Source of the DNA: Methanoculleus chikugoensis
GTDB taxonomy: Archaea; Halobacteriota; Methanomicrobia; Methanomicrobiales; Methanoculleaceae
Direction of reading: 5' to 3'
Assembly (NCBI RefSeq): GCF_019669965.1
Contig: NZ_AP019781.1
Coordinates: 1,737,092-1,801,091 of the forward strand
Length of the DNA stretch: 64,000 nt
The notes under the pieces are model-generated. The model searched no databases. It was not told the DNA's origin and saw only the letters and a program-made list of their open reading frames with translations. Positions 1 to 64,000 of this stretch are shown here, one piece after another. Made by a program: the position numbers and the translations under genes. Each line of letters begins with the position of its first letter. The first letter of the stretch is position 1.

Positions 1-238
1 GGAAATAAATCTATTTTTATATTTCGGTCGCCATCAAAATTGCATCGACGGTTAACCGCCAGGCGCGCCCCGCAACATGGCGACAGCATGCATCGCCCCG
101 TAGCGGCGATGATCCGGGAAGAATATAAAGCGGCAGTGGTGCACCGGTGCCCGAAGGCCCTGGATGCAGCCAATCCCGGACGGGGCTCCAGAAGAGATCA
201 GACCGCCCGGCCGCAACCTCACAGGAACGTGGTAGCGA

Positions 239-2074
239 TCAGATTGGCGATTCACCAATCTTCTTGATCAGGCTATCAACCACCACGTCACGCATCCCTT
301 CCACGAACTTGATGCTCCCGACAACGAGGTGGCCGCCGCCGTTTACTCCGCCGCCGACGATCTCGCTACGGAGTTCGCGCACCATCTGCGGGATGTTCAT
401 CATGACGCCGCGGGAACGCAGGACGGCAAAGTCCGGCCCGAACCCGATCGTGACGACCGGTTCTCCCGGGTGCTCCCTGACCAGCCGGTCGTGCACCTCG
501 CCCGAGGTCTTCCCCGGCGGCGGGAACGTGAACCGGTGAGCGAAGAGCTCCACGTCGAGCATGAAGAGATGAGCACCGTTTTCGAGCATCCGGCTCTCGA
601 CGTGCGGCATGATGGTCTCGAGCTGATCCTCGATCGCCCGGTTCGCCTCTTCAACCAGCAGGTTGACGAACTGTTCGTGGCGTCCGGGCTCGCCGGAGAG
701 GTTCAGGATCTCCTTGACGATCTCTCTCCCGTCGCTGAACCGGAGCCAGAACTGCTCGTAGTCGAGCGCGAGCGCGATAGCGCGGCAGTCGTCCTCCGAG
801 TACTCGGGTGCGGCGATAGCAAGGTAGCGGGCACGCTCCGGCGCTTCGCTCCGGTCGCCGACTCCCGCGATCGCCGGGAGGTGCCGGATCTGATCCTCGA
901 CCGCGGGGTTGACCATGCGGGCGATCTCCGTGCCCAGCATCCCGGCCGTGATCCCGTAATCGCCGCCCACATGGTAGGGGTTGACGTGCCCGATCAGGTA
1001 ATCGTCCACGATCTCGTCGGGGTGGTGGTGGTCGACGACCATCACCGGCAGGTCGAAGATCCGGGTCACCCTCAGCGACGGCATATCCTCCTCGGTCGAC
1101 CCGTTGTCCATCAGGAGGATCATCGGCATCTTCTGTCCGTAGCGGGCGTTGTCCTTGAGGGCGAAGTCGAGATCCCGCGTGATATCCTCGATCTCGTAGA
1201 ACGGAGCTTTGGACGGCGAACGCTTGAAGAGGAAATACTCCGCGTCGAAATCTCCGCCGCTCTCCCGGATCAGCGCGGTCACCGCCTGTTCGACGGCAAC
1301 GGCAGCGCATATGCCGTCCGCATCCGCGTGGTGCCGGAGGATGATCGGCCGCGCGGTCAGAACGGCCTTGCGGATCTCCTTTGCCACTTTCCGCATCTGC
1401 GGTCTCAGGGCCAGAAGAACATCGCTCTCCACCAGGAACGGGAGGTCGGGCGGCTCCGCGCGCTCATCGAGCGCCGCGTCGATGCGCTCCCTGACCCGGG
1501 CCGCATCCTCCGGTTCCATGACCGTCATGGACGAGGCCTCGACCTGGAGCTGGTTGTTGCGCTGCATCACCTCGCCCGTGAGGGCGACGATATCCCCGAG
1601 TTCCACCTCGGGATACGCGCGGACGCCCGCCTCGATGAACGCGGCCGCGTTCGCGGTGCCTGATGCGTCCACGACCGTGAAGATCGTCGGCCCCGACGTC
1701 TGCTTTATCTGGGCGATCTCGCCCTCGATCAGCACCGTCCTGCCGATCTTCTTCCCGATATCGGCAATCAGCACGGTCGTTGTCGTTTTGGTCACGTTCT
1801 GTGTCTGGTAGACGGTCGGCGTAACCTCCTCGAGGTCGATGTTGCCGTTGCTCCGGATCTGGAGGACATGAACGATGATCGGGTCGCGCTCGGTATGCTG
1901 CACCTTCACGTTGCTCTTATGAACGAGCCCTTTGACCCGGTCATTTAACTGGACGAAAACGCCGAACGGGGCAAACCCCTGCACCCGCCCGAGGTAGGAT
2001 TTCCCTTCCTCCACCTCGTCGAGACCGCAGTTCGCACCGAGGCGGTAAACAATGGTATCTTCTGTATCTCCCAT
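239..2074 (-). CDS. DHH-family phosphoesterase with S1 and OB-fold domains (RecJ-like)
   Basis: The 611-aa protein has an S1 RNA-binding domain at about residues 22-70, an OB-fold nucleic-acid-binding domain at about 105-190 and a DHH phosphoesterase domain. Visible DHH motifs are HADADG near 247, MDNGS near 320 and VVDHHHPDE near 348. A DHHA1-type GGGH motif lies near the C-terminus. The family hydrolyses phosphodiester bonds in single-stranded nucleic acid or small nucleotides; archaeal RecJ-like proteins act with the replisome or in RNA turnover. The N-terminal S1 plus OB arrangement suggests a polynucleotide substrate (inference). The frame is open further upstream, but the ATG at 2074 is preceded by GGGAGAA and clears the upstream gene, so I start there. 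It ends at 239 with nothing coding to its left in the window. Confidence 0.85.
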   Translation of the reverse strand: MGDTEDTIVYRLGANCGLDEVEEGKSYLGRVQGFAPFGVFVQLNDRVKGLVHKSNVKVQHTERDPIIVHVLQIRSNGNIDLEEVTPTVYQTQNVTKTTTTVLIADIGKKIGRTVLIEGEIAQIKQTSGPTIFTVVDASGTANAAAFIEAGVRAYPEVELGDIVALTGEVMQRNNQLQVEASSMTVMEPEDAARVRERIDAALDERAEPPDLPFLVESDVLLALRPQMRKVAKEIRKAVLTARPIILRHHADADGICAAVAVEQAVTALIRESGGDFDAEYFLFKRSPSKAPFYEIEDITRDLDFALKDNARYGQKMPMILLMDNGSTEEDMPSLRVTRIFDLPVMVVDHHHPDEIVDDYLIGHVNPYHVGGDYGITAGMLGTEIARMVNPAVEDQIRHLPAIAGVGDRSEAPERARYLAIAAPEYSEDDCRAIALALDYEQFWLRFSDGREIVKEILNLSGEPGRHEQFVNLLVEEANRAIEDQLETIMPHVESRMLENGAHLFMLDVELFAHRFTFPPPGKTSGEVHDRLVREHPGEPVVTIGFGPDFAVLRSRGVMMNIPQMVRELRSEIVGGGVNGGGHLVVGSIKFVEGMRDVVVDSLIKKIGESPI

Positions 2075-2088
2075 AGTAGTTCTCCCAA

Positions 2089-3291
2089 TTATTCTTCGGA
2101 CACCTTGGCGGTGTGCCCGGTAAGTTCGTAGAGCCGGCACTCGCCGTCCCGCCTGCCCTTTGCGATGATGGTATCGCCACTCTGCAGCCGGACGCTCTTC
2201 CCCGGGCGGTAGACCCACCGGTCGCCGTGCTTGATGGCGAGCACGACCATCCCGGTGACCGTCGCAAGCGACATCTCTTTGAGCGTCCTCCCTACAAGCG
2301 GCGACGACGGCGTCACGGTCATCCGCGTGATGATCTCGTCCGATTCCCGGACGATTTTCTTGAATATCGGCGGGATCTCGATATCCCGCAGCAGGACGTC
2401 GACGATCGAGTGAGCCGAATCGCTGATCGCCTGTGCGAACGAAGACATATACAGCAGGCCGCGAAGGTAGCGCACGTCCTCGATCTTTCGAGCCGCTTCA
2501 AGGATCCAGAGATCCAGGTCGTAGCGCATATCATCGAGCGTTGAGTCGAGGGCGACCACCTCGTGCGCCACCTCCATGTTGTTGAAGAGGAGAGACGTGT
2601 ATGCCAGCCCGACGGAGAGTTCCGAGAGGTTCTTCATCTCGATGATCAACTGGACTGCCCGATCGAGGTCGTCGACCTCGCCCGCGGACGAGACCTCGAC
2701 CCGGGGACGCTCCATCGAGCCCGTTATCTCAGAGAGGATCTCCTCTCCGGCCTCCGGGCCCCGCGCTATCAGGATATCATCGCTCTCCATCCGGGTGGTC
2801 CTGTCGGGGTCGTAGATCCAGCCCTTTCCGCGCCGGATGGCAATCACCTGCATACCCGTCGTGCTCTGGACCTTGAGGTCGCCGAGCGTGTGGCCGACGA
2901 GCTCACTTCCCTGGCTGACGATGACCCGGGTGACGACCTCTTCGGCCTCCGGGAAGACGCGCTTGAGTTTTGCGGGGAAACGGATGTCTTTTAAGATGAG
3001 TTTTGCTATATCCGAGGCAGAGTTCGCGATCCTCTCCGCCGCTTCGGCCACCTGGAGCATACCGCTCATCGCCTCGGCCTCTTCGATCCTTCTCGCGCCG
3101 AGGACACTCTGAATTCTAGCCTGGTAAACCAGATTGTTCATCCTCTCTTCGAGGTTGATCACCTCGAGCGCTATCTCTTTGCTGTCGAAGAGTATCGCTG
3201 AATAAGAAAGATCGACCATCAGCTCGGAGACGTCTTTCATCTCGATCAGGACATCTTTGAAGCTGATCGGCTGATATTCATGTTCCATCAT
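2089..3291 (-). CDS. Duplicated PhoU-like / TrkA-C (RCK_C) protein, probable transporter regulator
   Basis: The 400-aa soluble protein is an internal duplication. Each half has a helical PhoU-like part (about 1-105 and 210-305) followed by a TrkA-C/RCK_C ligand-binding domain (about 106-195 and 306-392). Both TrkA-C halves carry the same pattern: an LVG-TL segment, then TGM-V-AI and a D-I-IA-G segment. No membrane span or channel filter is visible, so it is not itself a channel. It lies 31 bases downstream of an MgtE-like transporter gene on the same strand. RCK_C domains usually sense ions or nucleotides and gate transporters, so a regulatory role for that transporter is inferred. Two adjacent ATGs at 3291 and 3288 could both serve as start. 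Confidence 0.8.
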   Translation of the reverse strand: MMEHEYQPISFKDVLIEMKDVSELMVDLSYSAILFDSKEIALEVINLEERMNNLVYQARIQSVLGARRIEEAEAMSGMLQVAEAAERIANSASDIAKLILKDIRFPAKLKRVFPEAEEVVTRVIVSQGSELVGHTLGDLKVQSTTGMQVIAIRRGKGWIYDPDRTTRMESDDILIARGPEAGEEILSEITGSMERPRVEVSSAGEVDDLDRAVQLIIEMKNLSELSVGLAYTSLLFNNMEVAHEVVALDSTLDDMRYDLDLWILEAARKIEDVRYLRGLLYMSSFAQAISDSAHSIVDVLLRDIEIPPIFKKIVRESDEIITRMTVTPSSPLVGRTLKEMSLATVTGMVVLAIKHGDRWVYRPGKSVRLQSGDTIIAKGRRDGECRLYELTGHTAKVSEE

Positions 3292-3322
3292 GGTTTTTTA
3301 ACCGTTGTTCTCCATTCTTTCA

Positions 3323-4528
3323 CTACAGCAGCAGGCCTATCACCGTCACGAGCGCGGCTGCACCGATCAGGTCGATCAGGCTTGTGATGACAGGGATTCC
3401 GAAGTTGTCGGGATCGAGACCGTACCGGAATGAAAGGCTCGCGGTGGCGTATGCCACGCCGTTCACCAGTGTCATGACGACCAGACCCGCCGCAAGGCTG
3501 ATGATGACCAGCATCCCGAGACCCGGGCTATTCAACCCCATGAGCACCGCCGCACCATGCGCGATGAGCGCCAGCAGTGGAAGCAGTATCAACGTATAGA
3601 GATAGGAAATAATAAAATGATGCACTACGCCGCGCTCGGGGAGGAACGAGGGGTTGAGCTCCCCGGTATGCATCCCCGTCGAGAGGCGCGACCCGAGGAT
3701 GCCGCCGATCGACCCGAGGCAGCCTGTGAACGGCGGTATCAGGATGAGGAAGGCGGCGATCGTCACCAGTGCATCGAGGTTGAGGGAGTAGGTCAGGCCC
3801 GCCAGCGTGCCGAGGACGCTGAGCGGGATGAGGAAAGAGAGATTCTCCCCGACGATGGTTCCGATCCCCTCCGATCGGCGCCGGGTATAGACGATGACAG
3901 CAACGGCAACGGCGACCACGGCGACCCCGAGCGCCAGGCGTGTCCAGGGAGGGAGATACATGACAAAGACCGCGGAAAGGACGAGGATCGGGAGCGTGAC
4001 GACGTCCCCGGATGTGGTGACGGTCGGTGCGCCGATCATGTCGAGGTCGAGGCCGTAGCGGTAGCTTATGAGGGCGATGAGCAGGGTGATTCCCATCACG
4101 AGGAGCCCCGAGACGATCCCGCTCGTGACCGAGATCAGCACGAGGTCGGTGATGCTCACCGTCGGGAGGCCGGACAGAAGGCTTGCCGCATAGGCGAAGA
4201 TGCCAAGGACAAATGCTATGAGGACGGTTATGACGAACGAGGCGCGAACGTTGTCGCCGAGGACGCTGCCCTCCTCAAAATCGATAGAGAACTCTCCGAG
4301 GTGCATCGACGACGAGAGGCGGGATGCGAGGACTCCGGCTATATTCCCCCGCATATCGATGATCGACGGCAGGAGCACCATCAGGCCGGGTATCAGCGCG
4401 AGGACTTCACGGGCGGATCCAAGGTAAACGCCCGCGATGCTCGATGCAGCGGCACTGACGAGCAGGGCGCCGAGACCCGTAAGTATCAGGCGGCTCTGGC
4501 TGGATAGACCCTGCTCCATCACCATCAC
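3323..4528 (-). CDS. MgtE/SLC41-like divalent cation transporter with two MgtE membrane domains
   Basis: The hydrophobic protein of about 400 aa contains two homologous halves of about five membrane segments each. Each half carries the MgtE signature, seen as GNIAGVLASRLSSSMHLGE near residue 65 and GSIGGILGSRLSTGMHTGE near 275. There is no cytosolic CBS domain, unlike bacterial MgtE, so gating may depend on the separate PhoU/TrkA-C protein encoded next in the operon. Family knowledge points to Mg2+ or another divalent cation. The start is uncertain: GTG at 4528 and ATGs at 4525 and 4519 are all in frame, and the only SD-like GGAG lies about 19 bases upstream. Confidence 0.8.
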   Translation of the reverse strand: MMVMEQGLSSQSRLILTGLGALLVSAAASSIAGVYLGSAREVLALIPGLMVLLPSIIDMRGNIAGVLASRLSSSMHLGEFSIDFEEGSVLGDNVRASFVITVLIAFVLGIFAYAASLLSGLPTVSITDLVLISVTSGIVSGLLVMGITLLIALISYRYGLDLDMIGAPTVTTSGDVVTLPILVLSAVFVMYLPPWTRLALGVAVVAVAVAVIVYTRRRSEGIGTIVGENLSFLIPLSVLGTLAGLTYSLNLDALVTIAAFLILIPPFTGCLGSIGGILGSRLSTGMHTGELNPSFLPERGVVHHFIISYLYTLILLPLLALIAHGAAVLMGLNSPGLGMLVIISLAAGLVVMTLVNGVAYATASLSFRYGLDPDNFGIPVITSLIDLIGAAALVTVIGLLL

Positions 4529-4541
4529 CGTCCATCTTCGA

Positions 4542-5495
4542 TCAACTCCTGTACGGGATCTCCAGCACGGCCAGATCGGCCGGTAGAATCACGTCTCCCT
4601 CATACTGTCGCTTTGCATCGCGTATATGGTTTGCTGTGCTTGCATAACGGGAGCTTATGTGCATCAGGGCGAGCATACGGGCGCCCAAAGCCGTTGCGGC
4701 CTCCCCGGCCTCTCCGGCGGTCGAGTGCAGGACATCGCGGGCGCGATCGCTCTCCTGGTCGTCAAACGTGGCGTCGTGGATCAGGAGATCGGCATCCCGG
4801 ATCATCGCCGCGGTGTCGGGCTGATCCTGGAGCGGGCGGGTGTCGCCGGTATAGACGATCTTCCTGCCCGGGCGCGACTCTCCCATCACGTCGCCGGGAC
4901 GGACGGCGGCCTCGGTGCCGTCGCGGACGATACGAACTTCCTCCCCGCGCTGCAGCCGCCCGAAGAGCGGGCCCGGCGGGACGCCGAGTTCGATCGCGCG
5001 CTCGCGATTGAACCTGCCCGGCCGCTCGTCCTCCTCCAGCACGTAGCCGAGCCCGGGGATGCCGTGGAGCGTCGCGAACGCCCGGACGGTGTAGCCGTTG
5101 AAGGGCACGACCGAACCGTGCTCGAGGGGATGGGCGGTGACGGAGAAACCCCGGGTGTGGCGGCTGATCTTCTGCACGAGATCGACGAACTCGCCGACCC
5201 AGGGCGGGCCGTAGACCGGGAGCGGGTCGGTCCGTCCCATGAACGCGAGCGTCTCGACGAGCCCGAAGACGCCGAGGAAGTGGTCGGCGTGCCAGTGGGT
5301 GATGAAGACGGCGTTCACGGTAAACCCGGTCCGGGCGCGCATCATCTGCTGCTGGGTTCCCTCCCCGCAGTCGAAGAGCAGGGTGTCGGAACCCCGCCGG
5401 ATCAGGATCGAGGATGGGTTCCTCTGCGGGGAGGGGAGCGCCCCTGCTGTCCCGAGGAAGTGAACGTGAAGGGTCTCGCCGGCTATACGAACCAC
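4542..5495 (-). CDS. rnz: Ribonuclease Z (tRNA 3'-end endonuclease)
   Basis: The 317-aa metallo-beta-lactamase-fold protein has an N-terminal FLGTAGALPS segment, the zinc motif THWHADH near residue 65, an ARG/long-form exosite region and a C-terminal HISSRY motif, all typical of RNase Z. It removes 3' trailers from pre-tRNAs in the cytosol; the two tRNA genes in this window encode no CCA end, so they need such processing. I start at the GTG at 5495, which overlaps the upstream isomerase gene by 13 bases. No ATG precedes the FLGT motif, and the AGGAA before the GTG is very close, so the start is only moderately secure. Confidence 0.9.
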   Translation of the reverse strand: MVRIAGETLHVHFLGTAGALPSPQRNPSSILIRRGSDTLLFDCGEGTQQQMMRARTGFTVNAVFITHWHADHFLGVFGLVETLAFMGRTDPLPVYGPPWVGEFVDLVQKISRHTRGFSVTAHPLEHGSVVPFNGYTVRAFATLHGIPGLGYVLEEDERPGRFNRERAIELGVPPGPLFGRLQRGEEVRIVRDGTEAAVRPGDVMGESRPGRKIVYTGDTRPLQDQPDTAAMIRDADLLIHDATFDDQESDRARDVLHSTAGEAGEAATALGARMLALMHISSRYASTANHIRDAKRQYEGDVILPADLAVLEIPYRS

Positions 5496-6256
5496 TTCCT
5501 GAATGCTGCGAGGCTCCGCTTTGCCTCCTCAAGGTTCCGCCCCTCAATGACGGCCGGACCGGAGTAGTCGCGGGCGATGACCCGCCCGGCCTTCTCCCAG
5601 GGGATGTTCCCCACGCCGAGCGCAAGGTGTTCGTCCGACTGCCCGTGGTTGTCGTGGATGTGCAGGTGATCGACCTCCCGCACGTGCCCGAGGAATGCGT
5701 CCACGAGGCCGTTGGTGTTGGCGTGCCCGAGATCCAGCGTGATCCCGATCCCCGCGATCCCTTCGGTGAGGCCGAGGATCTCCTCGGGGTAGCGGCAGAG
5801 GAAGTCCTTGATGCTGATCATGTTCTCGACACACGCAAGGACACCATGATCCTCTGCGTACTTCCCGATCTCGACGAGCGCGGTCTTCTGCATCTCCCAG
5901 ACCTTCTCGGGGACGAGCTTGCCTACCGGGGAGACGAAACCCGGGTGAATGGTCACCCGGTCGGTCAGTTCGGCCGCGTGCTGGATGCAGCAGCAGGTCT
6001 GGCGGATCGATTCGCGCCAGATCGGGTAGTTCAAGGACGCGAGGTTTAAGTCGCTGTAGGGCGCGTGCACGGTCGCGAGAAGGCCGGTGCTCTCGAGGTT
6101 CTCCCGGACGGCAGCGAAGTTCTCGGGGTTGTCCAGGCGATACTTCCCGTCGGCGACGATCTCCCATCCGGTATACCCGATCTCTTCAAGCCCATAGACC
6201 CAGTCGCGTGACTCCCAGACCTTCGACGAGGCTGAAAAATACGGGACAAGACTCAT
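5483..6256 (-). CDS. Sugar phosphate isomerase/epimerase-like TIM-barrel protein
   Basis: The 257-aa protein belongs to the AP endonuclease 2 / xylose-isomerase-like TIM-barrel superfamily. Likely metal ligands are seen in HAPYSD (near 81), the His of IHPG (near 114), the Glu of VENM (near 155), DLGHAN (near 190), HLHIHDNHG (near 212) and the Glu of IEGRN near the end. These are the usual strand-end positions of the fold. The exact substrate cannot be read from sequence; methanogen members are annotated only as isomerase/epimerase. Its start codon overlaps the stop of the UPF0200 gene by 4 bases, and its 3' end overlaps rnz, so the three genes form one operon. Confidence 0.8.
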   Translation of the reverse strand: MSLVPYFSASSKVWESRDWVYGLEEIGYTGWEIVADGKYRLDNPENFAAVRENLESTGLLATVHAPYSDLNLASLNYPIWRESIRQTCCCIQHAAELTDRVTIHPGFVSPVGKLVPEKVWEMQKTALVEIGKYAEDHGVLACVENMISIKDFLCRYPEEILGLTEGIAGIGITLDLGHANTNGLVDAFLGHVREVDHLHIHDNHGQSDEHLALGVGNIPWEKAGRVIARDYSGPAVIEGRNLEEAKRSLAAFRKWFV

Positions 6257-6804
6257 TCTTCTCTACCTCCAAGCCGGCAGAGCAGGGTGCGAACCTCTGC
6301 GCTGAACTCTTCAAGCGATCCTTCGTTCGTGACCCGGCAGTCCGCCCCCTCAAGGGCGCGCCCGAGCCCCCACCCGAGTTCCCGCTCGTCGCGGGCCCGG
6401 AGTTCTTCGGGGGTGAGGGAGTCGTCGGACCGGCCGCGGTTCGTGAGCCGCCGGTAACGCGTCTCGAACGACGATTCGATCCCGATGAGCGTGAACCCGG
6501 GAAAGTGCTCCTTGAACGTCTCCACCTCGTAGTCGCCCCGGATGCCGTCCACGAGCACCACCGGGGCGCCCGTCGCCTCGATCCTCGGGATGGTGATCCG
6601 GGCGATGGCGTCCATGCCGAGGTCTACGCGCAACTTCCCGGCGACTGCGCCACAGTTAGCGTCGGTCGGGGGAAGCCCGGCTTCTTTCACCCGTTCCCGT
6701 ATCGCATCTCCCATGACCACGACCGGTATCCCGAGGTCCCGGGCGATCCTTGACGCCTCTCCCTTCCCGCTTGCCGGCATACCAACGATTCCAATGACCT
6801 TCAT
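6253..6804 (-). CDS. UPF0200 family P-loop kinase-like protein (dephospho-CoA-kinase-like)
   Basis: The 183-aa protein starts with a P-loop, GMPASGKGE at residues 8-16, followed by a nucleoside/nucleotide-kinase-like core with LVDGIRGDYEVE and an Arg-rich lid (RYRRLTNRGRSDD). This matches the archaeal UPF0200 family, distantly related to dephospho-CoA and adenylate kinases; its substrate is not established. The start ATG at 6804 has an excellent AGGAGG site 7-8 bases upstream. It heads the operon UPF0200 - isomerase - rnz, with a 4-base overlap to the isomerase. Confidence 0.8.
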   Translation of the reverse strand: MKVIGIVGMPASGKGEASRIARDLGIPVVVMGDAIRERVKEAGLPPTDANCGAVAGKLRVDLGMDAIARITIPRIEATGAPVVLVDGIRGDYEVETFKEHFPGFTLIGIESSFETRYRRLTNRGRSDDSLTPEELRARDERELGWGLGRALEGADCRVTNEGSLEEFSAEVRTLLCRLGGREE

Positions 6805-6950
6805 CAGGTTCCTCCTATATCAAGAACAGCGGGCCGTGCCGGCGAGAGACCGGCTGCAGGGTCCCGGCGATGCAGGTTGCGGCGGCCGCCGCAAATGTCT
6901 TCATAGACGTGCGTTCCCGTCGATATTATGCTTAACGTCACCGGAACGGG

Positions 6951-7649
6951 TCAGGGCTCCGGGTCGTAGACGACCTCGCCGTCTTCCCGGGTCCGTATGC
7001 GGACCCTGCGGCCGAGCGGCGCCGCGGCCGCCTCGAGTTCCTGCCGGGTCAGGGGTGCGAAGCCCGGGGCCACCCCCTGCTGGAGCACGAGGTCGAGTCC
7101 GCGGGTATCCTCTGCGATGGCCGGGAGGTCTCCCTCGCGGCCCCGAAAGAGGGTGACCACGGCCGGGCAGGTCTCAAGGCGGCCGTCGGCCTTCGCGCGT
7201 TTGCAGGCGGCGAGCGACTGCTTCACCGCATCGGCGGCGGTAAGTTCCAGAAGGTCGTCGTAACGCTCCCACGTTGTCTTGATATCGAGCGAGATCATGT
7301 CGACGAGGTGCTGCGCAAGAAGGTCCTCGATCACCCCGGGAAAGATGCCGTTCGTGTGCAGGCCGACGGAGAACCCCATCTTGCGGGCGGCGGCTGCGAG
7401 GTGGGCGAGTGCCGGCCCCTGCAGGGTCGGCTCCCCGCCGGAGAAGACCACGGCGCCCGCAACCGTGCGGGACTCCCGGATCATCGCGAGGATCTCGTCT
7501 GCGTCGCGCAGGTCCTCGCCGTCCTGGATGGCGACGTTGTGGCAGTAGAAGCAGCGCGCGGGGCACCCCCGGAGAAAGACGGTGCAGGCCGCCCGCCCCC
7601 GCCAGTCGACGGTGCTGATCGGGACAAAACCTCCGAAATTGACGTACAA
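6951..7649 (-). CDS. Radical SAM activating protein, NrdG/PflA-like
   Basis: The 232-aa protein has the radical SAM cluster motif CPARCFYC near residues 30-37, a SAM-binding VFSGGEPTLQ near 70 and LHTNGI near 96. The overall form matches the short anaerobic ribonucleotide reductase activating protein family (NrdG2 type), which makes a glycyl radical on a partner enzyme. No class III reductase gene is present in the window, so the partner is unknown. The start is TTG at 7649: no ATG precedes the conserved NFGGFVP start, and a GGTGATC site sits just upstream, which supports the rare start codon. It is divergent from thiC. Confidence 0.8.
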   Translation of the reverse strand: MYVNFGGFVPISTVDWRGRAACTVFLRGCPARCFYCHNVAIQDGEDLRDADEILAMIRESRTVAGAVVFSGGEPTLQGPALAHLAAAARKMGFSVGLHTNGIFPGVIEDLLAQHLVDMISLDIKTTWERYDDLLELTAADAVKQSLAACKRAKADGRLETCPAVVTLFRGREGDLPAIAEDTRGLDLVLQQGVAPGFAPLTRQELEAAAAPLGRRVRIRTREDGEVVYDPEP

Positions 7650-7792
7650 ATGATCACCAGGCGATAAAGAGATGCTCCGTTATTTCTTGTAAGCCTTGGC
7701 TTTCCGGCTATGAAACAAGATCTGAATAAGATAAAGTCAAGTTTACTTGTTGAGAGAACAAGCAAAATTTAGCCCAAATCTCAAAAACAAGC

Positions 7793-7800
7793 CTTTATCA
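7793..7800 (+). promoter_or_regulatory. TATA box of thiC
   Basis: CTTTATCA lies in a very A/T-rich stretch centred about 28 bases before the thiC ATG at 7825. This is the spacing of an archaeal TATA box to a transcription start, so the transcript is probably leaderless or nearly so. No TPP riboswitch-like structure can fit between the TATA box and the ATG. Confidence 0.55.
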
Positions 7801-7824
7801 ACTCTTTTCTGCAAATATAGGGCC

Positions 7825-9099
7825 ATGGGTCTCATAGAAGACGCCCGGCGTGGCGTCGTCACCGAAGAGATGCGGATCGTCGCGGCAGCGGAAGGGGTTA
7901 CCGAAGATTTCGTCCGGCGCGGCGTGGCCGACGGCCATATCGTCATCCCGGTCTCCCCCTACCGTAAGGTGAAGATCTGCGGTATCGGCGAAGGGCTTCG
8001 CACGAAGGTCAATGCAAGCATCGGAACGTCGTCGGACATCGTCGACGTCGATATGGAGGTCGAGAAGGTCCGGCAGGCCGAACTTGCCGGTGCCGATACG
8101 CTGATGGAACTCTCCACCGGCGGCGACTTCATGGAGATCCGGCGGCGGGTCGTCGAAGCGACTACGCTCTCGGTCGGGTCGGTTCCGCTCTACCAGGCGT
8201 TCATCGAGGCCGCCCGGAAGCATGGGGCGGTCGTCCACATGGAGGAGGATGACCTCTTCCGGATCACGGCGGAGCAGGCAAAGGCCGGCACCAACTTCAT
8301 GGCGATCCACACCGGGATCAACTACGAGACGATGAAGCGCCTGCAGAACCAGGGGCGGCACGGCGGGCTCGTCTCCCGGGGCGGGGCCTTCATGACCGCG
8401 TGGATGCTCCACAACGAGAAGGAGAACCCGCTGTATTCGGAGTTCGACTATCTGGTTGAGATCTTGAAGGAGCACGAGGTCACCCTCTCGTTCGGCAACG
8501 GGATGCGGGCGGGCGCCGTCCACGACGCGACCGACCGCGCCCAGATCCAGGAACTGCTCATCAACGCGGAGCTCGCCGACAAGGCACACGAGCAGGGCGT
8601 GCAGGCGATCATCGAGGGGCCGGGGCATATCCCGATCGACGAGATCCAGACCAACGTCGTCCTGCAGAAGCGCGTCACGAACCGCAAACCGTTCTACATG
8701 CTCGGGCCGCTCGTCACCGATATCGCGCCCGGCTACGACGACCGGGTTGCCGCTATCGGCGCCGCGCTCTCCTCCTCCTACGGCGCCGACTTCATCTGCT
8801 ACGTGACGCCGGCGGAGCACCTGGCACTCCCCACCCCCGAGGAGGTCTACGAGGGCGTCATGAGTTCGAGGATCGCCGCCCACGTCGGGGATATGATCAA
8901 ACTCAAGAAGCGCGATGCCGACCTCGAGATGGGCCACGCCCGCCGGGACCTCGACTGGGAGCGGCAGTTTGCGGTCGCGATGAACCCCGAGCGCGCCCGG
9001 GCGATCCGGGCCGAGCGGATGCCGGCCGATACCGACGGCTGCACGATGTGCGGGGACTACTGCGCGCTGAAGATTGTTGGAAGGCATTTTAACTTCTGA
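7825..9099 (+). CDS. thiC: Phosphomethylpyrimidine synthase ThiC
   Basis: The 424-aa protein converts aminoimidazole ribotide to hydroxymethylpyrimidine phosphate in thiamine biosynthesis, using a non-canonical radical SAM cluster. The cluster-binding motif CTMCGDYC is at the extreme C-terminus (about 413-420). Conserved ThiC blocks are visible: MELSTGGD, VPLYQA, NFMAIHTGI, SRGGAF, EGPGHIP and LGPLVTDIAPGYD. The frame is open upstream to 7747, but the ATG at 7825 begins the conserved N-terminus and follows a TATA box at leaderless distance. The gene is monocistronic and followed by a terminator-like hairpin and T-run. Confidence 0.95.
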   Translation: MGLIEDARRGVVTEEMRIVAAAEGVTEDFVRRGVADGHIVIPVSPYRKVKICGIGEGLRTKVNASIGTSSDIVDVDMEVEKVRQAELAGADTLMELSTGGDFMEIRRRVVEATTLSVGSVPLYQAFIEAARKHGAVVHMEEDDLFRITAEQAKAGTNFMAIHTGINYETMKRLQNQGRHGGLVSRGGAFMTAWMLHNEKENPLYSEFDYLVEILKEHEVTLSFGNGMRAGAVHDATDRAQIQELLINAELADKAHEQGVQAIIEGPGHIPIDEIQTNVVLQKRVTNRKPFYMLGPLVTDIAPGYDDRVAAIGAALSSSYGADFICYVTPAEHLALPTPEEVYEGVMSSRIAAHVGDMIKLKKRDADLEMGHARRDLDWERQFAVAMNPERARAIRAERMPADTDGCTMCGDYCALKIVGRHFNF

Positions 9100-9108
9100 G
9101 AGTAGTTG

Positions 9109-9141
9109 GGGAGGGGACTCCCTCCCGGCTTTCGTCTTTTT
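9109..9141 (+). terminator. Hairpin plus T-run after thiC
   Basis: GGGAGG at 9109 pairs with CCTCCC ending at 9126 around a 6-base loop, followed by T-rich DNA with five T ending at 9141. It lies just after the thiC stop and before the repeat element. Confidence 0.5.
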
Positions 9142-9281
9142 GTGGTATTTTTCTCCAGGTAGCGAGGGTGTTCACGTGTGCAAGTGGATCTGACCCGATA
9201 TCCTCTTGGACAATCTCCCGACATCAAATGGCCTCTCTAACCCTGTCTATCCCACAGTCACTAACCCCGCCAACGGCTTTC

Positions 9282-9462
9282 GTGGGGATATCGCCACGCA
9301 CTGCCCCCGCCCCCTTGGGGGCGGGGGAGGAGCGCGAAGCGCGGGTGGGGTGGGGGAATGCAAGCATAGCGAGCTTGAGCAACAGTGATGTGAGATGGAG
9401 ACAGGGGAGGGGGGATGCTCCCCCCTCCCCGTCAGCCCCTCCCCCAGGGGCGATACCCCCAC
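9282..9462. repeat. Terminal-inverted-repeat element, copy A
   Basis: This intergenic element is bounded by GTGGGGATATCGCC (from 9282) and the near-perfect inverse GGCGATACCCCCAC (to 9462), 13 of 14 matching. Inside are a hairpin of CCCCCGCCCC with GGGGGCGGGG near 9303-9330 and a 12-bp-stem hairpin at 9404-9430. No gene is encoded. A second copy sits at 22466-22717. The size and inverted ends resemble a MITE or other non-autonomous mobile element, but no flanking target duplication was established. The rest of 9142-9592 holds no gene that I can support. Confidence 0.65.
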
Positions 9463-9592
9463 GGTCCAGCGTACCGGGCAGTTGCACACAAATCCCATGC
9501 ATCCATCCATCCATCGAATCGCTATCCTCGCCGCACCAAAAAACCGCACCATTATCCTCGCTCTCGCCCACACTCCCATACGAGGAAGGTCC

Positions 9593-10009
9593 ATGAAACC
9601 TGAAAACGAACAGATAGTCAAAAGTTTTCTCGCCCACGCCGACGACCTCAGCGACGATCTCACGGACGACGTAGAAGAGATGCTCGGCGTCGTGCCGTTC
9701 ATCTTCTCTATCCTCCGCGACCGGCCCGAATCCTTCGCGCTCTCCACTCTCGCCGACTACCGGTTCTCCCGGCCCGCCTCGCTTGATGCAAAGACCGCGG
9801 AACTCATCGCCGTTGCAGCCGCTGCAAGTGCCGGGGCGGAGAGCTGCCTGAAGGTGCATATCGGGGCCGCGCTGAAAGAGGGCGCATCCCGCGACGAGGT
9901 CCTCGACGTCCTCCTCATCGCCGCGATGATTGGAAAGACCCGCGTCCTTGCATCCTCTCTCCGCCAGTTCCGGGAGGTCTGCGGCAAGGAGCAGGGGACC
10001 GGGAGGTAA
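9593..10009 (+). CDS. Carboxymuconolactone decarboxylase/AhpD-like protein
   Basis: The 138-aa helical protein belongs to the CMD/AhpD superfamily. The motif region reads ELIAVAAAASAGAESCLKVH (about residues 65-84). AhpD-type members have CxxC before the His; here the first Cys is replaced by Ala (AESC), so a classical disulfide peroxidase cycle through a CxxC pair is unlikely. A further Cys is near the C-terminus (VCGKE). Its role is therefore unknown. The start ATG at 9593 has GGAAGG at a good distance and excludes the repeat element upstream. Confidence 0.75.
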   Translation: MKPENEQIVKSFLAHADDLSDDLTDDVEEMLGVVPFIFSILRDRPESFALSTLADYRFSRPASLDAKTAELIAVAAAASAGAESCLKVHIGAALKEGASRDEVLDVLLIAAMIGKTRVLASSLRQFREVCGKEQGTGR

Positions 10010-10071
10010 GCGGCCCGCCCTCATGTCGGACGCGCATACTTTATGGTGTGATTCACCAAAAACTCCCTGTA

Positions 10072-10647
10072 ATGAGCCAGACAAAGGCAGCCCTCCGCCT
10101 GCGGGCAAAAGAGGCCCGTTTCCTCCTCTCGCCCTCACAGCTCGCCGAATACAGCAGCAGCATAACTGAGCGGCTCCTCGATCTCCTCGACGGCTTTGAG
10201 ACCGTCATGATCTATGCCGCAAAAGCCCCGGAGGTCGAGACCTCCGACCTTATCGCGGCCCTGAACCGCCGGGGCGTGCGGGTCGTCGTTCCCATCATCG
10301 AGCGGGAGACCTGCGGCCTTCGCCTCTCCTACCTCCCCGACCCCGGAGTCCTCGTCCCGAGCACGTTTGGCGTTCCTGAGCCGATCGGACGCGAACTTCC
10401 GGCCCGGCCGGAGGATGTGGAAGTCGTCGTCCTGCCGATGCTCGCCTTCGACGCCGAAGGGAACCGGCTCGGCTACGGCGCGGGGTACTACGACCGCTTC
10501 CTCTGCCGGTATCCCCACCCGAAAAGGATCGGCATCGCGTTCTCCTGTCAGCAGGCAAACTGCATTCCTGCCGATGAAAACGACGTGAAGATGGATTACA
10601 TCGTTACGGAAAAGGGGATCATCGGCATAACGGGAGGGGGATTGTGA
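10072..10647 (+). CDS. 5-formyltetrahydrofolate cyclo-ligase family protein
   Basis: The 191-aa protein has the family's hallmark NRLGYGAGYYDRFL near residue 135, the substrate-side Arg/Lys-rich N-terminus, and the fold order of 5-formyl-THF cyclo-ligases, which make methenyl-THF with ATP. Methanogens of this group mostly use tetrahydromethanopterin, so the physiological substrate may be a pterin analogue (inference). I start at the ATG at 10072: a TATA-like ACTTTATG lies about 28 bases upstream, consistent with a leaderless transcript, and MSQTKAALR matches a normal N-terminus. It ends just before the cdc48 promoter. Confidence 0.85.
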   Translation: MSQTKAALRLRAKEARFLLSPSQLAEYSSSITERLLDLLDGFETVMIYAAKAPEVETSDLIAALNRRGVRVVVPIIERETCGLRLSYLPDPGVLVPSTFGVPEPIGRELPARPEDVEVVVLPMLAFDAEGNRLGYGAGYYDRFLCRYPHPKRIGIAFSCQQANCIPADENDVKMDYIVTEKGIIGITGGGL

Positions 10648-13134
<2,487 letters not shown>

Positions 13135-13135
13135 C

Positions 13136-13165
13136 GGGAGCGCCCCCTGCCCGTGAGGCGCTCCC
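13136..13165 (+). terminator. Hairpin between cdc48 and hsp20 genes
   Basis: GGGAGCGCC at 13136 pairs perfectly with GGCGCTCCC ending at 13165 around a 12-base loop, directly after the cdc48 stop. It lacks a T-run, so it may be an attenuator or RNA-processing structure rather than a full terminator. Confidence 0.4.
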
Positions 13166-13209
13166 TTCGGGGGCATCCGACCCCCACCAACAGGGATAGA
13201 AACAACGTG

Positions 13210-13668
13210 ATGCACATGAGTGACAGCCCAGCAGACATCTTCGAGCAACTCAACGAACTGATGAAACGCCTCATGGAGCAGGGGCTCAAAGAGCAGGGAG
13301 ATCAGAACAGGCCGTTTGCCTACGGATTCAAGATCGTCCTTCATGAGGCCGGAAAGCCTGAGATCCCGGCAGCGGAAGCGGCCCCCGTAGCAGAGCCGAA
13401 TGAACCCTCCTCCGAGGGGACCATCGAGCCGATAGCAGAGATGTATACGACCGATGACGACGTGACGGTGGCGATCGATCTCCCGGGTACCGAGAAGGAG
13501 AGTATTCACCTGTCACTCATCAACGGGACGCTGACGATCATTGCCGGCGGCAATCAGCTGACCTCGGTGGAGATGCCTGCCGTGGACGCCGACTCCATGC
13601 AGTCGAACTATAAGCACGGCGTCCTGGAAGTCAAATTTTCCCGGGGCAAGTCGATCAGGATCGACTGA
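13210..13668 (+). CDS. Hsp20/alpha-crystallin small heat-shock protein
   Basis: The protein of about 152 aa has a helical N-terminus and an alpha-crystallin-like beta-sandwich from about residue 75, with YTTDDDVTVAIDLPGTEKESI and later VLEVKF. The usual C-terminal IxI anchoring motif is reduced (the end is SIRID). It would hold unfolding proteins as oligomers. ATGs at 13210 and 13216 are alternatives; the better-spaced GGGATAG favours the first. Position directly after the Cdc48-type unfoldase suggests a shared stress role. Confidence 0.8.
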   Translation: MHMSDSPADIFEQLNELMKRLMEQGLKEQGDQNRPFAYGFKIVLHEAGKPEIPAAEAAPVAEPNEPSSEGTIEPIAEMYTTDDDVTVAIDLPGTEKESIHLSLINGTLTIIAGGNQLTSVEMPAVDADSMQSNYKHGVLEVKFSRGKSIRID

Positions 13669-14114
13669 AGAGCAGGGCGCCTGCCGACCCGGCTCCCCGG
13701 CAGCGCCGCAATATTTTCGCCGAGAGCGGCATCCGCCCGTGAAGGAGCCGGGCGATTGCCCTCCACGAACCGTCTTCATCTTGCCGGACCCATCTCGCGG
13801 CATCATCCCGGCACTACCTCGCCGAGAGGACGCGCGAGCGTCTCCGGGGCCGCCGGGGGCGATTCCCTGAAATGCTGCTCTCGAAAGGGCCCCTATCCTG
13901 GAACCATTCATTAAAATCGGTACAACACGTAAACTGCAGCAGGATAGCGTTTCTACCCCCTCCGGGAGCATCCAACGTAAAGGATCGCCGGGAAGGACGA
14001 ACACGAAGAGAGATTGCCGTAGCCAACCCTTTTTCAAGGCAGCAACACCTACATATACAGTAATACCTATCTACTAGTCGTAGGGGCATTTGCCCGCCAG
14101 GTAGTGGTGATTAC
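13669..14114. other. Intergenic, no gene seen
   Basis: About 445 bases between hsp20 and the FBP aldolase/phosphatase gene. I see no convincing reading frame. The right end holds a promoter: a TATA-like ACATATACA near 14049-14058 and a GTGGTGATT ribosome site just before the ATG at 14115. Confidence 0.5.
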
Positions 14115-15212
14115 ATGGTTAAAACCACCGTGTCCGTGATCAAAGCAGATGTAGGCAGTCTTCCGGGGCACTCCCGTACCCACCCGAAGCTCCTTGAAAC
14201 AGCCGCCCGGATGCTCAAGGAGGCAGAAGGCAGCATCATCATCGACTCGTACGTCACCCATTGCGGCGACGACCTCGAGTTGATCATGACGCACACCAGG
14301 GGCGAGGATAACGAAGAGATCCACAAACTCGCGTGGAATGTCTTCACGGAGTGCGCCCGGATCGCCAAGGAGATGAAACTCTACGGCGCCGGTCAGGACC
14401 TGCTTGCAGATGCATTCAGCGGCAACGTCAAGGGCATGGGACCCGGGGTTGCCGAGATGGAGTTTGAAGAGCGCGGCTCAGACCCGGTCCTTGTCTTCAT
14501 GGCCGACAAGACCGAACCTGGAGCGTGGAACTACTTCCTTTACCGGATCTTTGCCGATCCCTTCAGCACGTCCGGCCTCGTCATCGACCCCTCGATGCAT
14601 GACGGGTTCACCTTCGAGGTCCACGACGTCATCGAGAAGCGCAAGATCCTCTTCAACACACCCGAAGAGTCCTACAGCCTTCTCGCCTACATCGGAGCGC
14701 CGAGCCGCTACGTGATCAAGTACGTATGGAAGAGGAACGGCATGATTGCAGCATCTACGAGCACCCAGCGCCTGAACCTGATGGCCGGCCGCTATGTCGG
14801 GAAGGACGACCCGGTCATGGTCATCAGGGCACAGAGCGGGTTCCCCTCGGTCGGTGAGGTCATCGACCCCTTCAGGACACCGATCCTCGTGGCCGGCTGG
14901 ATGCGCGGCTCGCACCACGGGCCGTTCATGCCGGTGGGCGTCTGCGATGCAAACTGCACCGCGTTTGACGGACCGCCGCGAGTCATCTGCCTCGGCTTCC
15001 AGATCTGCAACGGGAAATTGATCGGGCCCGCAGATATGTTCGACGACCCGGCGTTCAACCGCGTCCGCGACCGGTGCTGCGAGCTCGCCGACGTGCTCAG
15101 GGCCCACGGGCCGTTTGAACCGCACCGCCTCTCGCTTGAGGAGATGGAGTACACTACCCTCCCCGGCGTCGAGAAGCAGTTCAAGGATCGCTGGGAAGAC
15201 ATCCCCGAGTAA
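14115..15212 (+). CDS. fbp: Fructose-1,6-bisphosphate aldolase/phosphatase (archaeal type V)
   Basis: The 365-aa protein is the bifunctional archaeal gluconeogenic enzyme that condenses triose phosphates to FBP and dephosphorylates it. The N-terminus MVKTTVSVIKADVGSLPGH carries conserved metal/substrate residues. The Schiff-base Lys and catalytic Tyr of the family are seen as Tyr227 and Lys230 in RYVGKDD, with the same Y-x-x-K spacing as in characterised enzymes. The metal-binding DxxE-rich segments HCGDDLELI and GAGQDLLADAF are intact. The start has GTGGTGATT upstream. A run of eight T follows the stop. With pycA/pycB elsewhere in the window it covers steps of gluconeogenesis from pyruvate. 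Confidence 0.93.
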   Translation: MVKTTVSVIKADVGSLPGHSRTHPKLLETAARMLKEAEGSIIIDSYVTHCGDDLELIMTHTRGEDNEEIHKLAWNVFTECARIAKEMKLYGAGQDLLADAFSGNVKGMGPGVAEMEFEERGSDPVLVFMADKTEPGAWNYFLYRIFADPFSTSGLVIDPSMHDGFTFEVHDVIEKRKILFNTPEESYSLLAYIGAPSRYVIKYVWKRNGMIAASTSTQRLNLMAGRYVGKDDPVMVIRAQSGFPSVGEVIDPFRTPILVAGWMRGSHHGPFMPVGVCDANCTAFDGPPRVICLGFQICNGKLIGPADMFDDPAFNRVRDRCCELADVLRAHGPFEPHRLSLEEMEYTTLPGVEKQFKDRWEDIPE

Positions 15213-15213
15213 C

Positions 15214-15221
15214 TTTTTTTT
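15214..15221 (+). terminator. Oligo-T terminator after fbp
   Basis: Eight consecutive T directly after the fbp stop codon, the usual form of an archaeal intrinsic terminator. The following 200 bases contain G/C-rich inverted repeats, including a degenerate GCACCTCACGGTGC hairpin near 15287, but no gene. Confidence 0.6.
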
Positions 15222-15426
15222 GCCGGCGGTCGTCCGCGGCGCTTTAGCGGCTCCCGCAACGCTTCTTTGTCCGTATCACCGGTCGCACCTCACGGTGCCT
15301 TCCGGAACTAAACGGCCACCGGCCGGTAGCGCCACTGACGGAGCCGCACCTCCCACCGAACGCCGGAGGCGTCCGGTGGTCGGTCAACGAAAACCTTAAT
15401 GCATGAACATAACCATATAAGAACAG

Positions 15427-15663
15427 ATGGTTAACGGTATCGTACTCCCTGTTAAGAAGGTTTTTTCGTTAGTAGACTCTAAAATCACCGTTGAGATCAA
15501 GGATGACGGCAGGAAACTCCAGGGACGGCTCGTGGCGGTGGATGAACACCTGAACCTGCATATGGACGAGACCACGGAGTATACTGGAGAACAGCGGGGC
15601 CGTGCCCTCGGGACCGTCGTCATCCGCGGCAATAATATCCTGACCATTGCGCCCCTGCTCTGA
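15427..15663 (+). CDS. Archaeal Sm-like (LSm) protein
   Basis: The 78-aa protein has the Sm fold: Sm1 motif around VEIKDDGRKLQGRLVAVDEHLNLHM (quoted in part: the GxLxxxDxxxNLxM pattern) and Sm2 motif as VVIRGNNILTI. Such proteins form heptameric rings binding U-rich RNA. The ATG lies about 30 bases after a TATA-like CCTTAATGCA at 15394, so the mRNA may be leaderless. The winged-helix gene starts 6 bases after its stop, so the two are probably co-transcribed. Confidence 0.9.
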   Translation: MVNGIVLPVKKVFSLVDSKITVEIKDDGRKLQGRLVAVDEHLNLHMDETTEYTGEQRGRALGTVVIRGNNILTIAPLL

Positions 15664-15668
15664 TAGCC

Positions 15669-16010
15669 ATGTCCGACCAGGAGGAAGAAGCACTCAAGGT
15701 TATCCAGTCCCATCGCCAGGGAGTTCTCCAGAGCGAGCTCTGGAAACTTCTCGATATCGACAGCAGGAAGTGCTCGAGGATCGTGAAGAGGCTGCTTGAT
15801 GCCGGGCTGATCGAGCGCATCGAGTTTCGCAGCGACGGCATCAAGACGTACCTGTTGCGTGCGAAGAAGCGCGCGATCGACCCCTGCGTCATCCTTGCGG
15901 GAGGTGAGGTTCTTCCCTGCATCGGCTGCGATCGGGAGTGCACCCCGGAAGAGTGCGCGCTCCTTCTCGACTGGATGTACCAACTTGCTCTTGAAGAGTA
16001 TCAGGAATAA
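15669..16010 (+). CDS. Winged-helix protein with C-terminal Cys cluster
   Basis: The 113-aa protein has an N-terminal winged-helix domain (about 1-65; SHRQGVLQSELWKLLDIDS then SRIVKRLLDAGLIER) similar to MarR/TFIIIC B-block type domains of methanogens. A C-terminal segment with Cys at about 75, 86, 89, 93 and 98 (pattern C-x10-C-x2-C-x3-C-x4-C) could bind an Fe-S cluster or zinc. It would be a redox- or metal-responsive regulator (inference). It follows the LSm gene by 6 bases. Confidence 0.65.
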   Translation: MSDQEEEALKVIQSHRQGVLQSELWKLLDIDSRKCSRIVKRLLDAGLIERIEFRSDGIKTYLLRAKKRAIDPCVILAGGEVLPCIGCDRECTPEECALLLDWMYQLALEEYQE

Positions 16011-16154
16011 GGCCGCTCATTTTCCCTCTTGAGATCCGGTTCCCGTCGTTCCCTACTCAATGGGGGGTGACGGACCCGGCTTGTTCCCGGGATCGACCAT
16101 TTTTCCTCGGGCATACCTTCATGCGGCAGACCGTGACGGCCTGCCCACCTCGTA

Positions 16155-16215
16155 CCTCGCACCTGACGGCGTTCAAACTCCGGATGCCCTGCCCATCATT
16201 CTTTGCGCGAGGCCG
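16155..16215 (+). repeat. Single degenerate unit of the hairpin repeat family
   Basis: Contains TCGCACCTGACGGCGTTC, then AAACTCCGG and GATGCCCTGCCCATC, closely resembling the units of the array at 31341-31505. It lies between the winged-helix gene and the PP2C gene. Confidence 0.55.
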
Positions 16216-16237
16216 TATCGCCGTCTCACCCACACCG

Positions 16238-17011
16238 TCACGCTCTGGCGACGATCACCGTGGTGTTGTCGGTGCTTGCCGCGTCCCTGGCGGCATCGAT
16301 CAGTCTGCGGCATGCCGTGCCGGGATCGTCTTCGAGCACGATCTCCCGGATGACGCTCTCCGGGACGTGATCGTGCAGCCCGTCCGAACTGACCAGGAGA
16401 ACCCCATCGGCGAGTTCCGCAAGATCGAGATCGACTTGCACCCGGGCCGAGAGGCCGAGCGCCTGGGTCAGGATGTTCTTCCGCGGGTGGAGCATCGCCC
16501 CTGCAGGGGATATGGCTCCCGATTCAACCAGATCCTGGACATAGGTCTGGTCGCGCGTATGCCAGACGGAGGCCGGCGTGACGATGTAGGTCCTGCTGTC
16601 GCCCACCGTGCCGATCCAGCATCGGCCCGACTCTGCGACGAGTGCCGCCGAGAGCGTTGTTCCTGCGTTCAGGGCGTTATCCATGTTATACGCAAAAATA
16701 GCGGCGTTGATGCGCTGGAACGCGCGTTCGAGCAGGTCGCCGGGATCGCTCTCCGGGAGTTCCCTGCCTGCAGCTTCCGCGAGGATCTCGATCGCCATCC
16801 TGCTCGCAACCTCTCCGCAGGCATGCCCCCCAAGACCGTCCGCGACGGCAAAGAGGTGATGCCCGTTCATCCGGCCGGCGAAGTACGCGTCCTCGTTCTG
16901 CTCCCGCTTCCCGGTATCGGTCAGGGCCGCGTACCGGAGCCCTGCCACTCTTCTCACCTGCACTCCAGAGTCAACTCTGCGTCCGAGCGGATAGTCTTTT
17001 GGTGGCGGCAT
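16238..17011 (-). CDS. PP2C-family serine/threonine protein phosphatase
   Basis: The 257-aa protein has PP2C metal motifs: NEDAYF near residue 38, VADGLGGH near 55, GTTLSAALV near 120, VGDSRTY near 137 and the final STDNTTVIV. It is a stand-alone cytosolic PP2C catalytic domain with no membrane or receiver part, removing phosphate from Ser/Thr. No partner kinase is nearby. I choose the ATG at 17011 with GAGAGGCG upstream, leaving 14 bases to the upstream radical SAM gene; a longer frame to 17065 would overlap it. Confidence 0.9.
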   Translation of the reverse strand: MPPPKDYPLGRRVDSGVQVRRVAGLRYAALTDTGKREQNEDAYFAGRMNGHHLFAVADGLGGHACGEVASRMAIEILAEAAGRELPESDPGDLLERAFQRINAAIFAYNMDNALNAGTTLSAALVAESGRCWIGTVGDSRTYIVTPASVWHTRDQTYVQDLVESGAISPAGAMLHPRKNILTQALGLSARVQVDLDLAELADGVLLVSSDGLHDHVPESVIREIVLEDDPGTACRRLIDAARDAASTDNTTVIVARA

Positions 17012-17025
17012 CTCCCGTTCGCCTC

Positions 17026-17964
17026 TCACGGGAATCCCCGGGTAAGGCCGTTTTCCTTTGCGCAACGGACGGCATATGCATACTCCCGTGCCGTTATCGG
17101 GCGCTGCAGCGCCGCAAGCACCGGGCTCCTCCCCCCTTCGGACGCTCTCCAGGCCGGGTGGTACTGGGCCATGACGTTCACGTAAGAGTCGCGCGATATC
17201 TCCTCTGCGATGAACTTCATCACCATCTCGCTGTTCGCAAGGTTCCCGGGGAGCACCAGGTGCCTGATGATCATGCCCCGCACCGCAATACCGTCCCTGA
17301 TCTCAAGGTCGCCGACCTGCCGGTGCATCTCTTTTACTGCAGCCTGCATGCGGCCGGTGTAACCGGGGGCGTGGGAGAGTTCCAGCGCCACGTCGTCGCG
17401 CCCATACTTCGCGTCCGGCATGTAGATGTCGATGACGCCGTCGAGGAGCCGCAGGGTCTCCACGGAGTCGTAGCCGCCGCTGTTGTAGACCAACGGGACA
17501 GTAAGGCCCTGAGAGGCGGCAAGGGCGACCGCTCGGAGGATCTGGGGAACGACATGCGAGGGAGAGACGAAGTTGATGTTGTGGCACCCGCGTTCCTGCA
17601 GGCGGAGCATGATCCCGGCAAGGTCTTCGCACGAGACCGCGTAGCCGACCCCGCACTGGCTGATCTCGTAGTTCTGGCAGAATTCACACCGCATGTTGCA
17701 GCCCGCGAAGAATATCGTTCCCGAACCGTTCCTCCCGACAAGCGGAGGCTCTTCGCCGAAATGCGAGCTGTAACTCGAGACCCTGGGCAGGAGGCCGGTC
17801 CGGCAGAACCCTTCCTCGTCCTCAATACGGTTCACGCGGCACTCCTGGGGGCAGACGACGCAGTTGCGGAGCACCTCGTGCGCTCGTCGTGCCCGCTCCT
17901 CCAGTTCGCCGCTCCGGGATAGGCGCACGTATCCGGGTAGTTGTGTTCGTTCTGCTTCGGCCAT
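17026..17964 (-). CDS. Radical SAM protein, PflX/COG1313-like
   Basis: The 312-aa protein has an N-terminal Cys-rich segment (CVVCPQEC then a Cys at GFCRTG), a radical SAM motif CNMRCEFC near residue 96 and later VYNSGGYDS. This is the COG1313 (PflX-like) family, distant from pyruvate formate-lyase activases; its substrate is unknown. The start ATG at 17964 has GGGAGGATC directly upstream, much better than the longer frame to 18066. It precedes the PP2C gene by 14 bases, so the two form an operon. Confidence 0.85.
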   Translation of the reverse strand: MAEAERTQLPGYVRLSRSGELEERARRAHEVLRNCVVCPQECRVNRIEDEEGFCRTGLLPRVSSYSSHFGEEPPLVGRNGSGTIFFAGCNMRCEFCQNYEISQCGVGYAVSCEDLAGIMLRLQERGCHNINFVSPSHVVPQILRAVALAASQGLTVPLVYNSGGYDSVETLRLLDGVIDIYMPDAKYGRDDVALELSHAPGYTGRMQAAVKEMHRQVGDLEIRDGIAVRGMIIRHLVLPGNLANSEMVMKFIAEEISRDSYVNVMAQYHPAWRASEGGRSPVLAALQRPITAREYAYAVRCAKENGLTRGFP

Positions 17965-18200
17965 GATCCTCCCTGGGTGCCGAGGAGAAGAAAGTTTGTC
18001 CTCCCGGTGCTTGCCGATCTGGAGGGGAGTTTCCGCCGGGCCGGGAGAGAACGCTGGAGCCGCCAATCACCGGGATCCGGTTTCCCCGGCATTCCGGATG
18101 TTTTGTTATATCTGCCTTCTCTCATGAGGCACAAGTCTTATACCTCTGTTTTCACCGTTCACTATCTCCGGCCCTCGCTCCTCCGCGTCGAATAATTTTG

Positions 18201-18212
18201 AAAATATTTATC
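18201..18212 (+). promoter_or_regulatory. TATA box of the transglutaminase-like gene
   Basis: AAAATATTTATC lies about 30 bases before the ATG at 18238 in an otherwise G/C-rich region; spacing suggests a leaderless transcript. Confidence 0.5.
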
Positions 18213-18237
18213 TATCGGGTAACGGATCTATCATCGT

Positions 18238-19149
18238 ATGACCGGCGACCCTTACCATCCACGCAGATTCCCCATCAAGGCCGTGATCGTCATTCTTGTC
18301 GTCATCGGCATAGCCGCCATCTGGGGCGGGCAGATCGCCTCGTCGGTAGGAACGGCGGTCACCGGGACGCTTGAAGCGTCCGGCCTCAGTTCACCGGAGG
18401 TCTCCAACGAGACCCTTGAGACCGGACCGAAGACCATCAATCTCGCATATGTTCTCCGCGGTAAACCAGGCTCGATCCGGTTCGACGCCTACCGGGGCGT
18501 CAACGACTATCTGTCTACGAAGTATCCTGCCTCATTCCGCGATGACCGCGACTACTGGCTCCAGTTTGTCGATGAGAGCATCCAGGATCGGTACCTGAAG
18601 CAGCTGGCCGGCAACATCCGCGCCGCCGAACCTGAACCCGACAACCAGGTGCGCGCCGCGATCAGCATGGTGCAGCAGATCCCCTACGCCGATTACTCGT
18701 TCGATACGGCGGCCAAGTACCCGTATCACGTGCTCTACCACAAGGACGGGGACTGCGACGAGAAGTCGCTCCTGCTCGCCTATCTCCTCCGGGAGATGGG
18801 CTACGGCGTCGCGCTCTTCGAGTTCGAACAGGAGAGCCATATGGCCGTGGGCATCAAGGCTCCCGACCGGTACTGCTACCGGGACACGGGATACGCGTTC
18901 ATCGAGACCACGGTGCCGTCCATTCCGACCGATGCCGGAGGAGAATACGGGGATGACGGAATAAAGATGACGTCGAAACCGAAGGTCTTCGTCATAGCAG
19001 AGGGAGATTCCTTCGAAGGCATCTGGCGGGAGCACGCCGATGCCGTCGAGTGGAACAAGATACGCGGCATGGGGCCCAAACTGGACTCCTACAACTACGG
19101 ACGTTACCGGAACCTGGCGCAGACGTACGGGATGGACTACGGTGGTTAA
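18238..19149 (+). CDS. Membrane-anchored transglutaminase-like protein
   Basis: The 303-aa protein has one N-terminal membrane segment (about 14-32, KAVIVILVVIGIAAIWGG) and an extracytoplasmic transglutaminase-like domain. A Cys in GDCDEKSLLLAYLLREMG (near 178) and a His in ESHMAVGI (near 202), followed by YAFIETT, form the likely catalytic triad with a later acidic residue. Such archaeal proteins may be proteases or cross-linkers at the cell surface; the substrate is unknown. Its stop overlaps a possible GTG start of the following pilin-like gene. Confidence 0.75.
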   Translation: MTGDPYHPRRFPIKAVIVILVVIGIAAIWGGQIASSVGTAVTGTLEASGLSSPEVSNETLETGPKTINLAYVLRGKPGSIRFDAYRGVNDYLSTKYPASFRDDRDYWLQFVDESIQDRYLKQLAGNIRAAEPEPDNQVRAAISMVQQIPYADYSFDTAAKYPYHVLYHKDGDCDEKSLLLAYLLREMGYGVALFEFEQESHMAVGIKAPDRYCYRDTGYAFIETTVPSIPTDAGGEYGDDGIKMTSKPKVFVIAEGDSFEGIWREHADAVEWNKIRGMGPKLDSYNYGRYRNLAQTYGMDYGG

Positions 19150-19726
19150 AACCCAATCGTCCGGTGCGGCACGGAGGGGAGAGCATCCCTCCGGCCCACC
19201 GGCAACCCCGGTGAGGCGGACCATCAAGGGCGAGACCGCTCTTTCGGATACGCACGGCGTATTCCTGATGGTTGCGATCACCGTCATCCTCGCCGCAATT
19301 GTTCTGCTGATGCTGCTTTCAATGCTCCCCGCCGGATCCTTGGCCGAACCGCAGCCGCCGATCATCATCACCGAGATCTCCCACGTCAACGCAGGTGCCG
19401 GAGCACTGACGTATGCGAGCAGGGTCACCCTCAAGAACAACAGTAGCACGACATACGAGAACGACTGCCTGAGGGCGGTCTTCTACGTGAACGGCTACAA
19501 GGCCTGCATCGTCCAGACCTTAAACGGCCATCTCCTCATCCCGTCGCATCACTACGGGGTGAAGACCCTCGGCGGCGAGGGATGCCGCGACCGCTTCTGG
19601 AACCCGGGCGAGGAGATGACGGCGGATCTCACCGACGGAACCTTCTACCCGGGCGCAGAGGTCACTCTGAAGATAGTGGATAAACGCAACGGGAGGGTAA
19701 TCTCGAAACACACGGTGAGAGCATGA
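19142..19726 (+). CDS. Type IV pilin-like protein with class III signal
   Basis: Residues around ETALSDTHGVFLMVAITVILAA match the archaeal pilin N-terminus: a short charged part, a prepilin-peptidase-like site, then a hydrophobic helix. The C-terminal domain is a beta-rich surface domain. Two starts are possible. GTG at 19142 overlaps the upstream gene by 8 bases and has GGGATG before it, giving 194 aa with an unusually long leader. GTG at 19211 would give VRRTIKGETALSD, a more typical leader, but has no clear ribosome site. It would be assembled in or anchored to the membrane, perhaps with the transglutaminase-like protein. Confidence 0.65.
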   Translation: MVKTQSSGAARRGEHPSGPPATPVRRTIKGETALSDTHGVFLMVAITVILAAIVLLMLLSMLPAGSLAEPQPPIIITEISHVNAGAGALTYASRVTLKNNSSTTYENDCLRAVFYVNGYKACIVQTLNGHLLIPSHHYGVKTLGGEGCRDRFWNPGEEMTADLTDGTFYPGAEVTLKIVDKRNGRVISKHTVRA

Positions 19727-19781
19727 GAGGGACTGGCGTCAAAGCGCACGTTTTTGTACCCGAACACTTCTAGAGACTGGC

Positions 19782-20243
19782 ATGTTCAGATCAATTCTCG
19801 TGGCGGTCGACGGATCGGCGATCGGCCACCGGGCGCTCGAAGAGGCCCTTGCCGTCGCCCGTGCCATGGGGGTCCCCGTGCATGCCGTACACGTCGTCCA
19901 GACCGCCACATATCCCTCGCTGACCCTCAACGAACTCGAACCCCCCACTATCGCCCAGCAGGCGCTTTTCGACGCGCTCGACCGGGAGGCCGACGAGATC
20001 CTCGCCGACGCCGAAGAGAAGGGAGCCGCCGCCGGTGTCCCGCTCACCGCCCACAAACGCCAGGGACATCCGGGAGCGGAGATCATCGCGCTGGCTCGGG
20101 AACTCGGCGCAGGCCTGACCGTGGTCGGGTCGCACGGCAAGGGCCGGCTCGGCCGCTTCTTTCTCGGGAGCACTAGTTCCTACGTCGTCGACCACGCGGC
20201 GTCAACGGTCATGGTCGTCAGGGGCGAACCCGACGCCTCCTGA
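19782..20243 (+). CDS. Universal stress protein (UspA family)
   Basis: The 153-aa protein is a single Usp domain with N-terminal ILVAVDGS and C-terminal ATP-binding GSHGKGRLGRFFLGSTS (the G-2x-G-9x-G-S/T pattern). Cytosolic stress-linked nucleotide-binding protein; target unknown. The gene converges on the DUF99 gene, overlapping it by 42 bases at the 3' ends. Confidence 0.9.
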   Translation: MFRSILVAVDGSAIGHRALEEALAVARAMGVPVHAVHVVQTATYPSLTLNELEPPTIAQQALFDALDREADEILADAEEKGAAAGVPLTAHKRQGHPGAEIIALARELGAGLTVVGSHGKGRLGRFFLGSTSSYVVDHAASTVMVVRGEPDAS

Positions 20244-20795
20244 CGACCGGACGACGCCGCGGGCGACGATCCGCGCCACCCGGATGGGTTCGGGCACCCT
20301 TCCTTCGAACGTGAAGTCGTTGCAGAGCCTTGCGGCGTCCTCCGGGGAGATGCCGCATGAGCGGACAAAAAGCGTATACCCCGAACGCAGCCGGACGGGA
20401 ACCCGGTCGCCGAGCCGCCGGTATGCCGCGAGCCTCTCAACGTCGCCCGGGAAGTGGCGCCGGATATCCTCGTCGAGCCCCTCCGACTCCTCGTAGGTGA
20501 CGACGACAACAGGAAGACCGGTCGCCTGATGCACCGCCGCCGGGTCAATGATGTTGTACCAGGCGATGACACTCCCGCCGATCATCAGGATGTTAATGTC
20601 CCGGCGGGCGAGACGGGTGTAGAGCCGGACGACCGCATCGGTGGCATCCGATCCGCCGACGGTCACCCGGGCGAAGGCTGCTCCGTCGATCCGGAGGTCC
20701 TTTCGCATGACGACGCCGGCAAGGGTGGACCGCTCCCGCCCCGAATAACTCTCGGCGATGCCGAGCGCCCGGAGCCCCGATTTGGCTACGTGCAT
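20202..20795 (-). CDS. DUF99/UPF0215 family protein
   Basis: The 197-aa protein matches the archaeal DUF99 family, structurally related to endonuclease V; its function is not established. Seen are the conserved NILMIGGSVIAWYNIID region near 75 and the VRSCGISPEDA region near 148. The start ATG at 20795 lies 40 bases from the divergent glycosyltransferase gene, so both probably use leaderless promoters in this gap. The 3' end overlaps the UspA gene. Confidence 0.75.
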   Translation of the reverse strand: MHVAKSGLRALGIAESYSGRERSTLAGVVMRKDLRIDGAAFARVTVGGSDATDAVVRLYTRLARRDINILMIGGSVIAWYNIIDPAAVHQATGLPVVVVTYEESEGLDEDIRRHFPGDVERLAAYRRLGDRVPVRLRSGYTLFVRSCGISPEDAARLCNDFTFEGRVPEPIRVARIVARGVVRSSGGVGFAPDDHDR

Positions 20796-20835
20796 GCGAA
20801 GTCCTTATGTTGCTAAATCGGATATAAGTACACCG

Positions 20836-21762
20836 ATGAACGTCGAGCGAGACGAGGTCTGTATCTTCATCCCCACACTGAACGAAGCCCCGACGATCGG
20901 CGAGTTGATTGAGGGGTTCCGGGAGCGCGGTTTTTCCAGCATCCTCGTCATGGACGGGAACAGCACTGACGGAACGCCGGATATTGCCCGGGCCGCGGGA
21001 GCGACAGTCCGGACGCAGGCGGGAAAGGGGAAGGGCAACGCCATCATCGAGGCCGTGGAGATGATCGACAAGCCCTACGTGCTGATGCTCGACGGCGACG
21101 GCACCTACCTGCCGGACGACGCAGAGAAGATGCTCGAACCCCTCGGCCGCGGATTCGATCACGTCATCGGAAACCGTCTCGTCAATCCCGAGGCGGGAGC
21201 GTTCACGTGGTTAAACCTCCTCGGCAACCAGATCCTCAACACGCTGTTCCGGATAGCGCACGGAAAAGACCTCAGCGATATCCTCTCCGGCTACCGCGCC
21301 TTTACCCTTCACTCGATCCGGCAGATGACGCTTAAAGAGGCAGGGTTCGAGATCGAGACGGAGATGGCCGTCGAGGCGGTGAGGAACGGGCAACGGGTTA
21401 CGGTCGTCCCGGTCCGGTATCTCTCGCGGCCCGGCACCGTCACGAAACTGAACCCATTTCAGGACGGCCTGCGGATCTTCTCGACGATATACCGGCTCGC
21501 GAAGATGAACAACCCGATCTTCTACTTCGGGATCATCGGCCTCTTCATATCGCTTGCGGGGGGCGTCATCGGCGTCTATGTCGTTCTCGAGTGGCTCAAG
21601 AACATCGAGCACCTCCCGCTCACCATCCTCACGGTCCTTCTGATCACGATAGGCTTTCAGATCTTCATGTTCGGCGTGATCAGCGACATGCTGCTCGGGT
21701 TTCACCGCGAGACAACCCGCCAGATCGAGCAGTTACAGAACTCCCCGAAGCCTCCCCGATAA
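20836..21762 (+). CDS. AglJ-like dolichol-phosphate hexosyltransferase (GT2)
   Basis: The 308-aa protein has a GT2 domain (IPTLNEAPTIGELI near 12, VMDGNSTDGTPD near 36, DGDGTY near 78, LSGYRAF near 138) and two C-terminal membrane segments (about 225-250 and 262-285). This is the form of AglJ-type enzymes that start N-glycan assembly by loading a sugar onto dolichol phosphate. The active face is cytosolic. The ATG at 20836 follows GATATAAGTA. Its 3' end overlaps that of the convergent aldolase gene by 30 bases. Confidence 0.8.
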   Translation: MNVERDEVCIFIPTLNEAPTIGELIEGFRERGFSSILVMDGNSTDGTPDIARAAGATVRTQAGKGKGNAIIEAVEMIDKPYVLMLDGDGTYLPDDAEKMLEPLGRGFDHVIGNRLVNPEAGAFTWLNLLGNQILNTLFRIAHGKDLSDILSGYRAFTLHSIRQMTLKEAGFEIETEMAVEAVRNGQRVTVVPVRYLSRPGTVTKLNPFQDGLRIFSTIYRLAKMNNPIFYFGIIGLFISLAGGVIGVYVVLEWLKNIEHLPLTILTVLLITIGFQIFMFGVISDMLLGFHRETTRQIEQLQNSPKPPR

Positions 21763-22275
21763 GAAGAGGATTCGGCAGGCGTACTCGGCGATCGAGGTGT
21801 AGATATACGCCTCGTCGAGCGTTTTTCCGGCTGCAAACGTCCCGTGCCCCCGGACGATGACGATATGACCGTCCCGGAGCGCCCCGGCAACGTTCTCTGC
21901 GATCTCGTCGGTTCCAGGGTTCCCGGTGACGACCGGGATCTCAGGGCAGAGCATCCCTCCCTCGCTGTCGGCCGGCCGAACGAGGTCGGCATCGAGCGAA
22001 GCGGCGACGGCGTGAACCGGGTGGGCGTGGACGATCGCGGAGTGCGGCGTCTCCCGGTAGACCGCGCGGTGAACCCGGTACTCGCTCGAGGCCTCGCGCG
22101 GGGCGTCGCCCGCATCCGGCACAAAGACAGGCATCTCTCCCGCGTCGAGGTACGCGCCGGTCCGGGTGATGGTAAAGCCGCCCTGTCCCCGCACGCTCAT
22201 GTTCCCGAAATTCGCTCCGACGAGCCCTTCCATAACGAGCCTCTTTCCAATCCGTTCGAACTCCCGATCCAGCAT
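21733..22275 (-). CDS. Class II aldolase/adducin family protein (fuculose-phosphate-aldolase-like)
   Basis: The 180-aa protein has N-terminal ANFGNMSVR (substrate phosphate side), the zinc motif HAHPVHA near 92-98 and a third ligand in RGHGTF near 145. Family members cleave sugar phosphates to DHAP or glycolaldehyde plus an aldehyde; a methanogen substrate is not established. Start ATG at 22275. The gene is alone, convergent with the glycosyltransferase gene. Confidence 0.8.
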   Translation of the reverse strand: MLDREFERIGKRLVMEGLVGANFGNMSVRGQGGFTITRTGAYLDAGEMPVFVPDAGDAPREASSEYRVHRAVYRETPHSAIVHAHPVHAVAASLDADLVRPADSEGGMLCPEIPVVTGNPGTDEIAENVAGALRDGHIVIVRGHGTFAAGKTLDEAYIYTSIAEYACRILFLSGRLRGVL

Positions 22276-22465
22276 TTAGAGCACCCTGATCTTCGTACAG
22301 GATGGTTTGGCGTACAACGGGATATGTGCATGCCGCCTGGGGTACGGGGGCGGGGGGTCGGGTGTGCTGCAGGGAATGCTCGTAGTGTGGCGGGAGAGCC
22401 GGGGTTGAGGCAAGAGACATCAAATGCCTGATGGGTGTTATCCTTGCAAGCCCGGTCCACTGGAC

Positions 22466-22717
22466 CGTGGGAATATCGCCATAGACTGCCCCCGCCCCTC
22501 TGGGGGCGGGGAACGACTGCTGGAACAGGAGGAGTTTGAGCACCGCAGGTGCGGAGGAGGAGGCTGGAGGCCGGGCGGGGTGCGACGGACGGGACGTCCG
22601 GAGCTTGAGAAGACCGGAGGTCTTCGAGTGGGGGCTACAGGAATCCCTTCGTATGTGGAGACAGGGGAGGGGGCAAGCCCCCTCCCCGTCAGCCCTTCCC
22701 CCAATGGCGATATCCCC
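22466..22717. repeat. Terminal-inverted-repeat element, copy B, carrying hairpin repeats
   Basis: Bounded by GTGGGAATATCGCC near 22467 and GGCGATATCCCC ending at 22717. It shares with copy A (9282-9462) the CTGCCCCCGCCCC / GGGGGCGGGG hairpin on the left and the GGAGACAGGGGAGGGGG...CCCCCTCCCCGTCAGCCC block on the right (stem at 22664-22687). Its middle (22515-22645), read on the minus strand, holds hairpin units GCACCTGCGGTGC + TCAAACTCC and GAAGACCTCCGGTCTTC + TCAAGCTCC + GGACGTCCCGTCC + GTCG. The rest of 22276-22870 holds no gene that I can support. Confidence 0.65.
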
Positions 22718-22870
22718 TCGGAATCCGTGCACGAATATTCAACACTCTATGAGGATTCTGAGTTTGAGAATAATGGAGAGTTTTGATGTGCGAACAATAG
22801 TTATGCCCTTTCATGCAAAATAGGTTCACACAGTCGGGTTCTCACCCCTCTTCAGCCAAAAGAAAGAAAA

Positions 22871-23521
22871 TTATACAAACTTCACGCCGACATCCCGCAT
22901 CTTATTGAATCGGGCGATGTTGAGGAGGAGGGGCGTCACGCTCTCGACGATGGATGCAGCCGCAAGCGGTCCCGCGTCATAAGCGCGGAGGCGTGAGACA
23001 TTGTTGACGACCTCCATCACTTTCTGCTTCGCCCCGTCGTCGTCACAGCAGACGGCGACCGAATAGTCCAGTTCCTCGTCGAGCATCTTCCACTTGTTCG
23101 CGGCGATGTTGTTGAACGCGGCACAGACGGTCGCGCTTTCGGGGAGCATCCCCTTGATCATCATCGCCGCCGAGCCCTCCGGCGGGGGGGCGTAGGTGAA
23201 GTAAGTCGTGCGCTCGATCGGGTTGACAGGGGTGACGACAATCTTCTCCTCGAACCCGGTCAGGGTGTTCAGGGTGGGAGTCACGTGCTTGAAGGGTATC
23301 GCGAGGACAACGATATCCGCCTCGTCGACCGCGCGCTGGTTGGTGACGCCCATGAGGCTGCACTCCATTCCCTGCACCTGCAGGGTCTCCCGGCAGGTAT
23401 CGCAGGTCGCGACCGCCTTTACCTCCTCGCGCGATCCCACGATCACATCGTACTTCGGCGAGAGCCGGAGCGCCATGCCTTCCCCGATGTCGCCGGTTCC
23501 CCCAACGATCCCGATCTTCAC
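22871..23521 (-). CDS. npdG: F420H2:NADP+ oxidoreductase
   Basis: The 216-aa protein transfers hydride between coenzyme F420 and NADP+. The N-terminal KIGIVGGTGDIGEGMALRL is the NADP-binding Rossmann motif, with SREE as the NADP-phosphate contact; IVVLAIPF and VTPVNPIE follow. This is a methanogen/actinobacterial F420 family, linking H2-reduced F420 to NADPH supply. The start is GTG at 23521, overlapping the thioredoxin stop by 4 bases, with GGTGGAG upstream. Co-transcription with a thioredoxin suggests a shared redox role. Confidence 0.92.
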   Translation of the reverse strand: MKIGIVGGTGDIGEGMALRLSPKYDVIVGSREEVKAVATCDTCRETLQVQGMECSLMGVTNQRAVDEADIVVLAIPFKHVTPTLNTLTGFEEKIVVTPVNPIERTTYFTYAPPPEGSAAMMIKGMLPESATVCAAFNNIAANKWKMLDEELDYSVAVCCDDDGAKQKVMEVVNNVSRLRAYDAGPLAAASIVESVTPLLLNIARFNKMRDVGVKFV

Positions 23522-23805
23522 TGCTCCACCAGCGGTTTTAAGATACTTTCGAGTGTGCCGAGGTCCTGGACGCCCACCAACTTCCGGACGAGATTCCCGT
23601 CTTTCTCGATGACAAGCGTCGGTACGAACTGGATGTCGTATTTGGCGGCATACTGCCGTGTCTGTTCGGAATCGATACCGACGTCGATCTTTCGGATGTC
23701 GACCCGGTCGCCCATCTTTGCTTTGAGCTCGTCGATGATCGGTGACTGCTGGTGGCACGGACCGCACCACTCGGCAAAAAAGTCCATTAAAACCGGTTTT
23801 CCCAT
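23518..23805 (-). CDS. Thioredoxin
   Basis: The 95-aa protein has the active site WCGPCH at about residues 13-18 and the cis-Pro in FVPTLVI near 61. A cytosolic dithiol reductant. It is the first gene of a pair with npdG (4-base overlap). No thioredoxin reductase lies nearby; whether the F420-dependent NADP reductase supports its reduction through NADPH is inference. Confidence 0.9.
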   Translation of the reverse strand: MGKPVLMDFFAEWCGPCHQQSPIIDELKAKMGDRVDIRKIDVGIDSEQTRQYAAKYDIQFVPTLVIEKDGNLVRKLVGVQDLGTLESILKPLVEQ

Positions 23806-23867
23806 AAGACTGTACCCCGTTCAAACATTGTGTGTGAACGGGGCAATAAAGGTTATTGGTAGGGGTG

Positions 23868-25325
23868 TTATTTCGAGAGGATCGCCATGATAATCTTCCC
23901 ATACGCTGGCCGTGTCACGAGAATGCCGATCAGGACGCCAAGTATGGTGACGATGGCGAAGCCCCGGAGGGTGGAGAGATCCATCAGCGCCAGCGGGAGC
24001 ATGGCGATGACGACCGTCGCGGCGGCAACGGCGATGATACCGAGCGCCCGTCCGTAGCGTTTCATGTAAAGGTTCCGCGACGGAACACGCCCTTCGTGGA
24101 GAACCTCATCGGTGATGATGACGAGCTGGTCGATGCCGGTACCCACCACCGCTATCAGACCGGCGATGGTGGCGAGGTCGAGCTGGATGATGAACCGGGC
24201 GATTCCGAGCAGGATGATGATCTCCGCAAGGTTGGTCGCGACCATCGGGAGAACGATCGCAGGTTCACGGTAGCGGTAGTAGACGACGATTCCCACCGTG
24301 AGCAGTGCGAGCAGCCCGGCAAGGGCGACCGTCATCTTGAACTGCTCGCCGAGCGCCGCGGGAACGGAGCCGGAGCCGACGATATCCACCTTCACCGGCA
24401 GTGCGCCGGCCCGCAGGTGGATCTGGAGCGCCATCGCATCCTCAAGCCCGGCGTCGCCGGTGCCGGTGCTCGCGGAGAGCGACCTGACCGGGCCCGTCCG
24501 GAGTTGTCCCGCAAGTTCTCCGGAGAGGGGGGCGCTGTAGACGGTCTCGTTATCGAGGATCATCACGAGGTTGTGAGCGTCCGGATTGTTGACCGCTCCG
24601 GATTCGATGGCAGCCTTCCGGAAGGCCTCCGCACCCGCATCGGTGAGCGAGAACGCGACGCCCCAGCGGCCATCGTAGTCCTTCTGCGGCACGCCGACGC
24701 TGGTGATCTGGTCGCCGTAGAGGACGTGCTCGGACTCGTTCCCGGTGGTCTGGACCCGTATCTCAAAGAGGCCCTGGGTGCCGACAATCTCCTGTGCCGT
24801 CGCCATATCCACGCCGGCGAGCTCTATCCGCACGTACTGCGGGTACTCACTCCCCGTCGGGGTGAGCAGATTGATCCTCGCATCCTGCATCCCGAGGGCG
24901 TTCACCTTCTCGTTCAGGATCCGTTTCACCTCGTCTGCGGTGAACGGTGATACGCCCTTCTGGTAGGTGACGATCGAGGCGCCCGATTCCGCGAAGATCG
25001 GTTCGAGGTCGGCACGGGTGACGCTCTTTCGGATCTCGAGGTGGTTCGCGTCGATCTGGACGACCTCCGTCTTAAGGTCTGTACGCAGGTTCTCAATGAG
25101 GTCGCCGGCTGACCCGTCAGTCGAGTAGGCCACGACCACTGACTGGAACTCCATCTGCAGCCATGAGCCGCCCTGGAGATCGAGGCCGAACTGAAGGTTC
25201 CCTTCAAGCCCTTTCTCCGGGTTCGGGGGGGCGAGGTAGATGCTGACGAGGGAGCCGACGACCAGCAGGAGCAGCAGGGCGACCCGCCAGTCTTTAATAA
25301 GGGTCTTGATGGTTTCGCCATTCAT
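23868..25325 (-). CDS. secD: SecD, protein-export accessory membrane protein
   Basis: The 485-aa protein has an N-terminal membrane helix (about 16-33), the SecD motif GLDLQGGSWLQME near 47, a large extracytoplasmic domain and five C-terminal membrane helices with MVATNLAEIIILLGIA and GTGIDQLVIITDE. With SecF it helps release or drive proteins through SecYE; archaea lack SecA. Its start overlaps the secF stop by 4 bases, so secF is translated first, the reverse of the usual bacterial order. Confidence 0.9.
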   Translation of the reverse strand: MNGETIKTLIKDWRVALLLLLVVGSLVSIYLAPPNPEKGLEGNLQFGLDLQGGSWLQMEFQSVVVAYSTDGSAGDLIENLRTDLKTEVVQIDANHLEIRKSVTRADLEPIFAESGASIVTYQKGVSPFTADEVKRILNEKVNALGMQDARINLLTPTGSEYPQYVRIELAGVDMATAQEIVGTQGLFEIRVQTTGNESEHVLYGDQITSVGVPQKDYDGRWGVAFSLTDAGAEAFRKAAIESGAVNNPDAHNLVMILDNETVYSAPLSGELAGQLRTGPVRSLSASTGTGDAGLEDAMALQIHLRAGALPVKVDIVGSGSVPAALGEQFKMTVALAGLLALLTVGIVVYYRYREPAIVLPMVATNLAEIIILLGIARFIIQLDLATIAGLIAVVGTGIDQLVIITDEVLHEGRVPSRNLYMKRYGRALGIIAVAAATVVIAMLPLALMDLSTLRGFAIVTILGVLIGILVTRPAYGKIIMAILSK

Positions 25326-26176
25326 CTCTTATTCCCCCGGAGGATGTACTCTTTCAGAATTCCGGCGTTCAGCATCCAGGTGTTCATTATGTCCACAAAG
25401 AGCCCGATGAGAAGGACGCTCGCGATCTCGCTGATGATCTGGATATGTCCCGCCGTGGCGACGACCCACATCGCGGCGATGGCCGCAAGCGTCGTGGTCG
25501 TCATGATGATCCCGGTCCTGAACGCACCGAAGAGTTTTTCTTCGAGTTTCCCCTTCCGCTTCAGGAGGCGCGTCGTCAGCAGGATGTCGCTATCGACGGA
25601 GTAACCGATAAGCATCAGCAGGGCCGCCGTTGTCCCGAGGGAGAGCGGGATGCCGATGATCTGCATGACCCCGGCGGTGATGACGATGTCGGCGAAGGCC
25701 GCGAGGACGACCGCACCCGCCGGCACCACGCTACGGAACGCGATAAGTACCACGACGGCCATGCCGATGAACGAGAAGATCATGGCGAGAAAGGCCTGAC
25801 TCTGGAGCGTCTTGCCAAATGTCTCGCCGATCTGGTCTACCTTTGCATCGGGATACCTCTCGTTGATGAGCGCGGTGAGGCTCTGGAATTGGGCATCGTC
25901 CATCGGGCCGAACTGGATGTATTTCCCGTTCCCGACACCCTCACCTACCGATAGGAGCGGATACCCGGCGAACGTTGCCTCGATCGTCTCTCTGCTGTCG
26001 GATGTGAAGACCGTGACCGCCGTTCCTCCCGCAAAGTCGATGCCCGGTGTCAGGGGCAGGCCGGTGGTGAGCATGGTGTAGCCAAGCACGACCCCGGCAA
26101 GGAGGAGGAGGAGGAGGGGCAACGCTACCATCTGCCGCGGAGAGTATTTGTTGATGTCATATCCGGAAAATTCCAT
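25322..26176 (-). CDS. secF: SecF, protein-export accessory membrane protein
   Basis: The 284-aa protein has six predicted membrane helices. The N-terminal one (about 18-36) is followed by GIDFAGGTAV, the SecF signature, then a short external loop and five helices with AFADIVITAGVMQI and LIGYSVDSDILLTTRLL. It pairs with SecD. ATG at 26176; secD follows with a 4-base overlap. Confidence 0.9.
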   Translation of the reverse strand: MEFSGYDINKYSPRQMVALPLLLLLLAGVVLGYTMLTTGLPLTPGIDFAGGTAVTVFTSDSRETIEATFAGYPLLSVGEGVGNGKYIQFGPMDDAQFQSLTALINERYPDAKVDQIGETFGKTLQSQAFLAMIFSFIGMAVVVLIAFRSVVPAGAVVLAAFADIVITAGVMQIIGIPLSLGTTAALLMLIGYSVDSDILLTTRLLKRKGKLEEKLFGAFRTGIIMTTTTLAAIAAMWVVATAGHIQIISEIASVLLIGLFVDIMNTWMLNAGILKEYILRGNKR

Positions 26177-26646
26177 GCTGTATAACAGTACGAGTGTGAT
26201 AGGTTAAAGGGTTACTCCATGGATATACGGTGGAACCCGAAATTCGCCCGAATATTACTGAAATACACGGCAGGGATGGATTCCCGGCCGGGCACCGCAG
26301 GGGGTCCTTTATCCGGGGCGTTCCCTCACGCGGTATCGCTCCGCGCATGCCCGCACCCCCGGTCGCACCGGCGGTGTTCACGCTTCGGGCGTCTCGTCCA
26401 CCTCCGGACGAAGGGAGTGCGGCATATGCGCGCCGTGGAGGCGGGCGGGGAACGGCGGCGCCGTTTAATCGCGGTTATTTCCCATTAAAAGCATATCAAA
26501 CCAATAATGCCCGAGATCGCGGGAAACGGAGCCACGAGAAACGACATGGCATCATTTCGTCAGACAATTGTCGTCCTCCTGGCAGAATACCCGATTTAAC
26601 GAATGAAAAGAAAAGATATATATAAAATACCGAATCACAAGCACAT
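26177..26646. other. Intergenic, degenerate hairpins and a promoter, no gene
   Basis: About 470 bases between divergent secF and DUF2551 genes. A G/C-rich middle (about 26330-26440) contains hairpin-like words, GCACCGGCGGTG then TTCACGCTTCGGGCGT, resembling a decayed unit of the hairpin repeat family. The right end is A/T-rich with a strong TATA box. No convincing reading frame. Confidence 0.45.
26616..26627 (+). promoter_or_regulatory. TATA box of the DUF2551 gene
   Basis: ATATATATAAAA preceded by purine-rich AAAAGAAAAG forms a strong BRE/TATA-like element about 25 bases before the ATG at 26647, indicating a leaderless transcript. Confidence 0.65.
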
Positions 26647-26961
26647 ATGAGATCGCCCGGTGAGCTCAAAAAAGAGATAGAATCTCGACTCAAAGGTTAT
26701 CTCTCACGTGACCGGGATGGAATCCGGCATGAGCTGCTCAACCTCTTCGTCAAAGTAAAATCTCTCACCATACCCCAGATCTACGAGAAATTGCAGGAGC
26801 GGTTCTCGGTCAGTTACCACTCCATTGCGTCGATGGTAGGCATCATCGCATCCCGTATCGGCATCCTGCATGTGAGGCGGAACGCGGAGGGGACGAACTC
26901 CATCTACGAGTTGAAGGATCAGTACGTGGACGTGGTGGCGAATATCCTCGTGGCGACATAG
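26647..26961 (+). CDS. DUF2551 family protein (methanogen small helical/winged-helix protein)
   Basis: The 104-aa protein matches DUF2551, a methanogen family without known function. The middle part, with LTIPQIYEKLQERFSVSYHS and SMVGIIASRIGILHV, reads like a winged-helix DNA-binding unit, so a transcription factor is possible (inference). It has its own strong promoter and a downstream T7 run, so it is transcribed alone. Confidence 0.75.
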   Translation: MRSPGELKKEIESRLKGYLSRDRDGIRHELLNLFVKVKSLTIPQIYEKLQERFSVSYHSIASMVGIIASRIGILHVRRNAEGTNSIYELKDQYVDVVANILVAT

Positions 26962-26980
26962 TTCCCGGAAACCCTACCTC

Positions 26981-26987
26981 TTTTTTT
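26981..26987 (+). terminator. Oligo-T terminator after the DUF2551 gene
   Basis: Seven consecutive T about 20 bases after the stop codon, in a region that is not otherwise T-rich. Confidence 0.5.
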
Positions 26988-27015
26988 AGCCCCAGCACCA
27001 ATATGAGAGACTACC

Positions 27016-27285
27016 ATGCAGAGCGATGTTGGGGAGCCAGGTCGATCACAGGACATATATGTCACAGAGGATGTTCGATCGTATGTCCTCCAGAGGAAAC
27101 GCGACTTCCGGGTGAGCACATCCTGTAGCGGGCCCATTCTCCTGCCGGTATCGGTCAAACCCCCGAAGGCGACCGACCTGCAGGTTCCGATCGGGGATTA
27201 TACCGTTTATATCTCGAAGTACCAGGCCCGCTACATCGATTCTATCCACAGAGGAATGATTCCTATATTCTACGAAGACTTCTAG
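27016..27285 (+). CDS. Conserved hypothetical protein upstream of archease
   Basis: The 89-aa protein has no motif I can assign with confidence. It is soluble, with a C-terminal half rich in Tyr and beta-type residues (VPIGDYTVYISKYQARYIDSI). It sits 3 bases before the archease gene and in the same operon as rtcB, which suggests but does not prove an RNA-related role. The ATG at 27016 begins an open frame ending in TAG. Confidence 0.55.
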   Translation: MQSDVGEPGRSQDIYVTEDVRSYVLQRKRDFRVSTSCSGPILLPVSVKPPKATDLQVPIGDYTVYISKYQARYIDSIHRGMIPIFYEDF

Positions 27286-27288
27286 ATC

Positions 27289-27696
27289 ATGAGCTTCGAA
27301 GAACTGGAGCACACCGCCGACGTCCTCATGCGGGTGCGAGGCGCGGACCTGGCCGAACTCTTTGCCGAGGCAGGCCGCGCGATGTTCCACGTGATGTACG
27401 GCCCCTGCGAGGACAAGGGTGTCGAGCGGAGGATCGAGATCGAGGCGGAGAACCTCGAGTCGCTTCTCATCGACTACCTCTCGGAACTGCTCTTCGTCAC
27501 CGAGGTCGAGAACACCGTCTTCTGCACCTTTGACGTCGACCTCCGGGGCACCCGGCTCTCCGCCGTCCTCAGGGGCGAGCCGTTCGACCCCGCGCGGCAC
27601 TCGGCGGGAGCGCTCATCAAGGGCATATCCTACTTCGGGCTCGAAATCGTTAAAGAAGAAGAGGGCTACGTGGTGGAGATCATCTTCGATATCTGA
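27289..27696 (+). CDS. Archease (RtcB activator)
   Basis: The 135-aa protein shows the archease pattern: FEELEHTADVLMRVRG at the N-terminus with its conserved His and Asp, and SAGALIKGISYFGLEI near 102. Archease speeds guanylylation of RtcB and broadens its NTP use. The rtcB gene follows immediately, its GTG/ATG start region touching the archease stop, so the two are translationally coupled. Confidence 0.92.
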   Translation: MSFEELEHTADVLMRVRGADLAELFAEAGRAMFHVMYGPCEDKGVERRIEIEAENLESLLIDYLSELLFVTEVENTVFCTFDVDLRGTRLSAVLRGEPFDPARHSAGALIKGISYFGLEIVKEEEGYVVEIIFDI

Positions 27697-27705
27697 GTGA
27701 TTGCC

Positions 27706-29142
27706 ATGCTTACCGGAATCAATAAGATCGGGGACCTCGAATGGGAGGTTCCTATCGGATACGTTCCCGATATGCGGGTGCCGGGGCGTTTTTTCCTCTC
27801 CCGGAGACTGGCGGAGACGCTCGAAGAGGGAGCCGTCCGCCAGCTCGCGAACGTCGCGACGCTCCCCGGGATTGTGAAGCACTCCCTTGCCATGCCCGAC
27901 ATCCACTGGGGATACGGGTTTCCCATCGGCGGCGTCGCCGCGTTCGATATGACCGAAGGGGTCATCTCCCCGGGGGGGGTCGGATTCGACATCAACTGCG
28001 GCGTCCGGCTGATCACGACACCCCTGATTGAGGCCGATCTCGCCGGCAAGAAACGAGAACTGATCGAACGGCTCTTTGACGCCGTGCCGACCGGCGTGGG
28101 CGCAAAGAGCGCCATGAGGATCTCGAACAAGGATCTCACCGCGGTCATGGTCGACGGCGCCCGGTGGGCGGTCGAGCGCGGGCTCGGCACCGAAGCCGAC
28201 CTCGTCCGGTGCGAGGGCGAGGGAGCGATGCCGGGCGCCGACCCCGGCGCGGTCAGCGCCAAAGCGCGTCAGCGGGGTTTGCCGCAGCTCGGGACGCTCG
28301 GCGCCGGCAACCACTTCCTGGAGGTCCAGGCGGCGAGGGAGATCGTCGACCCCGAAGCGGCAAAGGCCTTCGGGATCGCCGAAGGGCAGGTCTGCTTCAT
28401 GGTGCACTGCGGCTCACGCGGCCTCGGCCACCAGGTCGCGACCGATCATTTGCGGACGCTTGAGGGCGCGCTTCCGAAGTACGGGATACGTCTCCCCGAC
28501 CGGCAGCTCGCCTGTGCCCCGATCGACTCCCCGGAAGGCCGTGCCTACTACGGGGGCATGGTCTCGGCCGCAAACTACGCCTGGGCAAACCGGCAGGTCA
28601 TCATGCACGAAGCGAGGAAGGTCTTCGCACACCTCTTCGGGATCGATTACGACGAGATGCGGCTCATCTACGACGTCGCGCACAACGTCGCGAAGTTCGA
28701 GCGCCACGACGTCGACGGTGTCTCGACGGAGGTCTGCGTCCACCGCAAAGGCGCGACGCGGGCGTTCGGCCCGGGAACTCCGGGTGTCCCGGGGGAGTAT
28801 GCCGCGGTCGGGCAGCCGGTGATCATCCCCGGGAGCATGGGGACATCATCCTACCTCCTCCACGGCACGACGACCGCGATGCAGAAGACGTGGGGGAGCA
28901 CCTGCCACGGCGCGGGGAGAGTGCTCAGCCGGTCGAAGGCCAAGAAAGAGATCCGCGGCAAGGAACTCCGTGAACGCCTCGCGGGGGAGGGCATTCTGGT
29001 GCGTGCCCACAGCGACTCCGTCCTTGCAGAGGAGGCCCCTGATGTCTACAAGCCAAGCGGGGAGGTTGTCCGCGTCGTGCATGAAGCGGGCCTCTCGAAT
29101 GTCGTCGCCCGGCTCGATCCGCTCGGGGTGATCAAGGGGTGA
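27706..29142 (+). CDS. rtcB: RNA-splicing ligase RtcB
   Basis: The 478-aa GTP-dependent ligase joins tRNA exon halves after intron removal, relevant here because the tRNA-Met gene in this window has an intron. Metal-binding motifs are FDINCGVRLI near 96, HCGSRGLGHQ near 228 and HEARKVF near 302; the guanylylated His is in STCHGAGRVLSR near 400. No intein interrupts it, unlike in several archaea. ATG at 27706 follows GAGTGAT; an in-frame GTG at 27697 is an alternative. Confidence 0.93.
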   Translation: MLTGINKIGDLEWEVPIGYVPDMRVPGRFFLSRRLAETLEEGAVRQLANVATLPGIVKHSLAMPDIHWGYGFPIGGVAAFDMTEGVISPGGVGFDINCGVRLITTPLIEADLAGKKRELIERLFDAVPTGVGAKSAMRISNKDLTAVMVDGARWAVERGLGTEADLVRCEGEGAMPGADPGAVSAKARQRGLPQLGTLGAGNHFLEVQAAREIVDPEAAKAFGIAEGQVCFMVHCGSRGLGHQVATDHLRTLEGALPKYGIRLPDRQLACAPIDSPEGRAYYGGMVSAANYAWANRQVIMHEARKVFAHLFGIDYDEMRLIYDVAHNVAKFERHDVDGVSTEVCVHRKGATRAFGPGTPGVPGEYAAVGQPVIIPGSMGTSSYLLHGTTTAMQKTWGSTCHGAGRVLSRSKAKKEIRGKELRERLAGEGILVRAHSDSVLAEEAPDVYKPSGEVVRVVHEAGLSNVVARLDPLGVIKG

Positions 29143-29717
29143 CCGGCAGGACGGGGCTGCTCTGGGACACCCCCCTGATGTTTTCGCGGCTCATCGAGGA
29201 CTGCGGCGCCGCTTGCGAATCGGTCAATCCGAACATGCTTGCGTCTCCCTTCTGGCGCGGGAGGTTTGCTGCGCTCATCGTGCCGACAGGGTTTGCGAAC
29301 CCGGCCTACTCGAACCTTCTCCCCGCTCTCCGGGCGGCGGAAGGTCGTATCCGGAGGTTCGTCGAGAATGGCGGGCGGCTGCTGGTCTTCGGCGCGGGAT
29401 GCTCGCGCACGGACGCTTACGACTGGCTCCCGTTCCCGGTGACCTACTCGTTTGCCTACGGGCCGCGTGTCGTCCGGTTTGCCGGGGAGGGGCCCTTCAA
29501 CTCCCTTTTTTCGGGGTACGACCTCGACGCCGTCGAGTGCGACGGCTCGTTCCCGTCACACGGCGGCGAGACGCTTGCCGCCACCCCCGATGGCGAGCCG
29601 CTCCTCGTCGGGAAGCCGCTCGGCAGCGGGATGATCTTGGTCACCAGTATCCATGAGTACCCGTCGCGCGAATTCCTGAAGGAATTCTCCTGCGGAGATA
29701 GGGAAACATTATTTTAG
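29139..29717 (+). CDS. Class I glutamine-amidotransferase-like hypothetical protein
   Basis: The 192-aa protein resembles the BPL_N/ThuA-like branch of the class I amidotransferase superfamily: ALIVPTGFANP, then a helix with RRFVENGGRLLVFGAGCS (nucleophile-elbow-like region near 90) and GSGMILVTSIHEYPS near the end. Assignment is tentative. The GTG start overlaps the rtcB stop by 4 bases, so it is translated with rtcB. Confidence 0.5.
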   Translation: MTGRTGLLWDTPLMFSRLIEDCGAACESVNPNMLASPFWRGRFAALIVPTGFANPAYSNLLPALRAAEGRIRRFVENGGRLLVFGAGCSRTDAYDWLPFPVTYSFAYGPRVVRFAGEGPFNSLFSGYDLDAVECDGSFPSHGGETLAATPDGEPLLVGKPLGSGMILVTSIHEYPSREFLKEFSCGDRETLF

Positions 29718-29727
29718 ATAAAACCTG

Positions 29728-30171
29728 ATGAACAGTATGGATACGACCATGAATCAATACGTCGTCTCTGCGTCTTCGAGCGCGCGCGATCTCATTCCGA
29801 TCGTGGTATGTATCCACGATCTACTTGGTCGGCTGCCCGTTACGGCACGGTCCCGCGAACGCCCCGGAGTCAGGGTCGAGGACGGAGAGGTGATCGACGA
29901 GGCCTACACCGGCCCGATCCTCGAGGAAGTCCTGGCGGAGAACGTAACGAAGAGGGTCAGGCCGCCGAGAGGCCCGTACAAAGGCATCCCGGTGGTGGTG
30001 GCGCCGGTAAGGGACGAAGACGGCAGCGCAATCGGCGCAATCGGCATCGTCGACCTGACCGGCATCTTTGATCTGGCGGGTTTCATGGAGCAGAGCACGG
30101 TGATCCGGAGACAGGTCTGCGGCGAGGACCCGTGTCCGCTCCCGACCGAGTCGCCTGCAGCGAAAAGGTAA
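29728..30171 (+). CDS. DUF2111 family protein (methanogen)
   Basis: The 147-aa protein matches DUF2111, a methanogen-specific family of unknown function. A central RVEDGEVIDEAYTGPILEEV and the end VAPVRDEDGSAIGAIGIVDLTG resemble a PAS/GAF-like small-ligand fold. ATGs at 29728, 29737 and 29749 are all possible starts. Its stop overlaps the region of the birA start (TAATG), so it is coupled to birA. Confidence 0.7.
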   Translation: MNSMDTTMNQYVVSASSSARDLIPIVVCIHDLLGRLPVTARSRERPGVRVEDGEVIDEAYTGPILEEVLAENVTKRVRPPRGPYKGIPVVVAPVRDEDGSAIGAIGIVDLTGIFDLAGFMEQSTVIRRQVCGEDPCPLPTESPAAKR

Positions 30172-30176
30172 TGGAC

Positions 30177-31157
30177 ATGAAGGATACGGCAATCAACGTA
30201 TTGAAGATTCTCGAAGAATCGCCCGGCCCGGTATCGGGGGAACGGATTGCAGAGCAGCTGGGCATCACCCGGTCGGCTGTCTGGAAGCAGATACGCGAAC
30301 TCCGGAGGCTGGGGTATGAGATATCGTCGTCCCGGGCGGAAGGCTACCGCCTCGAGGAGAAGACCAACCGGCTCCTTCCCTACGAGATCAACAAGATGCT
30401 CCGCACCCGGGTCATCGGACGGCAGATCCGTCACTTCGAGAGCACCGCCTCCACGGGCTGGATCGCGAAGAAACTTGCCGCCGAGACCGATCCTGAAAAA
30501 TTGCACGGCATGGTGATCATCGCCGAGGAGCAGACCGGCGGGGTAGGAAGGCTCGGACGCGCCTGGGTCTCGCCCGCCGGCGGCATCTGGATTACCATTC
30601 TTCTGAAACCGAAGATCCCGCTCGACCACCTCTTCATGATCACCATGGCCGGGTCGGTCGCGATTGCCCGTGCCATCCGCAAGGAGTACGGCATCAGTGC
30701 GCTCATCAAGTGGCCCAACGACATCTTCATCGGGGACAAGAAGATCGCCGGCCTGCTCCTGGAACTTACTGCCGAGGCGGATACCGTGCACTACGCCCTC
30801 CTGGGGATCGGGATCGACGCGAACATATCGCTCACCGATCTCTCGCCTCCCCTGAAGGATATCCTGACCTCGCTCCAGGCGGAGGTCGGCCACGAGGTTG
30901 ATCGCGTGGCGCTGCTTGCCCGGGTTCTCCGGGAGTTCGAACTGCGCTATCAGCAGCTCGAGGACGGCGAATACGACTCCATCATCCGCGAGTGGAAGAG
31001 CCTCTCCATGACGATCGACCAGCGGGTGGTCATCAAGACGATCAATAAGACCTTCGCGGGAGAGGCGATCGATATCGACGCCCACGGCGCCCTGATCATC
31101 CGGAAGGACAACGGGAAGGTTGAGCGGGTCATCGCCGGGGACTGTTTCCAGTTCTAG
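30177..31157 (+). CDS. birA: Biotin--protein ligase BirA with N-terminal HTH
   Basis: The 326-aa protein has a winged-helix domain (about 1-60, GERIAEQLGITRSAVWKQI) and a ligase domain with GGVGRLGRAWVSP (near 120), KWPNDIFIG (near 178) and KIAGLLLE, plus a C-terminal SH3-like cap. It biotinylates the PycB carrier Lys, and the HTH suggests that it also represses biotin genes. BioY, ECF components and pycBA lie within the next 6 kb on the same strand. AAAGG suits the ATG at 30177; the ATG at 30171 is an alternative. Confidence 0.93.
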   Translation: MKDTAINVLKILEESPGPVSGERIAEQLGITRSAVWKQIRELRRLGYEISSSRAEGYRLEEKTNRLLPYEINKMLRTRVIGRQIRHFESTASTGWIAKKLAAETDPEKLHGMVIIAEEQTGGVGRLGRAWVSPAGGIWITILLKPKIPLDHLFMITMAGSVAIARAIRKEYGISALIKWPNDIFIGDKKIAGLLLELTAEADTVHYALLGIGIDANISLTDLSPPLKDILTSLQAEVGHEVDRVALLARVLREFELRYQQLEDGEYDSIIREWKSLSMTIDQRVVIKTINKTFAGEAIDIDAHGALIIRKDNGKVERVIAGDCFQF

Positions 31158-31187
31158 TCTCCCGGCCCCGGCCAACCTCGAATACCT

Positions 31188-31193
31188 TTTTTG
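31188..31193 (+). terminator. Oligo-T terminator after birA
   Basis: Six T about 30 bases after the birA stop, before the repeat-bearing intergenic region. Confidence 0.4.
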
Positions 31194-31340
31194 GGTTGAC
31201 GGGGCTCTACAAAAGCCCTCCGGCGTCAACGGAACTCTCTGAACGTTGCGTGAAAAAGTTCATCAGAGCCATCCATCGTTACCTCGCGCGAAGGCGCGCA
31301 GCCGCGAAGAGGGGTGCCGACAACTCTCCGAACTTCGCGT

Positions 31341-31505
31341 CCTTCGCACCTGACGGTGCTCAAACTCCGGTTCTTACGAACCATCGCACCTCGCACCTGA
31401 CGGTGCTCGAACTCCGGTTCATACGAACCATCGCACTTCGGACCTGACGGTGCTCAAACTCCGGCCCAAAGGGCCGTCGTCCTTCGCACCTGACGGTGTT
31501 CATGC
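31341..31505 (+). repeat. Tandem hairpin-repeat array (period 46-47)
   Basis: Four units start with CACCTGACGGTG (or close variants) at 31347, 31394, 31441 and 31487. A unit is hairpin 1 (GCACCTGACGGTGC), linker TCAAACTCC, hairpin 2 (GGTTCTTACGAACC; GGTTCATACGAACC; GGCCCAAAGGGCC) and a linker like GTCGTCCTTC or ATCGCACTTC. Stem bases change between units while pairing is kept. The last unit is truncated. No unique spacers, so not CRISPR. The remaining 31158-31664 has no gene that I can support. Confidence 0.75.
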
Positions 31506-31664
31506 TCGCTCTCGCTTGCGTATTCCGACTCTATGACGATTCCCATAGAGATCACACGCCCGACATTCAACGGCAATGGGGAACCTCAGGGGGTTGCGTG
31601 AAGCAATGTTACGCAGCCGTCGGCAGGCTTTTTCAAGTCAACCATCCAAAATAGAAGGGTTGAC

Positions 31665-32165
31665 ATGATCCACCGGGCCCGTATTCTCGCCTACAGCGGT
31701 ACGTTCATCGCGCTGATCGCCGCCGGGAGCTGGATCTCCATACCGCTTCCCCCGGTTCCGCTCACGCTCCAGACCCTTTTCGTCCTGTTATCCGGGATCG
31801 TCATGAAACGGTACGGGGCGATCCCCGTCGCTCTCTACGTCCTCCTCGGGGCGGCAGGTCTCCCGGTCTACCACAACGGCACGGCGGGCCTCGGGGTGCT
31901 TCTCGGGCCCACGGGCGGGTTCCTGATCGGTTTCATCCCCGCCGCACTCGTCGCCGGGCTCGCCTACGAACATAAGTCGCCGACCGCGCGGGTCGCGGGG
32001 CTGATCGCGGCGACCGTTCTCACCTACGCCTTCGGCGTCGCATGGCTCGCCTGCTCGGCATCGCTCTCGCTTTACCAGGCCATCCTGGTCGGCGTTGCCC
32101 CGTTCGCCGTCGGCGAGGTCGTGAAGGTCGCGGCCGCCTATACCATAGGAAAACGGGTGGCATGA
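31665..32165 (+). CDS. bioY: BioY, biotin-binding S-component of ECF transporter
   Basis: The 166-aa protein is nearly all membrane helices, with the BioY signatures SIPLPPVPLTLQTLFVLLSG near residue 25 and AALVAGLAYE, then GVAPFAVGEVVKV. It binds biotin in the membrane for energy-driven uptake. GAAGGGTTGAC precedes the ATG. Three genes for a complete energising module follow in the same operon, the BioMNY arrangement. Confidence 0.92.
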   Translation: MIHRARILAYSGTFIALIAAGSWISIPLPPVPLTLQTLFVLLSGIVMKRYGAIPVALYVLLGAAGLPVYHNGTAGLGVLLGPTGGFLIGFIPAALVAGLAYEHKSPTARVAGLIAATVLTYAFGVAWLACSASLSLYQAILVGVAPFAVGEVVKVAAAYTIGKRVA

Positions 32166-32833
32166 TCCGTATCACCGATCTCCGGCACCGGCTGCTCGAC
32201 GTCCCCGACCTCGCGGTGGATGCGCGCCATATCGCCGTCATCGGGCCGAACGGGAGCGGCAAGACGACGCTGCTTTCGGTCTGCTCCGGCATCGAAGCGC
32301 CCGAAGCAGGATCGGTCCGGCTCCTCGGCCGTCCTCCGTCCGCCGTGAAGGTCGGGTGGGTGGGGGAGTTCCCCGACCGGACGCTCCTCTTCTCCCGGGT
32401 CTACGACGAGATCGCGGCGACGCCCCGGTTCCGTCACCTCCCCTGCCCCGAAACGGACAGGATGGTCCGGGCGGCCGCGGGAGTGGTCGGCATCCCGCAC
32501 CTCCTCGGCAAGAAGATCCCGGCCCTCTCTGGCGGGGAGAAGGCGCTCGTCGCGCTGGCCGCCGCCTGCGCCGGCGACCCCGAGGTGCTCGTCCTGGACG
32601 AGGCCGACTCGCACCTGGACGGCGTGACGGCGGAGCGCGTCCGGCGCGTGGTGCAGGAGAGCGCCGCAGCCCACGTGCTCTGGTGCACACAGTCGATGGA
32701 TGTTGCGGCTACCGCGGACTACGTCCTCTTCATGGAGAACGGCCGCGTCCGGCATCACGGCACGCCGGAGGAGGTCTTCTCCGCGCTCGAGGAGACGTGC
32801 TTTTACCCCACGATCTGGAGGGTATGCCGGTGA
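32162..32833 (+). CDS. ECF transporter ATPase (BioM/EcfA-like), first copy
   Basis: The 223-aa ABC ATPase has Walker A GPNGSGKTT near 30, signature LSGGEKALVALA near 123, Walker B VLVLDEADSHLD near 145 and a switch-region Gln/His (LWCTQSMD); the usual H-loop His is replaced by Gln. It powers BioY. The start ATG overlaps bioY by 4 bases. Confidence 0.85.
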   Translation: MIRITDLRHRLLDVPDLAVDARHIAVIGPNGSGKTTLLSVCSGIEAPEAGSVRLLGRPPSAVKVGWVGEFPDRTLLFSRVYDEIAATPRFRHLPCPETDRMVRAAAGVVGIPHLLGKKIPALSGGEKALVALAAACAGDPEVLVLDEADSHLDGVTAERVRRVVQESAAAHVLWCTQSMDVAATADYVLFMENGRVRHHGTPEEVFSALEETCFYPTIWRVCR

Positions 32834-33528
32834 GGGTCGAACTTGCGGATCTCGTCTTCGCGCGGGACTCGTTCGTCCTCCGGGGCAGCGGCACATTCGA
32901 CGAGGGCGTGCACCTGGTCAGCGGGCCGGTGGGGAGCGGGAAGTCGACGCTTGCTCTTCTGCTTGCCGGCCTGCTCCGGCCCGGGAGCGGGGCCGTCCGG
33001 CGGCACGACGTTCTGTCAACGCAGCTCCTGCTGCAGTTCCCCGAACACCACGTCACCTCTCCGACGGTTGCCGGGGAGGCCGCTTCCTGGGAGCTTGTGC
33101 CGGAGGAGGCGCTCGCGCTGGCGGAGTTGTCGGCGCGTGCGGACGACGACCCGTTCCACCTCTCCCGCGGCGAACTCAAGCGGCTGACCCTTGCCTGCGC
33201 GCTCCTGAACGATCCGGATCTGCTGCTGCTGGACGAACCGTTCAGTTCTCTCGACTGCACCGCGAAGAAGAAGGCCTGTGGGATGCTCGAAGAGCGGGAT
33301 GCCGGCATCACGATCGTCTTTTCGCACGAGCGCGCGGTTCTTCCCCGGGTGGACGAAATCTGGGAGATGGAGGAAGGCGTTCTTGTGGCCCGCGGCAGCG
33401 TGCCCGGCGCGATCCCCTCCTGGCGGCACGCTCCGCCGTATCTACGATATGCTCTGGAACAGGGCGCCCGCCCTATGAACATCAGGCTCTCCGACGCCCG
33501 GGAGGCGCTATGCAGGATCCGCGGCTGA
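32830..33528 (+). CDS. ECF transporter ATPase, second copy
   Basis: The 232-aa ABC ATPase has Walker A GPVGSGKST near 33, a variant signature LSRGELKRLTLA near 112, Walker B LLLLDEPFSSLD near 130 and H-loop FSHERA. It would form a heterodimer with the first ATPase. GTG at 32830 overlaps the upstream stop by 4 bases and is better spaced from GGAGGGT than the ATG at 32824. Confidence 0.83.
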   Translation: MRVELADLVFARDSFVLRGSGTFDEGVHLVSGPVGSGKSTLALLLAGLLRPGSGAVRRHDVLSTQLLLQFPEHHVTSPTVAGEAASWELVPEEALALAELSARADDDPFHLSRGELKRLTLACALLNDPDLLLLDEPFSSLDCTAKKKACGMLEERDAGITIVFSHERAVLPRVDEIWEMEEGVLVARGSVPGAIPSWRHAPPYLRYALEQGARPMNIRLSDAREALCRIRG

Positions 33529-34163
33529 GGCTTCTTTCCGTCGCCGTCCTCTCGCTCGCAGCGTTCGCGAGCACCGCGGGAGCCGCCGCCGCACTCGTCT
33601 GGTGGCTGCTGTTTACACCGCGCACAAAATCGCTCCCCCGGCCGGGGGTGCTGTTGCCGCTCGTTGGAATGATCGCCGCAACGGCGCTCGTCTCCGCGTG
33701 GGGCGGCGGCGCGGGGCTTTCCTACCTCTTCCGGATGACCGTGATCCTTCTCCTCGCCGCGTGGGCGTATGCCGAGACGGAGGATGGAGAAGTGCTTGCC
33801 GTGGCGGTCTGGGCTCTCGGGAACCGGGTGGGGTTCGAGATCGGGCTCGTCGCCGAGATGGGAATTTCCGGCATTTCCGTGCTCCGTCAGGAGATCGAAC
33901 AGGTGCGGACGGCGATGGCACTGAAAGGTGTCCGGCCCGGCATCCGTTGGATCGTACCGCTCGCCGTCACCCTCATCGTCACAGAGATCCGGCGGGCCGA
34001 CGAGACTGCACGGCTGCTTGTGGTACGGGGGTACACGACCGGGGGGAAGATATGTCCCCGGTTCAGGACGGATCCTCTGGACGTCCCCGCCGGAATAATG
34101 ACCATAATACCCGCCCTTTTATCGACTCTCCCTCTTCGCGACGTTTTTATATTAGTAGGATGA
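33510..34163 (+). CDS. ECF transporter T-component (EcfT/BioN-like)
   Basis: The 217-aa membrane protein has about five helices and the two coupling-helix Ala/Val-x-Gly motifs of EcfT: TAMALKGVRPG near 137 and LLVVRGYTTG near 170. It links BioY to the two ATPases. GGAGG precedes the ATG; the gene overlaps the upstream ATPase gene by 19 bases. Confidence 0.85.
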   Translation: MQDPRLRLLSVAVLSLAAFASTAGAAAALVWWLLFTPRTKSLPRPGVLLPLVGMIAATALVSAWGGGAGLSYLFRMTVILLLAAWAYAETEDGEVLAVAVWALGNRVGFEIGLVAEMGISGISVLRQEIEQVRTAMALKGVRPGIRWIVPLAVTLIVTEIRRADETARLLVVRGYTTGGKICPRFRTDPLDVPAGIMTIIPALLSTLPLRDVFILVG

Positions 34164-34216
34164 ATTTTTGAGAGGCTTTATCGATATCTTCTCAGCCCTT
34201 CGAGGTGTACAATTCG

Positions 34217-35965
34217 ATGTGTGCTGCCAAATCAGATTCACTCAATATCACCGATACCACGCTTAGGGACGCGCATCAGTCGCTCATCGCTACCCGCCTC
34301 CGGACTGAGGACATGCTCCCTCTCGCCCGGGCCATCGACGAAGTGGGCTTCTTCTCCGTCGAGGCCTGGGGCGGGGCGACCTTTGACAGCTGCATCAGGT
34401 TCCTCAACGACGATCCCTGGGAACGTCTTCGGGTGCTGAAGGCAGAGCTCGAGCGCACCCCGATCCAGATGCTTCTGCGGGGCCAGAACCTCGTGGGCTA
34501 TCGGCACTACCCCGATGACGTGGTGGAAAAGTTCGTAGAGGCGTCGGCGCGAAACGGGGTCGACATCTTCCGGGTCTTCGACGCACTGAACGATATCCGG
34601 AACATGAAGAAAGCGATGGCGGAGGTCAAGAACGTCGGGGCGCACCTGCAGGGTGCGATCTCCTATACGACGAGCCCCGTCCATTCCGTCGCGACGTTCG
34701 TTGAGATGGCGGAAGAACTCTACTCGCTCGGCTGCGACTCGATCTGTATCAAGGACATGGCCGGCCTGATCATGCCGCACGATGCCCGCGACCTCATTGC
34801 CGGGATCAAGAAGACGGCGGATGTCAAAGTCTGCCTTCACTCCCACTGCACGAGCGGCGTCGCGCCCCTGAGTTACCAGGCGGCGATCGACGCGGGCGTG
34901 GATATCCTGGATACGGCAATGTCGCCGTTTGCCTTCGGCACCTCCCAGCCTCCGACGGAGAGCATCGTCGCAAGCGTTGCCGGGACGGCGCGCGATACCG
35001 GGATCGATCTTCTCCCGCTCCGGAAAGTCAGGAACGTCTGCCGCGAGATGCGGGAGAAGTACGAGCCGCTCTTCAACGCCATCGCGGACCGGGTCGACTC
35101 GGACGTTCTGATCTACCAGCTCCCGGGCGGGATGATCTCGAACCTTGTCTCGCAACTCAAAGAGCAGGACGCGCTCGACCGTCTTGACGAGGTGTTCCAC
35201 GAAGTTCCCCGCGTGAGGGAGGATCTCGGCTACCCGCCGCTCGTTACGCCGACGAGCCAGATCGTGGGCACCCAGGCGGTCTTCAACGTCCTCATGAACG
35301 GGGAGCGCTACCGGAACGTGACGAATGAGGTGAAGGACTACGTCCTCGGCCTCTACGGTCGCCCTCCCGCCCCGATCAGTCCGGAGATCCGGAAGATGAT
35401 CATCGGCGACGAGAAGCCGATTACGGTTCGTCCGGCGGATCAACTCGCGCCCATCTACGAGCAGATGAAGAAGGAGGCGACGGAACAGGGTCTCGTCAAC
35501 CGGGAAGAGGATGTCCTCACCTACATCCTCTACCCGAGCATCGCGCCGTCGTTCCTCCGGGGCGAACGCCAGCCGGAGGCGATCCCTGAGAAGGCGGCTA
35601 CAGCACCTGCCGGGGTTGCGGAGATCCCCCGCTCCATGGAGGTGGAGGTGGACGGCGAGATCTTCTCGGTCCGGATCGTCACCGTGGAGGGGGGCTCGGT
35701 CACGGCTCCGTCGGCCGCCGCCTCGTCGGCCAGGGCTCCCCGCGGGGACGTCGCCGGCGGTGTGAAGAGCAACATGCAGGGCATGGTCCTGAAGTTGATG
35801 GTCGAGCGCGGAGGCGCCGTCAGGAAGGGCGACACGCTCATCGTCCTCGAGGCGATGAAGATGGAGAACCCCATCCCCAGCCCCCGTGACGGCACGGTCT
35901 CGGAGATCTTCGTGAACGCCGGGGACGTCGTACAGAACGGTGACGTGCTGATGGTCATTGAGTGA
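34217..35965 (+). CDS. pycB: Pyruvate carboxylase subunit B (carboxyltransferase plus biotin carrier)
   Basis: The 582-aa protein has the carboxyltransferase TIM barrel ([13 protein letters not shown] near 10, [11 protein letters not shown] near 119, LHSHCTSG metal site near 206), a linker, and a C-terminal biotinyl domain with EAMKMEN; the biotinylated Lys is residue 548. With PycA it makes oxaloacetate from pyruvate for biosynthesis; the same architecture occurs in oxaloacetate decarboxylase alpha, but the adjacent biotin carboxylase and absence of beta/gamma subunits favour PYC. GAGGTG precedes the ATG at 34217. Confidence 0.92.
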
Positions 35966-35978
35966 GGCTACCAGGGCG

Positions 35979-37454
35979 ATGAAATACTTTGACAAGATCC
36001 TGATCGCCAATCGCGGCGAGATCGCCATCCGGGTCATGCGCGCCTGCCGGGAACTGGACATCGACACGGTCGCGATCTACTCCGAGCCGGACAGGAACGC
36101 GCTTCACGTCAAGTATGCCGACGAGGCGTTCTGCGTCGGGGAGGCGCACCCGTCGAAGAGTTACCTCAACAAGGAGCGGATCTGCGATGTGGCTCTGAAG
36201 ACCGGGGCCGAGGCGATCCACCCGGGCTACGGGTTCCTCGCGGAGAACGCCGGGTTTGCGAAACTGGTCGAGGAGGAGGGGCTGACGTTCATCGGGCCGT
36301 CGTGGAAGACGATCGAGGCGTTGGGCTCGAAGATCGGGTCGAAGCAGATGATGCGCGAGGCCGGCGTCCCAGTCCTTCCGGGCACGCCGGAGGGCGTGAC
36401 GAGCGTCGACGAGGCAAAAAAGGTCGCCGCCGAGATCGGCTATCCGGTAGTCGTGAAGGCAAGTGCGGGCGGCGGCGGTATCGGCATGCACATCGTCGAG
36501 AGCGAGGGAGAACTCGAAGAGGCGATTGACGCGGGGATGCGGATTGCCCAGTCGGCCTTCGGGGACCCAACGGTCTTCGTGGAGAAGTACCTCGCGAAAC
36601 CGCGCCATATCGAGATCCAGGTTCTTGCCGACGCGAACGGGCACACCGTTCACCTCTACGACCGCGAGTGCTCGATCCAGCGCCGGCACCAGAAACTGCT
36701 CGAGGAGGCGCCCTGCCCGATCATGACGCCCGCTCTCCGGGAGCAGATGACTGCGTCGGCCATCGCGGCCGCAAAGGCGGCGAACTACAAGAACGCCGGC
36801 ACGGTGGAGTTCCTCTACTCGAACGGGAAGCACTACTTCATGGAGGTGAACACCCGGCTGCAGGTGGAGCACACGGTCACGGAGTTCATCACCGGGATCG
36901 ATATGGTGAAGCAGCAGATCGCGATCGCGGCCGGGGAAGACCTCGCGATGGACCAGGAGGACATCAGTATGCGGGGGCATGCGATCGAGTGCCGGATCAA
37001 CGCGGAGGACCCGCTGAACAACTTCACCGCCGACCCGGGCAAGATCGTCCGCTACCGCTCTCCGGGCGGCCCGGGGATACGGGTTGACTCCGGCATCCAC
37101 ATGGGTTACACCATCCCGGCGCACTACGACTCGATGATCTCGAAACTCTGCGCCTGGGGCTCCAACCGCGAGGAGGCGATCCAGCGAATGCGCCGGGCGA
37201 TCTACGAGTACGTCGTCCTGGGGGTGAAGACAACGCTCCCGCTCCATTACGCGATCATGCACAACGCCCACTTCATCGCCGGCAACACCCACACGCACTT
37301 CCTGCAGGAGGAGCACATCGCGACGAGCCTGCGCCGCTACCTCCACGAGGAGGAGGCGCGTATGCAGACGCTGGCCGCCTCGCTCCGCCAGGGGAAGCAC
37401 GTGGCGGCGATCACTGCGGCGGTCGATGTGTATATCCAGAGAAACTCGAAGTAA
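35979..37454 (+). CDS. pycA: Pyruvate carboxylase subunit A (biotin carboxylase)
   Basis: The 491-aa ATP-grasp enzyme carboxylates biotin on PycB. Conserved blocks include [14 protein letters not shown] at the N-terminus, [21 protein letters not shown] (ATP loop near 160), ERECSIQRR-like [22 protein letters not shown] (near 282, catalytic Glu/Arg) and the C-terminal biotin carboxylase domain. ATG at 35979 follows pycB by 13 bases, so the two genes are one operon; an upstream TTG would overlap pycB. Confidence 0.94.
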
Positions 37455-37527
37455 CCCTCCATCCAATTTTTCCGGTGAGCCATAAGGTTTATTTGTCAAC
37501 GCAGCATTGTTATACTGCACTTTGTGT

Positions 37528-37637
37528 GCTGCGGTGGCCTAGTCGGTTAGGGCGCCAGACTCATAGGGTTTTCGAGAGAACGGTGCGTCCAAACCTGGGA
37601 CATCTGGAAATCGTGGGTTCGGATCCCACCCGCAGCA
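37528..37637 (+). tRNA. tRNA-Met (CAT) with 36-nt intron
   Basis: Acceptor GCTGCGG at 37528-37534 pairs with CCGCAGC at 37630-37636, followed by discriminator A. The D-arm contains CCTAGTCGGTTAGG. The anticodon stem CCAGA/TCTGG holds a CAT anticodon (37562-37564). The intron at about 37566-37601 interrupts the canonical 37/38 position. T-arm is GTGGG-TTCGGAT-CCCAC. No CCA is encoded. Elongator Met is most likely; a CAT tRNA-Ile2 cannot be excluded by eye. The accessory island starts just after it. Confidence 0.85.
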
Positions 37638-38144
37638 TTGATTTTTGGGTTCTCATTTTGAGAATATTTTTCATCGAGAATGTTCCTCGGATAGTGTTTG
37701 CTTCCTGCGGATTGAAGCAACAACGCGAGGGCATCTGCTCCCGGTCAGAGTTGTAGACCGGTTTCGCAGGTGTTCGCTGGTTTAGATCGGTTCCTTATCC
37801 CGTGTAAGAGGAGGCATTATAAGGATCAATCTAAAAAGCGTGTTAAATCTGGAATCCACAAATCCCGCAATATCATTTCTTGTTTGAATCTGCACGGCCT
37901 GAAGATTTACTTCCAGCGGTCGAGCTCCTTGAGAGGCGACAAATTAGCAAGACACATAATAAGTGGGGATATAGATATGTTGTATAAATCGATAAGTGGG
38001 AATAAGGACAGCCTGTATGAAAATAGCCTGTCTGCGTCTTCCGTTCTCCAAAATCCTCTCTGAAGGCTAGAGGAGAGTTATCGGAGAGAAAAATGTCCCA
38101 TCTCGGTGGTTCGATGGTTTATCTGCCACCTCCTGGAGTCGACC
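37638..38144. other. A/T-rich intergenic left end of the island, no gene supported
   Basis: About 500 bases between tRNA-Met and hsdM. An open stretch at 37770-38063 (97 codons) has no recognisable features. ATAAGTGGG occurs at 37959 and 37992 around a possible TATA element TGTATAAATC near 37981, which could be the promoter of the defence operon with a long leader. No copy of the tRNA 3' end was found as an attachment site. Confidence 0.4.
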
Positions 38145-40130
38145 ATGGAACAATCACAACTGAACTGGATCGTTAATTTCATCTGGGGAATCGCAGACGA
38201 CGTTCTCCGCGACCTCTACGTTCGCGGTAAATATCGCGACGTTATACTGCCGATGACTGTCATACGGCGCCTGGATTCCGTGCTCGAGCCGACAAAGCAG
38301 GCTGTGCTCGAGATGAAGAGCACACTCGATGCGGCAGGGATCACCAACCAGGATCAGGCTCTCAGGCAGGCTGCAGGGCAGGCGTTTTACAATACTTCAA
38401 AGTTCACGCTCCGCGACCTGCGTGCTCGTTCAAGCCAGCAGCAACTTAAGGCTGATTTTGAGGCTTATCTCGATGGATTCTCCCCTAACGTACAGGATAT
38501 TCTCGAAAACTTCGAGTTTCGTAATCAGATCCCCCGTCTCTCGAAAGCCGACAGGCTTGGAACTCTCATCGAGAAGTTCCTCGACCCGACGATCAACCTG
38601 AGCCCTGAACCGGCCCATGCGGCCGATGGTTCGGTACGGCTTCCCGCCCTCGACAACCATGCCATGGGTACTATCTTCGAGGAACTCATACGCCGTTTTA
38701 ACGAAGAAAACAATGAAGAAGCCGGCGAACACTGGACACCTCGCGACGCCGTGAGGCTGATGGCTCGACTCGTCTTCCTGCCGATCGCCGATGAGATCGA
38801 ATCTGGTACCTATCTGCTCTACGACGGCGCCTGTGGAACCGGCGGCATGCTCACGGTAGCCGATGAGACCCTGATGGAGATTGCCCGCGAGCATGGCAAG
38901 CAGGTTACCACCCACCTTTACGGCCAGGAGATCAACGCCGAGACCTATGCCATTGCCAAGGCCGACTTCCTGCTCAAAGGTGACGGTGACGAAGCGGATA
39001 ACCTGGTCGGCGGCCCTGAGTACTCGACGCTCGCGAACGATGCCTTCCCTTCCCACGAGTTCGACTTTATGCTCTCCAACCCGCCCTACGGCAAGAGCTG
39101 GAAGACCGATCTGGAGCGTATGGGTGGCAAGAGCGGGATGAAGGATCCGCGTTTCATCATCGAGCATGCGGACGACCCGGAATATTCGCTTGTAACCCGG
39201 TCAAGCGACGGTCAGATGCTCTTCCTTGCGAACATGCTCTCCAAGATGAAGCACAACACCCGGCTTGGCAGCCGCATCGCCGAAGTCCACAACGGCTCCT
39301 CGCTTTTCACTGGCGACGCCGGTCAGGGGGAGAGCAATATCCGCCGCTGGATCATCGAGAATGACTGGCTCGAAGCAATCGTTGCACTGCCGCTGAATAT
39401 GTTCTACAACACCGGCATCGCGACCTACATCTGGGTGCTCTCGAACCGCAAGCCGGAACACCGACGCGGGAAGGTGCAACTCATCGACGCTACGCAGTGG
39501 TACAAGCCGCTCCGGAAGAACCTGGGCAAGAAGAACTGCCAGTTCTCCGAGGAGGACTGCCAGCGGATCTGTGACGTCTTCCTCGCGTTTGAGGAGACCG
39601 AGCAGTCGAAGATCTTTGAAAACGCTGCATTCGGCTACTGGAAGGTGACGGTCGAGCGCCCCCTGAGGCTCAAGGGTATCGATGGAGAGCGCGCCTATAA
39701 TGCCAAAGAGATCAAGGCGCTCAAGGAAAACTGTGAGCGTGACGAGAAGGCCCCGGCGGTAATAAAAAAGATCCACAGGCCCGGCAAGGTTGAACCGGAC
39801 CCGCTCCGCGGGCTCTTCGAGGCCGTCATCGACGGCAAACGCTGTGTTGTGGAATATGAGCCGGATGGCGACTTTCGTGACACCGAGCAGATACCGCTCC
39901 TGGAAGAAGGCGACATCGAGGCCTTCCTCCGCCGCGAGGTGCTCCCCTACGCACCGGACGCCTGGTTCGACGAGTCGAGCGTGAAGACCGGCTACGAGAT
40001 CAGTTTCAACCGCTACTTCTACAAACCCCAGCCGATGCGGACGCTGGAGGAGATACGGGCCGATATCCTGGCGGTGCGGAAGGAGAGCGAGGGGTTGCTG
40101 GATGATATCGTTGGAGGAGGTCAACCATGA
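38145..40130 (+). CDS. hsdM: Type I restriction-modification methyltransferase subunit HsdM
   Basis: The 661-aa N6-adenine methyltransferase has an HsdM N-terminal helical domain (about 1-150), SAM motif DGACGTGGM at 227-235 and catalytic NPPY at 312-315. With HsdS it methylates the target sequence; with HsdR it cuts unmodified DNA. GGAGTCGACC gives a good ribosome site for the ATG at 38145. It is the first gene of an operon of about 14 kb; its stop overlaps the SIR2-like gene start by 4 bases (ATGA). Its base composition is G/C-rich like the host chromosome, unlike the next four genes. Confidence 0.95.
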   Translation: MEQSQLNWIVNFIWGIADDVLRDLYVRGKYRDVILPMTVIRRLDSVLEPTKQAVLEMKSTLDAAGITNQDQALRQAAGQAFYNTSKFTLRDLRARSSQQQLKADFEAYLDGFSPNVQDILENFEFRNQIPRLSKADRLGTLIEKFLDPTINLSPEPAHAADGSVRLPALDNHAMGTIFEELIRRFNEENNEEAGEHWTPRDAVRLMARLVFLPIADEIESGTYLLYDGACGTGGMLTVADETLMEIAREHGKQVTTHLYGQEINAETYAIAKADFLLKGDGDEADNLVGGPEYSTLANDAFPSHEFDFMLSNPPYGKSWKTDLERMGGKSGMKDPRFIIEHADDPEYSLVTRSSDGQMLFLANMLSKMKHNTRLGSRIAEVHNGSSLFTGDAGQGESNIRRWIIENDWLEAIVALPLNMFYNTGIATYIWVLSNRKPEHRRGKVQLIDATQWYKPLRKNLGKKNCQFSEEDCQRICDVFLAFEETEQSKIFENAAFGYWKVTVERPLRLKGIDGERAYNAKEIKALKENCERDEKAPAVIKKIHRPGKVEPDPLRGLFEAVIDGKRCVVEYEPDGDFRDTEQIPLLEEGDIEAFLRREVLPYAPDAWFDESSVKTGYEISFNRYFYKPQPMRTLEEIRADILAVRKESEGLLDDIVGGGQP

Positions 40131-41533
40131 TTCCGGAGGCAAGCGAACAGATTCTCAAATGCCATGACGATTATACCCCTGTACGGTTTTGTGCTGATAG
40201 TGGCACAACCGTAGAGGCGCAATCGTTCAAATTGAAGGAGGGCTCGGCATGTTCATGGATGAAGCAGGGAGAGCCTTTTGGTCCTGACAAGTTGAGGTCA
40301 CGCATCGAGCCGTGGTTGACCGCTCTTTTTCAGTCAGAGCATCAATCTGTGCTTGTGGGTTCTGGTTTAACTCACGCTCTCCATGTGATGGCAACTAGCA
40401 ACGGTTTGCCTGGAATGAGTTTAGCCACCTTTGGCGCCTTTGGCGATGAAATCACTGCTGAAGCGAAGCGTTCTGCTGAGGCTGCGGGACGTGGTGACGG
40501 GAATATTGAAGATCAGATCCGCGTAGCTAATGAGTTGCTTCGGGGACTTGAAATTATAGCATCGAAAGAAAACGGCTCTGAACAGTATGTTTCACGATTA
40601 CGAAGCGATTTGACGCATGTTCTTAGCGATTTCGCAAGTTCTATTCTCAAAGGAGAAGCAGGTGTAATTTCCGCGGACCCTGTTAAGCGTGAATTAGCTT
40701 TCAATTACCTCGTCAGTTTTCTGATGAGCTTTGCTAGCCGTTCCGGCACTCGCGACCGCTTGCATCTCTTCACGACCAATTATGACCGCTGCATTGAAGC
40801 GGGAGCTGATGTGGCGGGATTGCGCCTGATCGACCGCTTTGTCGGTACACTTGCGCCTATCTTCCGGTCTTCACGCCTTGACATAGATATGCATTACAAC
40901 CCCCCAGGTATCCGTGGAGAACCGCGATACCTAGAGGGCGTCGCCCGATTCACGAAACTGCATGGATCTGTGGATTGGGTGGATTACAATAAGACCATTC
41001 AACGGATAGGACTTCCTTTTGGCGCTCAAGACCTCAATCCTTACCTGAATACCCCAGGATTGCAAGGTGCCGGGGCAATGCAGCTCATGATCTACCCAAA
41101 TGCTTCCAAAGATCGGGAGACCGCATCGTACCCCTACGTCGAGTTGTTCCGTGACTTTGCAGCGGCGACGTGTCGGCCAAACAGCACCTTGATCTGTTAC
41201 GGCTACAGTTTCGGCGATGAGCATATCAATCGCGTGATCGAGGATATGTTGACAATCCCATCGGCGCATCTGGTGGTGATAGCATACAGTGATCCCCTCG
41301 ATAGGATCATGCGTACTTACGAGAAATTGGGCAGGCCTGCCCAGATGACGCTTCTGATTGGAAACCATCTTGGCGACTTCCAGACACTTGTAGATCACTA
41401 CCTGCCGAAACCGGCAATTGATCGAACAACTTTCCGGATGGCTGAGCTGCTGAAAGCCCGTTGGGGCACGGTCCAGGATGGAGGCGACATCGACAGCACC
41501 AAATCAAAATCCGAAGGAGATCCGGCGCCATGA
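40127..41533 (+). CDS. SIR2-like domain protein of a SIR2-HerA type pair
   Basis: The 468-aa protein shows SIR2-family landmarks: a Gly-rich VGSGLTHAL near residue 77, FTTNYDRCIE near 215, KLHGSVDW near 278 (conserved Asn and His of NAD-processing SIR2 folds) and YGYSFGDEHINRVIED near 358. Defence SIR2 proteins degrade NAD+ to stop infected cells. A HerA-like ATPase gene follows with a 4-base overlap, the arrangement of SIR2-HerA defence systems, whose proteins form large complexes. The ATG at 40127 overlaps hsdM by 4 bases. Composition is lower in G/C than hsdM, suggesting separate acquisition. Confidence 0.8.
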   Translation: MIPEASEQILKCHDDYTPVRFCADSGTTVEAQSFKLKEGSACSWMKQGEPFGPDKLRSRIEPWLTALFQSEHQSVLVGSGLTHALHVMATSNGLPGMSLATFGAFGDEITAEAKRSAEAAGRGDGNIEDQIRVANELLRGLEIIASKENGSEQYVSRLRSDLTHVLSDFASSILKGEAGVISADPVKRELAFNYLVSFLMSFASRSGTRDRLHLFTTNYDRCIEAGADVAGLRLIDRFVGTLAPIFRSSRLDIDMHYNPPGIRGEPRYLEGVARFTKLHGSVDWVDYNKTIQRIGLPFGAQDLNPYLNTPGLQGAGAMQLMIYPNASKDRETASYPYVELFRDFAAATCRPNSTLICYGYSFGDEHINRVIEDMLTIPSAHLVVIAYSDPLDRIMRTYEKLGRPAQMTLLIGNHLGDFQTLVDHYLPKPAIDRTTFRMAELLKARWGTVQDGGDIDSTKSKSEGDPAP

Positions 41534-43641
41534 GTCAGACTCCCTTCGAGCACACCGGTAGTCTTCAAATTGGAACCGTAGACTTCGTGTCTTCTAATGA
41601 AATAAAAGTCGCTCTTGACATCGAGACTCCCGAATCCATGGCACTAAATGCAGGAGGGCCTCGGCCGTTCCCCCGGGTCAACAGCTATGTTCTAATACCC
41701 GTCGACAATGGCTTTCTCGTCGGGCAGATCGGGTGGTTGACTGTCGAACGATCCGCATTCCCAAAAAGGCGTGGGATGCAGGACTTCGGTCTCATCGATC
41801 TACCTTACCCGTTACGCAAACTTAGTCTCAATCCGCTTGGTACCCTACGAGAAAATCCCAATGACTCTGATCAATATGTATTCCAGCGAGGTGCTGACGC
41901 TTTACCGTCGGTTGGTGCAGCGGTTGTGCTCCCCAGCGAGCGTCAGCTGCGCTCGATTGTTGAGTCCGGGGAACGAAGGCGTGTGAAGATCGGAACAAGC
42001 CCTCTCGCTGGCAATGCGAAGGTGTGTGTGGATCCGAACCGGCTGTTCGGTCGTCATCTCGCCGTCCTTGGAAATACAGGCAGCGGCAAGTCCTGCTCAA
42101 TCGCCGGGCTGATTCACTGGAGCCTTGAACAGGCTCAAGAGATCTGTTCCGGGCAACCTAATGCCAGATTCATCATATTGGACCCAAATGGTGAATATTC
42201 TCATTCCTTTGGTGGAGAGAATTCTGCGATCAAAGCACGAATTTTCAAAGTTAATCCAGCGGGCGGTGAGTGTTCACTAAAAGTGCCGCTGTGGCTCTGG
42301 AATAGTGCAGAATGGTGCTCGTTCACACAGGCGAGTGCAAAGACACAGAGGCCGCTGCTCAAGCGGGCATTACGTGAGGTCAAGGCGGGTTGGATAGGGG
42401 CTACCGGATCGACGGATGAGGAAAATAAACTATCTTTACGCCGATATTTGTCTTCAACACTTATCACATTACAACGTGATCTCCGGTCAGGAGCAATAAA
42501 GACCGATGAAACTAAGTTTGGATTTCGCCTGAAGGCGATCCGCGACGATTTGGAGTACAAGCAAGGCGAATGCGCAACCACTCGGCTCAATGAGATCTCC
42601 AAGGCGATAGATGATGCTTTGCAGGCAACACATAACTCGTTCAAGAAAGAGGGTAAACAAATCGATTATTACCGCGCTTTTACGGAACAACAAGTCGAAA
42701 TAGTTATTACTACGATCAAGTCGTCTCTGGAAACGCTTGGAGGGATTACTTATCCGGAAGGGCCGGACGAAGATGTACCTCTATTCTTCAAAGGCTCGGA
42801 TCTAGCCGACCATCTTGAGATCCTATCTAATCAGGAAAATGTCAGTCAATATCTGGATTTCCTGATCTCCAGGATTCGCACCCTGCTTTCAGATTCAAAA
42901 ATGAATGCCGTTATTGGCTGTGATGGCAGCATCACCCTCAAGCAATGGCTCACGGATTACATCGGGAAGGATAAAGCTGAAGACGGTTCCGTAACAGTGA
43001 TCGACCTGTCATTGGTGCCGACAGAGGTCGTTCACGTTGTGACGGCCGTGATAGCCCGTATGGTTTTCGAAGCACTTCAGCGCTACATGAAAATCAATGG
43101 TGCTGCCCTCCCGACTGTACTCGTAATGGAAGAGGCACACACGTTCATCAAGCGTTACAGAGACGATGTTGAGAACCACGATGCAGCTGCAGTTTGCTGC
43201 CAGGTTTTCGAGCACATCGCTCGCGAAGGACGAAAATTTGGATTAGGGCTTGTGCTTTCGTCTCAACGGCCTTCAGAGCTTTCTCCCACAGTCCTTTCCC
43301 AATGCAATACCTTTCTTCTGCACAGGATCACCAACGACCGTGATCAAGAACTTGTCCACCGACTTGTACCCGATAACCTGAAAGGCCTTCTACGAGATCT
43401 CCCATTGCTACCGTCTCAAAGTGCAATTCTGCTCGGTTGGGCGTCAGAGTTGCCGATATTGGTGAAGATGAATGATTTGCCCAAATCACAGCAGCCGCGT
43501 TCAGATGACCCGGATTTCTGGGGTTCATGGGTGGGCAAAGACGAAGAAGGCAAGCAGATGCTATGTAGCATCAACTGGTTACCCATTGTAAAAGATTGGC
43601 AGGCAGGGCAGGATGGTGAGATTGAGGGTGAAGATACATGA
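41530..43641 (+). CDS. HerA-like ATPase (DUF87) paired with the SIR2-like protein
   Basis: The 703-aa protein has an N-terminal HAS-barrel-like beta domain (about 1-150), Walker A GNTGSGKS near 179-187, Walker B VLVMEEAH near 530 and a HerA C-terminal segment RPSELSPTVLSQCNTF, then HRITNDRDQELV with the Arg finger region. HerA/FtsK-type ATPases are hexameric DNA translocases. Its position behind a SIR2-like gene (4-base overlap) and not with NurA points to defence rather than DNA end resection. It is itself followed by a 45-codon ORF with a 4-base overlap. Confidence 0.88.
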   Translation: MSQTPFEHTGSLQIGTVDFVSSNEIKVALDIETPESMALNAGGPRPFPRVNSYVLIPVDNGFLVGQIGWLTVERSAFPKRRGMQDFGLIDLPYPLRKLSLNPLGTLRENPNDSDQYVFQRGADALPSVGAAVVLPSERQLRSIVESGERRRVKIGTSPLAGNAKVCVDPNRLFGRHLAVLGNTGSGKSCSIAGLIHWSLEQAQEICSGQPNARFIILDPNGEYSHSFGGENSAIKARIFKVNPAGGECSLKVPLWLWNSAEWCSFTQASAKTQRPLLKRALREVKAGWIGATGSTDEENKLSLRRYLSSTLITLQRDLRSGAIKTDETKFGFRLKAIRDDLEYKQGECATTRLNEISKAIDDALQATHNSFKKEGKQIDYYRAFTEQQVEIVITTIKSSLETLGGITYPEGPDEDVPLFFKGSDLADHLEILSNQENVSQYLDFLISRIRTLLSDSKMNAVIGCDGSITLKQWLTDYIGKDKAEDGSVTVIDLSLVPTEVVHVVTAVIARMVFEALQRYMKINGAALPTVLVMEEAHTFIKRYRDDVENHDAAAVCCQVFEHIAREGRKFGLGLVLSSQRPSELSPTVLSQCNTFLLHRITNDRDQELVHRLVPDNLKGLLRDLPLLPSQSAILLGWASELPILVKMNDLPKSQQPRSDDPDFWGSWVGKDEEGKQMLCSINWLPIVKDWQAGQDGEIEGEDT

Positions 43642-43775
43642 TCATCGACTTCAAACTCTCTCCAGCCTACGAGAACTCCGGTGTGCTAGGGCTGGAGGGG
43701 CACGTTAGTACTCTGGCGGTGTGCATGGAGAACGAGAGTTTGCTCTTTGAAAACTACGGGAGATACTCGCAATGA
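43638..43775 (+). CDS. Small 45-aa ORF coupled between herA-like and HEPN genes
   Basis: The ORF starts MIIDFKLSPAY and ends ENYGRYSQ. Its ATG overlaps the HerA-like stop by 4 bases (ATGA), and its own TGA overlaps the ATG of the next gene by 4 bases, so it fits the gap exactly. That double overlap is the main reason for calling it real. No family is recognised, and there is no signal or membrane segment. It may be a small subunit or regulator of the SIR2-HerA complex, or a shrunken gene remnant that keeps the translational coupling intact. Confidence 0.6.
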   Translation: MIIDFKLSPAYENSGVLGLEGHVSTLAVCMENESLLFENYGRYSQ

Positions 43776-44578
43776 GCGCCGTGTCATGCTTTTCAGAAGA
43801 GCAGATCGAGGCGTTGGCTCGCTTGCTCGGGGAGTGCGGAACCGGCTCGGATATTTCTCGTACACTAGATAATTGCGGGCTCGTGGACAAGTCCGGTCAG
43901 TCCACCAAATGGCGACGCCTTGAGTGGGTGTTTCTCGAATCCCAGAGACAATATCAATGCGCAAATCATGTGCTCAACTTTATCAGATCCTTCCTGATCC
44001 CCGTTCGTTTCACTGGGCGGAGCGATGTGTTCGAGATGCACCGCCAAGAACTCAATGTCATCCTGGCCTTTTCCGGTATCGAATACGGTTCAGATGGGAA
44101 TTTCCGGCAACGAGAGGTTGCAAAAACACTTGATGGAGCCGAAAGGCGTGTCAAAACGATTCAGGCGAAGTTCCGGGGCCGGCGCATACACCCCGAAGTC
44201 CCGAAGTACTGCCGAGCCGAGCTCTTGCAGGACAACTACTTCCACGCAGTCTTTGAGGCGACCAAGGGCCTTGCACAGCGAATCCGCGACATGTCCGGGG
44301 TCCAGGCGGATGGAGCTGCACTTGTGGACAGAGTGTTTTCGATCGATCGCCCGCTCCTTGTTCTCAACTCGCTTCGGACCGAGACGGAGAGATCTGAGCA
44401 CAAAGGCTTTGCTATGCTCCTGAAGGGATGTTTCGGAGCCGCCCGGAATCCCCTGGCTCATGAGCCAAAAATTCTGTGGGAAGGCGAAGACGACGCAGCA
44501 GACTACCTATCGCTAATTTCACTTTTACATAGGAAACTGGATGATTGCGTACCAACAGGGCTAGGAGATACGAAATGA
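43772..44578 (+). CDS. TIGR02391/Ymh family protein with HEPN RNase motif
   Basis: The 268-aa protein has a variable N-terminal half and a C-terminal TIGR02391 domain, with QDNYFHAVFEATKGLAQRIR (near 152) and LRTETERSEHKGFAMLLKG. The segment ARNPLAHEP near 223 contains R-x4-H (RNPLAH), the catalytic motif of HEPN ribonucleases. The family is common in phage and defence contexts and is proposed to act by cutting RNA. It overlaps the 45-aa ORF and hsdS by 4 bases each, so it is locked into the operon. Confidence 0.75.
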   Translation: MSAVSCFSEEQIEALARLLGECGTGSDISRTLDNCGLVDKSGQSTKWRRLEWVFLESQRQYQCANHVLNFIRSFLIPVRFTGRSDVFEMHRQELNVILAFSGIEYGSDGNFRQREVAKTLDGAERRVKTIQAKFRGRRIHPEVPKYCRAELLQDNYFHAVFEATKGLAQRIRDMSGVQADGAALVDRVFSIDRPLLVLNSLRTETERSEHKGFAMLLKGCFGAARNPLAHEPKILWEGEDDAADYLSLISLLHRKLDDCVPTGLGDTK

Positions 44579-45912
44579 TCCGCGACCTCAAGCCCTACCC
44601 CGCGTACAAGGATTCAGGGGTGCCGTGGCTCGGAGAGGTCCCGGAGCATTGGTTGATCGAGCGCCTCAAGTCAGTGATGAGTAACGTCATTCAGATGACT
44701 GGAGAACTACAAAATGGCGAATCCTATGTCGCCCTTGAACATGTTGAAAGTTGGACAGGTCGCTTGAGACAAGCGGATCCGGAAGTGTTCTTCGATAGCC
44801 AGGTCAAACGCTTCCAGTCTGGAGATGTGCTATTCGGAAAGCTGCGCCCATATCTTGCAAAAGTCACTCGACTGACGAGTGCTGGCGTCTGTGTCGGTGA
44901 GTTCTTCGTCCTTCGCCCCTGTGTCTCAAACGTAACTGCTCCCTACATCGAGCAACTGCTACGATCGAAGCCAGTCATTGACGTTATCAACAGTTCTACC
45001 TTCGGAGCAAAGATGCCTCGTGTGGATTGGCAATTCATGGGAGGAATGATGATACCTCTCCCACCCCTCCCCGAACAGTCCGCCATCGTCCGCTTCCTCG
45101 ACCACATTGACCGGCGCATCCGGCGCTCCATCCGCGCCAAACAGAAGTTGATCAAACTGCTGGAGGAGCAGAAGCAGATCCTCATCAACCGCGCCGTCAC
45201 CCGCGGCCTCGACCCGAACGTGCGCCTCAAGCCCTCCGGGGTGGAGTGGCTCGGGGAGGTGCCGGAGCATTGGGAGGTATCGCGGCTGAGTCAGTTCTTT
45301 ACCCTCCAGAGAGGTTTTGACATCACTAAAGATCAACAAACAGAAGGGGAGATCCCCGTAGTGTCCTCTGGAGGTATTTCTTCGTACCATAACCGCGCTA
45401 CGGCAAGAGGACCGGGCGTCATTGTGGGTCGCAAAGGAACTGCTGGCTCTGTGCACTTTGTTACCACAGACTATTGGGCACACGACACTACGCTTTGGGT
45501 CAATGATTTTAAAGGAAATCATCAAAAATTCATTTACTACCTTCTACAAGTGCTTGATCTAAAGAGATTCGACACCGGATCTGCTAATCCAACCATCAAC
45601 CGAAATCTCATTCATCCAGAACGAGTTGCTTTCCCAAGATATGATGAACAGGCCACCATCGTAGCCTATATCGACAAGATTACGAAAGATCTCGGAATTA
45701 CCATCGCCGCCACACAACACGAGATCTCCCTCCTCCGCGAATACCGCACCCGCCTCATCGCCGACGTTGTCACCGGCAAGATGGATGTCCGTCATATCTC
45801 ATTGCCTGACGAGAGCAATATCGAAACAATCTTTGGCGAGGACATAGAACCCCTCGACAATGAGACATGCGCACTTGACGAAGTCGAATGTGCCGTGGAG
45901 ATAGAAGAATGA
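44575..45912 (+). CDS. hsdS: Type I restriction-modification specificity subunit HsdS
   Basis: The 445-aa protein has two target-recognition domains (about 20-150 and 240-370) and two conserved helical spacers. Each TRD begins with the repeat SGVPWLGEVPEHW (near 17) or SGVEWLGEVPEHW (near 226), as in S subunits made of a tandem duplication. Spacers read EQSAIVRFLDHIDRRI and EQATIVAYIDKI. It sets the bipartite DNA target. Spacer DNA is G/C-rich and TRD DNA noticeably less so, which fits TRD exchange. The start overlaps the HEPN gene by 4 bases. Confidence 0.93.
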   Translation: MIRDLKPYPAYKDSGVPWLGEVPEHWLIERLKSVMSNVIQMTGELQNGESYVALEHVESWTGRLRQADPEVFFDSQVKRFQSGDVLFGKLRPYLAKVTRLTSAGVCVGEFFVLRPCVSNVTAPYIEQLLRSKPVIDVINSSTFGAKMPRVDWQFMGGMMIPLPPLPEQSAIVRFLDHIDRRIRRSIRAKQKLIKLLEEQKQILINRAVTRGLDPNVRLKPSGVEWLGEVPEHWEVSRLSQFFTLQRGFDITKDQQTEGEIPVVSSGGISSYHNRATARGPGVIVGRKGTAGSVHFVTTDYWAHDTTLWVNDFKGNHQKFIYYLLQVLDLKRFDTGSANPTINRNLIHPERVAFPRYDEQATIVAYIDKITKDLGITIAATQHEISLLREYRTRLIADVVTGKMDVRHISLPDESNIETIFGEDIEPLDNETCALDEVECAVEIEE

Positions 45913-45938
45913 TTATTTAATAAATGGAGGTGGTGCTC

Positions 45939-47144
45939 ATGAATGAACCCGTATTAAAAGAGATTCACTTGAGGAATATACTGTCGTTTGGGCCGGATAG
46001 CAAACCGCTTCCACTTGGACCGCTGAATGTGTTGATCGGTCCTAACGGTTCTGGGAAGTCTAACCTTCTCGAAGCAATAAGTCTGTTGCGGGCGGCACCC
46101 AGAGATCTGTCCGCGCCGGTTAAGGAGGCCGGGGGCGTGAGGGACTGGTTGTGGAAAGGTAAGAGAAACCCTACCGCCTCTATTGAAGTGATCATACATA
46201 ATCCAGATCGCCCCAACATGCCGATTCGGCATAGTTTTTCATTTGTAGAGCATGGTAAGCGATTTGAAGTGGCGACAGAACGGATCGAGAATAGGGATCC
46301 TTTTCCGGGGTATGAAGGCTCTTTCTTTTATTATATAAATGAAAAGGGGCACATACGACTAAAGGGGAAGCCACAATACGAAGAGAGAGCATACCTGCAA
46401 TCGGAAGATAGCGAAGAGAGATCTCTGTCGAGAGATTTTATTGACCCGGAAGCATCAGTTCTCTCACAAGTTAAGGATCCCGAGCGCTATCCCGTACTTG
46501 CCTACTTAACAGATATTTATGGAAAGTTCCGTCTTTACCGGGAATGGACCTTCGGACGCTATACCGCTCCACGAAAATCGCAAAAGGCCGATCTTCCAAA
46601 TGACTATCTGTTAGAGACATGCGAGAATCTGCCCCTCGTCTTAAACTCTCTTCGTCCGTCTGCTGAGCAGGATATTCTCAAGGCGCTGAGTTACCTATAT
46701 CCCGAAATCAATGGTTTTTATGAACAGATTGAAGGAGGCGGAGTTCAACTTTTCTTCAAGGAAGGATCGTTTACAATCCCGGCAACCCGACTTTCTGATG
46801 GCACATTGCGATACCTGTGTATGCTAGCGATTCTCTGCCATCCAAACCCGCCGCCGCTGGTCTGCATAGAAGAACCGGAGTTGGGTTTGCACCCCGATGT
46901 CCTGCCTTATTTAGCAAAACTGATGGTGACAGCATCAGAACGCTGCCAGTTGATTGTGACGACACATTCTGAAATTCTAGTGGACGCCCTGACCGAAATT
47001 CCAGAATCGGTTATTGTTTGTGAGAAGCAGAATGGTAAAACCGAGATGCAACGGCTTAACAGCGAAGAACTTGCAGGATGGCTGAAGAAGTACCGTCTGG
47101 GAGAGTTATGGCTTAAAGGAGAGATCGGAGGAACTCGTTCATGA
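45939..47144 (+). CDS. AAA/OLD-like ATPase (AAA_21), partner of a TOPRIM-like protein
   Basis: The 401-aa ABC-type ATPase has Walker A GPNGSGKSNLLEA near 33, a long insertion, signature-like ATRLSDGTLRYL near 275, Walker B VCIEEPELGLHPD near 306 and H-loop THSEILVDAL. This is the ATPase half of OLD-like nucleases without the TOPRIM domain, which is instead supplied by the next gene (4-base overlap). Split ATPase + TOPRIM pairs are known defence systems such as PARIS. The ATG at 45939 follows a perfect GGAGGTGG; the ATG at 45924 would lack one. It begins 26 bases after hsdS. Confidence 0.85.
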   Translation: MNEPVLKEIHLRNILSFGPDSKPLPLGPLNVLIGPNGSGKSNLLEAISLLRAAPRDLSAPVKEAGGVRDWLWKGKRNPTASIEVIIHNPDRPNMPIRHSFSFVEHGKRFEVATERIENRDPFPGYEGSFFYYINEKGHIRLKGKPQYEERAYLQSEDSEERSLSRDFIDPEASVLSQVKDPERYPVLAYLTDIYGKFRLYREWTFGRYTAPRKSQKADLPNDYLLETCENLPLVLNSLRPSAEQDILKALSYLYPEINGFYEQIEGGGVQLFFKEGSFTIPATRLSDGTLRYLCMLAILCHPNPPPLVCIEEPELGLHPDVLPYLAKLMVTASERCQLIVTTHSEILVDALTEIPESVIVCEKQNGKTEMQRLNSEELAGWLKKYRLGELWLKGEIGGTRS

Positions 47145-47740
47145 CAGCAAAAATATACCTGGAGGGAGGAGGCGATTCAAAGGACCTGCATATCTTGTGT
47201 CGTCAGGGGTTCAGGCAATTAATGGAATCAGCGGGTTTCTCGGGGAAGATGCCAAGACTCGTTTCTTGTGGTGGCCGCGATGCAGTGTATGAAGACTTCA
47301 AAACAGCACACCAGCAAAATAGTACCGATTACATTGCTATGCTGATTGACAGCGAAGACCCTGTGGACGACCTTGAAAGGACTTGGGATCATCTTGGGAA
47401 ACGTGACCATTGGGAACAGCCGGATGGTAGCGATGACCAGCAGGTGTTGTTCATGGCAACCTGCATGGAGACATGGATTCTAAGCGACCGCGTTACCCTT
47501 CGGCAACATTATGGTCACGATCTCCAAGAATCAGCGTTGTCGCCGCTTGAGAACCTTGAACAACGCAATCGACACGAAGTTCAGGAAAATCTGAAACATG
47601 CGACGCGCAACTGTTCGAACGCCTATCAGAAGGGCAAGCGTTCCTTTGAAGTGTTGGGCAAACTCGACCCCGCAACTCTTGAGACTCACCTGGAGGCTTT
47701 CAGGCGCATGAAACGTATCTTGAATGAAAAAATGCAGTAA
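47141..47740 (+). CDS. DUF4276/TOPRIM-like protein
   Basis: The 199-aa protein begins KIYLEGGGDSKDLHILCRQGF, a Glu-Gly-rich turn typical of DUF4276 and TOPRIM folds, and has MLIDSEDPVDDLE near 67, matching the TOPRIM D-x-D/E site. These acidic residues could bind Mg2+ for nucleic-acid cleavage (inference). It overlaps the AAA ATPase gene by 4 bases and most likely acts as its effector. About 68 bases follow before the next small ORF. Confidence 0.7.
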   Translation: MTAKIYLEGGGDSKDLHILCRQGFRQLMESAGFSGKMPRLVSCGGRDAVYEDFKTAHQQNSTDYIAMLIDSEDPVDDLERTWDHLGKRDHWEQPDGSDDQQVLFMATCMETWILSDRVTLRQHYGHDLQESALSPLENLEQRNRHEVQENLKHATRNCSNAYQKGKRSFEVLGKLDPATLETHLEAFRRMKRILNEKMQ

Positions 47741-47808
47741 CCATTGTTGTCGGTGATCCTTGAAACGACTCGCTGGGTAATGCGGCTTCCAGCCGGATGG
47801 GCGTATGC

Positions 47809-47925
47809 ATGACAGCAGAACTCCTGTCATTCAAACCAATGTCATTCGATGAGGTTGAAACGCGGAGTGAGGGCGATGAGGAGAGCATTAACTTTGACAG
47901 AATCCTTGAGGAGGTAGAACCTTGA
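47809..47925 (+). CDS. Small acidic 38-aa ORF before the PD-(D/E)XK-like gene
   Basis: The peptide starts MTAELLSFKPMSFDEVE and ends DRILEEVEP. It has about 11 acidic and only 3 basic residues. GGATGG lies upstream of the ATG. Its TGA overlaps the TTG start of the next gene, and its last codons carry the GAGGAGGT ribosome site for that gene. It could be a coupled regulator, a DNA-mimic-like peptide or only a leader that carries the ribosome site; no family is recognised. Confidence 0.5.
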   Translation: MTAELLSFKPMSFDEVETRSEGDEESINFDRILEEVEP

Positions 47926-48977
47926 TAAATGATAGGAACGCGATCCCTCCGTTGAATGCATCAAGGGCGGGCCAGGGGTCCGATCTGGATGTTCCATTCT
48001 GCTGGTTTAATGAAAATGGCAGTAAGATCGGTAATATTGATCATCTTAACTGTTCAGAACCCGCTCTTCTCTGGGCGTCGCTGACCGTCGGCGCACCATA
48101 TCTCGCTATTGTGATCCGAGATCTCAGAGATGCACCCGCATTTGCTCTCCACAAATGGTTTGCCATCCGTTCTGTCCTAGACTTCCAGAATGGTGAAATA
48201 CATATGAGAGAAGCGTTTAAGCTCCTTGATCCCAGTGAAAAAGGGGCTCTTTCTTACTGGACTGGGATGATCTTTGCGAAACTGGCTGCTGAGCAGGTTC
48301 TTGCTGCCCCCTGGATGGCTCATGCCCGGCTGTTACAAAAGATTGGACTATTGCAGATTAACCCACCCAATACGAAATCTCTGCCGGATCTTATTGGTTG
48401 CACCTCCAGAGCAGAATCCGGAATTGACTGGCACATTGTTGAAGCAAAAGGGCTCCAGAGATATCCCTCACCGAATCGAAGACAAAGTTACAAGAATCAA
48501 GTAGGTGTGATTGAAACCATATCTGGAGAAAAACCGGCAACACGCAACTACTGTATAGCAAACATACGCTCTCCATTTTCTGCTGAACTCCATGATCCTG
48601 AGAACATATCCGAAAAGTCAATAGATGCCGATATAAACCCTCTTGATCTTCAGAAATACTATTACAGGCCATTCCTTGACCTTTTTAGTGATGCTGAGGA
48701 CGGATCCAATGTAATGATATCGAAAAATTTTGTATTTAAAAAGTTGCTATGCGATCCTATCCATAAAGAGCGGTGTTGCGTTGGTATCGCTAGGGAAGTG
48801 TTCGATCAAGTGAAAGAATGGGGAATCAAGGAACAAGCAGGAAGTGGTGAAGAAAATAAGCCACTGAAGAATATTGACGTCTTGGAACTAAGCAAAGACG
48901 AAATATTCGAGTATGGGGATGCGTACATCGGTTCTGACGGAATTTTCGTTCAGCTGTTGCGAGAGAAAGCGTGGTAG
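47922..48977 (+). CDS. Unassigned protein with PD-(D/E)XK-like core, between hsdS and hsdR
   Basis: The 351-aa protein is not recognised as a named family. Residues near 155-178 read PDLIGCTSRAESGIDWHIVE followed by AKG, that is PD ... hhhE-x-K, then a Gln-containing YKNQV, the pattern of PD-(D/E)XK nucleases. The N-terminal half has several hydrophobic helices (ALLWASLTVGAPYLAIVI) but probably no membrane span. The TTG start at 47922 is supported by GAGGAGGT seven bases upstream and overlaps the 38-aa ORF by 4 bases. It overlaps hsdR by 7 bases. Composition is A/T-richer than hsdR. Confidence 0.55.
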   Translation: MINDRNAIPPLNASRAGQGSDLDVPFCWFNENGSKIGNIDHLNCSEPALLWASLTVGAPYLAIVIRDLRDAPAFALHKWFAIRSVLDFQNGEIHMREAFKLLDPSEKGALSYWTGMIFAKLAAEQVLAAPWMAHARLLQKIGLLQINPPNTKSLPDLIGCTSRAESGIDWHIVEAKGLQRYPSPNRRQSYKNQVGVIETISGEKPATRNYCIANIRSPFSAELHDPENISEKSIDADINPLDLQKYYYRPFLDLFSDAEDGSNVMISKNFVFKKLLCDPIHKERCCVGIAREVFDQVKEWGIKEQAGSGEENKPLKNIDVLELSKDEIFEYGDAYIGSDGIFVQLLREKAW

Positions 48978-51900
48978 ATATGGCACCCTCAACCGACACC
49001 ACCGAAAAAGGTCTGGAGCGCCTGATCTGCACCGCCCTGACCGGTGCACCCTGTGATGCACAGCAGGCCGGCGGCACGGTGGCCTACCCCCCGGCCCCCT
49101 ACGGCGGTGCCGGGTACATCTGCGGCCGTTCCGGAGACTACGACCGCGAGTACTGCGTCGATCTTGTGCAGTTCTGCCTCTTCCTGCGTGCGACACAGCC
49201 CGAGGTTGCCGAAGCGCTCGAACTCAACAGCGACAACCCGACCCGGCGCAAGTTCCTCGCCAGGCTCCAGGGCGAGATCGCCAGGCGCGGCACCATCGAC
49301 GTGCTGCGCAGCGGGCTCAAGCACGGCCCGCACCACATCGACCTTTTTTATGGCGCCCCCTCGCCAGGGAACACGAAAGCCGCCGAACGCTATGCTCTCA
49401 ACCGGTTCAGCGTCACGCGCCAGCTCCGCTACAGCCGTGACGAAACACGGCATGCCCTCGACCTCTGCCTCTTCATCAACGGCCTGCCGGTCGCCACATT
49501 CGAGTTGAAGAACAACCTGACCAAACAGACCGCCGAGGACGCAGTCCAGCAGTATAAACGCGACCGCGACCCGCGGGAGAAACTCTTCGAGTTCGGCCGT
49601 TGCGTCGCGCACTTCGCCGTGGACGAGCATGAGGTGCGATTCTGCACTCACCTCAAGGGAAAGGCGTCGTGGTTCCTCCCCTTCAACCAGGGCTACAACG
49701 ACGGTGCCGGCAACCCGCCGAATCCCAACGGGCTCGAAACCGACTTCCTCTGGAGACACGTCCTCGCCCGCGAGAGCCTGACCGATATCCTGGAGAACTA
49801 CGCACAGCTCGTCGAGAAGAAAGACCGGAAAACCGGCAGAAAGAAGCGGGAGCAAATTTTCCCGCGCTACCACCAGCTCGACGTGGTCAGGAAACTCCTC
49901 GCCCACGCCGGGCAGGTTGGTGCCGGTCGACGCTACCTGATCCAGCATTCGGCGGGCAGCGGCAAATCAAACTCCATCGCCTGGCTCGCCCACCAGCTCA
50001 TCAGCCTGAAAAAGAATGAGAGGGAAGTGTTCGACTCCATCATCGTCGTCACCGACCGGCGTATCCTTGACCAGCAGATCCGGGACACCATCAGACAATT
50101 CGCCCAGGTCTCCTCGACAGTGGGTCACGCCGAGCACTCCGGCGATCTCCGCCGGTTCATCGAGGCCAACAAGAAGATCATTATCACCACCGTCCAGAAG
50201 TTCCCCTTCATCCTCGATGAGATTGGAGGCGAGCACCGGGGCCGCCGCTTTGCCATCATCATCGATGAGGCACACTCAAGTCAGGGTGGAAAGACATCGA
50301 CAGCCGTCAGCATGGCGCTCTCCAGGGCCGGAGCCGCTGAAGAGGATGAGACCCCCGAGGATGCCGTCAACCGTATCATGGAGTCACGCAAGCTCCTGCC
50401 CAATGCGAGCTACTTCGCCTTCACCGCCACGCCCAAGAACAAGACTCTGGAACTCTTCGGCGAGCCGTTCGAGGAAGAGGGACAGATCATGCACCGGTCT
50501 TTCCACAGTTACACCATGAAGCAGGCAATACAGGAGGGTTTCATCCTCGATGTCCTGAAGAGTTACACGCCTGTGAACAGTTACTACCGGCTGGTCAAGA
50601 TGGTCGAAGGAGACCCGGAGTTCGACACCAAGCGGGCGAAGAAGAAACTCCGCCGCTACGTCGAGAGTCACGACCATGCCATCCGGCTCAAGGCCGAGAT
50701 CGTGGTGGACCACTTCCATGAGCAGGTGATCGCGCTCGGAAAGATCGGCGGGGAGGCACGGGCGATGGTGGTGACGAGCAGCATCGAACGCGCCATCCAG
50801 TATTATCATGCCGTCCAGGAGTACCTGATCGAGCGCAGGAGTCCATACCAGGCTATCGTCGCCTTTTCAGGTGAGCATGAGTATGGCGGCACGAAAGTGA
50901 CCGAGGCCTCACTCAACGGATTCCCATCGAACAAGATCGCCGACAAGATCCAGGAGCACCCATATCGGTTCCTAATCTGCGCCGATAAGTTCCAGACCGG
51001 CTATGACGAGCCGCTACTCCACACCATGTACGTGGACAAGATGCTCTCGGGCATCAAGGCCGTGCAGACACTCTCCCGCCTGAACCGGGCGAACCCACTG
51101 AAGCACGACACCTTCGTGCTTGACTTCATGAACGACTCCGACACCATTCGCGAGGCGTTCGCCGACTACTATCGCACGACGATCCTCTCCGAGGAGACCG
51201 ACCCGAATAAACTGCATGATCTGAAGGGAGAACTCGACGGCTACCAGGTGTACACGCCGGATCAGATCGAGACACTGGTTGAATTATACCTGAGCGATGC
51301 CGGCAGGGACCGGCTCGACCCGATCCTCAACACCTGCATTCACACCTACAAAGAAAACCTCGATGAAGATGGTCAGGTGGACTTCAAGAGCAAGGCGAAA
51401 GCATTCATCCGTACCTATGGCTTTCTCGCCTCGATCCTCCCCTATACCAACGCCGAGTGGGAGAAACTCTCGATCTTTCTGAATCTCCTGGTGCCCGGGC
51501 TCCCCGCACCCCGGGAAGAAGACCTTTCGAAGGGCATCCTTGAGATGATAGATATGGACAGTTATCGGGTCGAGAAGAAAGCCGCAATATCGATCCAGCT
51601 CCCTGATGCAGACGCCCGGATTGATCCAATCCCCGCCTTTGGCGGAGGGCGCCAGCCCGAACCTGAACTTGACAGGCTCTCAAACATTATCAAGACATTC
51701 AACGATCATTTCGGCAACATTTCATGGAGCGACGCCGATCGGGTCAATCGCCTGATCACCGAGGAGATCCCGGCAAGGGTTGCTGCTGACAGCGCATACC
51801 AGAACGCCCGGAACAACTCCGATAAACAGAATGCGCGTATTGAGCATGACAAAGCGCTGCTTCGTGTGATGACCGCTCTGCTCAAGGACGACACGGAGCT

Positions 51901-51988
51901 CTTCAAACAGTTTAGCGACAACGAAGGGTTCCGGCGATGGCTATCCGATGCCATATTCGCACTGACGTACACCGAAGCGAAGGCCTAA
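48971..51988 (+). CDS. hsdR: Type I restriction endonuclease subunit HsdR
   Basis: The 1005-aa protein has the N-terminal nuclease domain (DLCLFINGLPVATFELKNN near 164-181, Asp and E-x-K), Walker A HSAGSGKSNS near 325, DEAH-type box IIDEAHSSQGG near 428, later SF2 helicase motifs (YFAFTATPKN, ICADKFQTGYDEP) and a C-terminal helical domain. Length is normal for the family. It translocates and cuts unmodified DNA with HsdM/HsdS. The start is GTG at 48971, overlapping the upstream stop; ATG at 48980 is an alternative. It ends the operon, with no sign of truncation. Confidence 0.95.
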   Translation: MVDMAPSTDTTEKGLERLICTALTGAPCDAQQAGGTVAYPPAPYGGAGYICGRSGDYDREYCVDLVQFCLFLRATQPEVAEALELNSDNPTRRKFLARLQGEIARRGTIDVLRSGLKHGPHHIDLFYGAPSPGNTKAAERYALNRFSVTRQLRYSRDETRHALDLCLFINGLPVATFELKNNLTKQTAEDAVQQYKRDRDPREKLFEFGRCVAHFAVDEHEVRFCTHLKGKASWFLPFNQGYNDGAGNPPNPNGLETDFLWRHVLARESLTDILENYAQLVEKKDRKTGRKKREQIFPRYHQLDVVRKLLAHAGQVGAGRRYLIQHSAGSGKSNSIAWLAHQLISLKKNEREVFDSIIVVTDRRILDQQIRDTIRQFAQVSSTVGHAEHSGDLRRFIEANKKIIITTVQKFPFILDEIGGEHRGRRFAIIIDEAHSSQGGKTSTAVSMALSRAGAAEEDETPEDAVNRIMESRKLLPNASYFAFTATPKNKTLELFGEPFEEEGQIMHRSFHSYTMKQAIQEGFILDVLKSYTPVNSYYRLVKMVEGDPEFDTKRAKKKLRRYVESHDHAIRLKAEIVVDHFHEQVIALGKIGGEARAMVVTSSIERAIQYYHAVQEYLIERRSPYQAIVAFSGEHEYGGTKVTEASLNGFPSNKIADKIQEHPYRFLICADKFQTGYDEPLLHTMYVDKMLSGIKAVQTLSRLNRANPLKHDTFVLDFMNDSDTIREAFADYYRTTILSEETDPNKLHDLKGELDGYQVYTPDQIETLVELYLSDAGRDRLDPILNTCIHTYKENLDEDGQVDFKSKAKAFIRTYGFLASILPYTNAEWEKLSIFLNLLVPGLPAPREEDLSKGILEMIDMDSYRVEKKAAISIQLPDADARIDPIPAFGGGRQPEPELDRLSNIIKTFNDHFGNISWSDADRVNRLITEEIPARVAADSAYQNARNNSDKQNARIEHDKALLRVMTALLKDDTELFKQFSDNEGFRRWLSDAIFALTYTEAKA

Positions 51989-52234
51989 TTGGCCTGAGTG
52001 CAACTGGTGGGAGTTCTGACAGGGAAGTTCTCCATCGTCCACGAGCAGATGGTTGTGATCAGCACTCTGTATGAATCTGTCATTCACTAGAGCATAACAA
52101 GCCCTGAAATTCCTCTTTTGATGAGTTGTGCCGGGAAGAGGGACAATTGAGGCACCTTTGTGGATTACTGTAGCGGAGCAAACATGCAAAGATCATATTG
52201 CTCTGTAGGCGCCATCTTCTAATTGACGATTCTC

Positions 52235-53266
52235 ATGCCGCCGATACTCAAGAACAGCGACCTAACCATTCCTCTTTACCAGGTGCGCTACGATGACGAG
52301 GATGAATTACAGGCAACATTGGCGCAGCATCCGGAACTCCTTCGTGAAGACACTGATGTTCCGCTCCGAACGGTGCGCCGGGAAGTGTCGATGGAAGGGC
52401 AATATCTTGACATTCTCATGGTCGACGCTACGGGCATGCCCATCGCCGTCGAGGTGAAACTTGCCAAGAATGCTGACATACGCCGTAAAATTGTAGGCCA
52501 GATATTGGAATACGCATCTCTGCTGTCCAACCTGACTGTTGACGAGCTTGATTCGATTGCCCGGGGAGCACTGAACGAAACATTGCACGCGTTCGCTGTA
52601 GAAGGCGAGACAACATTCGAAGATCTCCGAAAAGCATGCGGCACTCACCTCCGGGCGGGACAGGTGCGCATTATTATTGCCGTGGACGAAGCTCCAGAGG
52701 GTCTGATTCAAATATTCGAGTTTCTGAGCCGAAGGAGCGATCTCGATATCAGGCTAGTGCAGCTGCATAAGTACCTCCTCAAAACGGGAGAGATTCTTGT
52801 CGTCCCGAACCTCCTCGTCAAGCCCGAAAACATCAGGTCGCGCAAACTCATCGATCCCCGGTTCATGCAGGTGATCCTCGCATACCAGGATATTGCGCCC
52901 GAGGGCTTCCCCATCTGGGAGGACGACGAACCCGACTGGAGACTGGTCTGCCCCTCTGCATGGAAGGAACTGTGGGTTCACTATGAGTTCTGCGACTGGG
53001 GGAAAACTATCGGCGTTGAGATCCATCTCGAAGATGAACCGGTGAAGCCCCTGCAAGAACTCTTACTGTCGTTTAAAGAGGACTGGACGAAGAAATACCC
53101 TGAGCGGGAAATTGTTTGGGATCCTGACTGGCAGGACTGCGGTCGTGTAGGTGTCCTCTTCCCAAAAAAAACAGATCCTGCAGTAATTGCAAAAACAATG
53201 CGTGAGATCATCGAGGAGACGAGTGCTGAAATCCAGAAGCAGATCGACTTACTGCCATTAGAATAA
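52235..53266 (+). CDS. NucS/DUF91-like PD-(D/E)XK nuclease-domain protein
   Basis: The 343-aa protein has an N-terminal nuclease core: LLREDTDV, then QYLDILMVDATGMPIAVEVK (about 56-75) followed by IVGQILEYASLL, giving D ... E-x-K ... Q-x3-Y, as in NucS/DUF91 and related endonucleases. The C-terminal half (about 190-343) is an unknown alpha/beta domain rich in Trp. It lies about 245 bases after hsdR, so it may have its own promoter. The ATG at 52235 is preferred over the TTG at 52223. Function is likely DNA binding or cleavage in defence (inference). Confidence 0.65.
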   Translation: MPPILKNSDLTIPLYQVRYDDEDELQATLAQHPELLREDTDVPLRTVRREVSMEGQYLDILMVDATGMPIAVEVKLAKNADIRRKIVGQILEYASLLSNLTVDELDSIARGALNETLHAFAVEGETTFEDLRKACGTHLRAGQVRIIIAVDEAPEGLIQIFEFLSRRSDLDIRLVQLHKYLLKTGEILVVPNLLVKPENIRSRKLIDPRFMQVILAYQDIAPEGFPIWEDDEPDWRLVCPSAWKELWVHYEFCDWGKTIGVEIHLEDEPVKPLQELLLSFKEDWTKKYPEREIVWDPDWQDCGRVGVLFPKKTDPAVIAKTMREIIEETSAEIQKQIDLLPLE

Positions 53267-53381
53267 TCAGTATGCCTCATACGCGTCAAGGGCTCCAGAA
53301 GCAGTCTCCGTTGCACAGGGCACCGGGAAACCGGAGATCGGCAAGCGAATCCCGTCTGTTGTCGGATCCGTTGTTGCATAT

Positions 53382-53453
53382 CTCCATACAACAACACCGG
53401 GCTCATGTCTGCGAGCGCGGGGTCCTCCATTCCCCCACACTCGATACGATCAG
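53382..53453 (+). repeat. Direct repeat copy 1: decayed 5' end of the 55034 gene
   Basis: About 72 bases matching 55011-55083 closely: shared pieces include CAACAAC, TCATGTC, GCAAGCG/GCGAGCG and CCCACACTCGAYACGATCAG. A one-base deletion after the ATG-like start at 53405 shifts the frame, so this copy is not a working gene start. It sits immediately upstream of the ADP-ribosyltransferase-like gene. Confidence 0.65.
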
Positions 53454-53475
53454 AACATATGATAAGAGGGAGATA

Positions 53476-53832
53476 ATGGTCGAAGCTGCGCCTAATTTCC
53501 GTATTGTATATCGTGGAATGACAGAAAAAACCGCAGAGCGTCTACTAAGCAACAACGTGTTCACCAATAAAGGATTCACCGACACGACTCTCAATCCCTG
53601 GAATGCCTGCGAGCCACTGGACTCGGAGCGCCGCGATTCGTTTCATAACTTGATGGCAATCAGCATTCCAGAAGGAGCACATGGATTGTATGTTCCGGAG
53701 CAGGAGATGATCGTACTGCACCGAGATCTCACCCTGAAGTGCATCGGTGTATCGATGTTCAACTCAGTGATGATCGCTCCGGATGGTCCCCGGAGCATCC
53801 GGATATTTGCGATGGAGATGATGGAACAATGA
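53476..53832 (+). CDS. Compact ADP-ribosyltransferase-like protein (candidate toxin)
   Basis: The 118-aa protein has the three landmarks of R-S-E class ADP-ribosyltransferases in order: Arg13 in VYRGMT, an S-T-S-like GFTDTTLNP at 33-41, and ExE as PEQEMIVL (Glu75, Glu77). Spacing is shorter than in most members, so assignment is tentative. GAGGGAGATA gives a strong ribosome site for the ATG at 53476. Its stop overlaps a 40-codon ORF by 4 bases, an arrangement typical of effector and antidote pairs. Known relatives transfer ADP-ribose from NAD+ to proteins or nucleic acid. Confidence 0.55.
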   Translation: MVEAAPNFRIVYRGMTEKTAERLLSNNVFTNKGFTDTTLNPWNACEPLDSERRDSFHNLMAISIPEGAHGLYVPEQEMIVLHRDLTLKCIGVSMFNSVMIAPDGPRSIRIFAMEMMEQ

Positions 53833-53951
53833 TCATCAAAGAAAGATTCATCGAAGACGACCCGGCCACTTTAACGTGGAGCAGTGAGCTCATAACTGCT
53901 GAAGAGAGAAAACGGGCAGAAGAAATATTCATCTGGATCAGTCAAAACTAA
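53829..53951 (+). CDS. Small 40-aa protein coupled to the ADP-ribosyltransferase-like gene
   Basis: The 40-aa ORF begins MIIKERFIEDDPATLTWSSE and ends IFIWISQN. It is acidic overall with a C-terminal helix (TAEERKRAEEIFIWI). The ATG overlaps the upstream stop by 4 bases (ATGA). I recognise no family. As a coupled small partner it might neutralise the upstream protein (inference). Confidence 0.5.
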   Translation: MIIKERFIEDDPATLTWSSELITAEERKRAEEIFIWISQN

Positions 53952-54099
53952 TTAAATACCGCAGGATGATTGGAAACCGGTGTCACCTGCGGCCAATCCA
54001 GAAGCAGATTGACGCGACATTCATATCGACGTCATTTCATTTTCACTTTCACCACCTCCACCGCACGTTCATATAACCCCGTTTCCTGATCGCTTACCT

Positions 54100-54318
54100 A
54101 TGAGGCAGAGAGACGCCCTTCGCTACGACCAGACGCTCTTTCGCGATCGTAAGGTCTTCGAGTTCGCCTACATGCCCGACGAGCCCCATCATCGCGACGC
54201 CCGGATCCGCGAACTCGCCCTCCTCACTCAGCCGGCCCTCCGGAGCGTCATCCCGAAGAGCGCGTTCCTCCACGCCCCACCCGGCACCGGCAAGACCGCC
54301 CCCGTCCGCCGGATCCTG
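54100..54318 (+). pseudogene. Truncated orc1/cdc6 5' fragment
   Basis: The first 73 codons resemble the N-terminus of archaeal Orc1/Cdc6 replication initiators: LFRDRKVFEFAYMPDEPHHR, RIRELALLTQPALR and the Walker A HAPPGTGKTAPVRRI. The similarity stops just after Walker A, and the frame then runs into an A/T-rich promoter-like stretch and the nucleotidyltransferase gene. A complete initiator is about 370-400 aa, so this is a remnant. The 5' end has its own A/T-rich upstream region (TTCATATAACC near 54069). Confidence 0.65.
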
Positions 54319-54363
54319 CCTCAGCAACCGTTTAATACATTAAACAATCATTCAATATATTAT

Positions 54364-54909
54364 ATGCTCTGCGAGTTCAAGAAGTTCGTCGGGTTCCGGA
54401 TCCTCGCCTGGTTCCTCACCCACCCCACAGGCGAGATCCACATCAATAAACTTGCCCGGGAGATCGGGGTCAGCCCGGGGAGCGTCAAGTCGTATGCCGA
54501 TGCTTTCGAGCGGGACGGGCTCCTCACCGTCACGCAGATCGGGACGGCGAGGCTCCTTGCTCTCGATAACAACTCCCTCGCCGCCCGCGAGTTGAAGCGG
54601 GCCTACACTGTTCTTCTCCTCGTCCGGGCCGGCATCGAGGAGATCGCGCCGGGAAGCATCGCGGTCGCAGTCTATGGGAGCACCGCGTCGGGAACCTTCG
54701 ACGAGCAGAGCGACATCGATATCCTGGTCATCGGCGACGAGAGCCAGATCGATCACGATCGGGTGCTGGCACTGGAAGCAGCGACCGGCCGTGAGGCGCA
54801 GGTGACGACCGTTCCGTACTACCGGTGGGAGCAGATGAAAGAGGAGAGCGATCCGTTTGTTGCCGGTGTCCTCCAAAATCACATCCATGTTTTCGGGGCG
54901 GCGCTATGA
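54364..54909 (+). CDS. Winged-helix nucleotidyltransferase (MNT-type, GNAT-like antitoxin class)
   Basis: The 181-aa protein has an N-terminal winged helix (about 8-65, HINKLAREIGVSPGSVKSYADAF) and a minimal nucleotidyltransferase domain with VYGSTASGTFDEQSDIDILV (near 101-120; GS and D-x-D). Such MNT proteins are antitoxins that AMPylate HEPN toxins. The frame is open back through the orc1 fragment, but the ATG at 54364 follows A/T-rich TTTAATAC and CAATATATT at leaderless distance. Downstream only a 22-codon HEPN stub remains, so the pair is probably broken. 'GNAT' similarity was not seen; the call rests on the MNT motif. Confidence 0.75.
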   Translation: MLCEFKKFVGFRILAWFLTHPTGEIHINKLAREIGVSPGSVKSYADAFERDGLLTVTQIGTARLLALDNNSLAARELKRAYTVLLLVRAGIEEIAPGSIAVAVYGSTASGTFDEQSDIDILVIGDESQIDHDRVLALEAATGREAQVTTVPYYRWEQMKEESDPFVAGVLQNHIHVFGAAL

Positions 54910-54974
54910 GGTGGCGGGAGTGCGTCGATCAGGTCGGGGCGGAGAGAAGGCAGGACTGTTTTGACACGCTATAG
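54906..54974 (+). pseudogene. 22-codon stub of a HEPN toxin gene
   Basis: The ORF MRWRECVDQVGAERRQDC ends at TAG after 22 codons. MRWREC is the usual start of HEPN proteins encoded behind MNT genes in methanogens. The ATG overlaps the MNT stop by 4 bases, as expected of an intact pair. The catalytic part of HEPN is missing. Confidence 0.5.
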
Positions 54975-55010
54975 AAACTTCCGCCCCATCTGGATCAACT
55001 TGCTATGTAT

Positions 55011-55083
55011 ATTCATGCAACAACCCTGAGATCATGTCAGCAAGCGCCGGATCCGCCCACTCTCCCACACTCGACACGATCAG
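55011..55083 (+). repeat. Direct repeat copy 2: leader and 5' end of the 55034 gene
   Basis: Partner of the repeat at 53382-53453. Here the ATG at 55034 opens an intact frame. The two copies flank about 1.6 kb carrying the ADP-ribosyltransferase-like pair, the orc1 fragment and the MNT gene. Confidence 0.65.
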
Positions 55084-55306
55084 GATGGTCGAAGACTTCA
55101 TCCGGGAGCACAGCGGCGAATACCGCCGCCGGGCGCTGTGGGAACGCCTGCCGTGGAAAGTCATGTATCAGACGTTCAAGACGATCATCGAGTACCTTCT
55201 GGAGTCAGGTAAGATCGCCATCGATGCACAGGGCAAGGTCCGCTGGATCTACGATCCGGAGTTTACCCGGTGGTATCTGGCCCGTGAAGACCTGCGGATC
55301 CGATGA
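55034..55306 (+). CDS. Small winged-helix-like hypothetical protein
   Basis: The 90-aa protein reads MSASAGSAHSPTLDTIRMVE, then a helical part with EHSGEYRRRALWERL and MYQTFKTIIEYLLESGKIAID ending in a beta strand pair GKVRWIYDPEF. The pattern of three helices plus a wing suggests DNA binding (inference). Family unknown. A decayed copy of its 5' end lies at 53382. It stands between the two MNT/HEPN loci. Confidence 0.6.
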   Translation: MSASAGSAHSPTLDTIRMVEDFIREHSGEYRRRALWERLPWKVMYQTFKTIIEYLLESGKIAIDAQGKVRWIYDPEFTRWYLAREDLRIR

Positions 55307-55407
55307 AGGCGGCAGTCTTCTTTGCCGACACGATCCTGTTTTTTCCGATTCACACACTGCCAGCGGTAGGCTTCATGGCTGGATGTCGTGCAGCCCCATT
55401 GGAGTAA

Positions 55408-55866
55408 TCATCTCCATTCCCTCCTGCTCGTTTCGGAGAGCAGGCGCCGTATCCTCTCGATGAACTGACCGGCATGCTCGACAGCCGCCAGAACCTCGGT
55501 GGTGGTCGGCGCCGGGCCGAACGAATACTGGCTCTCGTGGCGTTGTGTTCGCATCCTGGAAAACATTAACACCCACTCCTCTTCGAGGTCTCCTGACTGC
55601 GCATAGTGGTTAAGGTACAGTTCAATGCAATAGTGGCTCTTTTCGCGGATACCATCGCGGAAGAGTACCGCACGGGCTGCGTGGAACCATGCCATGTACG
55701 CACCCGTCAGGCTTATCCTCCTTGCGCCGAGACCGGCTACCTGCTGTGCTTCGTCAAGGTAGGAGGCGGCAAGGTTCAGCGATCCGTTCGCCTTCTCCAC
55801 GGAAGGTGCGACCCTGCGAAGCATCTTCTCTTTAAAGCAGTCTTCAATAGATGTCAATGGATGCAC
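55408..55866 (-). CDS. HEPN domain protein (candidate toxin)
   Basis: The 152-aa all-helical protein has the HEPN layout: a helix pair with SLTGAYMAWFHAARAVLFRDG near 55 and a C-terminal RMRTQRHESQYSF near 107 holding the R-x(n)-H catalytic motif. It overlaps the upstream MNT gene by 23 bases on the same strand. HEPN toxins cut RNA and are silenced by AMPylation from the MNT partner. Confidence 0.8.
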   Translation of the reverse strand: MHPLTSIEDCFKEKMLRRVAPSVEKANGSLNLAASYLDEAQQVAGLGARRISLTGAYMAWFHAARAVLFRDGIREKSHYCIELYLNHYAQSGDLEEEWVLMFSRMRTQRHESQYSFGPAPTTTEVLAAVEHAGQFIERIRRLLSETSRREWR

Positions 55867-56401
55867 CTCCGAGAGTCACACTCGACCGGACGAGGTTGGT
55901 GTAGAACGGCTGATCGGTCTCTCTCAGGTCGGAGAGCCTCTCTGAGGTGAGGATAAGCAGGTTTGTCTCTGCCCCGACCGTCGCACCTGCACTCTTCCCG
56001 ACTCTCGCCGCAGGGACCTCGAGATCCGGCGTATACGCATCGACCAGCACCCAGAGGTCAAGGTCGCTACCGGCCGTGTTCGTCCCCTCTGCATAACTCC
56101 CGTACACTCCTATCCCCCGTGCCCATTCCGGGAGCACAACCGCGGTCATAAGGAGATCGATGTTGAGCAGGCGTTTCACCGCCAGACTTCGGGCGTTCTC
56201 ATTCCAGGCGTACACCCGACCGCGTTGCGTACAAAATCCGTTCCGGGAAAGCAGGCGCATATAGCGCGAGACAAGGGCTTTCGAAGTCCCGGTCGCCGCG
56301 ACAACCGTCGTCACTGTTGCCGGGCTCCTTTCGGCAACATACCGGAGGATGCGTACCCTCTCCTCGGTTTTGAAAAGTTCGGACAGTACCGATTTTTCCA
56401 T
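55844..56401 (-). CDS. HTH plus minimal nucleotidyltransferase (MNT antitoxin)
   Basis: The 185-aa protein has an N-terminal winged helix (about 5-65, ILRYVAERSPATVTTVVAAT) and an MNT domain with VYGSYAEGTNTAGSDLDLWV near 99-118 (GS then D-x-D). It is first in the operon, followed by the HEPN gene. Three palindromes (56427-56487) lie just upstream of the ATG at 56401 and probably bind this protein's HTH for self-control. A longer frame to 56527 would run through these palindromes, so I reject it. Confidence 0.82.
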   Translation of the reverse strand: MEKSVLSELFKTEERVRILRYVAERSPATVTTVVAATGTSKALVSRYMRLLSRNGFCTQRGRVYAWNENARSLAVKRLLNIDLLMTAVVLPEWARGIGVYGSYAEGTNTAGSDLDLWVLVDAYTPDLEVPAARVGKSAGATVGAETNLLILTSERLSDLRETDQPFYTNLVRSSVTLGGASIDIY

Positions 56402-56426
56402 ACTGTTTCTACTCCGTGAAGAGATT

Positions 56427-56487
56427 GTTTCCGTTCCAGAAACAAAGTGTTTCCGATCTGGAAACAGAATGTTTCTGATCTGGAAAC
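56427..56487. promoter_or_regulatory. Three 17-bp palindromes, period 22: operator array
   Basis: GTTTCCGTTCCAGAAAC (56427), GTTTCCGATCTGGAAAC (56449) and GTTTCTGATCTGGAAAC (56471) are imperfect dyads with GTTTC/GAAAC arms at an exact 22-base period, about two helical turns. They sit 26 bases upstream of the MNT start. Confidence 0.7.
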
Positions 56488-56545
56488 ACCCTCGTGTGGG
56501 AGATCCGGGATAGGTGCCCGGGTTCACTGCCCACGAAGTACACCC

Positions 56546-57231
56546 TCACTTCGGGCATACCCTGACACAGAGGCCGCACCGGAGCCCCCCGAGCGCTTGA
56601 AACATATACTCGGCGCACCGCTCCCGGCGGATCTCGCCGTCGGCGGTGAACGCCGCGGCCGGGCAGGCCTCGACGCACTTCATACAGTTCTTGCAGTCTT
56701 CATTCAGGAGAGGACGCAGGGGGCCTTCCGGTCCCTTGAGAGGGGCATCCGTGACGATGGCGGTCATGCGGACCCGCGGGCCGAACTCGTCCGTGATCAG
56801 GAGATGGTTGATCCCGTAGGTCCCGAGACCCGCACAGTACGCCGCGTACTTGATGGACATATCAGCCATGAGCGTCTCGCGGTCTGCGTACCAGTACCCG
56901 AACTCGCTGCCCTCCGTAGGGACGATCGTGGCTTTGTAGCCCTCCTTCTCGATCAGACGCGCCAGCCGGAAGGCAATGACCCGGAGCGTCGCCGTGCCCG
57001 CCATCAGGGTATTGGTATACTCGGCCCTGCCCTTCGGCAGGCTCTCGATCGAGCCTCGCGGCACCGCAACGCCGAGGACAATCACCGAGCGTGCATCCTC
57101 CATGATCTCCCGCGGGTTGTTGCCCGCGTATTCCGGATCTTCGAAGTTCCGCACGTCGGCAACCCGAAGAGATCCGCACCCATCTCGACGGCGATCTGGT
57201 GTAGCTGATTGGTGTATGCGTTCTCGGTCAT
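56546..57231 (-). pseudogene. 4Fe-4S protein (epoxyqueuosine-reductase-like) with a frameshift
   Basis: The first part, starting MTENAYTNQLHQIAVEMGAD at 57231, is in one frame, and the rest (VADVRNFEDPEYAGNNPREI onward) continues in another. The switch is at a CCC run (57163-57165 on the plus strand); one extra base there would restore one frame of about 229 aa. The C-terminus carries a ferredoxin-like pair CKNCMKCVEACP and RCGLCVRVCP. It resembles QueG-type or 4Fe-4S double-cluster reductases. It could be a real pseudogene, a sequencing error in a homopolymer, or a rare programmed shift. Confidence 0.65.
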
Positions 57232-57407
57232 TCTGGTATTCACCTGTGGTTTCAGGTTTGGCGGCGATTTTGCACATAGGTCGGGAAGCGAACGGGTAGA
57301 CCGGAGCATCCTCTACGATGGGCACCCGGTGCTCGAACCGAAGGTACAACCCCCGAACACCGCGGCCGGGAAGGACGGTGCACCCGGTACCGCCCCACGG
57401 ATTCGTA

Positions 57408-57779
57408 TCACGCATCGCCGACGATGGACTGCACATCCTGCTTCAGCCCGGGATCGTACCTCGTCGCGTTCTCAAAGCACGCCGCCGCCTCGTCGGTCTT
57501 ATTCATGTTCGTCAGGATGACTCCTTTCAGGTACCAGGCCAGCCCGTATTCCGGGTCCAGTTCAAGCGCCCTGTTGCAGCTCTCCAGCGCTTCGGCATAC
57601 TGGTTGTGGTAATTGTTGTAGTACATCCCCCGGATACACCACGCCTCGGCGTTGTTCGGCTCCGCTGCAACCCGGTTATCGTAATACTCCTGGCTTCCGG
57701 CATAGGTGATGCAGCCGCTGGAAAAGAGAATAAGTATCAGCACACAGCAGAGGCCTGCGGCCGGGAACAGGGCCTTCAT
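57408..57779 (-). CDS. TPR-repeat lipoprotein
   Basis: The 123-aa protein has a lipoprotein signal with lipobox LFSSGC (Cys about residue 23), so it is probably anchored outside the membrane. It then carries about two to three TPR repeats (AEAWCIRGMYYNNYHNQYAE; YGLAWYLKGVILTNMNKTDE). TPRs bind other proteins. It is a single gene; ATG at 57779. Confidence 0.75.
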   Translation of the reverse strand: MKALFPAAGLCCVLILILFSSGCITYAGSQEYYDNRVAAEPNNAEAWCIRGMYYNNYHNQYAEALESCNRALELDPEYGLAWYLKGVILTNMNKTDEAAACFENATRYDPGLKQDVQSIVGDA

Positions 57780-57899
57780 AGAGCCGTATTGAATCCGGCG
57801 GCTAATGAACGTTATGCCGTTGCCGGGAACGGGGATATCTTCGTGGTCGCCGGCAGCCGGACGGTTACGTTTAAATGAGGAGCCTGAGCCTTATCCTGT

Positions 57900-58346
57900 A
57901 TGGAGAGAGGCTCGATAGAAGAAATAGGGGCGACATTCACCGGGATGAACCGCCACTTCGAGGAGAGGTACCGGGAGACGTTCGCGATACCTGAGGATGC
58001 CCTGCAGGGGAGGAAGAACGGGTCGATGCGGATTGCAACTTTTCAGTTCAACTGGGTCTTCGGAGAGGCCGACGGTTACGAATACATGGAGTTCTACCGT
58101 TTTCACCGTTTTGGAGACGAGCATGCCCGAATATGGGAAGACGGCACCGTTGAAGATCTCGATACCCTCGAAACCATGTACACCTACAATCCGAATATCC
58201 CCGGGGATGAGGAGCGAAAGAGGGATGAGTCGGCGCAGAGGTATGAGAGCCTGCTCAAGGAACTCTCGGAGGCCGGCCTTCTGGAGAAGGTGCCCGGCCA
58301 CACGGCCATAAACACGTTCCTGATGCTACAGGACGAAAAAGAGTGA
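57900..58346 (+). CDS. Hypothetical protein
   Basis: The 148-aa soluble acidic protein has a Trp/Phe-rich core (ATFQFNWVFGEADGYEYMEF) and a helical C-terminus (RYESLLKELSEAGLLEKV). I do not recognise a family. The frame begins MERGSIEEIGATFTG at an ATG and codon use looks like the host's. It is divergent from the TPR gene. Confidence 0.55.
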   Translation: MERGSIEEIGATFTGMNRHFEERYRETFAIPEDALQGRKNGSMRIATFQFNWVFGEADGYEYMEFYRFHRFGDEHARIWEDGTVEDLDTLETMYTYNPNIPGDEERKRDESAQRYESLLKELSEAGLLEKVPGHTAINTFLMLQDEKE

Positions 58347-58888
58347 GATGAAATATCCATTCGGTTTCAAATCTTGATCTTCCACAGGGGAGGATTGCGG
58401 GCTTCCGGAGGGTTCCGTGCATTGGTTAGCAGATATCGGCCATTCGCACCGACGAGAACCGGGAGATATCCGCTCTCATGCGAAGAGGAGATCCCGGGTG
58501 GCCTGCCCGCGGATCTCGGGCCGGAGCGCCGCCGCCGGCCCGACAACCGCGCCGGAGCCAGGTCCCTCTCCGAGATTCATTCCAATCCGGAAACGCCGCG
58601 GACAAAAAACCAATCGTCCGAACCTTTATTCCGCGGAACCTCGCCGCTCACTCCATAAAACCCTCCCCCGGGTCAGACTCCGGCGTATTATCTCTCCGCA
58701 CGGCGACCTGGATCCGGCAGCCTGTTGATCACCCCGGACGGCGAACAGCGCATTAAAACACAATCGTTATGCCCCCGGAGGGCAAAGACCTTTGCTTCTT
58801 CCCGGCGACGAACGAACGTGCTCGAAAAGAGCATGAACTCTCTTCTCCCGATACACCCGGAGAAAAAACCCGTACCCGAAGGATAACT
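58347..58888. other. Intergenic, no gene seen
   Basis: About 540 bases with several short G/C-rich inverted repeats and overlapping weak open frames in all directions. None has a ribosome site or recognisable product. GGATAACT directly before 58889 is the likely ribosome site of the MATE gene. Confidence 0.4.
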
Positions 58889-60316
58889 ATGAGTGAAATC
58901 ACCGCCATCACCTCCGAACCGGCAGAACGCCGGGACACAATCACCGAAGGAGTCGCCGTTCTCACCGGTGACCCCAAACGCGCCATCTTCAAGATTGCCG
59001 GCCCGATCATGGTCGCCATGCTCTTTCAGGCCACCTACAACCTCGCCGACGCCGTCTGGGTCGCGGGCCTCGGCTCGGATGCCCTTGCCGCCATTGGGTT
59101 CGTCACCCCGATCTTCCTGATCCTCGTCGGCCTCGGGAACGGCCTTGGGGCCGGCGTCATCTCGGCCGCCTCCCGCCGCATCGGGGCCGGGGACAGGGCC
59201 GGAGCAGACAACGTCGCCATGCACGGCATCGCCGTCGTGCTCGCCCTCGCAGCCGTCGCAACCCCCGCGCTCCTCCTCTTCATCGAGCCGCTCGTCCTGG
59301 CTCTCGGGGCCGGAGAGACCGCGGCATACGCCGTCGAATACGGCAGCATCGTCTTTGCCGGAACCGTGTTCATCCTCCTCTCCGACATCCTCTATGCCGT
59401 CTTCACGGGCGAAGGGAGCACCCGGAGGACGATGTACGCCGTCGCCGCCTCCGCCGTCCTCAACATCGTCCTCGACCCCATCCTCATCTACGGCGCGGGC
59501 ATGGGCGTTGCCGGTGCCGCATGGGCGACGCTCATCTCGATGGCCGCCGTCTGCGCCCTCCTCCTCTACTGGTTCCTGGTCAGGAAGGACACCTACATCA
59601 CCCTCGACTGGAGGCGCTTCACGCCCGACGGACGCACGGCAATGGACATCTTCGGCGTCGGGATCCCCGCAAGCCTTGAGTTCGTGCTGATGTCGGTCAC
59701 CGCAATGGTCGTCAACGGGCTCCTCGTCCACGTCTCCGGGCCCGATGCCGTCGCCGTCTACACCGGCGGTTGGCGGATCGTCTTCTTCGCCCTGATCCCC
59801 TTCATCGCCATGTCCATCGCCGTCGTCTCGGTCTCGGGGGCGGCCTACGGCGGCAGGAAGCACGACAACCTCAGGGTCGCCCACTCCTTTTCGGTCCGCT
59901 CGGGCATCCTCATCGGCATCGGCCTCTCCGTCGCCACCTGGCTCCTCGCGCCCGCCATCTCCGGGATCTTCGCCTACTCGACGGGCAGCATGCACCTTGC
60001 GGGCGGGATCACCGCCTTCCTGATGACGATGTGCTTCTTCTACCCCTTCGTCTCACCGGGTATGATGTCCGCCGGAGTCTTCGAGGGGACGGGAAAGGGT
60101 CTCTTCGCCCTTGCCGTCGAGTTCTTCAGAAACCTCGGCGCCATCGTGGTCTTCGCCTACGTCTTTGCGATCGTCATGGACCTCGGCGAGACCGGGGTTT
60201 GGTGGGGGGTTGTCGTCGGCAACATCCTCGGCGCGTTTGTCGGATACGGCTGGGCCCGGATCTACATCGCCCGTCTCATTGCCGTGAGCCGGAAACGGGG
60301 CGCGGTGGCCGCCTGA
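58889..60316 (+). CDS. MATE-family multidrug/toxin exporter
   Basis: The 475-aa protein has 12 predicted membrane segments in two homologous halves. Typical MATE stretches are IAGPIMVAMLFQATYNLADAVWVAGLG near 31 and the half-two counterpart FGVGIPASLEFVLM. It likely exports organic cations or drugs using Na+ or H+. I start at the ATG at 58889 after GGATAACT; the longer frame has no supporting start. Confidence 0.9.
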   Translation: MSEITAITSEPAERRDTITEGVAVLTGDPKRAIFKIAGPIMVAMLFQATYNLADAVWVAGLGSDALAAIGFVTPIFLILVGLGNGLGAGVISAASRRIGAGDRAGADNVAMHGIAVVLALAAVATPALLLFIEPLVLALGAGETAAYAVEYGSIVFAGTVFILLSDILYAVFTGEGSTRRTMYAVAASAVLNIVLDPILIYGAGMGVAGAAWATLISMAAVCALLLYWFLVRKDTYITLDWRRFTPDGRTAMDIFGVGIPASLEFVLMSVTAMVVNGLLVHVSGPDAVAVYTGGWRIVFFALIPFIAMSIAVVSVSGAAYGGRKHDNLRVAHSFSVRSGILIGIGLSVATWLLAPAISGIFAYSTGSMHLAGGITAFLMTMCFFYPFVSPGMMSAGVFEGTGKGLFALAVEFFRNLGAIVVFAYVFAIVMDLGETGVWWGVVVGNILGAFVGYGWARIYIARLIAVSRKRGAVAA

Positions 60317-60495
60317 ACGGCGGACCGGCCGCGACCTTCATGCTTGATATCGGGCAGCGAACCCCTCTTCGCTGCCTTCCGGCAGGAAGTACCCGCACCC
60401 TCCGCACAAAGGTATTTTATGTATGACAACAGATTAAATGAGGTAAACGGGGCGTGAGAACGCAACCGATGCACCTTCCGTTCATGCACACCCGT

Positions 60496-60580
60496 GCGAG
60501 GGTTGCCAAGCCAGGTCAAAGGCGCTAGGTTGAGGGCCTAGTCTCGTAGGAGTTCGTGAGTTCGAATCTCACCCCTCGCA
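60496..60580 (+). tRNA. tRNA-Leu (GAG)
   Basis: Acceptor GCGAGGG (60496-60502) pairs with CCCTCGC (60573-60579), discriminator A. D-arm GCCAAGCCAGGTCAAAGGC, anticodon stem CTAGG/CCTAG with loop TTGAGGG (anticodon GAG), a long variable arm TCTCGTAGGAG (class II, as expected for Leu) and T-arm GTGAG-TTCGAAT-CTCAC. No intron and no encoded CCA. Confidence 0.92.
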
Positions 60581-60734
60581 TTCGTTTTTCAAACGTCTTA
60601 TCCCGGCACTGCTTTCCGCCGGAGCCATCGCGGTTGCCGGAGCATCACCGTCGTGCCATAGACCGCAAGCGACCCGGAACGCCGTAACGTCCGCCTCACG
60701 AATGGAGAAGAGAAGAGAATAATGCCCCGGGGGC

Positions 60735-60926
60735 CTACGCCAGCACTTCGTGCCGCTGCTGGCAGCGTTCCTGCAGTTCGTTCCACTCGTCCGGGTGTTC
60801 CTCCGCCCACTCGAGGATCGCATGGACAATCCTGCCCCGCGACTCGGAATCTCCCCGGTAGTTTACCAGGATGCAATCAACCACCACTTCGATCTGTTCT
60901 TCCTGATGCTGGACGACTTCCGCCAT
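60735..60926 (-). CDS. Small acidic hypothetical protein
   Basis: The 63-aa protein is acidic and helical (QHQEEQIEVVVDCILVNYRG; HAILEWAEEHPDEWNELQE). No known motif beyond a single Cys in VVVDCILVN. The ATG at 60926 is chosen because GGGAGGTTTCACT precedes it at ideal spacing; the longer frame to 60959 has none. Confidence 0.6.
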   Translation of the reverse strand: MAEVVQHQEEQIEVVVDCILVNYRGDSESRGRIVHAILEWAEEHPDEWNELQERCQQRHEVLA

Positions 60927-61131
60927 AGTGAAACCTCCCGATACACCGTGGGTGCTCACATCCGGTGAAGATTTGACAGCATATAATCCTGATCCCCCGG
61001 GGTGGCGACGGCCGGTAATCGTGCGATTGGCCCGAGCAGCGTTCCGTACCCCGTCTTTTGCCGCCGGCCGCTGTCGACACCGCCGCCGCAGGGGTTATTG
61101 TGCTCTGGAGGAGAACAATACGGGAAGAACC

Positions 61132-61812
61132 ATGAGACTCGGCGTGCTCTTCTCCGGCGGGAAAGACTCCCTCTTCGCCTGCTGGAAGGCGATGCAGAAG
61201 GAAGAGGTGATCTGCCTGATCACGGTCGTCTCCAGGAACCCGGAGAGTTACATGTTCCACACCCCGAACATCCGTCTCGCCGCACTGCAGGCCGAAGCGG
61301 CGGGACTCCCCCTCGTGGAGGTGGAGACGGCGGGGGAGAAGGAGGCGGAACTCCTCGACCTCGAACGGGCTCTTCTCGCCGCCAGGGAACAGTACGGGAT
61401 CGAAGGGATCGTCACCGGGGCGATCCTCTCGGTCTACCAGGCGACACGGGTTCAGCGGATATGCCGCGAACTGGAGCTCTGGTGCTTCAACCCGCTCTGG
61501 CTCGCCGACCAGGAGGCCTACATGGAAGAACTCATCGATGCCGGGTTTACGGTCGTCATCGCGGGCGTCTTCTCTGCCCCCTTCGACGAATCCTGGCTCG
61601 GGAGAGAGATCGACCGCCGTACCCTCGACGAACTCCGGGCGATCGCACGGAAGTACCGGGTCACCCTCACCGGCGAAGGAGGAGAGTTCGAGACGTTCGT
61701 CGTCGACGCCCCCTTCTTCGCTCAAAGGATCGCGATCGAGGAGGCGTCGAAGGTCTACCGGAACTACAACGGCGTCCTGCGGATCGAACGTGCCGGGCTG
61801 GTGGCGAAATGA
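61132..61812 (+). CDS. Diphthine--ammonia ligase family ATP pyrophosphatase (Dph6-like)
   Basis: The 226-aa protein has an N-type ATP pyrophosphatase P-loop LFSGGKDSLFACWKA near 6, MFHTPNIRL near 41 and the Dph6 signature region GIEGIVTGAILSVYQATRV then GEGGEFETFVVDAP near 182. It is expected to amidate diphthine on elongation factor 2 as the last diphthamide step. It is coupled by a 4-base overlap to an amidotransferase-like gene, which raises the possibility of an ammonia-supplying partner. Confidence 0.85.
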   Translation: MRLGVLFSGGKDSLFACWKAMQKEEVICLITVVSRNPESYMFHTPNIRLAALQAEAAGLPLVEVETAGEKEAELLDLERALLAAREQYGIEGIVTGAILSVYQATRVQRICRELELWCFNPLWLADQEAYMEELIDAGFTVVIAGVFSAPFDESWLGREIDRRTLDELRAIARKYRVTLTGEGGEFETFVVDAPFFAQRIAIEEASKVYRNYNGVLRIERAGLVAK

Positions 61813-62378
61813 TCCTGGTCGTCGACCTCTCCTGCCGGGACGGCTCGCTCTCCCGTGACGAGTTCGTAGCGCCGGTCGAACGGCTCCTCTGCCGGAACGG
61901 GGTGGCGTTTACAACCCGCCACTACACCGCCGTCGGCGCACCGGAGATTGAGAGTGCGGATGCGGCGATCCTCTGCGGCACGGCGCTGATGGATACCGGC
62001 TATATGGAGCACCCGGAACTGTTCCGGTGGCTTCTCTCGTTCGAGCGGCAGGTGCTCGGGATATCCTCCGGGATGCTGGCGCTCGCGGCGGCGTTCGGCG
62101 GCAGCACCGAGCCGTGCCGCGAGATCGGCATGACCGACGTAAACGTGCTCGCGCCCGATCCCCTCTTTTTCGGGCGAGAGGTCTTTTCCGCCTACGCGGT
62201 GCACGATTACGCGGTGCGGGTTCCCGGGGAGTTCGTAGCGCTCGCCGCGTCCGACCGATGCGTCCAGGCGATCCGGCACCGCTCCCTCCCCCTCTACGGG
62301 CTCCTCTTCCACCCCGAGGTCAGGAACGAGTGGATCGTCGAGCGGTTCTGCGAGCTGGTAGATCGTCAGAGCCCGTAA
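61809..62378 (+). CDS. Glutamine-amidotransferase-like protein lacking the catalytic Cys
   Basis: The 189-aa class I GATase-like protein resembles the GMP synthase small subunit. The nucleophile elbow reads VLGISSGMLALAA near 77, with Ser where active enzymes have Cys (GICxGM). The His-Glu part FHPEVRNEWI near 170 is intact. Thus it probably cannot hydrolyse glutamine in the usual way, though a Ser nucleophile or a structural role is possible. ATG overlaps the Dph6-like gene by 4 bases. Confidence 0.75.
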   Translation: MILVVDLSCRDGSLSRDEFVAPVERLLCRNGVAFTTRHYTAVGAPEIESADAAILCGTALMDTGYMEHPELFRWLLSFERQVLGISSGMLALAAAFGGSTEPCREIGMTDVNVLAPDPLFFGREVFSAYAVHDYAVRVPGEFVALAASDRCVQAIRHRSLPLYGLLFHPEVRNEWIVERFCELVDRQSP

Positions 62379-63592
62379 CGGTTGATCGTGTTGATCAGGG
62401 CCGCGAACCCTTCCATCTCCTTATCGAGCACTTCCGTCCGGGTCATGCCCATGCTCGTCTCCGCGTCGGCGGTCAGCGTCTCGGGGCCGCGCACCACCTC
62501 GCGGTCGACGCCGTCGGCGGAGAGGATCGCTCTCGCCTCAGCGTCGTGGACGAACGCCCGGCCGGGGAGGATAACGACGTCTTCGAGTCTGGACAGGTTC
62601 ACCCCGGCGAGGTCGTCGGCGGTGATGAGGCAGGCGATCTCCTTTTTGACCGCAACGACCCTTGAGATCGAGCCGCGGATCGAGAGGAGCCGCTGGAGGA
62701 ATGGGGCCGCGACGCTCCCGGTGATCACCGTCGCGCGCTTCCGGACACGGGGGAGTTTCTTCAAGAGGTCGGGCTCGTGAAGGAGCGCGAACGGCGAGCC
62801 TATCGAGGGGTCACCAAGCGGGGTTCCGCTGATCTTCATCGAGAACCGATTGTTCAAGTCCGTCACCATCTCGTGGAACTCGTCGACGGTGTGAACCCGC
62901 TGCCCCTCGAGGATGGGCGTGTTGCCGAGGATCAGACCCTGGTCGGTCCGGTTCGCAAACCGCATCAGGATAAGCCCTTTGGCGCCGCGCTCCTCCAGCC
63001 ACGCGCAGGTCTCTTCGAGGACCTCGCCGTCGTTGACGCCCGGGACGACGACCGCCGCGGCGTAGACGTCGATTGCGCCGCAGAGCCGGTCGAGAACCGC
63101 GAGCGAGGCTTCCGGCGTCGGGTCGTGCATCCACTGCCGCCGGAGTTCGGGGTCGGCGGCAAAGACCGTGTAAGAGACCTCGGATAGACCGTTCTCGATG
63201 AGGTGGTCGGCGACGGCCGGGTCGTCGAACCCCTTGCCGCTGGTGTAGCCGATGTGGAGCGGCACCTCCATGCTGCCGAGCAGTTCGACGAGGTCGCCGA
63301 ACTCCGGGTAGCAGCTCGGGTCGCCGCCGCCGCTGATGGTGATCCGGTCGACGTCGTCGCTCATCACCTGGAGGTTTGCGAGCGTCTCGTCGGCGACCGT
63401 CCGGAGGCTCTTGAACCCCTCGTAGCCTTCCCGCACCCCCCGGGTGCAGTAGTCGCAGCCCTTCTGGAAGGGGAGGCAGTATTTGCAGCCGAACGCGGTC
63501 GTCCCCTCGACGTGTTTGAAGTAGCAGTACGAACAGAATCCCCGGCAGTCGAGGCCGGGCCGGCCCCCGAGATCGACGGTGAGATGCGACAT
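62366..63592 (-). CDS. mmp10: Mmp10, McrA Arg methyltransferase (methanogenesis marker protein 10)
   Basis: The 408-aa radical SAM/cobalamin-dependent enzyme installs 5-(S)-methylarginine in McrA. The cluster motif CRGFCSYCYF lies near residues 16-25, followed by the Cys-rich CKYCLPFQKGCDYC unique to the family, then TISGGGDPSCYPE near 88. It is a methanogen hallmark. I choose the ATG at 63592, which starts the conserved SHLTVDLGG; the longer frame to 63745 is not supported. It overlaps the convergent amidotransferase gene by 13 bases. Confidence 0.9.
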   Translation of the reverse strand: MSHLTVDLGGRPGLDCRGFCSYCYFKHVEGTTAFGCKYCLPFQKGCDYCTRGVREGYEGFKSLRTVADETLANLQVMSDDVDRITISGGGDPSCYPEFGDLVELLGSMEVPLHIGYTSGKGFDDPAVADHLIENGLSEVSYTVFAADPELRRQWMHDPTPEASLAVLDRLCGAIDVYAAAVVVPGVNDGEVLEETCAWLEERGAKGLILMRFANRTDQGLILGNTPILEGQRVHTVDEFHEMVTDLNNRFSMKISGTPLGDPSIGSPFALLHEPDLLKKLPRVRKRATVITGSVAAPFLQRLLSIRGSISRVVAVKKEIACLITADDLAGVNLSRLEDVVILPGRAFVHDAEARAILSADGVDREVVRGPETLTADAETSMGMTRTEVLDKEMEGFAALINTINRYGL

Positions 63593-63737
63593 TCTGATGG
63601 TACTTCTGTGCTCTTCTGTTATGAACGTTGCAGACCTCTCCCGGCGCCGGTTCGCGGGGAGAACGGGCGCTGCTCCGGGTGCAGGACTACGCTGAAATGT
63701 TTGAGACGGACCCCAGGAGGTCAAACCATTGACTTCC

Positions 63738-63960
63738 TTTTGCACCTTCGGTGCTCCAACTCCTTCTACCGCAGGCTAACGGTTGCTCGAACTCCTTTCC
63801 CGCACCTTGCGGTGCTCAGACTCCGTTCCTACGGAACGTCGCACCCTGCGGGAAAAGTCGTCCTTCGCGTTCTTCGCGGCTCGAAGCCTATGGCTTCTCA
63901 AACTCCTTCCCCAAAGGGGAAGTCGTTCTTCGCGCGACACAACTGGTGCAGATAACGATA
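63738..63960 (+). repeat. Hairpin-repeat array, diverged family member
   Basis: Units alternate hairpins and linkers: TGCACCTTCGGTGC + TCCAACTCC; CGCACCTTGCGGTGC + TCAGACTCC + GTTCCTACGGAAC + GTCG; GAAGCCTATGGCTTC + TCAAACTCC + TTCCCCAAAGGGGAA + GTCGTTCTTCGC. Stem sequence differs between units while the linkers TCAAACTCC and GTCGTTCTTC stay. The array seems to continue to the window end (CGAAGCCGCGAAGCC). The stretch 63593-64000 has no gene I can support. Confidence 0.7.
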
Positions 63961-64000
63961 TAGTCCCACGCGAAGCCGCGAAGCCGCGAACGTGAGCACC

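Follow-up and report, generated by a model that had tools for sequence, protein, structure and literature searches.

The hairpin-linker arrays described here are probably built from a non-autonomous double-hairpin mobile DNA repeat of Methanoculleus. Single units can arise at new sites in unique sequence, arrays gain and lose units in register, units enter the stem-loops of other units, and a complete hairpin can be exchanged without loss of the linkers. The unit, 44-47 bp long, is laid out as hairpin S1, TCNNRCTCC, hairpin S2 and RTCGNNCTTC, and it is the linkers that are conserved, while the stems vary freely in sequence and still pair. We regard it as a candidate member of the smallest mobile repeats for which filled and empty sites are documented, and its host is an archaeon.

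The window, i.e. the whole 64,000-nucleotide stretch analysed, covers positions 1737092-1801091 of a single-contig genome of 2.62 Mb, and contains the following features (window coordinates):

31158-31623, plus strand: array-bearing, lineage-specific stretch between birA and bioY, 467 bp long in this genome and 36 bp in G014
31346-31508, plus strand: array, with three good units followed by a decayed fourth
31346-31392, plus strand: unit 1, with S1 GCACCTGACGGTGC, linker TCAAACTCC, S2 GGTTCTTACGAACC and linker ATCGCACCTC (model match, E 3.1e-15)
31393-31439, plus strand: unit 2, with S1 GCACCTGACGGTGC, TCGAACTCC, S2 GGTTCATACGAACC and ATCGCACTTC
31440-31485, plus strand: unit 3, with S1 GGACCTGACGGTGC (one mismatch), TCAAACTCC, S2 GGCCCAAAGGGCC and GTCGTCCTTC
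31486-31508, plus strand: unit 4, decayed, with S1 GCACCTGACGGTGT and TCATGCTCG, S2 not clear
63680-64000, plus strand: lineage-specific insertion of about 440 bp with a second array, flanked by GCTGCTCCGGG and GCTGCTCCAGG
63742-63763, plus strand: S1 GCACCTTCGGTGC and linker TCCAACTCC
63796-63866, plus strand: nested unit, with outer S2 arms TTTCCC (63796-63801) and GGGAAA (63850-63855)
63802-63837, plus strand: inside those outer arms, S1 (63802-63815), linker (63816-63824) and S2 (63825-63837)
63883-63931, plus strand: unit with S1 GAAGCCTATGGCTTC, TCAAACTCC, S2 TTCCCCAAAGGGGAA and GTCGTTCTTC
22473-22713, no strand assigned: larger dispersed element, "type B", which contains two units and a G-rich hairpin; its ends are ATATCGCCA...TGGCGATAT
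22579-22625, minus strand: unit with S1 GAAGACCTCCGGTCTTC, TCAAGCTCC, S2 GGACGTCCCGTCC and linker start GTCGCACC; identical in G014
22510-22552, minus strand: unit with S1 GCACCTGCGGTGC, TCAAACTCC, S2 TCCTGTTCCAGCA (one mismatch) and linker GTCGTTCC
16159-16194, plus strand: lone decayed unit with S1 GCACCTGACGGCGT, TCAAACTCC and S2 GGATGCCCTGCCC; the place differs in G014 and G010

An initial annotation of this DNA had proposed hairpin-linker arrays at these loci, and all five stems that it quoted are present. Its claim that the stems vary yet stay paired holds at 31.3, 63.7 and 22.5 kb, but not at 16159-16194, where the copy is decayed and the stems now pair poorly. Similarly, the linkers are conserved as it had stated, but the second is broader than the GTCGTYCTTC it gave, RTCGCACTTC being more frequent. 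The ends of the unit are direct-repeat-like (TCGCA...TCGC), CGTC is present at many S2 feet among the linker-anchored pattern matches, and no GTAG-type tag was seen in the units by eye.

None of the relatives compared has the arrays at 31.3 and 63.7 kb. At 31158-31623 the flanks align in four relatives, all four of which lack the array, and the insertion that starts at 63680, which extends about 115 bp beyond the window end (as read from L239), has an uninterrupted empty site in G014 and G010. Its units (63742-63931) are of several stem types, one nested in the S2 stem of another. An imperfect 11-bp direct repeat, GCTGCTCCGGG / GCTGCTCCAGG (63664-63679 and the right flank), brackets this insertion and is perhaps a target duplication of the larger element. 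Separately, TTGTCAACC-like inverted repeats lie 5' of bioY in several relatives (window 31180-31660) and are possibly a biotin repressor operator.

Pairing was assessed on stems taken via their linkers, i.e. with no selection on pairing itself. Paired fractions were 0.87 for S1 (0.60 after shuffling) and 0.835 for S2 (0.474), and none of 200 shuffles was as high in either case. An excess of paired changes, on which the initial annotation depended, is therefore present. A separate covariation count also indicated strong covariation of the stems, although it is illustrative, as its sequences were mostly picked for pairing, and the linker-anchored test is the unselected one. The hairpins also fold better than shuffles (DNA parameters). 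Allowing one mismatch, TCAAACTCC has 27 matches in the window against 12.4 expected, a number reached in 0 of 100 shuffles, and GGTGCTCAAACTCC has 73 matches genome-wide against three for the reversed control. A covariance model gave at least 146 matches in this genome, so that further copies, on which it likewise depended, are plentiful.

With candidates limited to 150 per genome, the same model matched 32 of the 35 genomes of the genus, and stem-blind linker-anchored patterns matched 23/35 and 20/35, their controls being almost empty. The rest of the order has few model matches. A sister-genus genome (G035) has at least 41, yet no exact GGTGCTCRAACTCC, and therefore its linkers or stems differ. 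Among the matches listed in a public pattern scan were Methanoculleus, Methanomicrobiales, euryarchaeal metagenome-assembled genomes and one Arthrobacter. Carriage by viruses was rejected, viral contigs having given no exact match.

The initial annotation had listed a mobile unit among its possibilities, and this is supported by filled and empty sites of single units. A 46-bp unit at genome position 1233633 interrupts a YetF/DUF421 gene and frameshifts its end, while the gene is uninterrupted in both G014 and G010; the polarity of this insertion is based on these two empty relatives. Filled/empty comparisons also revealed a HicB-like gene frameshifted by a 44-bp unit and a zinc-ribbon protein gene with a 46-bp unit close to the C-terminus. 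In a methyltransferase-like gene (L121, near 292; a label given by eye, without a Pfam match) a 45-bp unit lies in frame and adds about 15 residues, and a nitroreductase gene is interrupted by three units. Gene calls were home-made. Most cases other than YetF/DUF421 depend on a single relative each, at 77-91% identity, and at most of those sites precise loss is therefore possible. Units also enter one another: in L240 of this genome, compared with L190, a unit has entered the S2 loop of another, which in G014 is uninterrupted. Mobility, as seen at both filled/empty and nested sites, is a trait that the two-hairpin unit shares with double-hairpin elements.

Arrays change by whole units, with in-register indels of 47, 90, 143 and 156 bp. 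At one locus (L222 1-7001, G019:C1:1426500-1433500, in a single-contig genome) a tandem array has 13 units spaced 46-47 bp apart, whereas the matching place in another relative, G005, has three, in register, a copy-number difference of the kind that the initial annotation had suggested looking for between strains. Such turnover bears on the idea, also offered by the initial annotation, of a protein-binding array, e.g. for a nucleoid protein, retained for its function. Regular spacing and GC-rich hairpins would suit such an array, and PMC2817692 reports, in its available text, that REPs and BIMEs serve as protein-binding sites, but orthologous sites differ in presence, copy number and stem sequence, and we consider this explanation highly improbable.

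Could the paired changes reflect a structured RNA, or an RNA-processing element in untranslated regions, whose pairing is kept by selection on the RNA? The strong covariation and the better-than-shuffled folding are what one would expect of it, and on the top strand some tetraloops have the sequence UNAC. However, in tandem gaps 29 units lie on the same strand as the genes and 30 on the opposite strand, a neutral orientation. Among one-sided stem mismatches the A-C count (36) does not fall below that of G-T (22), which is evidence against RNA, since RNA selection on that strand should favour G-T. Units are also inserted in genes and nested in other units, and the only Rfam match in the window above its gathering threshold is a tRNA, so that a known RNA family was likewise rejected. 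The RNA element offered by the initial annotation is thus improbable.

Unit-bearing gaps are mainly convergent (26/41), then tandem (25/108) and rarely divergent (4/42; convergent vs divergent, p 2.5e-7), i.e. promoter gaps are avoided. Together with the arrangement of short intergenic palindromes as doublets and mosaics, this placement would fit a usual REPIN/BIME system, with a REP-associated tyrosine (Y1 HUH) transposase as mover. The likeness is considerable: in the parts of PMC3116915 and PMC2817692 that are available, REPINs and BIMEs are short intergenic palindromes, present as doublets or mosaic arrays, non-autonomous and in many copies. In those same texts, however, they are bacterial and tied to a Y1 transposase, whereas the present unit is archaeal, has conserved linkers and varying stems, and lives in a host in which none was detected. 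The Y1 transposase family (PF01797) was detected neither in this genome nor in 28 of the 35 genomes of the genus. It was found in the other seven, and above the cut-off it was commoner in unit-poor (5/13) than in unit-rich genomes (1/22; p 0.019). Given also that the stem sequence is what varies, a usual REPIN/BIME system is very improbable. In one genome without unit matches, G020, there are 19 matches to Y1 transposase, of which several are fragments.

Reverse transcriptase (PF00078) was not detected in this genome and was found in 3/35 of the genus; the mover search covered these two families, PF01797 and PF00078, which represent the enzymes best known as movers of such pieces. Mobilisation by a RAYT and reverse transcription were accordingly rejected, as the respective family went undetected in most carriers. 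A MITE was rejected as well: there is no clear target-site duplication, and the unit ends are direct-repeat-like, not terminal inverted repeats. The transposase on which repeats of the REPIN/BIME type usually depend, Y1, was undetected here.

Why, then, do stems change in pairs? In the unit at 22510-22552, S2 is TCCTGTTCCAGCA here and GCTCCTAGCGGAGC in G014, while linkers and S1 are kept, so the whole S2 hairpin is replaced between sister species. In L063 compared with L198, an S2 hairpin stands where the other has a short sequence; replacements were seen only at these two places. Automatic pairing of orthologous units returned mostly coding-sequence lookalikes, and the clear element rows alone were used. 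The swap at an orthologous unit means that block copying accounts for the paired changes at least in part, as observed at one site. Stepwise change is possible elsewhere, and contributes, because one-sided stem changes are also found at orthologous units. Where the initial annotation had the structure "selected or copied", then, it is copying that was found, selection on RNA not being supported. This may serve as a warning: paired changes within a family of repeats do not necessarily signal RNA selection.

Replication template switching is argued, in the available text of PMC8794818, to create and maintain paired stems, and one may ask whether there is mobility proper at all, i.e. whether units spread solely by such switching and by short-homology repair, without a dedicated enzyme. 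Single-unit insertions do show no clear target-site duplication and 0-6 nt of ambiguous overlap, as would be expected. In contrast, what is inserted are clean whole units of 44-46 bp, at sites of little homology, and the loops hold one orientation, while a switch from arm to arm would often reverse it. We therefore find this explanation rather unlikely.

The loop orientation is marked. GNA/GNNA loops occur on one strand in 241/274 S1 and 176/274 S2 hairpins, counts that include identical copies, against 2 and 8 on the opposite strand; among all window hairpins they number 24 and 17 of 219, and by unique hairpin sequence 38/63 and 67/130, a smaller excess. In single-stranded DNA, a GNA loop with a C-G closing pair is unusually stable. 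Published work makes use of such mini-hairpins. Units have no replication-strand bias (p 0.47), although a lagging-strand mechanism might predict one.

For a mobile double-hairpin repeat we would picture the moving piece as about 46 bp: an S1 hairpin begun by YTCGCA, the linker TCNNRCTCC, the S2 hairpin and RTCGYN. The hairpins may act as single-stranded DNA, because their loops are GNA/GNNA, closed by C-G and on one strand, and some host or trans-acting activity would insert the copies. Linkers could provide the short homologies through which units are gained or lost and hairpins exchanged, and paired stem changes would thereby travel as blocks, perhaps assisted by replication template switching within hairpins. 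The full version of this proposal, an element of about 46 bp with conserved linkers and block-replaceable stems, recognised as single-stranded DNA via its GNA/GNNA loops and mobilised by some enzyme other than a Y1 HUH transposase or reverse transcriptase, is put forward tentatively, as a possibility. In cultivable relatives, the way in which repeats of this kind move becomes testable.

Rickettsia palindromic elements are another kind of palindromic repeat able to sit in frame within genes; for the present unit there is one in-frame case, and other cases frameshift. The small dispersed repeats of cyanobacteria are very small, mobile, hairpin-built repeats of other genomes and sequences, with no known mover. 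Two of the Rickettsia elements, RPE-4 and RPE-6, are named in the available text of PMC3733652, which describes CGTC-tagged palindromic repeats that are short, reported without a dedicated transposase, often dimers and sometimes in genes. Those repeats are reported from five phyla of bacteria and have different consensus sequences, and as we compare them by description, a relation to the CGTC of S2 feet is not implied. In its organisation the unit resembles REPINs, BIMEs and CGTC repeats, yet it conserves its linkers rather than its stems, and the usual transposase is undetected. Nearest in build are the double-hairpin elements known from mitochondria of fungi (Paquin 2000, as cited in PMC5910586), which are very small mobile hairpin repeats in other genomes and of other sequences, also with no known mover and alike by description. 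A literature search for intergenic repeat elements of Methanoculleus found no paper, and the literature consulted yielded no name or description of the unit.

The G-rich part of type B matches the Methanoculleus form (CTGAC loop) of the repeated G-quadruplex sequences of Methanomicrobiaceae (PMC8044849), whose description, in its available text, covers the G-rich part and a C-rich flank but not the hairpin units. Two further arrangements were observed. An array at L252 1-420 has a 29 bp period, composed of a hairpin, linker TCGAACTCC and GCTCC, with GCACC and GAAACCC stems interleaved. In L061 (1121349-1121779 of this genome), compared with L199, the stretch between two inverted TCCAAGGATTTTT-like copies appears to have opposite orientations in this genome and in G014.
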